Positions 1 to 43,218 of a DNA stretch of 43,218 nt are shown here, one piece after another. Each line of letters begins with the position of its first letter. The stretch's first letter is position 1. This stretch comes from a virus. The stretch covers positions 1-43,218 of IMG/VR virus record IMGVR_UViG_3300047445_000240. One strand, written 5' to 3'. Both the position numbers and the translations under genes were made by a program. A model generated the notes under the pieces. It made no database searches, was not told where the DNA came from, and saw nothing but the letters and a program-made list of their open reading frames with translations.

Positions 1-127
1 CCCCGCCCCCGTCAGCTTTCCAGACAGAGCATCTGGTAGCATTTGTCCTCGTTGAGCCGCGTGAAGGCCGCCGTGGTGCGGGCATAGACCTGCCAGTCGA
101 ACTCCTTGGTCGACTCCTCGGTGACGC
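1..127. repeat. Terminal redundancy, left copy
   Basis: Bases 1-127 are identical to bases 43092-43218. I aligned both ends by eye from CCCCGCCCCC through the final GTGACGC and saw no mismatch. The repeat covers the end of the capsid gene and does not look like a packaging site. A length of exactly 127 is a common maximum k-mer in short-read assemblers, so this is most likely the overlap left when a circular or circularly permuted genome is written out linearly. The unique genome would then be 43,091 bp. Confidence 0.95.
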
Positions 128-956
128 GGGCGAAGAACTCCTCCCACATATTGCCGTACATTCCCGACGAGACGAGGAACGGCACCCGACGATACCCGCT
201 GCCGTCGACCGACAGGGTCGATCCGACCGGATAGGCCCGGGAATTGCCGATCTCGGACGGCACCCAGGTGAAGCCCATGAAGTCCATGGGCCGGCCGCTC
301 TGCAGCGCGGTTTCGAGCTGCGGGTTGTAATCGCGGTTCTGCAGCTGGTTGATCTTGAGCAGGTCGGTGATCTGCTTGGCCGTGATGACCGCGACAGGCT
401 TTTCCAACTCGGTATCGACAAGGTTGCGGCGCATCGTTTCCTGCATCGCGATCAGCTTGTTGAGCGTGATGCCCGCCGGAGCGGCTTCGCCGGTATTGAC
501 CGCCATGATGTTCGCCGACTTGAACGGCACCGCCGTGGTGCCCGTCTCGCCGGTATAGGCGTTGCCGTAAAAGCCCTGCAGCCAGCGATCGTCATGCGCG
601 CGGCGCACCGCGACCGCCGACTGGCGCGCGATCGGGGCCTTGGGGTCGATCTCGGTCGCCGCCATATCGTCCTTGCTCAGCAGGACCGATACGCGCTGCG
701 GCCGCGGTTTGTGGATCCAGCGGCGCTCGATATCGGCGTCGGTGTGGACCGTGTCGGTGTGACGGCCAACGATTTCCGAAACCTGCAGATCGTCGAAGCG
801 ATCCTCGATCTGGATCGACTTATCGGACAGGGCCGTGATACGCGCCGTCAGCGGACGGAGCTTACCGGGCATTTCGGCGAGCTGGAAGCCAACCGCCTTG
901 GTGTAGGAGATGGTGCGGAGCGTTTCGATCGCGTCCGGCGTACCGGGAACCGTCAT
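12..956 (-). CDS. Major capsid protein
   Basis: A 314-residue protein that forms the icosahedral shell. The start is the ATG at 956 (MTVPGTPDAIETL), preceded by a GGGGGAA ribosome site; an in-frame extension to 1076 has no such site and reads as low-complexity Arg/Pro. Support comes from length, gene order (portal, scaffold, capsid, then tail tube) and overall resemblance to capsid proteins of BPP-1-like podoviruses; I see no short diagnostic motif. It follows the scaffold gene but is separated from it by a 285-base gap holding its own promoter-like sequence. It is followed by a strong UUCG hairpin (43072-43095 on the other side of the contig junction), consistent with a separately tuned, abundant transcript. 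Confidence 0.9.
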   Translation of the reverse strand: MTVPGTPDAIETLRTISYTKAVGFQLAEMPGKLRPLTARITALSDKSIQIEDRFDDLQVSEIVGRHTDTVHTDADIERRWIHKPRPQRVSVLLSKDDMAATEIDPKAPIARQSAVAVRRAHDDRWLQGFYGNAYTGETGTTAVPFKSANIMAVNTGEAAPAGITLNKLIAMQETMRRNLVDTELEKPVAVITAKQITDLLKINQLQNRDYNPQLETALQSGRPMDFMGFTWVPSEIGNSRAYPVGSTLSVDGSGYRRVPFLVSSGMYGNMWEEFFARVTEESTKEFDWQVYARTTAAFTRLNEDKCYQMLCLES

Positions 957-1241
957 GATATTTCCCCCGTAAGAACCTGAAAATTGGACTGGTTCGAACG
1001 GGGAAGTCGGCCTGGGCCGGCGCCGGTCTGACGGTTGACGGGGCCGCTTACCCGCCGCTGCTTTCGCGGCCTGCACCCGGCGCCGCCCGGCTGGGCGGGG
1101 ATGTCGGGACGGCTCGGGATGCGAAAAGGGGGAGCGGCATCCAAGACACCTCTCCCCCCAGGAGCACTTCCATTGCCGGGGTCGTTGATATTTCGCGATA
1201 CGCTAACTTGTCAACGTGAATTTTAGCGCACCGCGAACCGC
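957..1241. other. Scaffold-capsid intergenic region / capsid 5' leader
   Basis: A 285-base gap with no convincing gene. Its scaffold-proximal end (1186-1237) carries a promoter with two operator-like palindromes on the minus strand. The remainder (957-1180) would be a leader of about 220 bases for the capsid mRNA. It is GC-rich, with short self-complementary stretches such as GCCGC...GCGGC near 1060, so it may be structured. The open frames that cross it are Arg/Pro-rich and lack ribosome sites. Confidence 0.6.
1186..1237 (-). promoter_or_regulatory. Capsid promoter with two operator-like palindromes
   Basis: On the minus strand a perfect -35 TTGACA (1214-1209) is followed 17 bases later by ATATCA (1191-1186). 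Between them lies the palindrome TTAGC-N5-GCGAA (1206-1192). A second copy, TTCGC-N5-GCTAA read on the minus strand, lies just upstream at 1237-1223. Each matches the genome-wide TTAGC-N5-GCTAA operator with one changed base. An operator between -35 and -10 is the same layout as at 9279-9325, so the capsid gene is probably repressed directly in the lysogen. The function is inferred from sequence only. Confidence 0.6.
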
Positions 1242-2096
1242 TCAGGCCTTCTGCGCGTGATTCTGCGCCTGTTTGAGCAGTCGGTTATATTCGCCGACCG
1301 TCGCCGTATCGCCGGCCAGATACTTTTCGCGCCAGCCCTTGTCCGCCATCTTGGCGTCGAGCGTGGCCTCGGCGTTCTTGTCGGCGACGCCGCCGAACTG
1401 GCCGGGATCGTCGCCGTCGACCAGCGCGAGTTCGCCGGTCTGGCGGGCAAGCTGCATGAAGCCCTTGAGCAGCGCGCCGCTGCCGACCTTGGTATCGAGT
1501 TCGTCGGCGAATTCGGGCGGCAGGCCGAGCTTCTCATAGACGCGCTTGGCCGCTTCCTTGGCGGGTTCGTAGCGCGCGCCCATCTCGGCCTTCAACGCCG
1601 CGATCTCGTCATTGCCCTTCTGCAGATGCGAGTCCATCGCCGCCGTCACCTGGGCATTGTAGAATTCGGCGACGCCCTTGGCCTGACCGGGCAACAGGCC
1701 GAGCTGATGCGCGATCGGGCGGAATGCCGTCGTCATCGCCGTGTCCTTGCCGTCCGGCGTCGGCAGCTCATACGCGGTTGCGTCTTTCGGCCGGCCGAGC
1801 TTGTCGAACACCGGCGCCCAAGCTTCCGGCCCGGCATCGACCGCGGGGATCGCCAGCTTGCCTTCCATCTGGCGGCCAAGGTCGCCGATCTTGGTCTGCG
1901 ATTCGACGAAACGACGCGCCAGCGTCGGCACGTCGGGCGTGCGGACAAGGTTGGCATCGCTCATCAGGTCGGCGGGAATCCCGCTCTGCGCCATCCATGC
2001 AGGCGGGGCGCCCATCTCGCTGCCGGCCGCGCCGCCACCCGCGCCGCCGCCTTCGCCGCCACCTTCACCGCCACCGGCGCCCGTTCCATCAGTCAT
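1242..2096 (-). CDS. Scaffolding protein
   Basis: A 284-residue protein directly upstream of the capsid gene. The N-terminus is Gly/Ala/Glu-rich and probably disordered (residues 1-30). The middle and C-terminal parts are charged and helical (for example AALKAEMGARYEPAKEAAKR), ending in a basic tail (NRLLKQAQNHAQKA). This composition fits podoviral scaffolds, which guide procapsid assembly and then leave. The start ATG at 2096 overlaps the end of the upstream gene by 8 bases, so translation is probably coupled. The family call rests on composition and position, not on a specific motif. Confidence 0.8.
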   Translation of the reverse strand: MTDGTGAGGGEGGGEGGGAGGGAAGSEMGAPPAWMAQSGIPADLMSDANLVRTPDVPTLARRFVESQTKIGDLGRQMEGKLAIPAVDAGPEAWAPVFDKLGRPKDATAYELPTPDGKDTAMTTAFRPIAHQLGLLPGQAKGVAEFYNAQVTAAMDSHLQKGNDEIAALKAEMGARYEPAKEAAKRVYEKLGLPPEFADELDTKVGSGALLKGFMQLARQTGELALVDGDDPGQFGGVADKNAEATLDAKMADKGWREKYLAGDTATVGEYNRLLKQAQNHAQKA

Positions 2097-2430
2097 CGTC
2101 CATTACCTCCGCTAATTGGCGACGCGCCCGGTCGAGCTTGGCCGGGTCGAGCCGCATCATGTTGAGAACGTCGAGCACGACCGACCGCTGTCCCTCGCGA
2201 TAGGCGGAGATATACGGGTCGGCATGGAAGGCGGGGCGCGTCACGTGGTAGCGCTTGGCGAGCAGATCGCCCCATTCGATCGCCTCGGGGGTCAACTCGC
2301 CCTTGGCATCGCGAAACAGCCTTTTCGACAGCACGAACCGCCGGATCGCGCGCGCCACCACGGCCCGCGCCTTGCTCGCGACCTTCATCGCGTCGAAGCG
2401 CAGCCGCCTTATATCGTCGTCAAGCGACAC
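2089..2430 (-). CDS. Bbp19-like structural protein
   Basis: A 113-residue protein between portal and scaffold. The segment around residues 70-100 (DPYISAYREGQRSVVLDVLNMM) resembles the small Bbp19-type protein found at the same position in BPP-1-like phages, where a tyrosine-arginine-glycine-glutamine run is followed by a helix. It overlaps the portal stop by 11 bases (2420-2430) and the scaffold start by 8. A role in the head or as a scaffold accessory is plausible but not proven. Confidence 0.65.
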   Translation of the reverse strand: MSLDDDIRRLRFDAMKVASKARAVVARAIRRFVLSKRLFRDAKGELTPEAIEWGDLLAKRYHVTRPAFHADPYISAYREGQRSVVLDVLNMMRLDPAKLDRARRQLAEVMDDD

Positions 2431-4090
2431 CCGCGCCTCCCGGCCCGGCTTCGGCCGCGCCCGCCTGGGCGAAATTCTTGGCGATATTGCCCGCCCGATC
2501 GCCAGCGTTCAGCAACGTATCCATCTTGATCTGGGCGTCGCGCTGTTCGTCGATCTGTTTCTTTTCGTCGTCGTCATTTTCCCAGCTGGTCGGGACATTG
2601 CCGATATAGGCGAGCCCGCCGATCACCTTGTCGGGATTGTAGCGGCGCGTGAGTGCCTGCAACCACGACTGGTCGACCTGGCCGAGCGGCGAAATGCCCT
2701 GGATCATCTGAAAGAAACCCGCCGCTTCGTCCGCCTTGCGCGCGCGGGCCAGCGGGTTTTCGTACACGACCTCGACGATGCCGCCGGCCTCGACCAGCTC
2801 GGGCGGCATGTCGTCGAGCAGGCCCATTTCCGCCATCAGGTCGAGTTCACGCTCGGCCATCGGCGTGAACCACTCATCTTGCTGGCGCAGCAACGGCGCG
2901 AGCAGCACGCCTTTTTCGGCCTGGCGCTGCATGATCTCGGTCGCCGAGATATGTGTCTTCTGCTCCTGCCGGACCTGATAGAGATCGACGTAGAAGGCGC
3001 GCTCGATGATCTGCCGCGTCCGTTCCTGCAGCACCAGGACGGGTTCCATCGTCGGCGATTCGAGCATCTTGCGCACGGTCGGCTGGCCGCGATCGTCGAG
3101 CCCGCCATAGGACACGCCATCGGGCTCGAAAAAGATCATCACGTCCTGCATGTCGTCATGCGCGAGCAGGGGTGGCCGCAATTCAAGCTCGGTCGCCGCG
3201 ATCAGGTCGCGCATCATCACCTGCGCCGCCTTCACTGCCGGCAGGATGTTGATGCCGGGGCCGCGGCCATAGGTTTCGGTCGGCGATTTCTCGAACCGCG
3301 ACACGATCAGCGGCATCGTGCGATAGCCGCCCTCGGCGAAAATGACCTTGTCCTGCAGGCCGACATAGCAGCTGGCGATGCGCTTGCCCTTGGCGTCGAT
3401 CCGCTCGCCGTCATAGTCGCTATTGGGCTCGATGACGTGGAGATACTCGGCTTCGTCGTCGGGCCGGTTGTCGCGCAGGCCCTTCTGCACCGCCTCGGGC
3501 GCCTGTTCTCCCCATTGCTGATAGGCCTGGCGGTGCGACAGCCGGAATTTGCGATGCACCGTGTCGACCAGCCCGGCGACATTCTCGCGAATGTAGAGCT
3601 GGCCGATATGGCGGCTCTGATAGGTCAGCCCGATCGACTTGCCGGCCGGCGACCGCCGCACATCGGGCCACATGCCTTGCATGCCGAACGCCAACAGGCT
3701 CGCGATCGACTCATGCGATTGGTTGCCGAACCCCGAAAACGGCGAATTGCGCAGCGAGAACAGCAAATCCGTCTTCTGTTCGAGCCACAGCCGCACCGCT
3801 TGCGACTTGAGCAATTCGGGGTGCCGGGTGGTCAGCTTCTGCCACTGCCCGCCCTGCGGAATGACCTCGCCCTCGAACGCCGACACGCCATGGTCGAGCG
3901 CCAGCATCGCGGTTTCGTCATAGATCCGCTCGGTCCGCCGCGCGCCTTGCGTGTAGGATCCCGACGACCCGATGAAATCGGCCTGGCGCGGCAGCAGCAC
4001 GTCGGCGACTTCGCCCCACAGCTGCTCGAAATTGGCCCGATCGCTTTCCATGCGCGCGTTGCGGCGCAGGATCGTGTCGACATCGGCCAT
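2420..4090 (-). CDS. Portal (head-tail connector) protein
   Basis: A 556-residue protein of the T7 gp8-like head-tail connector family. It would form the dodecameric ring through which DNA is packaged and ejected. Recognisable features are the N-terminal helix (LRRNARMESDRANFEQLW), the FEGEVIPQGGQW region, and the SPTETYGRGPG segment near residue 270 typical of this family. The C-terminus becomes Gly/Ala-rich. Length fits the family (about 500-560). The start ATG at 4090 has GGGGGTGA just upstream. A UUCG-capped hairpin lies between this gene and the preceding one. Confidence 0.92.
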   Translation of the reverse strand: MADVDTILRRNARMESDRANFEQLWGEVADVLLPRQADFIGSSGSYTQGARRTERIYDETAMLALDHGVSAFEGEVIPQGGQWQKLTTRHPELLKSQAVRLWLEQKTDLLFSLRNSPFSGFGNQSHESIASLLAFGMQGMWPDVRRSPAGKSIGLTYQSRHIGQLYIRENVAGLVDTVHRKFRLSHRQAYQQWGEQAPEAVQKGLRDNRPDDEAEYLHVIEPNSDYDGERIDAKGKRIASCYVGLQDKVIFAEGGYRTMPLIVSRFEKSPTETYGRGPGINILPAVKAAQVMMRDLIAATELELRPPLLAHDDMQDVMIFFEPDGVSYGGLDDRGQPTVRKMLESPTMEPVLVLQERTRQIIERAFYVDLYQVRQEQKTHISATEIMQRQAEKGVLLAPLLRQQDEWFTPMAERELDLMAEMGLLDDMPPELVEAGGIVEVVYENPLARARKADEAAGFFQMIQGISPLGQVDQSWLQALTRRYNPDKVIGGLAYIGNVPTSWENDDDEKKQIDEQRDAQIKMDTLLNAGDRAGNIAKNFAQAGAAEAGPGGAGVA

Positions 4091-4108
4091 TGGTCACCCC
4101 CGGAAATA

Positions 4109-4136
4109 GCGCGGACCGCCCGAAGACGGCCCGCGC
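4109..4136 (-). terminator. UUCG-capped hairpin before portal
   Basis: On the minus-strand RNA two 12-base arms pair fully (counting G-U) around a UUCG tetraloop closed by C-G; the outer arms are GCGCGG (4109-4114) and CCGCGC (4131-4136). There is no U-tract. It could terminate partially, block 3' decay, or mark a processing point between the upstream gene and portal. The same loop and closing pairs occur in the hairpin after the capsid gene. Confidence 0.5.
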
Positions 4137-4144
4137 GGACGAAG

Positions 4145-4984
4145 TTACGTGCTCGGCTGGGCCCGTTCGGGGCGGAACAGCAGGTGACTGGCGGGGATCA
4201 GCGCGTCGTGCCCGCCGCCGACCATCAGCGCGCTGCCCAGCACGCAACGGGTCGCCCCGCCCTCGCCGTCGATCAGCCATGCCTCGGTCAGCTTGCTCTG
4301 CGCGGCCGTCGCGTCGAACGCGATCGCCTTGTCATAGACCGCTGCCCCGCCATCGCTGATGAACCGGTCGGGCGTCGCCGCGATCGGCGCGATGCCGGTG
4401 TAGAAGGTCTGGCCGTCCGAAAAGCGGATGACGCAGGCGCCATCGGCCGGCTTCGCCGCTTCGCCCAGCTCGCGCGCCGTGATCGCCTCGGCATAGGCGC
4501 CCGCCGCTTCCTTGCGGGCTTCCTCGCGATGTTTCGCCGCCGCCTTGGCGGCATGGGCATCGGCCTTTTCCTGTTCGGCGGCCCGCTGTTTCGCCACCGC
4601 TGCGGCCGCCTCGCGCGCATCGGCATCGGCTTTGGCCTTCGCCTCCGCATCGCCTTCCGCGCCCGCCGCCTGGGCATTGCGTTCGTCGGCCAACGCGCCG
4701 GGCAGCTGCGCCGCCAGCATATCGGGCAGGATGTCGGGCATGACTTCCTTGATGACACCGGTCAGGTTCTGGCGCAGAAGATCGGCGAGGTGTTCGGCAT
4801 CGATCTGCGGTGGCGATTTTTCGAACTCTTCGGCCATCGCGGCCGGAAGCATCTGCGCCAATGCCGACGTCAGCATGTCCGGCAGCAAACCCACCAAAAT
4901 ATTTTTCACGTCATCGGCACTAAGTGGCTGATTATTCGTGGTTTCGATCGCGGTTTCCTTATCCGCTGGCTTAGTATTTCCCAT
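4145..4984 (-). CDS. Ala/Lys-rich coiled-coil protein, unknown function
   Basis: A protein of about 279 residues that I do not recognise. Residues 15-85 contain repeated hydrophobic helices (LLPDMLTSALAQMLP, MPDILPDMLAAQLP). Residues about 95-165 are a long Ala/Glu/Lys-rich coiled coil. The C-terminal 100 residues look globular (CVIRFSDGQTFYTGI...DRFISDGGAAVYD). The ATG at 4984 lies 6 bases after AAGGAG and is preferred to the ATG at 4987. It sits between the terminase block and portal, a position where podoviruses carry non-conserved virion or assembly genes. Confidence 0.75.
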   Translation of the reverse strand: MGNTKPADKETAIETTNNQPLSADDVKNILVGLLPDMLTSALAQMLPAAMAEEFEKSPPQIDAEHLADLLRQNLTGVIKEVMPDILPDMLAAQLPGALADERNAQAAGAEGDAEAKAKADADAREAAAAVAKQRAAEQEKADAHAAKAAAKHREEARKEAAGAYAEAITARELGEAAKPADGACVIRFSDGQTFYTGIAPIAATPDRFISDGGAAVYDKAIAFDATAAQSKLTEAWLIDGEGGATRCVLGSALMVGGGHDALIPASHLLFRPERAQPST

Positions 4985-5000
4985 CATTCACTCCTTTCGA

Positions 5001-5243
5001 TTACTGCCCGAGCAGCGTCTTGCCGCCCCCGGTCGACGCTTCCGCGCCGCCACCCGTCAGTTCGTTTGCTCCCGCGCCGCGGCGACGGCGCAGCACGTCG
5101 TCGGCGCGCGCCGCGTCCAGCGCCGCGTTGCGCGTCGGGACGATCGGCGCGGCCGGCGCCGGAGTTGAACTCTTCTTGCCGGTGAGCAGGCTGACTGCCC
5201 CGCCGACCACGCCGCCCAATAAGGTTGGAATGAATCCCATCAT
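5001..5243 (-). CDS. Small phage protein with hydrophobic N-terminus
   Basis: An 80-residue protein. The N-terminus is hydrophobic and glycine-rich (MGFIPTLLGGVVGGAVSLLTG), followed by a Pro/Ala linker and an Arg-rich stretch (DDVLRRRRGAGANE). Short proteins with this pattern are common between terminase and portal in podoviruses; their function is unknown. The start overlaps the terL stop as ATGA (5240-5243), so it is translationally coupled to terL. Confidence 0.7.
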   Translation of the reverse strand: MMGFIPTLLGGVVGGAVSLLTGKKSSTPAPAAPIVPTRNAALDAARADDVLRRRRGAGANELTGGGAEASTGGGKTLLGQ

Positions 5244-6805
5244 CGCCCTCCCGCGAAATAACCCTTGCCGTAACTGACCTTGGCGGGGCGGGCGCGGCGC
5301 CGATCGTGGCGCGCGTCCAGGTCATCGCTGACCTGCCCCCGTTTCCTGAGCCCGCACACGACGTATTGCAGCGCGTCGTGCACATGGCTGAAATCGTTCT
5401 TGTTCGGCTCGTCTTTCCAGCGGCCGCTGCCGTCCGAGAACTTGACCCGCTGGATCACGTACCCGTTGTTGAATCCGCGCCGCAGATGGCGGCAGGTATC
5501 GGCGATCACGATGCCGGGCTTCGACCCGACATTGATCGTTAGGCACTTGCGCACGGTTTCCAGGCGCACGGTCAGCCGGTTGCCCTTCGCGGGCGCCGGC
5601 TTGACCTTGACCTTGAATTCCTTGCCGAACAGCATCGCCCAGCTCAGATCCTCGTCATCGCCGCCATAGAACATCGCGGGGTCGCCCCACAGGTCGCCGA
5701 TCCGGGCGCGCGGCCAGTTGCGGTTAAGGAAGGCGCGCACCTCGCGCGCGAAGCTGGTCGGACCGAGCTTGGCGAGTTGCTTGGTCGCGTCGGGGTTCAT
5801 CACCACCAGCTCGCCGAGCACCCGGATTTGCCCGTCATCGTCTTCCTGGGCGAACACCGCCGCGGGCGTGCTGCCGCCGTCGAGCCCGATATGGATCGGC
5901 TTGCCGGGCAACAGCGCCAGCCCGCTGGTCTTGCAATGGAAGCCGTCATTATATTCGGGATAGACCGGCTGGCCGTTGCTGACCGCGCCGAATTCATTGT
6001 CGACGAAGCGCCGAACCTCATTGTCGTTGAGGCCGATCAGCATGCGATCGTAATAGCCGGCCGGCAAGTTATCCAGATTCTCGGCGTTCGCCTCGCGCCC
6101 GCCCGGCTGGCGGTGGAAATTGATGTCGAACATCGGCCCGTAGATCTCGCGCAGCTGGGCGACGAGATCGGCCATGTCTTCGCCGAAATCCTTGTTGACG
6201 AGGAAATCGTACACCCAATTGTCGACGTCCGGCGCGTTGAAGTCGGCGATGATCCCCGACCAGGCGCAGCCGCCATCCTTTTGGGCGGGGTAGCGGCCGA
6301 CGCGCGGCAACCCGAATTTGAGCACCGACATGTCGAGCGTATCGACTTCGTTGAGCCACAACAGGGTCAGCGCCATGCCCTTGAAAACCTCTTCGGCTTT
6401 CAGGTCGCCGAGCGCGCGAAACAACATCTCGATCACCAGCCGGCCTAGGCCGGGCATGTCGATCGTGACGGTGTGCTTCATCTGCTCGCCGTTCCAGTTC
6501 TTCTCCGTCTTCGGGAACCAGCCGAACCAGTCGGCCATGACGTTGGTCTGCAGCTGGGCATAGGTCGCGCGGATCACGCACACGCGAATCCGCCGCACCC
6601 CGTCGGGGCCGGGATTCTGCCAGATCGCGCAATTGATGATCTTCTGAAAGCAGCTGGTCGTTTTCGCCGAGCCGTACGGTCCCATGATCGACGAAATGAA
6701 CATCTGATCATTGATGAACGCCCGCGCGATCGGCCCGACCGGCTTGTACGTGAAGACCCGGGAATTGCCCTCCGAGCCGTCGAAATCGTGCGCGAGGGCG
6801 TTCAT
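5240..6805 (-). CDS. terL: Terminase large subunit
   Basis: A 521-residue DNA-packaging motor: an N-terminal ATPase with a C-terminal nuclease. Walker A is GPYGSAKT at residues 42-49, a phage-type variant of GxxxxGKT. Walker B with its catalytic acid is LTLLWLNEVD (146-155). The C-terminal part carries acidic residues expected of the RNase H-like nuclease (GLDGG near residue 325, GDPAMF near 392). Length is normal for the family. It overlaps the upstream 106-residue gene by ATGA (6802-6805). Confidence 0.93.
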   Translation of the reverse strand: MNALAHDFDGSEGNSRVFTYKPVGPIARAFINDQMFISSIMGPYGSAKTTSCFQKIINCAIWQNPGPDGVRRIRVCVIRATYAQLQTNVMADWFGWFPKTEKNWNGEQMKHTVTIDMPGLGRLVIEMLFRALGDLKAEEVFKGMALTLLWLNEVDTLDMSVLKFGLPRVGRYPAQKDGGCAWSGIIADFNAPDVDNWVYDFLVNKDFGEDMADLVAQLREIYGPMFDINFHRQPGGREANAENLDNLPAGYYDRMLIGLNDNEVRRFVDNEFGAVSNGQPVYPEYNDGFHCKTSGLALLPGKPIHIGLDGGSTPAAVFAQEDDDGQIRVLGELVVMNPDATKQLAKLGPTSFAREVRAFLNRNWPRARIGDLWGDPAMFYGGDDEDLSWAMLFGKEFKVKVKPAPAKGNRLTVRLETVRKCLTINVGSKPGIVIADTCRHLRRGFNNGYVIQRVKFSDGSGRWKDEPNKNDFSHVHDALQYVVCGLRKRGQVSDDLDARHDRRRARPAKVSYGKGYFAGGR

Positions 6806-7122
6806 TCGACCGCCAATTCAACAGGGGTCCCGCGACATGCATAGCGCTGCAGGAAGCGATCGAGCCTTTCCAGATTGAGGATCAGGCCATGCATCCCCGG
6901 ATCGTGTTTACGAACGATTTCTAGCGCGCCGTCGATGACGGTGCGCAAGCCGTCGTCGAGCGGTTCGAGCTGAGACTTTACGCCGATCGACCGGCCAGCC
7001 TTTACCCCCGCAGCGACCAAGGCATGCGGGCTTTGGCTCGCCTTGGCCGCAACCACGCCAGCAAAGATGAAATTGGCGATGTCGTCATCGGTGAGATGCA
7101 CATGGAAAAAATCCTCACGCAT
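6802..7122 (-). CDS. Hypothetical protein in terminase operon
   Basis: A 106-residue protein that I do not recognise. It is mostly helical by composition (DDDIANFIFAGVVAAKASQ, LRTVIDGALEIVRKHDP, LILNLERLDRFLQRYAC). It lies between the small terminase-like gene and terL, overlapping both (7115-7122 and 6802-6805), so it is an integral part of the packaging operon. No transmembrane segment or signal peptide is visible. A role in packaging is a guess from position only. Confidence 0.7.
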   Translation of the reverse strand: MREDFFHVHLTDDDIANFIFAGVVAAKASQSPHALVAAGVKAGRSIGVKSQLEPLDDGLRTVIDGALEIVRKHDPGMHGLILNLERLDRFLQRYACRGTPVELAVE

Positions 7123-7882
7123 CGTCGGCCTCGCCGCTGTCGACGTCCTCGAACTCGCCTTCTTCGGGCGCCGGCAGCTGCAGCGTCATCGTGTCGGGAT
7201 CGAAAGCCTCGAGCCCGTATTTGGCGATCGCCGCCTGCACCTGATCGGGGTCGAGCCCGTGTTGCTTGAGGATTTCCGGCGCGAACACGACGATGTCGGC
7301 CTTGCTGGTGACTTCGACCGAGATCGGTTGCTTGCCATGGACGTACGGCCCGGTTTCCTTCGCCGCGGCGAGCTGGATCATCAGCGCCTTGGCGGCGAGG
7401 TCGCCGGGCTTGAACTGGATCATTTTCGATACGTCGATCAGCCGGTCGATGACACGTTCGATCTGCTGCCATTCTGCCTTGCTCGCGACCGTCCCGCGAT
7501 CGACCATCTTCTTGATGTGCTCTTCGAGGCGGTCGGACAGCGCATTCATCTGCTCTTCGCGCTCGTGCGAATTGTCGGCGATGCGCAGCAGCTCGACCAA
7601 TTGATCGAGCGGCATGTCGTACACGCTTGCCATGAAGATCACCGGGTCGCCATGCTTCTCGCAGATCAGCTGGGCGAGCTTCTTGTTGCGCCGGTTCCCC
7701 GCGCCGGGCGGACGGCCGCGCCCGCGCTCCTCGGCTCGCAGCCGGCGAAACACGTCCGCCGGGAGCTTGCCCTGTTCGTCGCGGAGCAAGTCGAGCTGCG
7801 CCGGATCGGCCGCGACGCCGACCACCGCCCCGCTGGTGACCTCGCGGAATGCCTTTTCCAGACTGCCAGCCTCAGCAGCCAT
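7115..7882 (-). CDS. Probable small terminase / DNA-packaging protein
   Basis: A 255-residue protein. The preferred start is the ATG at 7882 (MAAEAGSLEKAF), which overlaps the end of a 55-residue ORF by 11 bases; the longer in-frame reading to 7966 runs through that ORF in another frame. A basic N-terminal region (RLRAEERGRGRPPGAGNRRNKK) is followed by a helical oligomerisation-type core and a very acidic C-terminus (EEGEFEDVDSGEADDA). Its place two genes ahead of terL and its basic-helical-acidic layout fit the protein that recognises phage DNA for packaging. No direct sequence motif proves this. Confidence 0.6.
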   Translation of the reverse strand: MAAEAGSLEKAFREVTSGAVVGVAADPAQLDLLRDEQGKLPADVFRRLRAEERGRGRPPGAGNRRNKKLAQLICEKHGDPVIFMASVYDMPLDQLVELLRIADNSHEREEQMNALSDRLEEHIKKMVDRGTVASKAEWQQIERVIDRLIDVSKMIQFKPGDLAAKALMIQLAAAKETGPYVHGKQPISVEVTSKADIVVFAPEILKQHGLDPDQVQAAIAKYGLEAFDPDTMTLQLPAPEEGEFEDVDSGEADDA

Positions 7883-8039
7883 GGTGCTTGTCCGGCCCAT
7901 AGAGCTTGTCGAAATAGGGTTGATTGCGGACACGCCATGCCCGCGCCCAGGCGATGCCCTCGGCACGGCGTGCCATCGAGACTTCGCGCGACCGAGCGAC
8001 CGCCTCGGCCAGGCCGGGATAGTCTGACGGCCGGCTCAT
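7872..8039 (-). CDS. Small ORF (55 aa) upstream of small terminase
   Basis: A 55-residue ORF (MSRPSDYPGLAEAVARSREV... ending DKLYGPDKHHGC), shorter than usual gene-finder limits. Its ATG (8039-8037) overlaps the stop of the upstream ORF as ATGA, and its end overlaps the next start by 11 bases. A G-rich ribosome site formed by the nine-G tract lies just upstream. Coupling at both ends supports a real gene. Function unknown; it is rich in Arg/Ala helices and has no membrane segment. Confidence 0.55.
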   Translation of the reverse strand: MSRPSDYPGLAEAVARSREVSMARRAEGIAWARAWRVRNQPYFDKLYGPDKHHGC

Positions 8040-8752
8040 CGCCGCCCCCCCCCATTGACACCCATCGCCAGCGCGCGCAGCTTGGCGGGATTCGCCCTCT
8101 CACCTCGGAAACCGAGCGGTTGCCAACCCCCGACCCCGTTGATCAGCGCGGAGCCCTTTCGGCCCAGGCGAACGCCTGAACGCTGATCGCGCGCCAGCGC
8201 GGCCCAAACCCCCGACCCCATGCGCGGGGTTGAAGGTTCGCCGCCTCGATCGGTCTTGCAAGAGAAGCGGGTCGAAACGGCAAGGCAAAATTCGCTAGGG
8301 CTGGGTCTGCCGAGCGCGACCCTCATGGTTTTGGGTCGACGGCCAAAGGGGGGAGCCGGGGGGCCGTGGCGATCGTCGGCCAGCGCGGCCGCGGGGCCGA
8401 CCTCGACCGATCCCAGGCCGCCCAGCGTCAAATTGGCAATTAGACGACAGGGCCGCTCTTTCGCCGCTAGATCAATGCCTTGGCCTGCACCGTGCGACGC
8501 CGACCGTGCGACGGCGGCGACGCGCGAGCGGCTAAGTGCCTGAGATTCCACGCCGCCCGAGATCCCGAGCGCCAGGCCAAACCGCCCGCCCAGCTCGCCA
8601 CCCTGCAGCTGCCGAGCTGCACCGCTCGCCCCCGATCGCGCCAGAAAATCCCCCAGGATCGCCGCCCCTCCCGCGACGAAGGGGCATTGCGGCGCGGGCG
8701 CGGCATATCCGCCCCCTATTTTATTCGGATCGCGAAGCGCAGCAGCGCGCAT
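8036..8752 (-). CDS. Questionable ORF leading the packaging operon
   Basis: A 238-residue open frame from the ATG at 8752, which has GGGGAG eight bases upstream. It is rich in Gly, Ala, Arg and Ser, with no recognisable domain. For: a repressor-type promoter lies immediately upstream (8784-8812), and its stop overlaps the next start as ATGA. Against: the composition is low-complexity, rare codons (AGA, AGG, CTA, GGA) are frequent, and the frame ends in a run of nine G residues (8045-8053) where slippage or a sequencing error would change the frame. It may instead be an untranslated leader. Confidence 0.35.
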   Translation of the reverse strand: MRAAALRDPNKIGGGYAAPAPQCPFVAGGAAILGDFLARSGASGAARQLQGGELGGRFGLALGISGGVESQALSRSRVAAVARSASHGAGQGIDLAAKERPCRLIANLTLGGLGSVEVGPAAALADDRHGPPAPPFGRRPKTMRVALGRPSPSEFCLAVSTRFSCKTDRGGEPSTPRMGSGVWAALARDQRSGVRLGRKGSALINGVGGWQPLGFRGERANPAKLRALAMGVNGGGRR

Positions 8753-8783
8753 GCTCGGTTCTCCCCGCCCCATGGGGTCAGCG

Positions 8784-8812
8784 ACTTAGCGTATTGCTAA
8801 GTTCGAGCGCAA
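8784..8812 (-). promoter_or_regulatory. Leftward late/packaging promoter with operator
   Basis: On the minus strand TTGCGC (8812-8807) is followed 18 bases later by TAAGTC (8788-8783). A perfect palindrome ACTTAGC-N5-GCTAAGT (8784-8802) overlaps the -10. This is the longest symmetric copy of the operator in the genome. It would control transcription into the terminase-portal-scaffold operon and probably the whole late region. It has the same layout as the promoter in front of the Cro-like gene (TTGCAT, 17 bases, TAAGTC). Confidence 0.6.
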
Positions 8813-8825
8813 GAGCCCGGCCAGA

Positions 8826-9089
8826 TGTTCCTTTCGTACCGCTCCAATCAGCCGCATGGAACAAGCGAACGGAACAACAAATCGCCGCCAATTCAATACT
8901 TTGCGAAGCGACACGTAGGTATGTTCCATATGTTCCGCGTTTTCGCGCGCCTACGTCGCGGATCGTGCGCGCGTGCATCACCAGTGACCGCCGCATTTCG
9001 CGGAACACGCGGAACAACGCAGATTATCACGCGATATCAGTGGCCTACGTGTTCCAAACAGCATGGAACGCGCCGCCACCAATGGAACA
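8826..9089. repeat. Cluster of TGTTCC/GGAACA hexamers (possible origin)
   Basis: Nine exact copies of one hexamer in either orientation, plus a tenth with five of six bases, lie within 264 bases: TGTTCC at 8826, 8922, 8931 and 9050; GGAACA at 8858, 8871, 9002, 9011 and 9084; GGAACG at 9065. Two tandem pairs have a 9-base period (8922/8931 and 9002/9011) and face each other. Chance would give far fewer than one. No credible gene crosses the region. Iteron-like clusters of this kind mark replication origins or cooperative regulator sites. Confidence 0.55.
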
Positions 9090-9278
9090 CCCCTGACCCA
9101 AATCGACAGGCAAAATCGAGGCTGAAACTTGCTCGCCGCCAATGGGTCGGGGCGAAAAAGACGGCGCGGAAAGAGAAGGTTGACTGATGATCGCGCCCCG
9201 GTCGGCGCGCCCTGCGGGCGCACCTGGGCGCGAGCGTTTATTTGTCCAACTGGCTGGCGCAGCATGGAATTATCATCG
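9090..9278. other. Non-coding stretch between hexamer cluster and early promoter
   Basis: No supported gene. It contains a GC hairpin, GCGCCC-TGC-GGGCGC (9207-9221), without a U-tract. This may insulate the rightward early promoter at 9279 from upstream transcription. Confidence 0.4.
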
Positions 9279-9325
9279 TTGACATTTAGCGCTGCGCTAA
9301 TTTATAGCACTTAGCAGATAGCTAA
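9279..9325 (+). promoter_or_regulatory. Rightward early promoter with two perfect operators
   Basis: A perfect -35 TTGACA (9279-9284) is followed 17 bases later by TTATAG (9302-9307). Operator 1, TTAGC-GCTGC-GCTAA (9286-9300), fills the spacer. Operator 2, TTAGC-AGATA-GCTAA (9311-9325), covers the likely start of transcription. The sequence around operator 2 (CTTAGCxGATAGCTAAATCC) is also found at 16596-16614. The promoter would drive the genes from 9387 and be silent in the lysogen. Confidence 0.7.
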
Positions 9326-9386
9326 ATCCTGCTGTCGTCATTGCCGCCAATCCGATGGAGCGGCGCCTAACAGACGGAGACCTTCC

Positions 9387-10022
9387 ATGGCTTACAAATT
9401 CGGCCGCAACGATTACGCGGCAATCCGTGACGAAGCGAACGACCCGGCCACCGTGCCGGTCGAAGTGTCGGCCGAGCAGTACGAGGACATGCTTGGGGTG
9501 GTGCCGCCGCTCCATGTCCCTGGCGGCTTTTTCGTCGGCGAATGCCTGACCGGCGACGATCGCGGCAACGTCCATGCCCATTACGCCGAGCGCCAGGGCC
9601 GCTACTTCGCCCGCTATGCCGTGGTCGGGAACGCCGCGACGCTGATCCCGGCGGACTTCGCGCAAGGCTGCTGCGTGATCGACACCGTTCCTGCGCACCT
9701 GCACGCGGAATGGGACGGCGATCGCTTGCTGAATGGCGGCGGCCTTCCCCTTTGGAGCGGGTCGGGGCCAGCGCCCGCGATCGGCGGCATCGTGCCGGTA
9801 GGGCGCGGCCTCACGGTCAAGGTCGAGGGCTATCGCGTTGACGGCGGTTGGCTGATGATCACCGGCGAACGGTCGGACGGCGTCCGTGGCGACCTTGCCG
9901 GCGTGGAGATCGCTTGGAAGCTGGTCGAGGACCAGGCGCCCGAAGCGAGCGGCCATCACGCGGCATCGTTCGAAGACATGATCGACGACCCCAACTGGGT
10001 CGGAAGCCGCCACCACTACTGA
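9387..10022 (+). CDS. Early protein of unknown function (211 aa)
   Basis: First gene after the repressor-controlled early promoter. Its ribosome site GGAGA lies 8 bases before the ATG. I do not recognise the product with confidence; the segment EDMLGVVPPLHVPGGFFVGECLTGD is reminiscent of small alphaproteobacterial plasmid and phage proteins of the DUF1419 type, but this is weak. It has no membrane segment. The C-terminus is acidic then His-rich (FEDMIDDPNWVGSRHHY). A GC hairpin follows at 10032-10058. As the first early gene it is a candidate for host take-over or anti-defence. Confidence 0.75.
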   Translation: MAYKFGRNDYAAIRDEANDPATVPVEVSAEQYEDMLGVVPPLHVPGGFFVGECLTGDDRGNVHAHYAERQGRYFARYAVVGNAATLIPADFAQGCCVIDTVPAHLHAEWDGDRLLNGGGLPLWSGSGPAPAIGGIVPVGRGLTVKVEGYRVDGGWLMITGERSDGVRGDLAGVEIAWKLVEDQAPEASGHHAASFEDMIDDPNWVGSRHHY

Positions 10023-10031
10023 CCGCAACCC

Positions 10032-10058
10032 TCGCGCCCCGGTGGGATCGGGGCGCGA
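10032..10058 (+). terminator. GC hairpin after first early gene
   Basis: TCGCGCCCC (10032-10040) pairs perfectly with GGGGCGCGA (10050-10058) around a 9-base loop. An outer pairing of CCGCA (10023-10027) with TGCGG (10063-10067) can extend it. No T-tract follows, so a partial terminator or an mRNA-stabilising structure is more likely than a classic terminator. Confidence 0.45.
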
Positions 10059-10104
10059 TCGATGCGGCCATTCCGGCTCATCACCCAGCAAAGGAGTAAC
10101 CTCG

Positions 10105-10305
10105 ATGCACAAGCTGACGAACTGGACCGCCAAGCGCGCGGGCGCTCGGATGACCGTCTATGGCAAGGACGAGAATGGCGCAGAGGCCAAAATCGTCGGC
10201 GTCGATCGCGTGGAGCGCTTTCAGCCCGACAACGGAACGGCGCGCCTGACCATCGCCGTGCGCGATCACGTCAGCCCGCCGGAATTCTTCCAGCTCGCGG
10301 ACTGA
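10105..10305 (+). CDS. Small early protein (66 aa)
   Basis: A 66-residue protein beginning MHKLTNWTAKRAGARM, chosen over an upstream in-frame ATG because AAAGGAG lies 8 bases before 10105. It looks like a compact beta-rich domain (RMTVYGKDENGAEAKIVGVDRVERF). I do not recognise it. It lies between two hairpins, so it may be expressed from its own mRNA segment. Confidence 0.7.
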   Translation: MHKLTNWTAKRAGARMTVYGKDENGAEAKIVGVDRVERFQPDNGTARLTIAVRDHVSPPEFFQLAD

Positions 10306-10315
10306 CAGCACCCCC

Positions 10316-10341
10316 GAGGGCGTGGCGATCGCCGCGCCCTC
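10316..10341 (+). terminator. 26-base inverted repeat between early genes
   Basis: GAGGGCGTGGCGA is followed directly by TCGCCGCGCCCTC. The arms match at all 13 positions if one G-U pair is allowed. As RNA it gives an 11-bp stem with a GATC loop. It has no T-tract. It could be an attenuator or stability element, or a protein-binding palindrome. Confidence 0.45.
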
Positions 10342-10368
10342 CAAGATGCTGCCAGAGGATTCGCCACG

Positions 10369-11001
10369 ATGCGCAAGCAAGCCGATGAACGACAAACCGA
10401 CATGTTCGCATTGCTCGAGCCGGTGCGCGACCTGCACGCGGAGCATATGGCGAAATTGCGCGCCGCGTCACCCGCCAACATGGTGGGCCGCGATAAGTTT
10501 GAACGTCCGCTGATCAAAACGCGGGCATGGTCGCATGACGGCGTTTTGACGCTTTATGGCGGGGATGATCCGGAGCCTTTTGAAGTGGTGGTGCGCGGCG
10601 TCCCCTGCGTCATCCAGTGGAGCGGTGGTGTAGGAACCCATGCCATCGGAGAGCCGGGTTCGCCCTTCTGGTCCGATACCGGCTTTCGCAGTTTCATGTG
10701 GCTCACTACCGACCGTATCGAGATCGTGCGGATGATCGAAGCGTTCATCGATGCGCCGGCCAAGGACGGCAACGGTTGCGGCGGCAAGCTCAAGCCGTGG
10801 TGGCCTTCTCCGATCTTGGACCTGCGCGATCGCCGCCGAGACATGCTGCGCTACCCCAACGGCGAAGGCGCTGGCGCCGAATATTGGGCGAATATGCAGC
10901 GCTGGGAGCGCGAGGGCGAGGAGAAGGTCCGCGCGCTAGGCTTCGATCCCGATGTTGTGGCGCCGTGGCCTGCAGCGGCGCGCCAGCGTGAACTGGTATA
11001 G
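10369..11001 (+). CDS. Early protein of unknown function (210 aa)
   Basis: The third gene of the rightward early group. The N-terminus is helical and charged, followed by a Trp/Gly-rich beta region (WSHDGVLTLYGGDDPEPFEVVVRGVPCVIQWSGG written in part). The C-terminal 50 residues are Arg/Glu-rich. The family is not recognised and there is no membrane segment. AGAGG lies about 10 bases before the ATG. About 130 non-coding bases follow before the next gene. Confidence 0.65.
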   Translation: MRKQADERQTDMFALLEPVRDLHAEHMAKLRAASPANMVGRDKFERPLIKTRAWSHDGVLTLYGGDDPEPFEVVVRGVPCVIQWSGGVGTHAIGEPGSPFWSDTGFRSFMWLTTDRIEIVRMIEAFIDAPAKDGNGCGGKLKPWWPSPILDLRDRRRDMLRYPNGEGAGAEYWANMQRWEREGEEKVRALGFDPDVVAPWPAAARQRELV

Positions 11002-11131
11002 TCAACGCCCCGTAGCGGGACGCCATCGCACAGCATCACCAAATCGGGTCATGATCGCTTCCCTAACTCTATCCCGTTGATAAACATTCAAAACGGACCG
11101 AATCCGGTTCGTGTATGGGGAGGGGAAACTA

Positions 11132-11347
11132 ATGAAGGCGATGCGCACCTATTTCTGCGCCGCCGTGCCGCTGATAGAGCCTAAGGGCGGCACGATCCAC
11201 ATGACGGAAGAATTCGACGGACTCGTTGTTACCCGCGTCATGGAACGCACCACCTTTCTGGCGTTCCTCGACGTCGCGCTGAGCATTACCTCGCCGCGCC
11301 GTGCCGACGTCCACTATCTCGCGGATCGCCGCCGTAGCGCCGATTAG
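11132..11347 (+). CDS. Small orphan protein converging on helicase gene
   Basis: A 71-residue protein (MKAMRTYFCAAVPLIEPKGG...). The ATG at 11132 has an excellent GGGGAGGGGAAACTA leader, so it is preferred to 11111. It lies alone after an AT-richer 130-base gap. Its TAG shares bases with the helicase TAA on the other strand (TTAG, 11344-11347). I do not recognise the product. The convergent overlap means transcription of this gene would run antisense into the replication operon. Confidence 0.6.
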   Translation: MKAMRTYFCAAVPLIEPKGGTIHMTEEFDGLVVTRVMERTTFLAFLDVALSITSPRRADVHYLADRRRSAD

Positions 11348-13248
11348 CGGTTGCTCATGGGCAGGTTGAGCTGTTCGGCTTCCTCGATCGCCGCCGGTAC
11401 GTCGATGACGACGCCGATCGGCACCACCACTGACCACTCGCCCGGCCCGTCATAGCGCACCTTCTTGCGCCCCACGGCGCCGGGCACCAGCGCCAGCGCT
11501 TGGTTCCACGTGCCGCTGCGCCAGGTCGACTTGTCGAACACCGCCAGCATTGCTTGGTTCGATTTGTTGGCGACCGACAGATAGGCCTTCTCGACCGACG
11601 TCGGCCGGTCAAGGATCCCGCCAGCGCCGTTGTCCTTCTCGTGGTCTGGCGCCAGCCCGACGATGCGCAAGCCATGGGTGCGCAGCTTGGCCTTGGCGCC
11701 GCTGTCCGTGCCGTTGAGCAGGTCGATCAGCGCCCGCGTAATCCAGCGGCCGATATTGATCTGATGTTCGCCGGGCTTGGCGGTCAGCGTGGCGCTGGTC
11801 AGCCATTTCAGGCAGCGTTCGGTCGTATCCTCGGCCTCGGCGCGCGCCCGGTGCAGGATCGTGCTCAGGTCCCGCACGCGGGTGATGCAGCGCAAATCCT
11901 CATCCGTCACCGGGTCGGGGCTCATCTCGTTGGGATGCGCGGGCGCCTGATCGTGCAGCAACAGGTCGCCGCACGCGAGCAGCGTCCCGTATGTGTCCTG
12001 CTCGCGCCCGTTATAGCCCTGGGTCAGCATCGCGGCCTGATACGCGGCCAAGGTGGCGTCGTAGCGATGCCATTGCTCGATCAGGCGCCGGCGCAACTGG
12101 TTGCCCCACGCCTTAAGCGTGCTGGGCAGCATCAGCGATTTGGTCTTTGGCGGAAACTCGCGAAGGTTGAGGATCGCCATGCGGTTGCGATCCTGCGCGG
12201 GCAGCTCGTGATGGTGGATCGACGAAAACAGGAAGCACGATCGCGCGACGAATTGCTTGGCCTTGTGATCCTGACTGCCACGCATCGCGCCGCCACCCGA
12301 ATAGGCGAGCCGCGCCAGCTTCACGATCTTCATATGCGCTTCGCCGTTCGCTTCGTCGGGCTCGATTTCGTCGAACATCACCGCCAGCGTGTCCTGGTCG
12401 AGCAGCTGGCGCACGCCCGCCTCGGTCGCGTCCTCGGTAAACACGCCCCAATCGCCCATGACTTCGCGCAGGAATTGCTGCAGCGTCGTCTTACCGGCAC
12501 CGCTCGGCCCGGTGATCCATACGTGCGGACGGTGCCGGATGGCGCCGCCCAGCGTCGCCGCCGCGATCCAGCACAGCAACAGCCAGCCATCGGTTTCGCC
12601 ATTGCGCCAGCGCCACGTGTTGAGCAGCGCCAGCACTTGCTCGCCGATATGGATCGGCGCTGGGCTGTCGTCGGGCCGCGACAGTTCGGGGTGCGCTGGA
12701 TAGACGTAACCGCCGATCAGGCCGGGCTGGAAAAACTGGCTCTTGAGCACGTTGTTCCGCGTGCCGCGCTTGCCTCCGATCAGGATGGTTGACCCGCAAT
12801 GCAGGATCAGTTCGCCATCCGGTCCGCGATGGGCGCCGCGGCCGCGCACCTTGCCTTGCGGGTCGAACAATCCCTTGCGCGCGCACCATACGATTAGGTC
12901 GCGCTGAGACTCTTTCTGATCGAAGCCGGTGATGATCCATTCGACCTCGCCGGTTTTCTTGTCGGTCACCTGTTTCTTGGTCGGCCATTTCGCGTTGAGC
13001 CAGTGCTGGCGCGTGCCGAACAGCGCCATCACCTCGCCCTTGCGCATTTCGGTGCCCAGCTCGATCAGTTGCTTGGCATGGTCGAGGAAATAGGTGCGCT
13101 GCTTTAGGAAGCCGAGCGGCTCGATCGGGCAATCCTTGGGCGGTCCCTTGACGTCATATTCGGCGCCGGGCTCGCCATCTGGCGCGCGAAAGTCCGGTGC
13201 GTCGTGCGGCGCGTCGATCGCGGCGCCGATATCGTCGTCGGCGTTCAT
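11344..13248 (-). CDS. P-loop helicase/ATPase for replication
   Basis: A 634-residue protein. It contains a Walker A motif GPSGAGKTT (residues 247-255) and a Walker B LAVMFDEIE (288-296), followed by a region that may carry the sensor (CFLFSSIHHHELP). This fits superfamily 3-like or AAA-type helicases encoded beside phage primases. The start ATG at 13248 (MNADDDIGAA) overlaps the upstream stop by ATGA; the upstream in-frame extension is Arg-rich shadow sequence. It is the last gene of the leftward replication operon, with the Toprim primase two genes upstream. Confidence 0.85.
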   Translation of the reverse strand: MNADDDIGAAIDAPHDAPDFRAPDGEPGAEYDVKGPPKDCPIEPLGFLKQRTYFLDHAKQLIELGTEMRKGEVMALFGTRQHWLNAKWPTKKQVTDKKTGEVEWIITGFDQKESQRDLIVWCARKGLFDPQGKVRGRGAHRGPDGELILHCGSTILIGGKRGTRNNVLKSQFFQPGLIGGYVYPAHPELSRPDDSPAPIHIGEQVLALLNTWRWRNGETDGWLLLCWIAAATLGGAIRHRPHVWITGPSGAGKTTLQQFLREVMGDWGVFTEDATEAGVRQLLDQDTLAVMFDEIEPDEANGEAHMKIVKLARLAYSGGGAMRGSQDHKAKQFVARSCFLFSSIHHHELPAQDRNRMAILNLREFPPKTKSLMLPSTLKAWGNQLRRRLIEQWHRYDATLAAYQAAMLTQGYNGREQDTYGTLLACGDLLLHDQAPAHPNEMSPDPVTDEDLRCITRVRDLSTILHRARAEAEDTTERCLKWLTSATLTAKPGEHQINIGRWITRALIDLLNGTDSGAKAKLRTHGLRIVGLAPDHEKDNGAGGILDRPTSVEKAYLSVANKSNQAMLAVFDKSTWRSGTWNQALALVPGAVGRKKVRYDGPGEWSVVVPIGVVIDVPAAIEEAEQLNLPMSNR

Positions 13249-14120
13249 ACTCCACACATCCCGCCGCAAGCACCGGCCCAACCAAGCAGCTGCCCTTGCC
13301 TTGCTGCGATCTCCTCGTCGAAATCGATCTCGCCTAACGGCCGCAAACTGTCGTGAAGGAAGGCCTCGCCCCTGACGTTTCGCAGGCCGCGGCGTATGAG
13401 CTTGTCGACCTCTACGGCGCGCGCAAAATCGTCGGGGTGGTCGCGCTGCATATGGAGCCATTCAACGTTAGAGCGGAAAGGGCAGCTTATGCAGCCTGAG
13501 TGCCCGAAGCGGATCCCGTATTCCTCAAACAGCCATGTTTCACATTCCCAGCGAGTCCATCCGATCTCGCAAAGAGGATGTCGGTGATATATCCAGGGCT
13601 CACGAGCGGGCGCCATGCGGTGCGCTTCGTCGATCGTGATGCCAATCCAAAGCTCAACGATGGGGTGCTTGGGTATTCGCGCCCGGCGGTCGATCCCCAA
13701 CAGATCGCGGCATTTGCGCTGCACCGGCCGTATCTTGTAGTCGCGCGTGCAACTTCGGTTGAGAATGCCGCGTGTTCCGTCTGGGTTGCGTACGTAGAAC
13801 GGCGGGTTCGGGAAGCGCGCTGCTTCGCCTGCAATTGCTCGCCGTAGATCTGCCGATAGATCGCCCCCCACTGCCTCCTCCAAGGCAAATGGCGGCCGCA
13901 TGTTGTCGGACCGCAACCAACGCATATTCTCGGCTGAGCTGGAACGTTCATCGCCGGTTTGCGCGTCGATCGCCACATCCGGCATTGGGCCTAGCAGGCC
14001 GCGAGCCGCCATTAGGATCAATGTGATCGATTGTACGCCCATGCCGTTGCTGATCGCGACTAGGCGCGCGTCCGGCAACGGCGAAGAAAGACTAGGATAC
14101 AAGTTTGGCAAGGCGCTCAC
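13245..14120 (-). CDS. PAPS-reductase-like (PP-loop) protein
   Basis: A 291-residue protein. The start is the GTG at 14120, overlapping the primase stop as GTGA with GGGGGTGG upstream. The N-terminus has the adenine-nucleotide alpha-hydrolase signature (LVAISNGMGVQS, residues 20-31, a variant of SxGxxS) followed by the DAQTGDE strand. A C210-x-x-C213 pair (SGCISCPF) could bind metal or an iron-sulfur cluster. Related phage proteins are annotated as PAPS reductase or DndC-like. There is no obvious phosphorothioation partner here, so the substrate is unknown. Its location inside the replication operon suggests a role on DNA or nucleotides. Confidence 0.75.
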   Translation of the reverse strand: MSALPNLYPSLSSPLPDARLVAISNGMGVQSITLILMAARGLLGPMPDVAIDAQTGDERSSSAENMRWLRSDNMRPPFALEEAVGGDLSADLRRAIAGEAARFPNPPFYVRNPDGTRGILNRSCTRDYKIRPVQRKCRDLLGIDRRARIPKHPIVELWIGITIDEAHRMAPAREPWIYHRHPLCEIGWTRWECETWLFEEYGIRFGHSGCISCPFRSNVEWLHMQRDHPDDFARAVEVDKLIRRGLRNVRGEAFLHDSLRPLGEIDFDEEIAARQGQLLGWAGACGGMCGV

Positions 14121-15250
14121 GCCACCCCCTTCGGCTTGCCGCACAGCCAATCGTTGAAATCCTTGAACTCGGCCGGCGGAAAGATCGTCTGCACGTGCCG
14201 TCCGGCTTGTTGCTGCCGCTGCACCACGCGCTCGAACGCGGCGATCGCCGGGCTGTCGGTGTCGTCGTTCTGGCCGATCAGCACCAACGGCCCCATGCCA
14301 TCGGGCAGCACCAGTCCGCCCATATTGCCGAGCGACACGCCCGCGACGACGCGCAAGGTCGGCCGCTTGAACGCGATAGACAGCCCGTCCTCGATCCCTT
14401 CCGACAGATAGACGGGCGTGCCGGGCGCCAGCTTGTGCAGCGTTTCGGGCCGTTCGCCCTTCCACAGCGGGATATGGCCGCCCGAAAAGCGGCCGAGCGA
14501 CGATTTGTGCGATTTGAGCTTGCCGCTCGACGGGTCGCGGATCTTGACCACCTTCACCGGACCGCTCTTGTCGCGGTGCGACCAACCCGAAATATCCAGA
14601 TAGGTGCGGTGCGTGCCGACATGCACGCCGTCGCGGATGATCGCCGCCAGCATCGCCGGCACCTTGGCGCGGCGCTCGGCGCACCACACGTCGGGACGAT
14701 AGCGCAGCGATCCCGGCGCCTTGCCCAATTGCTCGAGGTCGATGCCGCGCCCCTGCAGGTAGGACGCGGCCGGGGTGCGGGGGATTCCGTCCGCGTCGCG
14801 CCACAGCTGCCACGCGCGGTCGCGCTTGGCCGCTTCCTCGCGCGCGGCGTCGTCGATCGCCTTGGCTTGGCGCTCGGCGATATCGCGTTGCACCGTCTTG
14901 AGCCGCTCGGGCGGCAGATCGTCGAAGCCAAGAAACGATTTTGCCCAGGCGAAGGCCTGTGACCGCGCATCCTTGCCGCGCGACCAACCGCCGAACAGCA
15001 CCATGCAAACCAGCTTGATCAGGTCGCCGCCGCGTTCGTCGGTGCCGTCCGGCGCCGAAAAGTCGGTCCATAGCCCCTGATTGTGCCCGGTGCGGTTGAC
15101 CTTGAGGCTTTGGCCCGGCTCATTGTCGACCGACCCGATCAGCCAGAAACGCCGATCGCACCGTGCCGCGCTCAACAGCTTCGGTACGACGGTGTCGACG
15201 CGCGCGTTTAGCGCCGTGGCGATTTCGGCTTCGCTGATCCCCCCGGACAT
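14117..15250 (-). CDS. Toprim-domain DNA primase
   Basis: A 377-residue protein. The C-terminal Toprim domain has the glutamate motif YLSEGIEDGLS (E284) and the acidic motif LIGQNDDTD (about 329-332) that bind Mg2+ for primer synthesis. The N-terminal region (residues 55-110, WTDFSAPDGTDERGGDLIKLV) resembles the DNA-binding part of phage primases; I see no clear four-Cys zinc ribbon. The middle is a charged helix (120-150). It would work with the downstream helicase at the phage fork. The start ATG at 15250 has a weak ribosome site. Confidence 0.85.
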   Translation of the reverse strand: MSGGISEAEIATALNARVDTVVPKLLSAARCDRRFWLIGSVDNEPGQSLKVNRTGHNQGLWTDFSAPDGTDERGGDLIKLVCMVLFGGWSRGKDARSQAFAWAKSFLGFDDLPPERLKTVQRDIAERQAKAIDDAAREEAAKRDRAWQLWRDADGIPRTPAASYLQGRGIDLEQLGKAPGSLRYRPDVWCAERRAKVPAMLAAIIRDGVHVGTHRTYLDISGWSHRDKSGPVKVVKIRDPSSGKLKSHKSSLGRFSGGHIPLWKGERPETLHKLAPGTPVYLSEGIEDGLSIAFKRPTLRVVAGVSLGNMGGLVLPDGMGPLVLIGQNDDTDSPAIAAFERVVQRQQQAGRHVQTIFPPAEFKDFNDWLCGKPKGVA

Positions 15251-15280
15251 GGCGCTAAGCTGGCTGGGTTGCTTGAAGGA

Positions 15281-15754
15281 TCATGACGCCGGCGTCTTCA
15301 AAAAAACCAACCAATGCGTCTTGGCCGCTCGGCCAGATTGGTGCCCAAAAAGGGGCTTCTCGGGGGTCATCGCGAGAACCGTTTTCAGCGGCACCCGATG
15401 CTCGTTCCACTTGAAGATCAAGGTTCCGCCGACGCGTAATACCCGAAAGCATTCCGCGAAACCTAAGGTGATCTGGTCACGCCAGCCTGGCTCTAGCCGT
15501 CCGTATTTCTGTGCCATCGCGCTGTTGGCGCCGTTGAAGGTGTGCGGCGGATCGAAAACGACAAGCGAGAAGGTGCCGTCCGCGAAAGGCAGCGCGGTAA
15601 AGTCCCCAAGCACGTCGGGATCGATTACGACCTCTCGCCCGCGCGGGTCGGTGCAGACCTCACGACGCTTGTCTAGAAACAGCGCACGGGCATCTGCTTT
15701 GTCGAACCAAAACATTCGCGCCCCGCAGCAGGCATCAAGCACTTCGGCCTTCAT
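15281..15754 (-). CDS. SAM-dependent DNA methyltransferase (small)
   Basis: A 157-residue class I methyltransferase. An N-terminal SAM-binding motif (VLDACCGARMFWFDK, residues 5-19) and the catalytic DPPH (68-71, in LVVFDPPHTFNG) are present, as in amino-methyltransferases acting on DNA; GGTLIFKW follows near residue 110. The start ATG at 15754 overlaps the Cro-like stop by ATGA; the upstream in-frame extension is shadow sequence. It is short, with no separate target-recognition domain, so specificity may be low. It probably protects phage DNA or modifies it during replication. Confidence 0.8.
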   Translation of the reverse strand: MKAEVLDACCGARMFWFDKADARALFLDKRREVCTDPRGREVVIDPDVLGDFTALPFADGTFSLVVFDPPHTFNGANSAMAQKYGRLEPGWRDQITLGFAECFRVLRVGGTLIFKWNEHRVPLKTVLAMTPEKPLFGHQSGRAAKTHWLVFLKTPAS

Positions 15755-16059
15755 TCCGCCGCCACCGCGTCGAGCGCCTTGAAAAACTTCCCCTCGCGGT
15801 CGCGCAAGCGCGGCAGCTTGTAGAAATGGTCGGGCCGCACCTGCCCCCTGGTGAACACGAAGATCTTCACCATGTTGCGCGGGTCCGGCATCTTGAACTC
15901 CTGCGATCCCGGCTGCATTTCCCACGCTCGCCACACCGGTTGCGCCACCCCGAATTCACGGCAGGCGCGCGCCTGGGTCAGCGTTTCCGGCTCTTTGGTC
16001 CGGTGGTTGAGCCGCCGTTGCGTCTTGCGCCAAGCGGCCAGGGGCGTTTCGGTAACCAT
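15751..16059 (-). CDS. Cro-like helix-turn-helix regulator
   Basis: A 102-residue basic protein. Residues 27-47 (LTQARACREFGVAQPVWRAWE) form a helix-turn-helix typical of Cro and bacterial HTH regulators. It is the first gene of the leftward replication operon and is transcribed away from the XRE repressor, the classic cro position. The ATG at 16059 has no ribosome site and lies only about 2 bases after the predicted transcription start, so the mRNA may be leaderless. It could compete with the repressor for the same operators. Confidence 0.75.
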   Translation of the reverse strand: MVTETPLAAWRKTQRRLNHRTKEPETLTQARACREFGVAQPVWRAWEMQPGSQEFKMPDPRNMVKIFVFTRGQVRPDHFYKLPRLRDREGKFFKALDAVAAE

Positions 16060-16067
16060 CGGCGGGA

Positions 16068-16129
16068 GACTTAGCTAATCGCTAAATTTCATGCAAGCCT
16101 TGCCCCCGAAACAATTAGCCGATAGCCCA
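16068..16129. promoter_or_regulatory. cro/repressor switch region with two operators
   Basis: Operator 1 is perfect (TTAGC-TAATC-GCTAA, 16071-16085) and overlaps the -10 of a leftward promoter, TTGCAT (16096-16091), 17 bases, TAAGTC (16073-16068), that serves the Cro-like gene. Operator 2 is imperfect (TTAGC-CGATA-GCCCA, 16115-16129) and covers a weak rightward -10 in front of the repressor gene (TTGCCC at 16100-16105, TAGCCC at 16123-16128). This arrangement would let the repressor shut the lytic operon and tune itself. Confidence 0.65.
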
Positions 16130-16136
16130 ACGACAC

Positions 16137-16511
16137 ATGTCCGCCGTCATCTTACCGTTTCGCGCTATGGATAAAGAAGCGCCGAACCGAATCCGCGAAT
16201 GGCGGAAAGCGCGCGGGCTGACGCAAGCCCAGCTCGCCGACATGGTCAGCACCAGCAATGTGCAGATCAGCGACTTGGAAAATGGCAATGTCGCCTTGAC
16301 CCAGCAATGGATGGTCAAGCTCGCCGGGGCGCTCGACGTCCTGCCCGGCGACTTGCTGCCGGTGAGCCAGGCGAGCGGCGCGCTCGATCCCGAAGCGCGC
16401 GCCCTGATCGACGCCTATCGCGCCGCCAGCCCCGAACAGCGCCATGCCTTCAACGCCTTCCGCGACAGCATGGCGACGTTCGGCCACGCCCCTTCGCGCA
16501 AGCGCGCCTGA
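16137..16511 (+). CDS. XRE-family phage repressor
   Basis: A 124-residue protein with an N-terminal XRE helix-turn-helix (residues 16-72; NRIREWRKARGLTQAQLADMV, then STSNVQISDLENG as the recognition helix region). The C-terminal 50 residues are a short helical tail. There is no LexA/CI-type peptidase domain, so induction cannot work by RecA-stimulated self-cleavage. Possible starts are ATG 16137 (leaderless-like, chosen) or ATG 16167; neither has a ribosome site. It is the best candidate to bind the TTAGC-N5-GCTAA palindromes. Confidence 0.8.
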   Translation: MSAVILPFRAMDKEAPNRIREWRKARGLTQAQLADMVSTSNVQISDLENGNVALTQQWMVKLAGALDVLPGDLLPVSQASGALDPEARALIDAYRAASPEQRHAFNAFRDSMATFGHAPSRKRA

Positions 16512-16562
16512 CCTTCCCCGAGCGATTCGCCGCACGCCGCGGGCACCTTGTGTCCCGCCATG

Positions 16563-16614
16563 TTAGCGCATCGCTAAAATATCTCTTGCGCCAAACTTAG
16601 CGGATAGCTAAATC
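16563..16614 (+). promoter_or_regulatory. Rightward promoter with two perfect operators
   Basis: Operators TTAGC-GCATC-GCTAA (16563-16577) and TTAGC-GGATA-GCTAA (16597-16611) lie between the repressor gene and the GTG at 16643. A promoter TTGCGC (16586-16591), 17 bases, TAAATC (16609-16614) overlaps the second operator. It would drive the long plus-strand operon up to the integrase, separately from the repressor gene. Confidence 0.6.
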
Positions 16615-16642
16615 CTGCCTGCCACTCAGCAGGGAGGTATTT

Positions 16643-17041
16643 GTGCATTCCGCGAAAGTTCTCGCCTTTCCCGGTACGCCGACCCCGCCCGATCCGCCCA
16701 TCGTCGGGCGCTCGCGCGGTATCGGCGAACTCGATTTCGCCAGCGTCGCCCATGAATTGGGCGTCGCCCACCGGCCGATCCGGGCAATCACCGCGCATAT
16801 TCGCGCGCTGATCCGCCGGTCCGGCTTTCCACCCCCCAAGAACAAGCGGATCGTCAGGGGCTTGCCCTTGTCCGGCGCCGATGCCGTCAGCCGTGAAAGC
16901 GTGTGGCCAATGGTCGACGTCTTGCGCTGGCTCGACAACGATCGCCCGCCCCCCGCCGCCGCCGCTCGCATCGTCGAACGCCAGGCCGTCACGCGCGCCG
17001 ATCTGGTTCGGCGCGCGCAAGCGCTGGTCGCGTCGGCATGA
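16643..17041 (+). CDS. First gene of the plus-strand accessory operon (132 aa)
   Basis: Starts with GTG at 16643 after a strong AGGGAGG. The product is basic and helical with a conserved-looking core (GRSRGIGELDFASVAHELGVAHRPIRAITAHIR, given here in part). The middle may contain a helix-turn-helix (SVAHELGVAHRPIRAI), suggesting DNA binding. A C-terminal Arg/Ala helix follows (RADLVRRAQALVASA). It is the first gene downstream of the 16563-16614 promoter, so a regulatory role is plausible but unproven. Confidence 0.65.
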   Translation: MHSAKVLAFPGTPTPPDPPIVGRSRGIGELDFASVAHELGVAHRPIRAITAHIRALIRRSGFPPPKNKRIVRGLPLSGADAVSRESVWPMVDVLRWLDNDRPPPAAAARIVERQAVTRADLVRRAQALVASA

Positions 17042-17136
17042 TCGCGCGGATTGGCACCGATGCCGCCCTGCGCATCGCGATCGCGATCGGCGGCATGGCA
17101 TCCGTCGTCGCTCTCACCTGGGCGTTGCGGCTATGA
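17038..17136 (+). CDS. Tiny membrane peptide (32 aa)
   Basis: A 32-residue ORF, MIARIGTDAALRIAIAIGG followed by a hydrophobic end. It consists almost entirely of one predicted membrane helix. It overlaps its neighbours by ATGA at both ends (17038-17041 and 17133-17136), which argues for translation. Function unknown. Confidence 0.5.
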   Translation: MIARIGTDAALRIAIAIGGMASVVALTWALRL

Positions 17137-17318
17137 GCCGCAATCTCACCAAAGACGGGGCCGACTTCTACGAAGCGGCCAAGGCCGCTCACCCACTGCT
17201 CGGCCGCTACGTGCTGTCGAAGCTCAACGATGGCCGGGATCCGCGCGATATCGTTGTCTTGCTCGTCTACGAAACGGAACAGCTACGCTGCTGGTGCACC
17301 GGTCGGTTCGGCCAATGA
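17133..17318 (+). CDS. Small protein (61 aa), unknown
   Basis: A 61-residue protein (MSRNLTKDGADFYEAAKAAHPLLGR...) coupled by ATGA at both ends. It contains two Cys near the C-terminus (RCWCTGRF). The fold looks like helix plus beta strand (DIVVLLVYETEQLRCW). I do not recognise it. It belongs to the run of small overlapping genes between repressor and integrase. Confidence 0.6.
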   Translation: MSRNLTKDGADFYEAAKAAHPLLGRYVLSKLNDGRDPRDIVVLLVYETEQLRCWCTGRFGQ

Positions 17319-17503
17319 GCGATCTCCGCTTCCTCTGCGGCGACGCGTTCGAGGACGAACGCCGCGCTGCGCCGCTACGGTCGACCGAACGCGCGGCCGT
17401 GCCGCTGGTCGATCGCGCGATCGTCGCGACCACCATAGCCCTGTTCGTCCTAATGGCGGTCCGCGTCGCGATGGCGTGGCACGCCGGAACCTTTCCGGGC
17501 TGA
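17315..17503 (+). CDS. Small membrane protein (62 aa)
   Basis: A 62-residue protein. Residues 1-34 are soluble and charged (MSDLRFLCGDAFEDERRAAP). One membrane helix follows at about 36-53 (AIVATTIALFVLMAVRVAMA) and a short tail. By the positive-inside rule the N-terminus is probably cytoplasmic. ATGA overlap with the upstream gene; four bases separate it from the next start. Function unknown. Confidence 0.6.
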   Translation: MSDLRFLCGDAFEDERRAAPLRSTERAAVPLVDRAIVATTIALFVLMAVRVAMAWHAGTFPG

Positions 17504-17507
17504 CGCC

Positions 17508-17762
17508 GTGGCGCGCCGCCATCCTTGCGATTGCTGCGGCAAGCCGCGCCGGCCGGTCGAGCGGCTATGCGATGCATGCTTTCGCGCGCTGCCCAACGAT
17601 TTGCGCTGGCGCCTGATCTCCGCGTTCCGCACCGGCAACCTCGCCGGCCATCGGGTCGCGAAGAAGGAGGCCAAGGCGTTCATGGCGCGCCGCCTCGCCG
17701 TCGCCGTCACCGCGCAACAGGCTTATGCCCGCAACGCCGCCATGCTCGGCGAGCGCGACTGA
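17508..17762 (+). CDS. Small zinc-ribbon protein (84 aa)
   Basis: Starts with GTG at 17508. The N-terminus has clustered cysteines (CDCCGKP at 7-13 and CDACF at 21-25), forming a CxxC...CxxC zinc-binding knuckle. The rest is basic and helical (RWRLISAFRTGNLAGHRVAKKEAK). Small zinc-ribbon proteins in phages often bind nucleic acid or a host protein. The target is unknown. Confidence 0.65.
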   Translation: MARRHPCDCCGKPRRPVERLCDACFRALPNDLRWRLISAFRTGNLAGHRVAKKEAKAFMARRLAVAVTAQQAYARNAAMLGERD

Positions 17763-18004
17763 TGGACATTCGCAAGGCGACCCTGCCGGAAATCAGGGCT
17801 CAGATCGCCATCATCGAGCGCGTGCAGCGCAGCATCGGCCTGCATGGGCGCAACCGCGCCTATCTGACCAAGCTGCGGCGCCGCCGCGCCTATCTCGAAT
17901 TTCACCTGCCGCAACAGATCCAGGCGGCCAGGGAAAAGCACGAAGAGCTGCTCGAACGGCTCTACGGCCGCCCGCCCGTGGCGATGCACGATTTTCACGA
18001 CTGA
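17762..18004 (+). CDS. Basic coiled-coil protein (80 aa)
   Basis: An 80-residue protein (MDIRKATLPEIRAQIAIIER...) made mostly of long basic helices (YLTKLRRRRAYLEFHL, QAAREKHEELLERLYG). TGATG overlap with the upstream stop. It may be a DNA- or RNA-binding or dimerising protein; no family is recognised. Confidence 0.6.
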   Translation: MDIRKATLPEIRAQIAIIERVQRSIGLHGRNRAYLTKLRRRRAYLEFHLPQQIQAAREKHEELLERLYGRPPVAMHDFHD

Positions 18005-18021
18005 CCAAGGGGAGATTTTCC

Positions 18022-18540
18022 ATGACAGGTACCGGCTGCGCCCCGATGGCGCCAAAATTCGCTCAGCCCGTCGACGCGCGCAATCCGACTGCGAGCGTGA
18101 TGCTCATTCTCGACGGCAATTGCACGGTGCGCGAACTGTCGATCGCCTGGATGGCGACCGGCGCGAAAGTGCTCGACGGACAAGCGCTGCGCGATCTGCT
18201 GAGCGAGCGCCTCAATCAGGTCGAGCAGCACGGCTTCACGCTCGACCATGATCGCGGCCATTCGCCCGAAGTGCTGGCCCGCGCCGCCGAATCCTACGCG
18301 CTCACCGCCCAGCGCCAGCTGATGGGCGCGCCCGATGCCCTGCAACAGCCGTCGATCTGGCCGTTCGAGAACGAATGGTGGAACCCGCGCGATGCGCGCA
18401 CCAATGCGCTCAAGGCCGCTGCTATCCTGTGGGCGCTCGCCGACCGGATCGACTACGGGCCGGACGGCACCGGCGAAAATGTCTGCAGCCTGCCCGTCGA
18501 CCGCCACATTGCCGGGTTCCCCAAGGGCGCGACGGCGTGA
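18022..18540 (+). CDS. Hypothetical protein (172 aa)
   Basis: The ATG at 18022 has AGGGGAG about 10 bases upstream. The product is helical, with a conserved-looking patch WPFENEWWNPRDARTNALKAAA near residues 113-134, followed by ILWALADRIDYG. Patches of this type (WPFE..WW.P) occur in small phage proteins of alphaproteobacteria whose function I do not know. It is coupled by GTGA to the next gene. Confidence 0.65.
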   Translation: MTGTGCAPMAPKFAQPVDARNPTASVMLILDGNCTVRELSIAWMATGAKVLDGQALRDLLSERLNQVEQHGFTLDHDRGHSPEVLARAAESYALTAQRQLMGAPDALQQPSIWPFENEWWNPRDARTNALKAAAILWALADRIDYGPDGTGENVCSLPVDRHIAGFPKGATA

Positions 18541-19031
18541 AAGGGCTTCCATCCGTCGACACGATGAGGCGGCTCGGCCGGTCACGCCGCGCAACCGACC
18601 GCGCCCGCGCATTACTGAAGCCCGGCGACCGTCTGCGCGTCACGCGGTGCGCTGGCATGGTGGTCACCGTCACCATGACCGGCTGGGATTTCGGCGCCCC
18701 TCAATGGATCTGCAGCGCGTCGCTGTCGGATATCCACGCGCTGCACGTGCGCAAGGTCAATGGCGAGCCAGTCAGTTTCGACGATCCGCCCGGGTTCGTA
18801 GTGCCGCGCATCACGCTGCGCGATCGTGCCGCCGAATGGTGGGCACGCGGCCGCATTCATCGGGCGATCTGGCGCCACCAGAATTTGCCGCGCGTCCGAC
18901 TGATGGGGCACTGCGAATCGGAGGGCGACCCCTGGCCCGATCGCGAAGGCTGGGTGCTGTCGTTCGGCTGGCGCGGCTATCTGCTCGAGCTGTCGTTCGT
19001 GCGACCTTCCGACGACGACTTGCCGTTCTGA
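18537..19031 (+). CDS. Hypothetical protein (164 aa)
   Basis: GTG start at 18537 overlapping the previous stop (GTGA); an internal ATG at 18564 is the alternative. It has a basic N-terminus, then a beta-rich core with several Trp (TMTGWDFGAPQWICSAS, AAEWWARGRIHRAIWRHQ) and an acidic end (PSDDDLPF). The acidic tail is reminiscent of single-strand-binding proteins, but no OB-fold signature is clear. Function unknown. Confidence 0.6.
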   Translation: MKGLPSVDTMRRLGRSRRATDRARALLKPGDRLRVTRCAGMVVTVTMTGWDFGAPQWICSASLSDIHALHVRKVNGEPVSFDDPPGFVVPRITLRDRAAEWWARGRIHRAIWRHQNLPRVRLMGHCESEGDPWPDREGWVLSFGWRGYLLELSFVRPSDDDLPF

Positions 19032-19303
19032 TGGCGCAGCCCCGCGCCGTCTTTGCGCCGCTCAAGCAGGCAGTACTCCTGTCGATCGACAGCGGCATCA
19101 TCTTCATCGACGCGCATCGTTGCCCGGCGCTGATCGCCTTCTTACGCGCATGGCCGCTCGGCGCCTGCGGTATGGCGACGCTGACCAACAAGACCGGCTG
19201 CGTCATCGTGCGCGACTGGCAGGCCGACGACGTCGCCAACGCCCTGGTGATCGCGCTCGAAGCGCCAATTCTCGCGGCGTCGCTTTCGGGAGAAACGAGA
19301 TGA
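19031..19303 (+). CDS. Hypothetical protein (90 aa)
   Basis: A 90-residue protein (MAQPRAVFAPLKQAVLLSID...) whose ATG shares one base with the previous stop. It shows alternating hydrophobic segments (SGIIFIDAHRCPALIAFLRAW, VANALVIALEAPILAASL) but no clear signal peptide. Probably a small globular alpha/beta protein. Not recognised. Confidence 0.55.
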   Translation: MAQPRAVFAPLKQAVLLSIDSGIIFIDAHRCPALIAFLRAWPLGACGMATLTNKTGCVIVRDWQADDVANALVIALEAPILAASLSGETR

Positions 19304-19557
19304 CCCGCCACTATGACGCGATGGTCGAGCGCATTTTCGTTCCGATCGACGATGACGCCCGCGATGGAGAACGCCAGCTGGTCAAGCGCGATGCGGCATA
19401 CGCCGTAGGCCAATGGACGGGCGAGTTTTGGTCTTATCCTTATGGCGGTGAAGACAGCCCATTCTACATCGAACAGCTGGATTTCGAGCCTACCCACTAT
19501 GCGCCGCGGCCCGGATCGAAAGCCCGGGTCGAAGCCGAACAAGGCGCGCTGGCATGA
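19300..19557 (+). CDS. Hypothetical acidic protein (85 aa)
   Basis: An 85-residue protein (MTRHYDAMVERIFVPIDDDA...). It is acidic and aromatic-rich (FWSYPYGGEDSPFYIEQLDFEPTHY, given in part), a composition seen in some DNA-mimic or inhibitor proteins. That similarity is only compositional. ATGA overlap at both ends. Confidence 0.55.
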   Translation: MTRHYDAMVERIFVPIDDDARDGERQLVKRDAAYAVGQWTGEFWSYPYGGEDSPFYIEQLDFEPTHYAPRPGSKARVEAEQGALA

Positions 19558-20006
19558 CCGACGACCATTTCATGCAATGGTCGCGGTGGTTTCCTCAGGA
19601 AACGGCGCCAAAGACCAGCACCATCTATGGGGGCGGCATGGGGGGCGGCAAGTCTGACCACGCGCTGACGCTCGACAAGCTGCGCGATGCCATGCGCCTT
19701 CTGAAGGCTGTGCCGGCACCGATACCCTCAATGCGGATCATCGAATCCGACCTTCTCGTGATCGGTCCCTTCGAGGATTGGTCGCAAGTGCGATCGCCCG
19801 GTCGCGCTGCGCGACGGCGGCGGCAGGGCCACCCGCAGCGGATCAGGATCTACTATAGGCCCGGTCCCACCGTGCTGCAGACGCCGGAAGGCTTAATCAT
19901 GCACCCCGAAACCGCACGGCAATTTCGCGACGCGGTGCGCGATCGCGCCGAGCGGGCCGGGGACAAAGCCTTCTACGACATTCTTGGCCGGAACCCGCTG
20001 CTATGA
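19554..20006 (+). CDS. Protein with glycine-rich P-loop-like motif (150 aa)
   Basis: A 150-residue protein with YGGGMGGGKSDHA at residues 25-37, close to a Walker A but lacking the full following domain and any clear Walker B. The middle (MRIIESDLLVIGPFEDW, then a run of Arg) and C-terminus (MHPETARQFRDAVRDRA) are seen in small alphaproteobacterial phage proteins of unknown role. It could be a shortened ATPase or a protein with a chance loop. ATGA overlap at both ends. Confidence 0.55.
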   Translation: MTDDHFMQWSRWFPQETAPKTSTIYGGGMGGGKSDHALTLDKLRDAMRLLKAVPAPIPSMRIIESDLLVIGPFEDWSQVRSPGRAARRRRQGHPQRIRIYYRPGPTVLQTPEGLIMHPETARQFRDAVRDRAERAGDKAFYDILGRNPLL

Positions 20007-20200
20007 GCGATACCGCCATCGAACAGGCGCGAGTGTTCATCGCTCAGGCACTCAACGGCGCGGCCAGGGCCACAGCCGACCCTGAGAGTTCAACCTACCG
20101 GCGCGACCTCGCCGCGCGGATTGCTGACGCCAAGCCGTGCCTGATCCCGTCATGGCTGGTGCTCGATATCGTCGCGGCCGCGCTCGGGCGCGCACAATGA
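20003..20200 (+). CDS. Small protein (65 aa), unknown
   Basis: A 65-residue, helical, Ala-rich protein (MSDTAIEQARVFIAQALNGA...) coupled by ATGA to the upstream gene and to the methyltransferase that follows. No motif is recognised. Its place directly before the methyltransferase could mean a partner role, but nothing in the sequence shows it. Confidence 0.55.
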   Translation: MSDTAIEQARVFIAQALNGAARATADPESSTYRRDLAARIADAKPCLIPSWLVLDIVAAALGRAQ

Positions 20201-20874
20201 CCGACCTGCTCGGCGCCCTTGCTCCCGATCAGCCGACCGGCCTGGGCACCGCCATGGCCGGCGGCAAGGGCAAGCTCAATCTCGACAAGACGGCGCGGCG
20301 CGATGCCGATTATTACCCGACGCCGCACGATGCCACCCGCGCCTTCCTGATCGCGGAGGCCGAGCATATCCGCCGCCACGCCCTGCCGGTGTGGGAATGC
20401 TGCGGCAGAGGCGGCGCGATCGCCGCGGTGCTGGCGCAATTTGACTTCGACGTGATCGCCACCGACATCGTGGAGGATCCCGCCAACCTGGTCGCGCAAC
20501 TCGACGTGCTGCGCGCGATGCAATTGCTGGGTATCCCGCTGACCAACCCGCCGTTCGCGTTGGCCGGTCAAATCCTCGACGTGCTGCTCGGCCGCCTCGG
20601 CGCGCCCTACGTGGCGATGCTGCTCAAGAGCACGTTCTTTTCGACCGATACCGAGACGCGCGGCCAGCTCGGCCGCTACCGCGCTTATGGCCCGCCGCTC
20701 AAATACGACATGACCTGGCGCGTCGATTTCACCGGCGGCGGACAGTCGACCATGAACTGCAGCTGGTTCGTGTGGGACCGCAACCGCCCCGACATGATGG
20801 GCCGCTGGTGCCTGCTACAGCGCGACGGCGTCGTGACGCCGGGCACCGATCTTTTCACCCAGGGAGGGCAATGA
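20197..20874 (+). CDS. DNA adenine methyltransferase
   Basis: A 225-residue protein. The N-terminal YYPTPHDATRAFL (residues 39-51) and the SAM-site equivalent VWECCGRGG (65-73) precede the catalytic NPPF (117-120). This order and the NPPF motif fit phage N6-adenine methyltransferases. ATDIVED (88-94) supplies the acidic residue that binds SAM. It is a second, unrelated-looking methyltransferase besides the one in the replication operon. It likely modifies phage DNA to evade restriction, or host DNA in the lysogen. Confidence 0.85.
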   Translation: MTDLLGALAPDQPTGLGTAMAGGKGKLNLDKTARRDADYYPTPHDATRAFLIAEAEHIRRHALPVWECCGRGGAIAAVLAQFDFDVIATDIVEDPANLVAQLDVLRAMQLLGIPLTNPPFALAGQILDVLLGRLGAPYVAMLLKSTFFSTDTETRGQLGRYRAYGPPLKYDMTWRVDFTGGGQSTMNCSWFVWDRNRPDMMGRWCLLQRDGVVTPGTDLFTQGGQ

Positions 20875-21125
20875 TGGAACTGTCTACTGAGCCGCGCGAT
20901 CGCGCCACCATGCTTTTCATTAAGCAGCTGTCGGCTGGCCAGAAATCGGCCATCAAGAACCTTTACGCCGAACCGGCACTGCTCGGCTGCAGCGAACCTT
21001 ACGCCAAACGATTGAGCGTGCCGACGACGCTCCGACCGGCGCTGACGTTCGCGGTCGATGGCGGGGACGGCTTCAAACATTACGGGCTGACCAAGGACGG
21101 CCTTGCAGTCAAGGAGGCACTCTAA
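20871..21125 (+). CDS. Hypothetical protein (84 aa)
   Basis: An 84-residue protein (MMELSTEPRDRATMLFIKQL...) with AGGGAGG before its start and ATGA coupling to the methyltransferase. The middle is helical (QKSAIKNLYAEPALL), followed by a short beta region (LTFAVDGGDGFKHYGLTKDG). This resembles small winged-helix-like or Lys/Gly-rich phage proteins but I cannot name it. Confidence 0.55.
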   Translation: MMELSTEPRDRATMLFIKQLSAGQKSAIKNLYAEPALLGCSEPYAKRLSVPTTLRPALTFAVDGGDGFKHYGLTKDGLAVKEAL

Positions 21126-21127
21126 CC

Positions 21128-21583
21128 ATGTCACATAATGAACAGGGGCTATGGTGCCTCCACGTCCTCGGTCCCGACGACGTTTTTCCTGCGCCCGATC
21201 GGGCGACTGCGCAGCTTTGGGCCGCACAATGGACGCTATGGAACTTGCGGCACGATCCGAACCCTGACGGCCTTGATCCGGTAGTGAACTGGGCGGTCGC
21301 GCCGTGGCCACATAGCTCCGAAACGCACGCGGACGGACTGGCGTCGTCGATCGCCGCCAATACCTTCGCGAGCGATCCTCTCGCCGGCACCCTTGCGGAC
21401 AGCAATTTAATTGCTGCCGAGAACGCCGGTCTGGATCTCGCGGCCGAAATCGTCGCCGGCATAGAACATTGGGGCCTTTCCCCGACAAAGCTTGAACCCG
21501 TTAAGAGTTTTCAGAAATTCGCGGCGGAAACGATCCTCAAACAAAAGGAGGGCACCGCGATCCGCCTCGCGGCACGGCAATGA
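21128..21583 (+). CDS. Hypothetical protein (151 aa)
   Basis: A 151-residue protein (MSHNEQGLWCLHVLGPDDVF...). The N-terminal half is Trp-rich (LWAAQWTLWNLRHDP, VNWAVAPWPH). The C-terminal half is helical (LDLAAEIVAGIEHWGLSP). It begins 2 bases after the previous stop. Not recognised. Confidence 0.6.
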   Translation: MSHNEQGLWCLHVLGPDDVFPAPDRATAQLWAAQWTLWNLRHDPNPDGLDPVVNWAVAPWPHSSETHADGLASSIAANTFASDPLAGTLADSNLIAAENAGLDLAAEIVAGIEHWGLSPTKLEPVKSFQKFAAETILKQKEGTAIRLAARQ

Positions 21584-21801
21584 CCGGCGCGACCTCGATC
21601 GCGATCGCCGTGGCGATCGGCGCCTATCTGATCGGCCTGATCGCCGCACTGGCAATGCTGCGCTGGCTCGATGGCCCGGCCCCGACGCGCGGCGATCTCC
21701 GCGATCGCATCCAGTTTGTTCTGTGGTGGCCGGTGATCGTCGCGCTGCTGATGGTCACCGCGCTCGGAACGTTGCTGCAAATGATCGGGGACCGGAAATG
21801 A
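21580..21801 (+). CDS. Two-helix membrane protein (73 aa)
   Basis: A 73-residue protein with two predicted membrane helices (about residues 5-27, SIAIAVAIGAYLIGLIAALA; about 45-67, FVLWWPVIVALLMVTALGT) linked by a charged loop (RWLDGPAPTRGDLRDRIQ). Both termini are probably on the same side. Small two-helix phage proteins outside the lysis cassette can act in superinfection exclusion, but this is only a possibility. Confidence 0.6.
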   Translation: MTGATSIAIAVAIGAYLIGLIAALAMLRWLDGPAPTRGDLRDRIQFVLWWPVIVALLMVTALGTLLQMIGDRK

Positions 21802-22067
21802 TCGTCGTCAAAGTGGAGCTTTGGTCGGCCGTCACCGGCGATGTGCAGGAACTCGCGCGCATGACGATCGACAATATCGGCGGCACCGCCCAGCTCGGCG
21901 ACTATCGCACCCGCACCTTGCGCGGCCGCTCGGCCGAAGACCTGCACCGCGCGATGATCGCCGGCACCGTCCAGCGCGAAGGCAGGGTGCTCAAGCATCA
22001 CCGGCTGCGCGAGCATGTGTGGAACCTTGTCGCCAAGGCGCTGAGCGGCATGGGATATGGCCAATGA
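21798..22067 (+). CDS. Hypothetical protein (89 aa)
   Basis: An 89-residue protein (MIVVKVELWSAVTGDVQELA...) with a beta-rich N-terminus, the segment DNIGGTAQLGDYRTRTLRGR, and a basic helical end (REHVWNLVAKALSGMG). Proteins with this IGNDGTG-like pattern are common as small conserved phage hypotheticals. ATGA coupling at both ends. Confidence 0.6.
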   Translation: MIVVKVELWSAVTGDVQELARMTIDNIGGTAQLGDYRTRTLRGRSAEDLHRAMIAGTVQREGRVLKHHRLREHVWNLVAKALSGMGYGQ

Positions 22068-22498
22068 TCAAGCGGTCGCGCCGATTTCTTCGCGACACCT
22101 GGTCTGTGGTTCGCCGCTGGTGGTGGATCGCACGCGGAGAACGGCAGCGCATCATCGCCGAGCGCGATGAATGGAAAACCGCTGCCGAAGTTCGCTTCAA
22201 GCAGATGCGGGAGGCGTTCGCGGCCGTCCATACGCTCAAGGTCGAGCATAGCGGCGCGAGTGTCGACCTGTTGTTGCAGGTAGCTGAGCAAATCGATTGC
22301 GAGCCCGGATGCGAGCACGTTTCGCCGATGGATTGGTCGACGGGCGTTTCCGAGTGCCCGCGAGCCGATCGCGGCACATGCCCTTTTGACCAAGCCTGTC
22401 AGCTGCGCGACCTTGCGGCCGCGCTTTTGACCTACGCGGACGTAACCTCGGCCGACGCCGTCGGCATTGACCCCGCCCCACCCACCGGCGCAGGCTGA
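22064..22498 (+). CDS. Basic N-terminus, Cys-containing protein (144 aa)
   Basis: A 144-residue protein. The first 30 residues are very basic with a Trp cluster (RRFLRDTWSVVRRWWWIARG), probably membrane-surface associated. A helical middle follows (ERDEWKTAAEVRFKQMREAF). Several Cys (CEPGCEHVSP, CPRADRGTCPFDQAC) could bind metal. Not recognised. It is the last small gene before the integrase. Confidence 0.55.
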   Translation: MIKRSRRFLRDTWSVVRRWWWIARGERQRIIAERDEWKTAAEVRFKQMREAFAAVHTLKVEHSGASVDLLLQVAEQIDCEPGCEHVSPMDWSTGVSECPRADRGTCPFDQACQLRDLAAALLTYADVTSADAVGIDPAPPTGAG

Positions 22499-22528
22499 CG
22501 CCCTCGCCCTCGCGCATGGATTCGCCCC

Positions 22529-23830
22529 ATGAAGCCGACCCGCCGACCCAAGCCCAAGGTGCACGACACCTATATGTCGTGGCAGGCCCGCGCCGATGGC
22601 GGCTGGACCGCGCATTGGAAGCCGAGCCCGCGCCTGCGCCGCCTGGGCTGGACCAACCTCGAGCTGGGTGACGACAGCGATACCGTCGCTGCGCTGACCG
22701 CCTGCGTTGCCCGCAACAAGCTGGTCGACGGCACGATCGGCGCGATCGTCATCGCGGCGCCGGCCGGCGACCGGATCGAGACGTTCGGCCAGCTCGCCCG
22801 CAAGTTCCAGACGTCGGCGGGCTTCACCGACCTGGCGCCGTCGACCCAAAAGAATTACCGCTCCTATCTGCGCATGCTCGAAACCTGGGCACAGGACGGC
22901 AAGCTGTTGCTCAGCCAGCTCAACCGGCAAATGGTGCTCGATTTTGTCGAAATCCTCGAAACGGACTCGCGCCGCACGCGCACCAAGCAGCTGCTCGCCG
23001 TGCTGGGCGTGCTGATGCAATATGCGGAGGACAAGGGCTACATCACCGCCCATCCGGCCCGCAACCTGCGCGTCGCCAGCCCGAAGCCGCGCGATCGGCG
23101 CCTGTTGCGCGACGAATTGCCGTTGCTGGTCGAAACGGGCCGGACGCTCGGCCATCGCCACGTCGCGATCGGTGCCGTGCTCGGCTTCTACACGATGCAG
23201 CGCGAAGGCGATCTGCTCGCGGTCACCAGCTTCACCATGCGCGGCATCGACGATATCAGCGGCGACGCGCGGCGCGCGCTGAGCGACGAACGCGGCCACG
23301 TCGTCGGCCTGTTCCTCGAACAGGAAAAGACCAGGACGCCGGTCGGCATCCCGCTCGCGCCGATCGCGCGCGAGGCGGTGCGCGATGCGATTTCGGCCCC
23401 GCGGCAGGGGCGCGTCGGCGGAACGCACATCATCGCCGACCCGCAAACCGGCCTGGAATGCCCGGAATGGCGGTTCCAGCGCGATTTCCGGGCCGTCGTG
23501 GTACATTTGGTCAAGGACCTGCGCTGGCGCGCCCACAGCGCCACGCTGCGCCAGGAGCACAGCGAGGCGGACCGGCTCAACCGGCTCGCCGATCGCTATG
23601 ACGGCATCCAGTTCCGCGACCTGCGCCGGTCGGGCATGTGCTGGATGCGCGACCTGGGCGCCTCGATCCCGATGATCGCCGCCATCAGCGGCCACTCGAT
23701 CGCCGAGACAACCAAGATCCTCGATACCTACATGCCCCGCGATATCCGCATCGCGGCCGAAGGTATGGCACTGGCGGTCACCCGCCAGGCCGAACGCGAC
23801 GCAGCGGACGCGCAGGAAGGGCAGGGATGA
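22529..23830 (+). CDS. int: Tyrosine-recombinase integrase
   Basis: A 433-residue site-specific recombinase for prophage integration. It has an N-terminal arm-binding region, a SAM-like core-binding domain (about 85-180, STQKNYRSYLRMLETWA) and the catalytic domain. Catalytic residues visible are R225 (MQREGDLL), R366 within FRDLRRSG (the usual box-II His is replaced by Arg), H389 (GHS) and the nucleophile Y401 (ILDTYMPRD). It is the last sizeable gene of the plus-strand operon, next to the candidate attP. Its C-terminal coding end is duplicated 242 bases downstream. Confidence 0.92.
   Translation: MKPTRRPKPKVHDTYMSWQARADGGWTAHWKPSPRLRRLGWTNLELGDDSDTVAALTACVARNKLVDGTIGAIVIAAPAGDRIETFGQLARKFQTSAGFTDLAPSTQKNYRSYLRMLETWAQDGKLLLSQLNRQMVLDFVEILETDSRRTRTKQLLAVLGVLMQYAEDKGYITAHPARNLRVASPKPRDRRLLRDELPLLVETGRTLGHRHVAIGAVLGFYTMQREGDLLAVTSFTMRGIDDISGDARRALSDERGHVVGLFLEQEKTRTPVGIPLAPIAREAVRDAISAPRQGRVGGTHIIADPQTGLECPEWRFQRDFRAVVVHLVKDLRWRAHSATLRQEHSEADRLNRLADRYDGIQFRDLRRSGMCWMRDLGASIPMIAAISGHSIAETTKILDTYMPRDIRIAAEGMALAVTRQAERDAADAQEGQG
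23791..23826 (+). repeat. Direct repeat, copy 1 (end of integrase)
   Basis: A 36-base sequence encoding ERDAADAQEGQG at the integrase C-terminus. Copy 2 is at 24033-24068, with two mismatches. Both copies are in the reading frame of the gene they end. The repeat unit with the intervening gene is 242 bases. Confidence 0.85.
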
Positions 23831-24072
23831 GTGGAGAAATCGAAAAGGTCGATGACACCTTTGCCAATAGCATCAGGGCCATTCTCATATTCGATGAGCA
23901 CGGCCGTGTTTTTCAGGCGCGGCCGCATAGCGACGGATCTGCAAAGATGTCGGGCTTTACGCTGGGCCAGTCGCTAACGCCACGTGCCGACATCGCGCAG
24001 CTGATGGATCAGCTGAGCGTTGACCTTCCGCCCGAACGTGACGCAGCGGACGCGCAGGAAGGGCAAGGTTAG
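23827..24072 (+). CDS. Small protein ending in a copy of the integrase tail
   Basis: An 81-residue protein (MSGEIEKVDDTFANSIRAILI...) starting in ATGA overlap with the integrase stop. Its last 12 residues (ERDAADAQEGQG) equal the integrase C-terminus, encoded by a 34/36-identical DNA repeat. The body has an acidic helix and the segment FDEHGRVFQARPHSDGS. Not recognised. The duplicated tail suggests the gene was inserted by recombination at the integrase end. Confidence 0.65.
   Translation: MSGEIEKVDDTFANSIRAILIFDEHGRVFQARPHSDGSAKMSGFTLGQSLTPRADIAQLMDQLSVDLPPERDAADAQEGQG
24033..24068 (+). repeat. Direct repeat, copy 2
   Basis: The second copy of the 36-base integrase tail sequence, differing at 24039 (T for C) and at one G/A near its end. 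It encodes the same C-terminal ERDAADAQEGQG in the downstream small gene. Confidence 0.85.
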
Positions 24073-24369
24073 ATGGGCATCAACCTCTGCCTTGAGACGC
24101 TCGATGGGCGCGCACATCCCTCATGGAATGACAGCAAGTGGAGCGGAGTTCGCGATTTGCTCCGAATGATCGATGAGCTGCCGACCGAAAGTCGCCTCAA
24201 TGGCAACGGCGACGTTTGGCAAGGGGCCGAGCCGGTGTGGCGCCCCATCGACCATGCCGCCTTTCGGGCCGCCCTTCTCAAGCGGTTCGACTTCAACCAT
24301 GACGTATGGAACCGCCTCGCCGACATCCTTGAAAGCGAGCCCGAATACTGGATGTATTTCAGCATTTGA
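24073..24369 (+). CDS. Hypothetical protein (98 aa)
   Basis: A 98-residue protein (MGINLCLETLDGRAHPSWND...) whose ATG directly follows the previous stop. It is rich in Trp, Asp and Glu (VWQGAEPVWRPIDHAAFRAALL, ESEPEYWMYFS). Similar small acidic aromatic proteins are scattered in bacterial genomes without known function. Probably a soluble cytoplasmic protein. Confidence 0.6.
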   Translation: MGINLCLETLDGRAHPSWNDSKWSGVRDLLRMIDELPTESRLNGNGDVWQGAEPVWRPIDHAAFRAALLKRFDFNHDVWNRLADILESEPEYWMYFSI

Positions 24370-24405
24370 TCGCTATGTAGGATTCGGCGGCGCAGCGTTG
24401 CCGCC

Positions 24406-24675
24406 ATGCCCTCCGAAGCCGAATCGGCCGTCGTCGCTTTCTTCCACCTGCAACGCTCGCTGTCGAAGCGGCGCTATCTGCCCGGCACCGATCGGCTGGC
24501 GGCTGCATTCGCCCGCCGCGCCGACCTCGATCGCGCCGACGCCATGGCCGATCTGCAGGCCGCTTTGTGGGACTATGAACGCGCGATCGAAGCGCTCAAC
24601 GACTCGGCCGCGAATCGCTGCCGTCGCACATGCGACGATACAACCGTCGCACAGCGTCGCACCAAACGGCCTTGA
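24406..24675 (+). CDS. Hypothetical protein (89 aa) ending in att-arm repeats
   Basis: An 89-residue helical protein (MPSEAESAVVAFFHLQRSLS...; QAALWDYERAIEALND). The last 25 codons run through the CGTCGCA repeats at 24622-24661 and read as a basic, unstructured tail. The gene could be real with a tail formed by the att-arm DNA, or the true end may be earlier in related phages. Not recognised. Confidence 0.5.
   Translation: MPSEAESAVVAFFHLQRSLSKRRYLPGTDRLAAAFARRADLDRADAMADLQAALWDYERAIEALNDSAANRCRRTCDDTTVAQRRTKRP
24622..24661. repeat. CGTCGCA repeats, candidate integrase arm sites
   Basis: CGTCGCA occurs at 24622-24628, 24645-24651 and 24655-24661, with an inverted copy TGCGACG at 24631-24637. 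Another direct copy lies at 24807-24813 and a 6-of-7 inverted match at 24780-24786. Repeats on both sides of a short core, just after the integrase gene, are typical of arm-type integrase sites in attP. The role is inferred. Confidence 0.5.
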
Positions 24676-24711
24676 CCCTAGGATTTCTGCGGCATAGAGG
24701 CCCGTGCCTGT

Positions 24712-24735
24712 TGCCCCGTCGTCTAAAGGTAAGGT
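24712..24735. other. Candidate attP core with tRNA-like 5' sequence
   Basis: The sequence GCCCCGTCGTCTAAAGG and the following TAAGG resemble the acceptor and D-arm start of bacterial tRNA-Glu or tRNA-Gln genes. No anticodon or T-arm follows, so it is not a tRNA gene. It lies between two groups of CGTCGCA repeats in the gap between convergent operons. It may be the crossover core matching a host tRNA gene, but phages usually carry the 3' part of a tRNA, which weakens the idea. Confidence 0.35.
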
Positions 24736-24779
24736 TAGCTGTGGGCGATAGGTTTCAATGACTTAGCCTGCGAAGCTTG

Positions 24780-24813
24780 TGCGACTTTGCGCGAAAACCG
24801 GCTTCGCGTCGCA
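24780..24813. terminator. Hairpin between convergent operons
   Basis: TGCGA (24780-24784) pairs with TCGCA (24809-24813), and CGCGAA (24790-24795) with TTCGCG (24803-24808), leaving a 5-base bulge and a 7-base loop. It lies 12 bases beyond the last minus-strand gene, where both operons must stop. It lacks a U-tract. It also contains two of the candidate arm repeats, so it may serve in attP rather than in termination. Confidence 0.4.
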
Positions 24814-24824
24814 TGGCTGAGAGG

Positions 24825-25049
24825 TCAGCTCAAATCGTCCAGCCGGCCGTCAATCTCGGCGAACTTCGCCGATAGGTACGGATTGTCGGTCACCAGATCG
24901 CCGGTCACCGCATTGGCAACGGTTTCGTTGACGGCTTCCGTCACCGCCGCGGCCGCGCTGGCGCCCTGTACCGCCGCCTGGCTACTGGCGATCGTCGCGC
25001 GCGCGAGCAATCGCGCCGCCTTCTGCGAGGGATAGACGCGCTGCCTCAT
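24825..25049 (-). CDS. Last gene of the late operon (74 aa)
   Basis: A 74-residue protein beginning MRQRVYPSQKAARLLARATI. The ATG at 25049 overlaps the upstream stop by ATGA; a longer in-frame reading is shadow. It is Ala-rich and helical with a hydrophobic middle (SSQAAVQGASAAAAVTEAV) but no clear membrane helix. It lies at the end of the lysis cassette. Not recognised. Confidence 0.55.
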   Translation of the reverse strand: MRQRVYPSQKAARLLARATIASSQAAVQGASAAAAVTEAVNETVANAVTGDLVTDNPYLSAKFAEIDGRLDDLS

Positions 25050-25393
25050 TTCCAGACCTGCCACCAATGCTTGGGCCTGGCCGCTTTCAGCGCGGCGTCC
25101 CATTCCTGATCGCACGACGTGCCGATCTTCTTGGCGGTCGCCTTGTCGATGTTCGCCTTGACCAGCTGGCCGGTCTGCGCCGCGTCGTGCGCGCCGATCC
25201 CGCCGGCCGTGCCGTCAATCAGGCCGAGCGGCGCCGGGTCCGTCTGGTCGAGCAGCCCCGACGCCAGCAGGATCTTCATGCATGGGCTTGCAGTCTGGGT
25301 CAGTTGCATAGGCGCCATACAGGCACAGGTTATGACGGAGAGCGTCGCTAACCCCGCGAACCTCAACCCCCGCGTCCGGAGCGGAGCGCACAT
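25046..25393 (-). CDS. Possible outer-membrane spanin (Rz1-like) lipoprotein
   Basis: A 115-residue protein starting MCAPLRTRGLRF after a good AGAAAGGAA site. Residues 9-23 form a short hydrophobic signal (LRFAGLATLSVITCAC) with Cys at the expected lipobox place, though the box is imperfect (VITC). It starts inside the upstream spanin-like gene in another frame, the classic Rz/Rz1 nested layout (25215-25393 shared). It is longer than typical Rz1, so the call is moderate. Confidence 0.5.
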   Translation of the reverse strand: MCAPLRTRGLRFAGLATLSVITCACMAPMQLTQTASPCMKILLASGLLDQTDPAPLGLIDGTAGGIGAHDAAQTGQLVKANIDKATAKKIGTSCDQEWDAALKAARPKHWWQVWK

Positions 25394-25691
25394 CGGCAGT
25401 TCCTTTCTGTACCTTGACGTCGACCTCGACCCGTTGTCGCGCGGCGTCGTTGATGACCGGCAGCGCGCGCACCGCCACGTCGCCAGTGGCCTTGCCAAGC
25501 TGGCCGTCGACCTTGGCCTGCGCCGCTGCCCGCTGCGCCTCGATCGGGCGCAGCAACAGCCACCACAGGGCAAAGGCGATGACGGCGATCGCCACCAGGG
25601 CCACGACCGCCCAGGCGATCAGCCGGGCACCGCGCACCGCCGGCACCGCGCGCGCGATCGCGGACTCGGCCAGGTCGACCAGCTCGGTCAT
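25215..25691 (-). CDS. Inner-membrane spanin (Rz-like)
   Basis: A 158-residue protein starting at ATG 25691 (MTELVDLAESAIARAV). One membrane helix at about residues 24-47 (LIAWAVVALVAIAVIAFALWW) is followed by a charged periplasmic region (IEAQRAAAQAKVDGQLGKA) that could form the spanin coiled coil. It follows the holin candidates and overlaps an Rz1-like lipoprotein gene. ATGA overlap links it to the 31-residue membrane peptide gene upstream. In lysis it would join inner and outer membranes. Confidence 0.6.
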   Translation of the reverse strand: MTELVDLAESAIARAVPAVRGARLIAWAVVALVAIAVIAFALWWLLLRPIEAQRAAAQAKVDGQLGKATGDVAVRALPVINDAARQRVEVDVKVQKGTADVRSAPDAGVEVRGVSDALRHNLCLYGAYATDPDCKPMHEDPAGVGAARPDGPGAARPD

Positions 25692-25783
25692 TGCGTGAAC
25701 GCCAGCACGCACGCGGCGAGCAGCGACATCGCCGCCCCCGCGCCGAGCACCCACGCGCCTTTGCGGTGATACCAGTCGATCAC
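25688..25783 (-). CDS. Tiny membrane peptide (31 aa) in lysis cassette
   Basis: A 31-residue ORF starting with GTG at 25783 (MIDWYHRKGAWVLGAGAAM), almost all one membrane helix with a basic N-terminus. GTGA overlap with the upstream stop and ATGA overlap with the spanin start argue that it is translated. It may be a pinholin or an antiholin. Below normal gene-finder length. Confidence 0.5.
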   Translation of the reverse strand: MIDWYHRKGAWVLGAGAAMSLLAACVLAFTQ

Positions 25784-25968
25784 GGCGTTCCCCCGCCGAC
25801 CTTGCCATCGGGGATCAGCGCGCCGATCGTCCCGACGCCGAACGCAATGGCGTTCCACGGCGCTGGCAGCGCCGCTGCAGCGCCAACCGCCACGCCGACG
25901 CCTACCCAGGTCGATCGCTCGCCCAGGCGCGCCCTGAGCCATTGCAGGCCGCTCCGCAGCGCGCTCAT
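25780..25968 (-). CDS. Holin candidate (62 aa)
   Basis: A 62-residue protein (MSALRSGLQWLRARLGERST...). A basic amphipathic N-terminus is followed by one or two hydrophobic segments (about 21-33, WVGVGVAVGAAAAL; about 38-52, NAIAFGVGTIGALIP). Size, membrane segments and position between the lysis enzyme and the spanins fit a small holin. ATGA overlap with the upstream gene. Confidence 0.55.
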   Translation of the reverse strand: MSALRSGLQWLRARLGERSTWVGVGVAVGAAAALPAPWNAIAFGVGTIGALIPDGKVGGGTP

Positions 25969-26327
25969 TCGACCACGTCCAGATCGGTGTCGCCGCTGCG
26001 CCAGATGCGCTCACGGATCGGGCGCGGCAGGATGATGCAGCCATGGCTGGCGGTGTTGTTCATCAGGCGATTGTCGCCATGGATGCGGAACGCCGATCGC
26101 CCGGCCGTATCGGTGCCGGGCGCCGGGGTCAGTGCGAGCGTGTACGGCCCGGTATTGGGGCTGTCGTACGGCGCGCCGATCGTCCAGCGGCCGCGCGGCA
26201 CCGGCCCCACGGCCGGCACCGCCTGCATGACAGGATTGTTCCAGCCGCGCCCGCTGCCCGAATAGCCCTTGCTGATCAGCTGCCCGTTGCGCGACAGCGT
26301 GCCCGCCGATTGATCCCATCGCCACAT
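25965..26327 (-). CDS. Tlde1-like L,D-transpeptidase-fold lysis enzyme
   Basis: A 120-residue protein. The C-terminal motif FRIHGDNRLMNNTASHGCII (residues 80-99) carries the His (H83) and the S-H-G-C catalytic cluster (94-97) of the L,D-transpeptidase-like family that includes the T6SS effector Tlde1 (DUF2778). Such enzymes cut or exchange peptidoglycan peptides. It lies inside the lysis cassette and no other endolysin is visible there, so it probably serves as the wall-degrading lysis enzyme. It has no signal peptide, so it would need a holin. Confidence 0.7.
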   Translation of the reverse strand: MWRWDQSAGTLSRNGQLISKGYSGSGRGWNNPVMQAVPAVGPVPRGRWTIGAPYDSPNTGPYTLALTPAPGTDTAGRSAFRIHGDNRLMNNTASHGCIILPRPIRERIWRSGDTDLDVVE

Positions 26328-26329
26328 GA

Positions 26330-26713
26330 TTACTTTCCCCCGCCAGAGGGCTCATCGACCACCATCATGTGCGCGCCCTCCCCGCGCACGATCCGGGCGC
26401 GCATCTCGATATGTTCCTCGGAGATGACGCGTTGAATGTCCTGGCGAAGCTGTTGAGGCCCATGCATCCACAGCATCGTTTCGAGGCGCAGCGCACGTTC
26501 CTCGCAGCGGGCATGCGAGCCTTCGAGTTCCTCGATCCGCTTGTCGAGCGCCTTGCGCGTCGGCGCGGCAACGAACTTGGAAATGAACGCCCATGCCGCC
26601 GCGCAGCCGGCGCCGAACGCCAGCGCCATTCGGCCGCCATCGGCACCGAGAAAATCCGGGTTACTCACCAAACCACCCCCTGCCTGGTTTGCGGCTATGC
26701 CGATTGTGCTCAT
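26330..26713 (-). CDS. Membrane-anchored coiled-coil protein of lysis region
   Basis: A 127-residue protein (MSTIGIAANQAGGG...). One membrane helix (about 28-50, RMALAFGAGCAAAWAFISKFVA) is followed by a long charged coiled coil (RKALDKRIEELEGSHARCEER) and a C-terminal tail. Possible roles are a holin partner or a membrane protein of the lysis system. The start is ATG 26713, sharing one base with the upstream stop; GTG at 26716 is possible. Confidence 0.55.
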   Translation of the reverse strand: MSTIGIAANQAGGGLVSNPDFLGADGGRMALAFGAGCAAAWAFISKFVAAPTRKALDKRIEELEGSHARCEERALRLETMLWMHGPQQLRQDIQRVISEEHIEMRARIVRGEGAHMMVVDEPSGGGK

Positions 26714-27507
26714 CACGCGGCGCCGATCGCCGTGAGGTATGTCGACAGCCGCGCGTGCAGCGCGGCCGCGTCGCTCGCGCTGAGTGCCCCGCCGAAGCAG
26801 CCGGCGGCGACGCGCGCGTCCGACAGGATCGAATTGGCGCGCAAGAAGCGGATTGTGTTCGCCGTCGGCGCCACGCTTGGCGCCGGTACTGTCGCGGCCT
26901 GCACGCCGCCGGCATAGAACACCGCGTTATTGGCATCAGGTCGCGACGCGATCAGTGAGCCAATCCCCGGGACAGTTGGAAAAGACGCGGCAAGCGTCGA
27001 CGCATGGATGCGGTAGAAGATCCCCGCGCCGCCCGCCGTAAGGCGAATGATGTGCTGCAACACGGCGTCGGTCCCAATCACGCCACCGGTGACCGCTGCC
27101 TCTGCGACGTTCACCCAGACGCCAAGGTGCGAACTGTCCTGGCTATTGTTGCCGGCGGCGGTATCGAGCACGCCGCTATCGAGATAGCTATCGGTCCCGT
27201 TGCCCTTGTGGCCACGGTCGACAGTGAAGACCAATCCGGCACCGACGACGGATGCCACCTGCGCGGGGTTCTTGAGATTGACCCGCCCGGCCTGTTCGTC
27301 GTGCGCCGCGAACATCGACAGCCAGTCGAGCTTCGACCACAGGCCGTCCGTCTTGAGCCCCTTGATCAGCCAATCGTACAACGACGTGCGGCTCGCATCC
27401 GGCTTGACGGTCATCGCCGCGATCGCGGCCGTCGTCGCGGCGTCGGGCGTGACGGCCGCGCGAACCCGCGTGGCGACCTCGGGGATCGAAAGGCCGACCC
27501 CGATCAT
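26713..27507 (-). CDS. Tail appendage / adhesin-like protein
   Basis: A 264-residue protein beginning MIGVGLSIPEVATRV at ATG 27507 (TTG at 27510 possible). The body is a beta-rich lectin/laminin-G-like pattern (LVFTVDRGHKGNGTDSYLDSG, HLGVWVNVAEAA). It ends in a conserved-looking NTIRFLRANSILSDARVAAGCFGG segment (given in part) common to tail-associated proteins in alphaproteobacterial prophages. It lies downstream of tailspike and spike base. It probably contacts the host surface. Confidence 0.6.
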   Translation of the reverse strand: MIGVGLSIPEVATRVRAAVTPDAATTAAIAAMTVKPDASRTSLYDWLIKGLKTDGLWSKLDWLSMFAAHDEQAGRVNLKNPAQVASVVGAGLVFTVDRGHKGNGTDSYLDSGVLDTAAGNNSQDSSHLGVWVNVAEAAVTGGVIGTDAVLQHIIRLTAGGAGIFYRIHASTLAASFPTVPGIGSLIASRPDANNAVFYAGGVQAATVPAPSVAPTANTIRFLRANSILSDARVAAGCFGGALSASDAAALHARLSTYLTAIGAA

Positions 27508-27767
27508 CAATTGAGCGTGACGAAGTCGGACGCGGTCGACGCGGTTCGGATGTAGAGCGGCCGGATCGGCAACACCGTGCCGGCCGGAACATTCTTGAAC
27601 GTCACATCGCTGCCGGTGCTGAAGCGCACCACGACGTCGCCGGCCGTACCGACATAGATCGCCTTGGGCAGCGGATCGAGCGCGGTGACGTCCGACTTGG
27701 TGACATTGCTGCCGTAGCGAGCCGGGCTGGAGGCGGTGTCGGTTTGCACCGGAAATGAGTCGGTCAT
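27507..27767 (-). CDS. Spike base protein (RCAP_Rcc01079-like)
   Basis: An 86-residue protein. The segments YGSNVTKSDVTALDPLPKAIY and FKNVPAGTVLPIRPLYI match the pattern of the small spike-base family first described with gene transfer agents of Rhodobacter and frequent in alphaproteobacterial phages. It would sit where head or tail spikes attach. It overlaps the downstream gene by one to a few bases. Confidence 0.75.
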   Translation of the reverse strand: MTDSFPVQTDTASSPARYGSNVTKSDVTALDPLPKAIYVGTAGDVVVRFSTGSDVTFKNVPAGTVLPIRPLYIRTASTASDFVTLN

Positions 27768-27771
27768 GGTG

Positions 27772-27948
27772 TCAGCTCCCCGTCATGTGCTTTGCCCTCG
27801 CCCAGTCGAGCAGATCGCCGACCGTCGGCGCGGCCGCCGTGCTCTGCATCGCGAGGTGATCGTCGAGCACCTTCCGGCGCAGCGCGATTTCTTCCGGGTC
27901 GGTCGCCGCGGCGAGCATCGCTTCCATATGGCTGGTCAGAAAACTCAT
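27772..27948 (-). CDS. Small protein between tailspike and spike base (58 aa)
   Basis: A 58-residue ORF (MSFLTSHMEAMLAAATDPEE... ending WARAKHMTGS), below normal gene-finder length. Its ATG lies 6 bases after the tailspike stop, with GAGGCG as ribosome site, and its stop lies 4 bases before the next start. This packing supports a real gene. The product is helical and soluble; function unknown. Confidence 0.6.
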   Translation of the reverse strand: MSFLTSHMEAMLAAATDPEEIALRRKVLDDHLAMQSTAAAPTVGDLLDWARAKHMTGS

Positions 27949-27954
27949 AGCGCC

Positions 27955-30900
27955 TCACACGTTGGCCGGGGTGGGTCTGCGAAAGAACGCCAGCCTGGAC
28001 TTGGTGACCGACTGCGAGGCGTTCTGATCGAGCGTGATCGAGCCCGGAGAGCCGTTGGCGCGGGCAGTGACCTTGGCCGTTTCCGGAGCGTAGGCGCGCA
28101 GCTCCGGCGGCGAGGCGAGATAATCCCCGACAGCGATGCTCGCCTGAATGGTCGAACCGACCCCGGCGCTCGTCGCGACGTTCGCGATCGTCCCGTTGCC
28201 GCTGGTGAAATCGCCGAACAAAGGGGTCGCGGGCGTGTAGTTCCGCGCATGCAGGAACGCGAAGCTGCCGAGCGTCGTGGAGATCGGAAAGAGGAAGCTC
28301 TTGACGCCGGCCACGATCTTGTAATTGTTCAGCGCCACCGCGTAGAGTGTGTCGGTCGCGTCGTCATAATACCGCACCGCGAAGACGGTGCCGGTCGTGC
28401 TTTCGAGCACCACGGACCCCGGACCGAATCCCTGAAGATCGGCGTTGAAGGGCTGGGTAGAGCCGACGAACACCAGCTTCAATTCGGTCGGATCGGCGCC
28501 GGGGAAGCTTACGGTGAAGGTCGGTTTGGACAGGATCAGCGGCCCCTCGTGCGGCACGGCCAGCTGCTCGAACGCAAGTCCATTCTTCGCACGCACCGTC
28601 TTGACCATTGCCGGAATGCCGGTGCTTCGGTCGCTGAAACGATAGCCGTCGACCGTAATGTAATTGCCGACCGGCGCGCCGCTATCGAGATCGCGCGCGA
28701 CGAATTTCAGTCGCTGGTCCTCGACCCGGTACTCGAGTCCCGGGAGGATCAGTCCGCCAGCCGTCGCGTTGTCGAACGCCGCGAGATACGGCGCAACCGT
28801 CCCGGGGCCGCGATCGTAATTATAGATCTGGCTGTTGATGAACTTGGTTCCCTCAATGAAACAGCCGAAGGCGCCATCGACATTGATGCGACAGTCCAGG
28901 AACACCGGCCCGCCGCCCGCGCCGACCGCGGCCGTCTCATTAACATTGGGCGAGCCATCCGGCACATTGTACAGCTGGCGAGGGGCTCGGCCGCGAGCGA
29001 TATGCACGCCAGAGAACGACCATTCGCAACCGATGAAAACAGGGCTGAACCCTGCCACGTACGCGGCGCTGCCGGTGATTTGGCCAAGGCGGAACTGCGC
29101 CTCCGCGTAACAGGCTGTGAAGACCAGCGGCTCGCCATAGGAGCTGTCGGTGCGGAACACGTCGACGCTCGCGCCGAAGCCGCAGCAATTGATGTGCCCC
29201 GCCTTGAAGCTGCCCGACTGAGCACCATGCGTGTTGCTGGTCAGCGCGCATTGCAGGATGCCGAAGTTGCACGACTGCACGTTGAGGTTGCGAAGCTGGT
29301 GATTGCCCGCGCTCAGGCCGAAGCTGCATTCGGTGAAATTGCACCGCTCGAACGAGGTGAAGTCGTCCTGAGATGCATCGGTGCAGGGCTTGATCGCCAC
29401 GCCGACATTGCCGCCCCGGAAGGTGCAATTGCGGAACGTCGCGAAGCTGCCGGAAAACGTGTTGTTGTAAGCGGATGTCTCCGGGTTCATCAGCCAGGCG
29501 GGACGGTACGGCTCGCGATAGGCAACGTACAACCCGCCGTCGACCCCATCCCATGCACCCAGATAGCGCCACTTGGTTCCATTATCGACGATGGCGTTGC
29601 CGGTTCCAGAAGGACCGGTGCCGCTTGCCGCCGACAGGCCGTCGACAAGGCATTTATAGACATTGCCGTTGGCGCGGACGCAGTTACCGGCGCCATAATT
29701 GACGCCATGGGTCCAGATGCCGGAGGTCGGCCGGCCGCCATCATATGCCCCGAGTGTGACGAGTGCATATGGGTTGTTCGTCCCGTCCTGCGAAGGGCGA
29801 AGAGAAGGATCGACCCAAGCCTGCGGGTCTAGGCTGTCATATCCCGCGACCGGCGCCGACGATGGATAGGCGATCGTCGTGTTGAGCAGGTGCTTCGGCA
29901 GCTTTCCGACAAACGCCACGCCATCCCATACGATGTCGCGGTCGCCGCTGACGTTCAGGATCGGGTCTTCATCCGTGTCGCAGAACAGCGTCGTTCCCGG
30001 GAAGGTTGCGCCGCCGGAATAGGCCTGGCCAGCACCCTCGAACACGCCGCCGACATAGCCGCTTTTGCCATACCCATGCTGCCAGCCACGCGAGCCGCGA
30101 TGGCCGCCGAGGTTGATGCGCCCCTTGCACCGCGCAATATAGATGCAATAGTCGAAGAACGCCTGCATGTTCGCCCAGACGTCGGTCCCCGACATGACGT
30201 TGTTGAAGTCCTGGCCACCGTCGCCGGGGGTGCCGAACATGCCAGACCACGGCTCGGGCTCCGCCAGCGTGAACCAGCGACCATTGGCGCTCTGCCGTCG
30301 CCAATATCGCTGAAATGCGGTCGCGGAGGCTTGAGCGGTCGCCAGCGGCGTGCCGGTCGCGACCGACCCCGCGATATATGCCTGCATCTGCGCGGTGTAC
30401 GTGGTCTGCTCGGGATCGAGTTTATACCGCGCCGAGGCGGTCCCGGTGCTCGAACCCGCCGCCAGTGTATCGGCGGTCTGCACCAAATCGGTGCCGATCG
30501 GGATGCTCAATCCTTCGAACGACGACCAAGGTCCGATCGCCATGACATTGGCGCCGGGATCGCCCTTGTCGCCCTTGAACATCGCGATCGTGAAATTCTT
30601 GAGCGCACCGAACGCGTCGAAGCCGAGTATCGTGTTCGCGCGTGCCGCGGCTGGCGGCAGCGTGGCGCCGTCTTCCCCCACCGGGAACAACAGCGCGCGC
30701 TTCGTTAGGTGGCCGAGCGCACCCCACAATTCCTGCAGAATGAGGATCGGGCGATCCAACCCGGATTCGAGCGTGTCGGCGCGGACGTTGTTGGGCTGCA
30801 CGTCGACCGGCTGGTCGACCGATGTCGACCGCACACGGTAGATCCACTTGCCGGTCGGATAGGCTGTCGCCGTGACGATCGACGCGGTGCCCGCGCCGTA

Positions 30901-31086
30901 ATCGCCGCTCAGGACATAATCGTCGCCGAGCGACAATGGCGTCAGTCCGGTGAGATCGACGATTGCCGAGCTGAGCAGATAGACGTTCAGATCGCTTGGC
31001 AGGATCATCGGGAAATCGACCGCGAACGTCGTGGTCGCGCCATTGCACGCCGTGATCGCGTCGATGCTCAAGGATGCAACCGTCAT
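27955..31086 (-). CDS. Tailspike / tail fibre with beta-helix
   Basis: A 1043-residue receptor-binding protein. The N-terminal 160 residues form the virion-attachment part (MTVASLSIDAITACNGATTT..., ending PPAAARANTILGFDAFG), as in T7-like tail fibres and many alphaproteobacterial phages. A short collagen-like KGDKGDPG follows (171-178). Residues about 280-750 show repeated Gly/Asn/Cys-rich turns (FRNCTFRGGNVGVAIKPC, FERCNFTECSFGLSAGN) typical of a pectate-lyase-like right-handed beta-helix, often a polysaccharide depolymerase. An operator-bearing promoter lies upstream (31200-31220). No reverse transcriptase or variable repeat is present. Confidence 0.85.
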   Translation of the reverse strand: MTVASLSIDAITACNGATTTFAVDFPMILPSDLNVYLLSSAIVDLTGLTPLSLGDDYVLSGDYGAGTASIVTATAYPTGKWIYRVRSTSVDQPVDVQPNNVRADTLESGLDRPILILQELWGALGHLTKRALLFPVGEDGATLPPAAARANTILGFDAFGALKNFTIAMFKGDKGDPGANVMAIGPWSSFEGLSIPIGTDLVQTADTLAAGSSTGTASARYKLDPEQTTYTAQMQAYIAGSVATGTPLATAQASATAFQRYWRRQSANGRWFTLAEPEPWSGMFGTPGDGGQDFNNVMSGTDVWANMQAFFDYCIYIARCKGRINLGGHRGSRGWQHGYGKSGYVGGVFEGAGQAYSGGATFPGTTLFCDTDEDPILNVSGDRDIVWDGVAFVGKLPKHLLNTTIAYPSSAPVAGYDSLDPQAWVDPSLRPSQDGTNNPYALVTLGAYDGGRPTSGIWTHGVNYGAGNCVRANGNVYKCLVDGLSAASGTGPSGTGNAIVDNGTKWRYLGAWDGVDGGLYVAYREPYRPAWLMNPETSAYNNTFSGSFATFRNCTFRGGNVGVAIKPCTDASQDDFTSFERCNFTECSFGLSAGNHQLRNLNVQSCNFGILQCALTSNTHGAQSGSFKAGHINCCGFGASVDVFRTDSSYGEPLVFTACYAEAQFRLGQITGSAAYVAGFSPVFIGCEWSFSGVHIARGRAPRQLYNVPDGSPNVNETAAVGAGGGPVFLDCRINVDGAFGCFIEGTKFINSQIYNYDRGPGTVAPYLAAFDNATAGGLILPGLEYRVEDQRLKFVARDLDSGAPVGNYITVDGYRFSDRSTGIPAMVKTVRAKNGLAFEQLAVPHEGPLILSKPTFTVSFPGADPTELKLVFVGSTQPFNADLQGFGPGSVVLESTTGTVFAVRYYDDATDTLYAVALNNYKIVAGVKSFLFPISTTLGSFAFLHARNYTPATPLFGDFTSGNGTIANVATSAGVGSTIQASIAVGDYLASPPELRAYAPETAKVTARANGSPGSITLDQNASQSVTKSRLAFFRRPTPANV

Positions 31087-31273
31087 GTCCCGCCCCCATC
31101 GTGACGCCTTGCGTCATGCGGGCAGCGAGCGGGGGCGAAGGCGCCGACTGCCTGATGGGCGGCACTCTTAGCCGATTGATGAAATCATCGGCAAGTAATT
31201 TCGCCATCCGCTAAATGTGATTTTGGCGAGGGCTCGTGCTATTTCTTGCGCTTCGCTATGCGAGGGGGCGACG
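31087..31273. promoter_or_regulatory. Divergent region with operator and leftward promoter
   Basis: This 187-base gap separates the leftward tailspike gene and the rightward membrane-protein gene. It holds an operator TTCGC-CATCC-GCTAA (31200-31214), the same one-base variant as at the capsid promoter, and a lone half-site TTAGC at 31168. On the minus strand ATCACA (31220-31215) and a -10 near ATTACT flank the operator, as in the other promoters. No convincing rightward promoter is visible for the membrane-protein gene, but the palindrome could serve both directions. Confidence 0.5.
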
Positions 31274-31462
31274 TTGAACGAGGTTGAGCCGGCAAACGAC
31301 TTGTCGAGTTTCTACGACACTAACGACCTCTCAGCCCTGCCGACCGCCACGGCGAGCGACGTACCGCGGCCGGCGAGCATCATGCCTGCGATCATCGCCA
31401 GCGCTGCCGTGCTGCTGACCCTGGCTCTGTTCGTGGCCGTCTATCTGCGCCGCGGCCGCTAG
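31274..31462 (+). CDS. Membrane protein sharing a peptide with the virion transglycosylase
   Basis: A 62-residue protein on the opposite strand to all surrounding genes. The TTG start at 31274 has GAGGGGG about 5 bases upstream; a longer reading to ATG 31217 is possible. Residues 13-26, FYDTNDLSALPTAT, match FYDTSDLSALPTAT near the start of the transglycosylase (33960-36635), while the DNA differs at many synonymous positions. A single membrane helix (about 35-57) ends in RRGR, suggesting N-terminus out. Its stop shares the palindrome CTAG with the neighbouring stop. Possible lysogenic conversion or exclusion gene. Confidence 0.65.
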   Translation: MNEVEPANDLSSFYDTNDLSALPTATASDVPRPASIMPAIIASAAVLLTLALFVAVYLRRGR

Positions 31463-33963
31463 GGCACCCTGTTCTCGGCCCCCAACGCATTCGACGGATT
31501 CGGCGCGCGGGTTGGCGTCGGGTTGCCCGGCTCCCACCACATGCCTTGCCCGTTCTGCGCCGCCCACTGCCGCACGCGCTCCTCGCGCATCGCATAATCG
31601 GGGTCGATCTCGTGCGCGAGCTGGTCCATCACCATGTGCTCGAACGCGGCGCGCCAATACCAGAGGTTGGTGCCCGGCGTGTAGCGCTTGCCCAGCTTGA
31701 CGATCGCCGCGCCGGGATTGCCCGGACGAACATCGCCGCTCGGGCTGGTGTGCGGCAGCGAACTGGTGACCGCGCTTTTCACGTCGCTGGCGACGCTGAC
31801 CATCGGCCCGCCGAAAAACTCGCCGATGCTGCCGATCCGGCTATCGGTCGCGGAATTGAGCAGGTCGCCGATGATGCCGATCCCGCCGCCTTGCAGTGCC
31901 GCCTTCTCCCAATAGTCCTTGGTGTCCATCGGCACCAGGTCGCGGCCCTTGGCCAATTCGCGCAGCTGGATCGTCAGCGCGCCGAACATCGTCATGCCGA
32001 TGAAGAACCGCGCGGTATAGGCCATCTTGTTCGACAGGCTCGGCAACAACGCGATCTGCTGTGCCTGTTGCATCATCAGGCCGACCGAGAAGGAGCGGAA
32101 CTGCACCGAATTGGTCAGCACCTCGCGCGACCACGTGCCGGGCCGCGCTCCGCCGGTGAACAGCGCGCGCGTCGTCGCCGTCGCCTCGGGCACCGCCATG
32201 GCCGTCGTGCGCAGGACAAGGTCCATCAGCCGTTCGCCGGCCTCGCGATCGATCGCGCGGACATTGGGCGGGGATACGAACGCCGCACCGCGCGCCGTTT
32301 CCGGCTCGGCCTTGCGGATGCTGTCCCACATCGCGGACGTGATCCCGGTTTCTTCCATCTTGCCGCGCAAATTCTTGTCGAGCGCATCGAACGCGACCCC
32401 GCGATTGGCGCCCAGCTCGCCCAGGAAGTCGACCCCCAACGCGCGCTGCCCGCCCTCGGTCAGGGCGTTCAGGCCCGACAGGCGCAGCACGTCGTCGGCG
32501 ACGACCGCCGTCCATCCCGGCCGGTCGGCGATCGATCCGAAATAGCGCGATGCCGCAAGCAGGGTATGGCTGGCGTTGCGCGCGCCCAGTTCGAGCCGCA
32601 CCGCCAGCTCGCGATCGGCTGCCGATGCCGGATTGAGCTGGCGGAGATAGCTCATCATGACCTTGCTGGTCGGCAGACCGGCCATCCGCCGCGCCATGAC
32701 TTGCGTATAGGTGTCGCTGATCGCTGAAAGTGGCGCCGAGCCGAGCATCGACGCCGTGATCAGGTTGCGCGTGCCCTGCAGCGTCTTGGTCACCGCGACG
32801 GGCGGTCCCGCCAGCCAGCTTTCCGGCTCGACCGGCGTGTTGAGGTCGCCGCGCTTGTACCGCCACAATTGCTCGGTCGCCCAGCGCTCGCCGCTCGTGC
32901 CCGATGCCGCGCGCGATATCTTGGTATCGGCCTGGGCGTCGCCGCGATCGGCGTGATCGAGCAGGTAGCGCATCGTGGCATCGGGGTTGGGGCCGAGTCG
33001 CTCCATCGTCGCGCTATCGTCCGCCATGCCGCGAATATGATGCATCACGACACTGAACGGGTCGCCGTCGCCGAGCTTGTCGTGCACGCGCAGCCAGGCA
33101 TCGGCGTCCTTGAAGTGCAGGAATCGCGTTTCGGCGCGCTGGTTGGCCAGCATGCCGCCGGCACTGAACGCCCCGCTCGCTTCGCCGGTCAGTCCCCCGG
33201 TGCGGATATTCTCGTAGGTCGCGCGCATCGCCTCTTCGAGCCGCTCGGCCGTCAGCTCGCCGCCGCTGATCGGATCGCGCATCCGCGAAACGTCCAGCTC
33301 CGGCAGCATGACGGCGCGGAACGCTTCATAGCCGGCCTCGCCGCGGCCAAGCGCGCGAACCTTGGTGGTGCTCCACCGGTGCGGGAAATAATTGTCGAGC
33401 TTGCCGATCGCGCCGCCCGCCGCGTTGAAGCGCAGGCGCATATCCTCGAACACGTCGCGCACCGCGCCCGCGAACGTCGCCGCGCGCGGGTTGCCGGTAC
33501 TGTCGCCGTGCATCTCGCGCACGAAATCGAGCAGCCCGGCCTTGTCGCTTGCGCTGCCGACGAAGTTGCGGCGATGGCGCTGGATGAAGTCGCTGATCCG
33601 GGCATGCGCCTGGAATTCGATCTGCTCGGTTCGGCGCGTGATATTCTCGTACGGCGCGCGCAGATCGTCGTCGAGCATCGCCCGGATCGCACCATAGGTC
33701 GACTTGCCTTTGTAACGGCCTAGGTCGCTCAACGCTCGCTCGCGCGCGGCGATCGACAGCAGGGTCTGGCGTTCCTTCAATGCCGCTTCGGCCGCCAGCT
33801 GCGCGAGCGTCGCTTCGCTGGCCTGGGCCGACGCCGCCGCCGGGGCCATGCTCATACGGTAATGGCGTTCGAGCTGGTCGAACAGCTTCGCCATCCGTTT
33901 CGCGCGCGCCTTGTCGATCTCGCCACGCTCGACCATGCCCGGAATGCAGTTCTTCAGGCTCAT
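31459..33963 (-). CDS. Large internal virion (ejection) protein
   Basis: An 834-residue protein, last of the block of internal virion genes and overlapping the transglycosylase gene by ATGA. It is mostly helical: N-terminal coiled coil (DQLERHYRMSMAP, AALKERQTLLSIAARER), then long helices throughout, with FQAHARISDFIQRHRRNFVG near residue 118. It contains a hydrophobic stretch in the C-terminal third (ARFFIGMTMFGALTIQL). By position it corresponds to the last large ejection protein of T7/BPP-1-like phages, which helps build the DNA channel across the envelope. Confidence 0.75.
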   Translation of the reverse strand: MSLKNCIPGMVERGEIDKARAKRMAKLFDQLERHYRMSMAPAAASAQASEATLAQLAAEAALKERQTLLSIAARERALSDLGRYKGKSTYGAIRAMLDDDLRAPYENITRRTEQIEFQAHARISDFIQRHRRNFVGSASDKAGLLDFVREMHGDSTGNPRAATFAGAVRDVFEDMRLRFNAAGGAIGKLDNYFPHRWSTTKVRALGRGEAGYEAFRAVMLPELDVSRMRDPISGGELTAERLEEAMRATYENIRTGGLTGEASGAFSAGGMLANQRAETRFLHFKDADAWLRVHDKLGDGDPFSVVMHHIRGMADDSATMERLGPNPDATMRYLLDHADRGDAQADTKISRAASGTSGERWATEQLWRYKRGDLNTPVEPESWLAGPPVAVTKTLQGTRNLITASMLGSAPLSAISDTYTQVMARRMAGLPTSKVMMSYLRQLNPASAADRELAVRLELGARNASHTLLAASRYFGSIADRPGWTAVVADDVLRLSGLNALTEGGQRALGVDFLGELGANRGVAFDALDKNLRGKMEETGITSAMWDSIRKAEPETARGAAFVSPPNVRAIDREAGERLMDLVLRTTAMAVPEATATTRALFTGGARPGTWSREVLTNSVQFRSFSVGLMMQQAQQIALLPSLSNKMAYTARFFIGMTMFGALTIQLRELAKGRDLVPMDTKDYWEKAALQGGGIGIIGDLLNSATDSRIGSIGEFFGGPMVSVASDVKSAVTSSLPHTSPSGDVRPGNPGAAIVKLGKRYTPGTNLWYWRAAFEHMVMDQLAHEIDPDYAMREERVRQWAAQNGQGMWWEPGNPTPTRAPNPSNALGAENRVP

Positions 33964-36635
33964 GCGCCACCTCCCGGCACCATGCAGCGGCGCGCTGCCT
34001 CGATCGCGGCCTTGTCGCCGTCGATATCGTCCAGCACCTCGCGGATCGTCCGCGCCGGCGCCTCATCGGTCGCGGGTGAAAACAGCGCATCCGGCTCCTG
34101 TTCGAGCCGCATGTCGACGTCGTGGCGGATACTCTCGATCGTGCGTTCGGCGCCGTTGCCCTGATGCGCCTCGTCGAACGCGCTCAGACCGGCCGGTTCG
34201 CGTCCAGAAGCGCTTTCCAGCGCAAGCTCTGTGTCGCCGAGTCCCGGATGGGCTGGCTCAGCGTCGAGTCCTGCTCCGCTTTCGTCAGCAGGTCCGCGCG
34301 AAACCCCGTGCGCTTGTTCGTCCCCGAAGCCGGGGAGATAGTCGATTGTGTACTCATAGGGTTTCCCTCCGTCCTGTGCCGCGCGGGCCAGCGTCGCGTC
34401 GTGGCGGGCATAGACCGCCTGCTCGAAGGCGTCCCACGGCTCGCTTCCATCCGTGATCCGCGCCAGCACGTCGTCGAACAATTCCGGCTCGGCCTGGCGG
34501 TCGATGCCCAGCCCCTCGGCCGTGCGCTCGGCATAGCCGGTATCCTCGGCCAGCTGGCGCACCCGCGCGCGCTCGACCATATTGGCCTGGTCCGCCAGCG
34601 GATAGATCTTCTCGCGGCCATTGACCGCGCGCTCCAGCATATCGAGGACATCCGCCGTGGTCGGGCGGTCCGCGAAATAGCCGGCTTCGTGCAACAGCTC
34701 GCCCGCCGTATCGATCGACATGCCGCTTTTGCGCACGAGCCGTCCCGATCCATAGGCGAAGGCCTGCCCCATGTCGCGCCCGCCCTGGCCGCTCCGCGCC
34801 AGCGCGTGGCCCTCATTGTCGGCAACACCGCCGCGATCGGCGAGGAACTCGACCACGTCGCTCGGCTGGGTGCGTACCGGGAGCGACCGCGCGCCGCGGC
34901 GCGGCGCCGGGGCGAGGTCAGGCAACATCGGTTGGTCGATCGTCGACGGCGCCGAAGATTCCCAAGGCGTCAGCGCGGCCTCGTTATCGCCAGCGCGGGC
35001 CTCATTGCGTGCCATCTCCGCGAAATCCGGCGTGTCGGGCGCATCGACCGCTGCGTTCTTCCGCGCGACGACGGCGCGGGTTGCTTCGTCCGCGTCGACC
35101 TGGGCCTGTGCCGTCCGCCAATCATCGTCGGTCGCGAAGCTGCTTCGATCGAGCACCGGCCCGGCATTGCCGCCGCTGCCGCCCATCTTGCGGTCCGCCC
35201 AGTCGACCAGCTCGCCGACCGTCGTGATGCGGTTTTTGGCGTTGGCGCCGAACAAGGCCGGATTGGCCTTGATCGATCCCGCGCGCATCACCGTTTCGAT
35301 CGGGGCATCGCGTGACGCGCTGAGCAGCTTGATGCCGTCTTCCTGCCCCGCGAAATGGAGCAGGTAGAGGTTGCCTGCCGTCTGGCGGATCCCGCTGCGC
35401 GCCAGCGCGTTCGAATTCTCGCGCAACAGATCGTCGACCAGCGTTTCCTGCGTCCCGCCGTCCGCGCGCTTGGCATAGATATCGGCATCGGTCAGGCCAC
35501 CGCGTCCGTAGCGCTGCAGATAGAGCCGCTTCCAGGTGCCCTTGGTGAATTGATAGCGGCCATAGGCTGACGACGTCGTCGCGCCTGCGGCATCGTTTCC
35601 GCCGGACTCCGCCGATCGGATCAGGCTCTTCACCTGCTCGCGTGGCGCCATCGCCGGATTGACCGATGGCACGTCGGCCGTCGCCGCGACCGGCATGTCC
35701 GGCAGGCTTCCCACCGGCGCGCCCAGCTCGGCCGCTTTCAGTGTCGCCTGCATCCGCGCGTAATGGGCGTCGCTGCCGGCGCCGGGACCAAAGGGATTGG
35801 CGGCATCGATCGTCGCGTCGCGCGCCGCCATGTCCGTCGCACCGCGTTCGGCTTCGGTCATGCTGGCAACGGGGACACGAGCGCGGAACGCTGATCCGAT
35901 CCCTTCGACCGTGCCCTGCACGCCAGCGCCGATCAGACCGGCTACGCCGATATTGGTGGCCATTTCGCCGGCCGTCATCGTCTGGCCCAGCTCGGCACGA
36001 TTGGCGGCGATCTGCGGCTGAAGCGCGGCGGTGACGCCCATGTTCACCGCGCCCTCGCTCAGGATCCGTCCAACCACGGTACGGCCACCCAAACCGCCAG
36101 CGAACAGGCCCGCCGTCGTGGTCGGCGCGTCACCGGCCAGCACGGGGGCGATGCCTTGTTCATAGGCCCCGCCCAGGAATCCGACCGTGCCTTGCCAAAA
36201 GCCTCGGCTGCGGCTCATCGTCTCTTGGGCTTTGGCGATGGCGACCTTGTCGCGGTCGAGCGCCTTGGCGTAGAGATCGTCGCGGTCCTTGCCCGCCACA
36301 TCGAGCATGAAGCCGGGATCGGTCTTTCGCGCGTCGTTGATCATGTACCAGACGCGCTTTTCGGCCAGGTCCGTGTCCAGTTCGATCGACGGGTTATAGA
36401 GCTTCTGAAACCACCATTTGCCGTCGTTCAGCTTCTCGACGATCGGCGCGTACATCCGGTCGAGGCGCTGGCGCTGGGTATCTTCGCGATCGCCCGACGC
36501 GGCAACGCGCGACGCCGCCCATATATCGCTGGTCGTGGCCGGCTGGTCGGCAACCGTGGCGGTCGGCAGCGCCGACAAGTCGCTCGTGTCGTAAAAGTCG
36601 CTGATCGAGCGGGCCTGCCCGCCGGGTCCGCTCAT
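33960..36635 (-). CDS. Internal virion protein with lytic transglycosylase
   Basis: An 891-residue protein. The start ATG at 36635 overlaps the upstream stop by ATGA. The N-terminus contains FYDTSDLSALPTAT (residues 14-27), the peptide shared with the lone membrane protein at 31274-31462. The lytic transglycosylase domain (about 335-470) has the SAESGG motif with catalytic E343 and AYGRYQF; it cuts a local hole in peptidoglycan during DNA ejection, as in T7 gp16. The C-terminal half is helical and disordered in parts. It is flanked by other internal virion genes. Confidence 0.85.
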   Translation of the reverse strand: MSGPGGQARSISDFYDTSDLSALPTATVADQPATTSDIWAASRVAASGDREDTQRQRLDRMYAPIVEKLNDGKWWFQKLYNPSIELDTDLAEKRVWYMINDARKTDPGFMLDVAGKDRDDLYAKALDRDKVAIAKAQETMSRSRGFWQGTVGFLGGAYEQGIAPVLAGDAPTTTAGLFAGGLGGRTVVGRILSEGAVNMGVTAALQPQIAANRAELGQTMTAGEMATNIGVAGLIGAGVQGTVEGIGSAFRARVPVASMTEAERGATDMAARDATIDAANPFGPGAGSDAHYARMQATLKAAELGAPVGSLPDMPVAATADVPSVNPAMAPREQVKSLIRSAESGGNDAAGATTSSAYGRYQFTKGTWKRLYLQRYGRGGLTDADIYAKRADGGTQETLVDDLLRENSNALARSGIRQTAGNLYLLHFAGQEDGIKLLSASRDAPIETVMRAGSIKANPALFGANAKNRITTVGELVDWADRKMGGSGGNAGPVLDRSSFATDDDWRTAQAQVDADEATRAVVARKNAAVDAPDTPDFAEMARNEARAGDNEAALTPWESSAPSTIDQPMLPDLAPAPRRGARSLPVRTQPSDVVEFLADRGGVADNEGHALARSGQGGRDMGQAFAYGSGRLVRKSGMSIDTAGELLHEAGYFADRPTTADVLDMLERAVNGREKIYPLADQANMVERARVRQLAEDTGYAERTAEGLGIDRQAEPELFDDVLARITDGSEPWDAFEQAVYARHDATLARAAQDGGKPYEYTIDYLPGFGDEQAHGVSRGPADESGAGLDAEPAHPGLGDTELALESASGREPAGLSAFDEAHQGNGAERTIESIRHDVDMRLEQEPDALFSPATDEAPARTIREVLDDIDGDKAAIEAARRCMVPGGGA

Positions 36636-38692
36636 CGCCACGGCACCTTCGCGGCGTCGAACACGAACTTGTCGCTCTTGTTGGACGGGAGGTAGTTCCC
36701 GCTCGGCAATCGCAGCACGTAGCGCGTGCCGCCGACGCTGACGGGCACAAGGTCGCGGATTTGGTCGAGCGTGACGGGCGCACCGCCTGGCCAAATCGGC
36801 GTGCCGGTCAGGCTGGCCTTGTTCCAATCCTGCGGCGTCGCGCGCGCGAGCCGCTTGAACAGGCCTTCTCCCGTCCAGCCGGGCGGCAGGATCACCCGTT
36901 CGCCCTTGTACGTCGCGGTGCCGCCATAGGTGATACCGTCCTGCACATAGCTGCCGTTCGACGCCTCGACCGCCTTGCGGAACTCGTTTTCATCCCATTG
37001 CGTGCGGCCGCTCGCCGTCATCCGCGCCGCATAGATATCCTTGGCGGCTTCCAGCCGGTCCGCCGCATAATCGGGCGGCATGCCGACGGTCGATTTCAGA
37101 TACTCGCCGAAAATGCGCTTGGCCGGCGCATCGGCAAAGACCTTGGGATTGGCCTTGAGCGCCTCGGGACCGCGCAGGATGTCGCGCGCGGCGTCCGTGC
37201 CGCCGGGCAATGTGTAATAGGCCGCCGCGACGCGGAACCCCCGATCGTCATTCCCCGCGATCTGGCGCGCCGCGCCCTCGATCGCGCGTGGGTCGGCGAA
37301 CGCGCTGATCGTCTCCAGCGCCCTGAGCTTCTGCGTCGTGTCGCCCTTCATCATCGCCTGTAGGCCGGGCAGTTCGGCGTCGGTCAGCGGTTCGACGGTG
37401 AAGCGGCCATAGCTCCGCGCGGCACCGGCCGCGAGCTGGGCACGCGCGCGCATCGTCGCGGGATCGCTCGGATCGATCGGCGCGAGCGTCTGGCCGGTCG
37501 CGAACACATATTGCTTGAGCGCTCCGCCTGGGCTGTTGAGCCGCTGCGCGGTCTGCTCGCGCAATGTCTTGAGCCCATTCAAGGTCGATGCCTGTTTCGG
37601 CGTCAGCTTGCCCGTGCTTCCAACCGCCTGCAACTCGCCGATTTGCTGGTCGAGCTGCGGCAACGGGAGGTTGCGGTATTGCATCGTCGCCGTCATCTCG
37701 GCGCCCTTGGCGCGGGCGCTCGCCGCCGACGACGTGTCGCCGACTTTCTCGTACCCCTGCGCGAGCGCTTCCCAATCGCCCGGCGAACCCGCGCCGGTGT
37801 CGAGGTTGACCTTGACCGTCGCCAGCCCCTCTTTCGCCGCGGCGACACCCGCCGCCGCCTGCGCCCGCGCCGCCGCCGCCTGGCGGTTCTTCTCGACCTG
37901 AGCCTCGCCGATCAGCGCGTCGGACACTTTCGGGCCGAGTATGGTGGCAAAGGTCGGATCGCGCGCGATCGCCATCGCTTCGTCCGGATTGCGCTCGGTT
38001 ACCCCTTGCACATACGAACGCACCAGCGTGCCGGACCATTCCTGATAGGCCTTGTTCTGCCAATCCGCGCCGCCCGGCATGTTGGCGACGCTCGTGCGCA
38101 GCTCTTTCAGCCGCCCGATCAGCGAATCGCCCTTGCCGCCCGCCAGCCCGTCCGCGCGCGCCAGCGCCGCCTGGGTATCGACGGCCGTGGCGGCATCGGC
38201 CTGCACCCGCGAAATGCCGGCGCTGAGTTCGGTCAGCTGCGCATCGCCGACGATGCGCGCCTGCGGCTCGGCGATCTGCGCGATCGCGCGGGTCCGCACG
38301 CGCGGGCTGGTGACGCCGGACATCAGCGTGTCGACGCCCTTGTCCCAATAGTCACTGACCGCTTGCGCGTGGCCTTCCGCGCCCGGCTGGTCGTTCGATG
38401 CCAGCCGCGCGGCCGCGTACGTCCGCGTATCGGCCTCCAATTTGGCGAGTCCGGCCGCGAGCGTGGCGCCTTGCTGCAGATCATCCTGCTGATCCTTGAT
38501 CAGCTGGGTCTGATGATCGATCTGGTCGACGCGCTGCTGACTGTCGAGATGCGCCATGCGCGATCGAAACAGTTGGTCGCCGGCCTGGGCGAAATCGTTC
38601 GCCAGCCCTACGCCCGATGCGTTGGGGTCGGGCTGGGCCAGCGCGATCGATCGCGGACCGCCCTGCGGCTGATAGGTTGGCGGCAGCGCCAT
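36632..38692 (-). CDS. Internal virion protein (gp15-like)
   Basis: A 686-residue, mostly helical protein (QRVDQIDHQTQLIKDQQDDL; ADTRTYAAARLASNDQPGAE). Its size, composition and position between the small internal protein and the transglycosylase fit T7 gp15, a tube-forming ejection protein. The start ATG at 38692 shares a base with the upstream stop. No enzymatic motif is visible. Confidence 0.75.
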   Translation of the reverse strand: MALPPTYQPQGGPRSIALAQPDPNASGVGLANDFAQAGDQLFRSRMAHLDSQQRVDQIDHQTQLIKDQQDDLQQGATLAAGLAKLEADTRTYAAARLASNDQPGAEGHAQAVSDYWDKGVDTLMSGVTSPRVRTRAIAQIAEPQARIVGDAQLTELSAGISRVQADAATAVDTQAALARADGLAGGKGDSLIGRLKELRTSVANMPGGADWQNKAYQEWSGTLVRSYVQGVTERNPDEAMAIARDPTFATILGPKVSDALIGEAQVEKNRQAAAARAQAAAGVAAAKEGLATVKVNLDTGAGSPGDWEALAQGYEKVGDTSSAASARAKGAEMTATMQYRNLPLPQLDQQIGELQAVGSTGKLTPKQASTLNGLKTLREQTAQRLNSPGGALKQYVFATGQTLAPIDPSDPATMRARAQLAAGAARSYGRFTVEPLTDAELPGLQAMMKGDTTQKLRALETISAFADPRAIEGAARQIAGNDDRGFRVAAAYYTLPGGTDAARDILRGPEALKANPKVFADAPAKRIFGEYLKSTVGMPPDYAADRLEAAKDIYAARMTASGRTQWDENEFRKAVEASNGSYVQDGITYGGTATYKGERVILPPGWTGEGLFKRLARATPQDWNKASLTGTPIWPGGAPVTLDQIRDLVPVSVGGTRYVLRLPSGNYLPSNKSDKFVFDAAKVPWR

Positions 38693-39222
38693 TAATTGCC
38701 CATTCTCGGAATCGCCAGGGCGATGCCGCCCGGCTGTTGCCGCTGCGCCAGATATTGCCGGTTGGCCGCCGAGCTTTCGGCGCTCTGGTCGCCCATTCCC
38801 TGCATACCGGTCAGGATCGACGCGCCGGCATTGAGGATGCCGCCGAACAGCGCCCCCCTGCCCGCCTTGCGCTCGCCAGCCGCCTTGTCGCTATAATTCT
38901 TGGCGGTCAGCGCCGCCTCATATTTGCGCGACAGGATATCCATCTGCGCGTTGACCGCATTCTGTTTGAGCAGGTCGAGCGCCGATCCGGTGCCGACTTC
39001 GACGCCATTCCCCGCCGTCGCCGCCAGCGCTTCGCCCTGCGTCGCGCGCAACCTCTTCTCGATGTCGAGTTGATCGAATGCGCCCTGCGTCAACGCATTG
39101 CTGGAATTCTGGTCATCGACGGCCGCTGCGGCATTATAGGCTTTCTGCTGGCTGATGCCCTGCACCACCCCGCCAACCGCCTTCACCGCCATCAACCCGA
39201 TCGAAACGGGATCGGCCCCCAT
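38692..39222 (-). CDS. Internal virion protein (gp14-like)
   Basis: A 176-residue protein. A glycine-rich hydrophobic N-terminus (PVSIGLMAVKAVGGVVQGIS) and another in the C-terminal third (GALFGGILNAGASILTGM) flank helical segments (FDQLDIEKRLRATQGEALAA). This pattern matches gp14-type proteins that insert into the outer membrane at ejection. Coupled at both ends by one-base overlaps (TAATG). Confidence 0.75.
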   Translation of the reverse strand: MGADPVSIGLMAVKAVGGVVQGISQQKAYNAAAAVDDQNSSNALTQGAFDQLDIEKRLRATQGEALAATAGNGVEVGTGSALDLLKQNAVNAQMDILSRKYEAALTAKNYSDKAAGERKAGRGALFGGILNAGASILTGMQGMGDQSAESSAANRQYLAQRQQPGGIALAIPRMGN

Positions 39223-39647
39223 TATGAATCCTCCCTGATGCGCGCGTAGATCACGGCGTCGCCGCCATCGGGCCAGAATTTGCGCTGCAACCCGCTATTC
39301 TCGAAGCCGAGCCGCCGCGCGAGCAGATGCGCCTGCGCCCAATCGGCCCGCACCGCCATGTCGACCCGCGCATAATGCGCGCTGTCGATTACCGCGCGCA
39401 TCGCGCGCACCACCCCCGGCATGGCGCGGCGCGCATCGCTGGCGATCATCGCCCAGGCCGAGGCGTACGCCGCATGGATCTCCGCGAGCCCCGCGATCGT
39501 GACGACCCGGCCGGCATCGTCCAGCGCTGTGAACGCGGGGCCATGGTTCGCGGCGTTACCGCCATGCGCCGGCACTTCGCCGAGCTGCTCGGCGCGAAGC
39601 TCGATCGCGTCGAGATGCGCAGGATCGAAGGCGACGATCTGGATCAT
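39222..39647 (-). CDS. GNAT-fold internal/assembly protein
   Basis: A 141-residue protein starting MIQIVAFDPAHLDAIELRAE at ATG 39647 (ATGA overlap with tail tube B). It has the pattern of phage proteins with an acetyltransferase-like fold (GLAEIHAAYASAWAMIAS; AHLLARRLGFENSGLQRKFWPDG) that occupy this slot before the internal virion genes, like T7 gp13. Acetyl-CoA-binding residues are not clear, so it may be structural. Confidence 0.7.
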   Translation of the reverse strand: MIQIVAFDPAHLDAIELRAEQLGEVPAHGGNAANHGPAFTALDDAGRVVTIAGLAEIHAAYASAWAMIASDARRAMPGVVRAMRAVIDSAHYARVDMAVRADWAQAHLLARRLGFENSGLQRKFWPDGGDAVIYARIREDS

Positions 39648-41869
39648 AGCTCGCCGACCTCGACCGAATAGACGATCGCCAGCAATGTCGCGGGGCCCGG
39701 CTGATAGCGTTCGATCGTGACTTGCGCGTCCGTCGTGTATTCGCCGATCAAGCCAACGCGGAAATCGCCGGAATAGAGCGGGTCCGCCTGATTGAGCGTA
39801 TCGGCCAGCACGCGCGTTTCGACCGTCATCGGCGTGGGATAGTTCGGCAAGCGGATCTGCAGACCGGTCGCATCGAGCAGTTTGAGCACCAGCCCGGGGA
39901 TTCGCTTGATCTTGCCCTGCGCCGTACCCTCGCTCTGGCCGGCGTCGAGCGGCAACGGCGTCAGCCGCGCCGGGAAATGGCAACCGAGCGTGACGACGCT
40001 GGCCGGATAGTCAAGCGCCCATTCGCCGCCCTCGCCGATCGTGATATCGCGATGCGCCTTGCCGTCCGCCCACACGCCGACCGTCTTGCCCGCCAGATGA
40101 TCGGCACCTGCGCCATGGTCGACCGCCGCGCCATCATAGGTCAGCGCGGCGTCGAGAAAGACCGCGCGCACCGCGTCGTCGCCATTCTCCCAGACCTTGT
40201 CCATGCGCAGCATGAACCACGCATCATCGCTCGGCCGATGCGCCGCGACCCACAATTGGTCGCGCTCGCCGCTCGGGTCGGTGATCGTGCATAAACCGCG
40301 GTCGCCGACCAATAGCCCGCCGCCGAGCTCGCGGCGCGCCCATCCCTGGACCTGTTCGTCTGGATTATAGGTCAGCGCCGCAAGCGTGCCGTCGCCCATC
40401 GCGCACCAAATCAGCCGCTCCGGTTCCCTCAGCCACGCCATATCGGTGAAACCGGGGATGCTGATATGATCGGCGAGCCGTGTCAGGTCGCGCGTCTTCA
40501 TCTTGTTCTGTTCGACCGAATAGACCAGCTCGAGCAATTTGCGGCGCGCGCGCTGAACGAACACGATATTGTCCGCCTCGAGCGGCCGGAGCGGCGCGCT
40601 GCCGGCCTTGGACGGCACGCCGACGCTGAACACTGGCGGACCGGAAACGCCGGTGTTGGTGAGCACGCGGTCTGCCGTCGCCTCGACCTTCGTGGTGCCC
40701 TGGACCAATCCGCTGTCGGCGACCGACCAAAGGATCGGGTCGGGCTTCGGCAGTTTATAGGACCCCGCCAGATCGTGCTGGAAATCGCCGCTCGAATCGC
40801 GCGCCCCGAAATCGTCATAGCCGCCGACCGTGCTGGTGAAGCTCCGGCTTTGCTTGGTGAGGAGGAGACACTGGTTCCATTCGGCCACGGTTTCCGGCTG
40901 GCCGCGCCGATCGCTGAAGACGCCGAACGCCCAGCGCCAGGTGGCCACCGTGATGACGCTGTCGGGCAAGCGGTTGATGACCGACGCCGTCACGTTGCGC
41001 GCGTCGGTGAACGCCGTCATCCTGACCAGCCCGAAGCGGCTGTAGAGGAAGGTCCACTGGATGCCGTATGGACCTTTGGTGTTGATGTCGGTCCCGAGCA
41101 GGCCATCCCATTCGGTGCCGCCATCGTGCTCGGGCGGGTTCTGCCCGGTCCGGCCGCTGGTCGCCGCCAGATAGACCCGCGCGTCCCACGTGCACTTGTC
41201 GCCGGCCGTGATCGTCATCCCGGCTTCCCAGGAGTGGATATCGCTATAATCGGCCGCCTCGATTTCCAACAGCCCGCCGACATCACCCGCTTCAAACAGG
41301 TCGACGTTTGAGGTAATCGTGACCGCGCCAGTCACGCCGCTGGCCGTGATCGTCTTCGTTTCGTCGTTGTTGGGATCGTCGATCGGCCCGTTGCGCAGCG
41401 CATATTCGACCAATTGGAACGTCTCGGCGCCGGTGCGTTCGAGTGCCATCAGCGGCTTGGGATTATTGGGCGCGAAACCGCTGGCGAGGTACAGCACGTC
41501 CGCGCTCTGGTGCCAGTAGAGCGCTTTGAGGTCGGCCAAATCCCAGTAATGCGGGACTTCGAACGGCACGCCGGGCGACGTCTCGATCCGCGCGTCATTG
41601 GTCCAGAAGCGAAACGCGAAGGCGCGCGCCTCGATCACATAGCCCTGGGTGACATTGTACTCGAACGGGATCGGGATGAACGCGCCGCCGGCCGCGCCCG
41701 CGAAGATGGTGCCCGGCGCGGCGACCGCTGGACCGGATACGGTCGGAAGCCAGCCCAGCATTTCCTCGGCGGCGATGCCGTAGAGCGATTGGTCGACGCG
41801 GCCGCGCAGCCGCGGCGAGACTTCGCCCGCGTTGAAGCTTGTCGTGATCGTGGTGACCGCGTCGGCCAT
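39644..41869 (-). CDS. Tail tubular protein B / tail nozzle
   Basis: A 741-residue protein beginning MADAVTTITTSFNAGEVSP. The FNAGEVSPRLRGRVD segment at residues 12-26 is typical of the podoviral tail-nozzle family (T7 gp12 and relatives). The rest is beta-propeller-like, rich in Trp and Gly (VYLAATSGRTGQNPPEHDGG, FVQRARRKLLELVYS). It forms the distal tube below tail protein A. TGATG coupling with the upstream gene. Confidence 0.88.
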   Translation of the reverse strand: MADAVTTITTSFNAGEVSPRLRGRVDQSLYGIAAEEMLGWLPTVSGPAVAAPGTIFAGAAGGAFIPIPFEYNVTQGYVIEARAFAFRFWTNDARIETSPGVPFEVPHYWDLADLKALYWHQSADVLYLASGFAPNNPKPLMALERTGAETFQLVEYALRNGPIDDPNNDETKTITASGVTGAVTITSNVDLFEAGDVGGLLEIEAADYSDIHSWEAGMTITAGDKCTWDARVYLAATSGRTGQNPPEHDGGTEWDGLLGTDINTKGPYGIQWTFLYSRFGLVRMTAFTDARNVTASVINRLPDSVITVATWRWAFGVFSDRRGQPETVAEWNQCLLLTKQSRSFTSTVGGYDDFGARDSSGDFQHDLAGSYKLPKPDPILWSVADSGLVQGTTKVEATADRVLTNTGVSGPPVFSVGVPSKAGSAPLRPLEADNIVFVQRARRKLLELVYSVEQNKMKTRDLTRLADHISIPGFTDMAWLREPERLIWCAMGDGTLAALTYNPDEQVQGWARRELGGGLLVGDRGLCTITDPSGERDQLWVAAHRPSDDAWFMLRMDKVWENGDDAVRAVFLDAALTYDGAAVDHGAGADHLAGKTVGVWADGKAHRDITIGEGGEWALDYPASVVTLGCHFPARLTPLPLDAGQSEGTAQGKIKRIPGLVLKLLDATGLQIRLPNYPTPMTVETRVLADTLNQADPLYSGDFRVGLIGEYTTDAQVTIERYQPGPATLLAIVYSVEVGEL

Positions 41870-42465
41870 CAGCGGTTCCGCGCGTCGAGCCAGTTGCTCC
41901 GCCGCGACACGCTTTGGCGCCGACGCCCGGTCGATAGCCCGTTATCGCGCTTCGCGGCAGGAAGCGCCGCCTGATACAGCGCGTCCATCCGGTCCATCAT
42001 CGTGCCGTGGCCGGTCACCGGCTTGGCCATGAACCAGGCCAGCTTGAAGGTGAAGGCTTCGAGGAAGCCCGGCGACCACCGCCCCACCTCATCGACCTTT
42101 GCGATGTAGCGGATCAGCAGCGGCGCATCGGCGTCGCTCAGGATGAAATTGCCTTCCTGTTCGCCATCGAAGAAATTCGCGTCGTCGCTATCCCACGGCA
42201 ACCAGCGCAGATTGTCCGCCGGCAGCTCATAGGCATAGAGATAGGAATTCTCGCCCGCCGGCACATAGTCGCCGCTGGCGCCGACCGACTGCCGCTTGAT
42301 GGCGAATTTCCACGGATGCCCGGCCAAAGATGCGCTGAGCGCCCGGTCCCAAAGCTCACGCGCCGTCACCGCATAGGGCTCGGCGCTGTCGAAGCTGGTG
42401 ATGCGGGTGAGGCTTCCGAGCAGGGCGAGCACGTCGTTGACGATGCCGGTTCGCGAAAATGCCAC
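41869..42465 (-). CDS. Tail tubular protein A / adaptor
   Basis: A 198-residue protein resembling T7 gp11. The N-terminus (VNDVLALLGSLTRITSFDSA), the helix SAEPYAVTARELWDRALSA with HPWKFA, and LPADNLRW are all typical. It forms the ring between portal and nozzle. Followed directly by the nozzle gene. Confidence 0.88.
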   Translation of the reverse strand: MAFSRTGIVNDVLALLGSLTRITSFDSAEPYAVTARELWDRALSASLAGHPWKFAIKRQSVGASGDYVPAGENSYLYAYELPADNLRWLPWDSDDANFFDGEQEGNFILSDADAPLLIRYIAKVDEVGRWSPGFLEAFTFKLAWFMAKPVTGHGTMMDRMDALYQAALPAAKRDNGLSTGRRRQSVSRRSNWLDARNR

Positions 42466-42570
42466 TGCCCCGCCCCTTGATAAGATGGCCCGCGACGACG
42501 GCTGGATTCGCCCCCTCCATCGCCGCGGGCCGGGTGCGGCCGGGATTCTCGCCCCCGGCCGCGCCTGCGC
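42466..42570. other. Gap between decoration protein and tail tube A
   Basis: About 115 bases without a gene. On the minus strand it holds a GC hairpin, GGCCGGG-N9-CCCGGCC (within about 42538-42560), after the stop-codon hairpin of the upstream gene. Two hairpins in a row suggest partial termination or mRNA processing between the head and tail parts of the late transcript. Confidence 0.45.
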
Positions 42571-42590
42571 CGGCTCGCGTCAGCGAGCCG
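42571..42590 (-). terminator. Hairpin with the decoration-gene stop codon in its loop
   Basis: On the minus strand CGGCTCGC (42590-42583) pairs perfectly with GCGAGCCG (42578-42571) around a TGAC loop, and the stop TGA (42582-42580) lies in that loop. There is no U-tract. It could act on termination of transcription or on ribosome release and mRNA stability. Confidence 0.45.
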
Positions 42591-43029
42591 AAGCGAACAT
42601 CACGACCTGCAGGATCCCTGTGCTCGGCAGGTTCGCCGCCGCGATCGTGATGAGAACGTCCTCATGCGCGGTGAGCGGGTCTGCCTGTTCGGCCGCCGAC
42701 AGCATGAAGAAAGCGGGCGCATCGGTACCGGTCTGGATCGCAGCCGCACGATATTTGCCCGCCGTGGTGGCATTGCCGACCGCGATCGTCGCCGTCGCGC
42801 CCATGGTGACCGAGGCGAGCAGATAGCCATAGAGCACCTTGTGCGAGCGAGGGATGCGAAAGCAGACGTTGGTGTCGCCGCTATTTTTGGCAACCGTCGC
42901 CAGCGACAGGTCGAAAGTCGCGACGAACACGCGCACCTTGGCCTGCTCGAAGATCCCGTTGTGCTTGGCGGCCACGGGCAGCGTGCCGTCGAGGACGCCG
43001 ACCGTTTCCTTTGAAAAACCCTGAGCCAT
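42580..43029 (-). CDS. Head decoration / structural protein after capsid
   Basis: A 149-residue protein (MAQGFSKETVGVLDGTLPVA...), the first gene after the capsid gene across the contig junction. The start ATG at 43029 has GGGAGACGG upstream. It is beta-rich, with repeated Ala/Thr/Val segments (ASVTMGATATIAVGNATTAG), typical of small capsid-decorating or head-completion proteins. The exact role is not shown by a motif. Strong hairpins lie before and after it. Confidence 0.65.
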   Translation of the reverse strand: MAQGFSKETVGVLDGTLPVAAKHNGIFEQAKVRVFVATFDLSLATVAKNSGDTNVCFRIPRSHKVLYGYLLASVTMGATATIAVGNATTAGKYRAAAIQTGTDAPAFFMLSAAEQADPLTAHEDVLITIAAANLPSTGILQVVMFASAR

Positions 43030-43071
43030 CTAACCGTCTCCCGTTCGGCGCACTGGCGCCGCCAATTCCTT

Positions 43072-43095
43072 GGGGCCGCCCCGAAGAGCGGCCCC
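43072..43095 (-). terminator. UUCG-capped hairpin after the capsid gene
   Basis: GGGGCCGC (43072-43079) pairs perfectly with GCGGCCCC (43088-43095). On the minus-strand RNA the stem extends by a G-U and a C-G pair to a C(UUCG)G loop, giving 10 bp. It starts about 8 bases after the capsid stop. No U-tract follows. It may protect the capsid mRNA from 3' decay or reduce read-through into downstream genes. The loop equals that at 4109-4136. Confidence 0.55.
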
Positions 43096-43102
43096 GCCCC
43101 CG

Positions 43103-43218
43103 TCAGCTTTCCAGACAGAGCATCTGGTAGCATTTGTCCTCGTTGAGCCGCGTGAAGGCCGCCGTGGTGCGGGCATAGACCTGCCAGTCGAACTCCTTGG
43201 TCGACTCCTCGGTGACGC
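43103..43218 (-). CDS. Partial capsid gene, right-hand copy
   Basis: The end of the capsid gene repeated at the contig end (same sequence as 12-127). It is a consequence of the 127-base end overlap, not a second gene. Confidence 0.9.
   Translation of the reverse strand, partial: VTEESTKEFDWQVYARTTAAFTRLNEDKCYQMLCLES

Follow-up and report, generated by a model that had tools for sequence, protein, structure and literature searches.

A small membrane protein that shares the N-terminal peptide of its phage's own ejected transglycosylase: a candidate superinfection exclusion decoy

In a temperate podophage, a small membrane protein encoded opposite to the late genes carries, ahead of its membrane helix, a copy of a peptide from the N-terminus of the ejected lytic transglycosylase (TG) of the same phage, and in a second, independent lineage the equivalent protein carries a different peptide that matches the TG of that lineage. 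We give slightly better than even chances to the explanation that the small protein is a prophage-encoded superinfection exclusion protein, in which the self-peptide is tethered as a decoy. That such a decoy would block superinfecting relatives is suggested by the position of the gene (on the opposite strand and, in the Sphingomonadales prophage G354, adjacent to attR) and by analogy with P22 SieA. No description of such a mimic was found in the open-access papers searched.

The window, that is, the whole stretch of 43,218 nucleotides that was analysed (IMGVR_UViG_3300047445_000240), comprises the complete genome (43.2 kb) of a temperate podophage. Its ends are identical over 127 bp (1-127 and 43092-43218), which indicates that the record is a circularly assembled complete genome, and the integrase gene indicates that the phage is temperate. 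The late genes of the minus strand encode, in order, two tail proteins, a 176-aa internal protein, a 686-aa protein, TG, an 834-aa protein and the tail fibre. The relevant features are the following.

22529..23830, plus strand: integrase
31087..31273, no strand: non-coding spacer that separates the tail-fibre gene from the small gene, with good conservation in the close relative L001
31262..31268, plus strand: ribosome-binding site AGGGGG, separated from the start codon by about 5 nt (AGGGGG-N5-start), kept in L001
31274..31462, plus strand: small membrane protein gene, 62 aa, TTG start; homologue at L001:15174-15416(-), analogue in G354 at L140:6065-6280(-)
31310..31351, plus strand: encodes the mimic peptide FYDTNDLSALPTAT (residues 13-26); one arm of the window's strongest inverted repeat
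31379..31456, plus strand: the only membrane helix (residues 36-61), with a basic end after it; core pLDDT about 93, N-tail net charge -5, C-tail +3
31459..33963, minus strand: 834-aa internal virion protein (phrog_684), convergent with the small gene
33960..36635, minus strand: TG, 891 aa; phrog_4067 (E 2e-18) and phiKZ gp144 structure 3bkh (E 2e-14, family profile)
36555..36596, minus strand: codons of the source peptide FYDTSDLSALPTAT, TG residues 14-27
36632..38692, minus strand: 686-aa protein, in the position of the T7 gp15-like tunnel protein by gene order against T7 (PMC8954989)

The copied peptide and the gene that carries it

The sequence-only reading of this genome had placed the peptide at residues 13-26 of the small protein and 14-27 of TG, and both copies are found there. 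They are equal at 13 of 14 residues, while 7 of the 42 nucleotides differ, 5 of these being synonymous, and the two DNA copies form the longest inverted repeat of the whole window (43 nt, 84%). Among all other sites in the six frames of the window, none matched more than 6 of the 14 residues. Aligned over about 29 residues, the N-termini of both proteins score 92, and none of 20,000 shuffles of the TG N-terminus reached this value, the maximum being 50. A chance match is ruled out by these shuffles, the genome-wide search and the locus screens described below.

The assignment of the 891-aa protein as a TG is sound, judging from the phrog_4067 and 3bkh matches and from a catalytic-type Glu343 that is invariant among 13-14 relatives. 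In its AlphaFold model, residues 1-35 are disordered (pLDDT below 50). The copied stretch corresponds to a conserved motif, about FYxxxxxxLPxA, present in approximately 11 TGs of the group (for instance, FY and LPxA-like elements are seen in FYDLDGPPTLPIA, FYELEGPPALPVA, FYSSDPNALPAA and LYSNDLSALPLM), and it is followed by a proline-rich linker and then by the first helix. A conserved motif, a linker and a disordered N-terminus are, together, the marks of a short docking motif.

The small gene sits between the 834-aa and tail-fibre genes, on the strand opposite to the late genes, and its stop codon overlaps that of the 834-aa gene (CTAG). Its promoter must be located in the spacer at 31087-31273. 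A scan of the window revealed neither a sigma-70 consensus promoter nor a consensus terminator for the gene. The spacer, of which the window has no second copy, is well conserved with L001 (e.g., CGCTAAATGTGATTT) and may be the site of an unusual promoter or operator. The gene had also been described as lying beside a repressor operator, a claim that is unsupported, as the window has a single copy of the palindrome CCGATTGATGAAATCATCGG, whose inner half L001 does not preserve.

AlphaFold models the small protein of the window as a disordered N-terminal tail plus one membrane helix, which bears out the membrane helix with a basic C-terminus expected earlier. The proteins of the window, L001 and G354 (62, 80 and 71 aa) have one helix each, with net charges of the N-tail and C-end of -5/+3, -3/+2 and -7/+3, respectively. 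Since the N-tails are acidic and the C-ends basic, the positive-inside rule predicts a periplasmic peptide in all three, and the N-out orientation proposed from the sequence is thus supported as a prediction from charge. None of the three proteins matched a named Pfam, PHROG or PADLOC family, their PHROG matches being limited to E 0.15-0.3 and to families of unknown function.

Relatives and a second, independent pair

The 834-aa protein served as a marker to collect relatives from phage records, Sphingomonadales genomes and IMG/VR (its family, phrog_684, is also present in phiV10-like and BcepC6B-like phages), and each TG N-terminus was compared with the small membrane ORFs of the same locus. 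The pair was found in 3 of about 110 screened loci, namely the window, L001 and G354, many of the loci being viewed only within 10 kb of the marker gene. The sequence-only reading had recommended looking in related phages for small membrane proteins that carry the N-terminus of their own TG, and the search has thus yielded one case with the same peptide type (L001) and one with a different type that matches its own TG (G354).

L001 is an IMG/VR contig whose TG is 85% identical to that of the window. In the same place it encodes an opposite-strand 80-aa protein with KARSLSDSYDTSDLSALPLATVADKP, and its TG has QARSLGDFYDTSDLSALPTATAADQP. Both phages have kept the ribosome-binding site and the greater part of the upstream spacer. 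Outside the peptide, the small protein has diverged in all but being a membrane helix. Over the 14 peptide codons, the small genes of the window and L001 show a pS of 0.88 and a pN of 0.17, and the TG genes a pS of 0.66 and a pN of 0; each small gene compared with its own TG gives a pS of 0.46 or 0.98 and a pN of 0.06 or 0.13. As synonymous sites are near saturation and the residues have been kept, the peptide is under selection as protein, in agreement with the previous suggestion that it is conserved for protein function. By these codon comparisons, the peptide copies are old and maintained as protein sequence.

The Sphingomonadales prophage G354 encodes a 71-aa opposite-strand membrane protein that carries VFDGYAPEPEGPVTISEGP, and its TG starts with VFGIYAPEPEAPVTASEGP. 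This peptide is unrelated to the window type, the TG start being VSGGGVFGIYAPEPEAPVTASEGPD and the small protein having NVFDGYAPEPEGPVTISEGPP ahead of its helix. Searched against the whole G354 genome, the small protein has one non-self match below E 0.01, which is its own TG (E 0.0011, 68% over 22 residues). The TGs closest to that of G354 share an N-terminal motif around FxxY, other than the FY and LPxA-like one. The prophage spans 38.4 kb and is bounded by identical 47-bp att repeats (972977-973023 and 1011375-1011421) that correspond to the 3′ terminus of a tRNA-Gly gene. The left end of the prophage carries an integrase-like gene.

1011064-1011279 of G354 (= L140:6065-6280(-)): small gene, the last gene of the prophage, 96 bp inside attR

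This gene faces endolysin and spanin-like genes, is followed by a terminator-like hairpin and has a TACAAT hexamer just upstream of its start. The last place before attR is a typical site of prophage-expressed genes.

The three phages represent two independent peptide types, since that of the window is also that of L001. Alignment scores are block-diagonal (window 92/94/19, L001 108/103/21 and G354 25/21/77): the TG type of the same lineage scores 77-108 and that of the other lineage 19-25. No other small membrane ORF in the approximately 110 loci exceeded 43 against its own TG. When small ORFs were compared with the N-termini of all large ORFs of the same locus, the three TG pairs were at the top (77-109), followed by a pair at 57; in this same-locus comparison, no other protein has its N-terminus copied as TG does. 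Phage and plasmid records, IMG/VR loci and extra Sphingomonadales prophages contained no further pair, exact motif scans of IMG/VR returned only the phages already identified, and a P0001 search of 295 genomes produced only weak matches (best E 0.012) that we read as noise.

The small gene is missing from nearly all relatives screened, with coverage limited in many of these loci to 10 kb around the marker. In the window and L001 it is an extra gene between the 834-aa and tail-fibre genes, where closer relatives have a short gap only. It is an accessory (moron-type) gene, inserted in the late region (window and L001) or located at the prophage end (G354), and absent from relatives.

A tethered decoy and its competitors

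In the explanation that we favour, the accessory gene of a temperate podophage would produce a one-helix inner-membrane protein whose periplasm-facing N-tail copies the disordered N-terminal docking peptide of the ejected TG of the same phage. During infection, an incoming TG would recognise a partner through its N-terminal peptide. The most probable partner would be a further ejection protein from the DNA tunnel across the periplasm (the 686-aa or the 834-aa protein), or else a host envelope factor; the 686-aa protein is a candidate from its place in the gene order. The tethered copy, probably expressed in the lysogen, would occupy this partner at the inner membrane, and tunnel assembly and DNA entry would fail for phages with the same peptide type. 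Counting against the decoy, the small gene of the window lies in the middle of the late region and does not adjoin the integrase, the pair is present in only two independent lineages among about 110 loci (many of them seen within 10 kb of the marker), and no consensus promoter was found for the gene of the window.

The strongest competitor, which we nevertheless consider unlikely, takes the peptide as a docking tag that would direct both TG and the small membrane protein to the internal virion core, from which the latter would be ejected along with the other proteins and help to anchor or open the tunnel in the inner membrane. In its favour, a packaged protein has this peptide as a conserved part of its N-terminus, podophages normally have membrane-spanning ejection proteins (PMC8954989), and the match between the peptide and the TG of the same phage would also be accounted for. 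However, all three phages transcribe the gene in the direction opposite to the late genes, that of G354 adjoins attR and has its own terminator-like hairpin, and its absence from nearly all relatives would be odd for a part of the virion.

Less likely still is a decoy that acts in the cytoplasm. If the N-tail were inside, it could bind the partners of newly made TG and either disturb the assembly of an induced or superinfecting phage or hold late proteins at the membrane. C-terminal helices with short basic ends are also found in bacterial proteins with the N-terminus inside, some tail-anchored proteins among them. Prophage proteins that block virion assembly exist as well, according to PMC10884400. 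Nevertheless, three acidic N-tails (-5, -3 and -7) and three basic C-ends (+3, +2 and +3) favour the N-out orientation, and TG-type domains of ejection proteins act in the periplasm.

We regard as a little more improbable than the cytoplasmic decoy that the tethered peptide binds not a phage protein but a periplasmic or inner-membrane host factor, used by TG as an entry receptor. P22 is known to need the host protein YajC, which SieA may occlude (PMC10883804), and a host target would also explain why the peptide is common to TG. In our case, lineages infecting related hosts differ in the peptide, as would be expected for a phage-protein partner that changes along with it, and no host target is known.

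Finally, a DNA feature without protein function (a recent duplication, gene conversion or an invertible segment) is hardly credible. In its favour, the two copies face opposite ways and no inverted repeat of the window is stronger. However, inversion, recent duplication and gene conversion are rejected on account of longest exact runs of just 16, 7 and 10 nt in the three pairs and by near-saturated synonymous sites with the residues kept, and of their occurrence in three phages with different spacing.

Known exclusion systems and wider implications

The blocking of the DNA injection of related phages by prophages is poorly understood, the specificity of P22 SieA being a stated puzzle. SieA, an inner-membrane protein of the P22 prophage, blocks DNA injection via the ejection proteins gp16 and gp20, where escape mutations lie (PMC10883804). 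Our small proteins would resemble it as inner-membrane proteins of temperate-podophage prophages, given the role proposed here. By contrast, SieA has about 162 residues and three helices, while the proteins described here have 62, 80 and 71 aa, one helix each and a copied TG N-terminus. We know of no report of SieA copying an ejection-protein sequence. Membership in the SieA family was rejected on account of the single helix, the length of 62-80 aa and the lack of named-family matches in Pfam, PHROG and PADLOC.

Another possible parallel is gp15 of the siphophage HK97, a small superinfection exclusion membrane protein that, in papers citing Cumby (2012 and 2015), is reported to be encoded by a moron gene among the late genes, to block DNA injection and to be linked to the tape measure protein. 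To our knowledge, it is not a copy of that protein. By analogy, the small proteins may act like P22 SieA or HK97 gp15, yet by sequence they are members of no known family.

SNIPE is a membrane nuclease that senses the entering phage through its injection protein, the tape measure protein, at the inner membrane (PMC13190303). In contrast to our case, it is a cellular nuclease system against siphophages with no mimic peptide, and there is no nuclease here. T7 places the TG domain of gp16 in the periplasm, as wings on the gp15 tunnel (PMC8954989): an ejected TG is set on a tunnel protein, at the step that the decoy would disturb. T7 differs in being lytic and in having no known tethered gp16 peptide.

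We propose more tentatively, with a confidence somewhat short of even, that these genes represent a new kind of exclusion protein, in which the docking peptide of the own TG is tethered as a decoy, the decoy sequence sets the phages that are excluded and TG N-termini diversify to escape. If true, the specificity of exclusion would be written in a peptide of 14-20 residues common to blocker and target, and it would be readable from sequence, swappable and directly testable. It would further direct attention to a docking step, unknown so far, in which ejected transglycosylases use their N-terminus, and exclusion genes could be sought by a simple rule, namely that a small membrane protein copies an ejection-protein N-terminus.

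Some minor observations were made along the way. Among the relatives of TG, the C-terminal half is variable (approximately residues 600-820) and includes a Pfam PBECR1-type nuclease domain in 2 of 13 members and a GNAT acetyltransferase in 2 of 13, which suggests that ejected proteins may carry swappable enzyme cargo. In the genome of Sphingomonas turrisvirgatae (G001:C6), two such prophages (L126 and L129) lie on one contig and have different TG N-termini. Additionally, the window encodes a PAPS-reductase-like protein (phrog_424) and two DNA methyltransferases (phrog_954 and phrog_799), at 13245-15071 (-), 15281-15934 (-) and 20137-20874 (+), which are possibly DNA modification genes.
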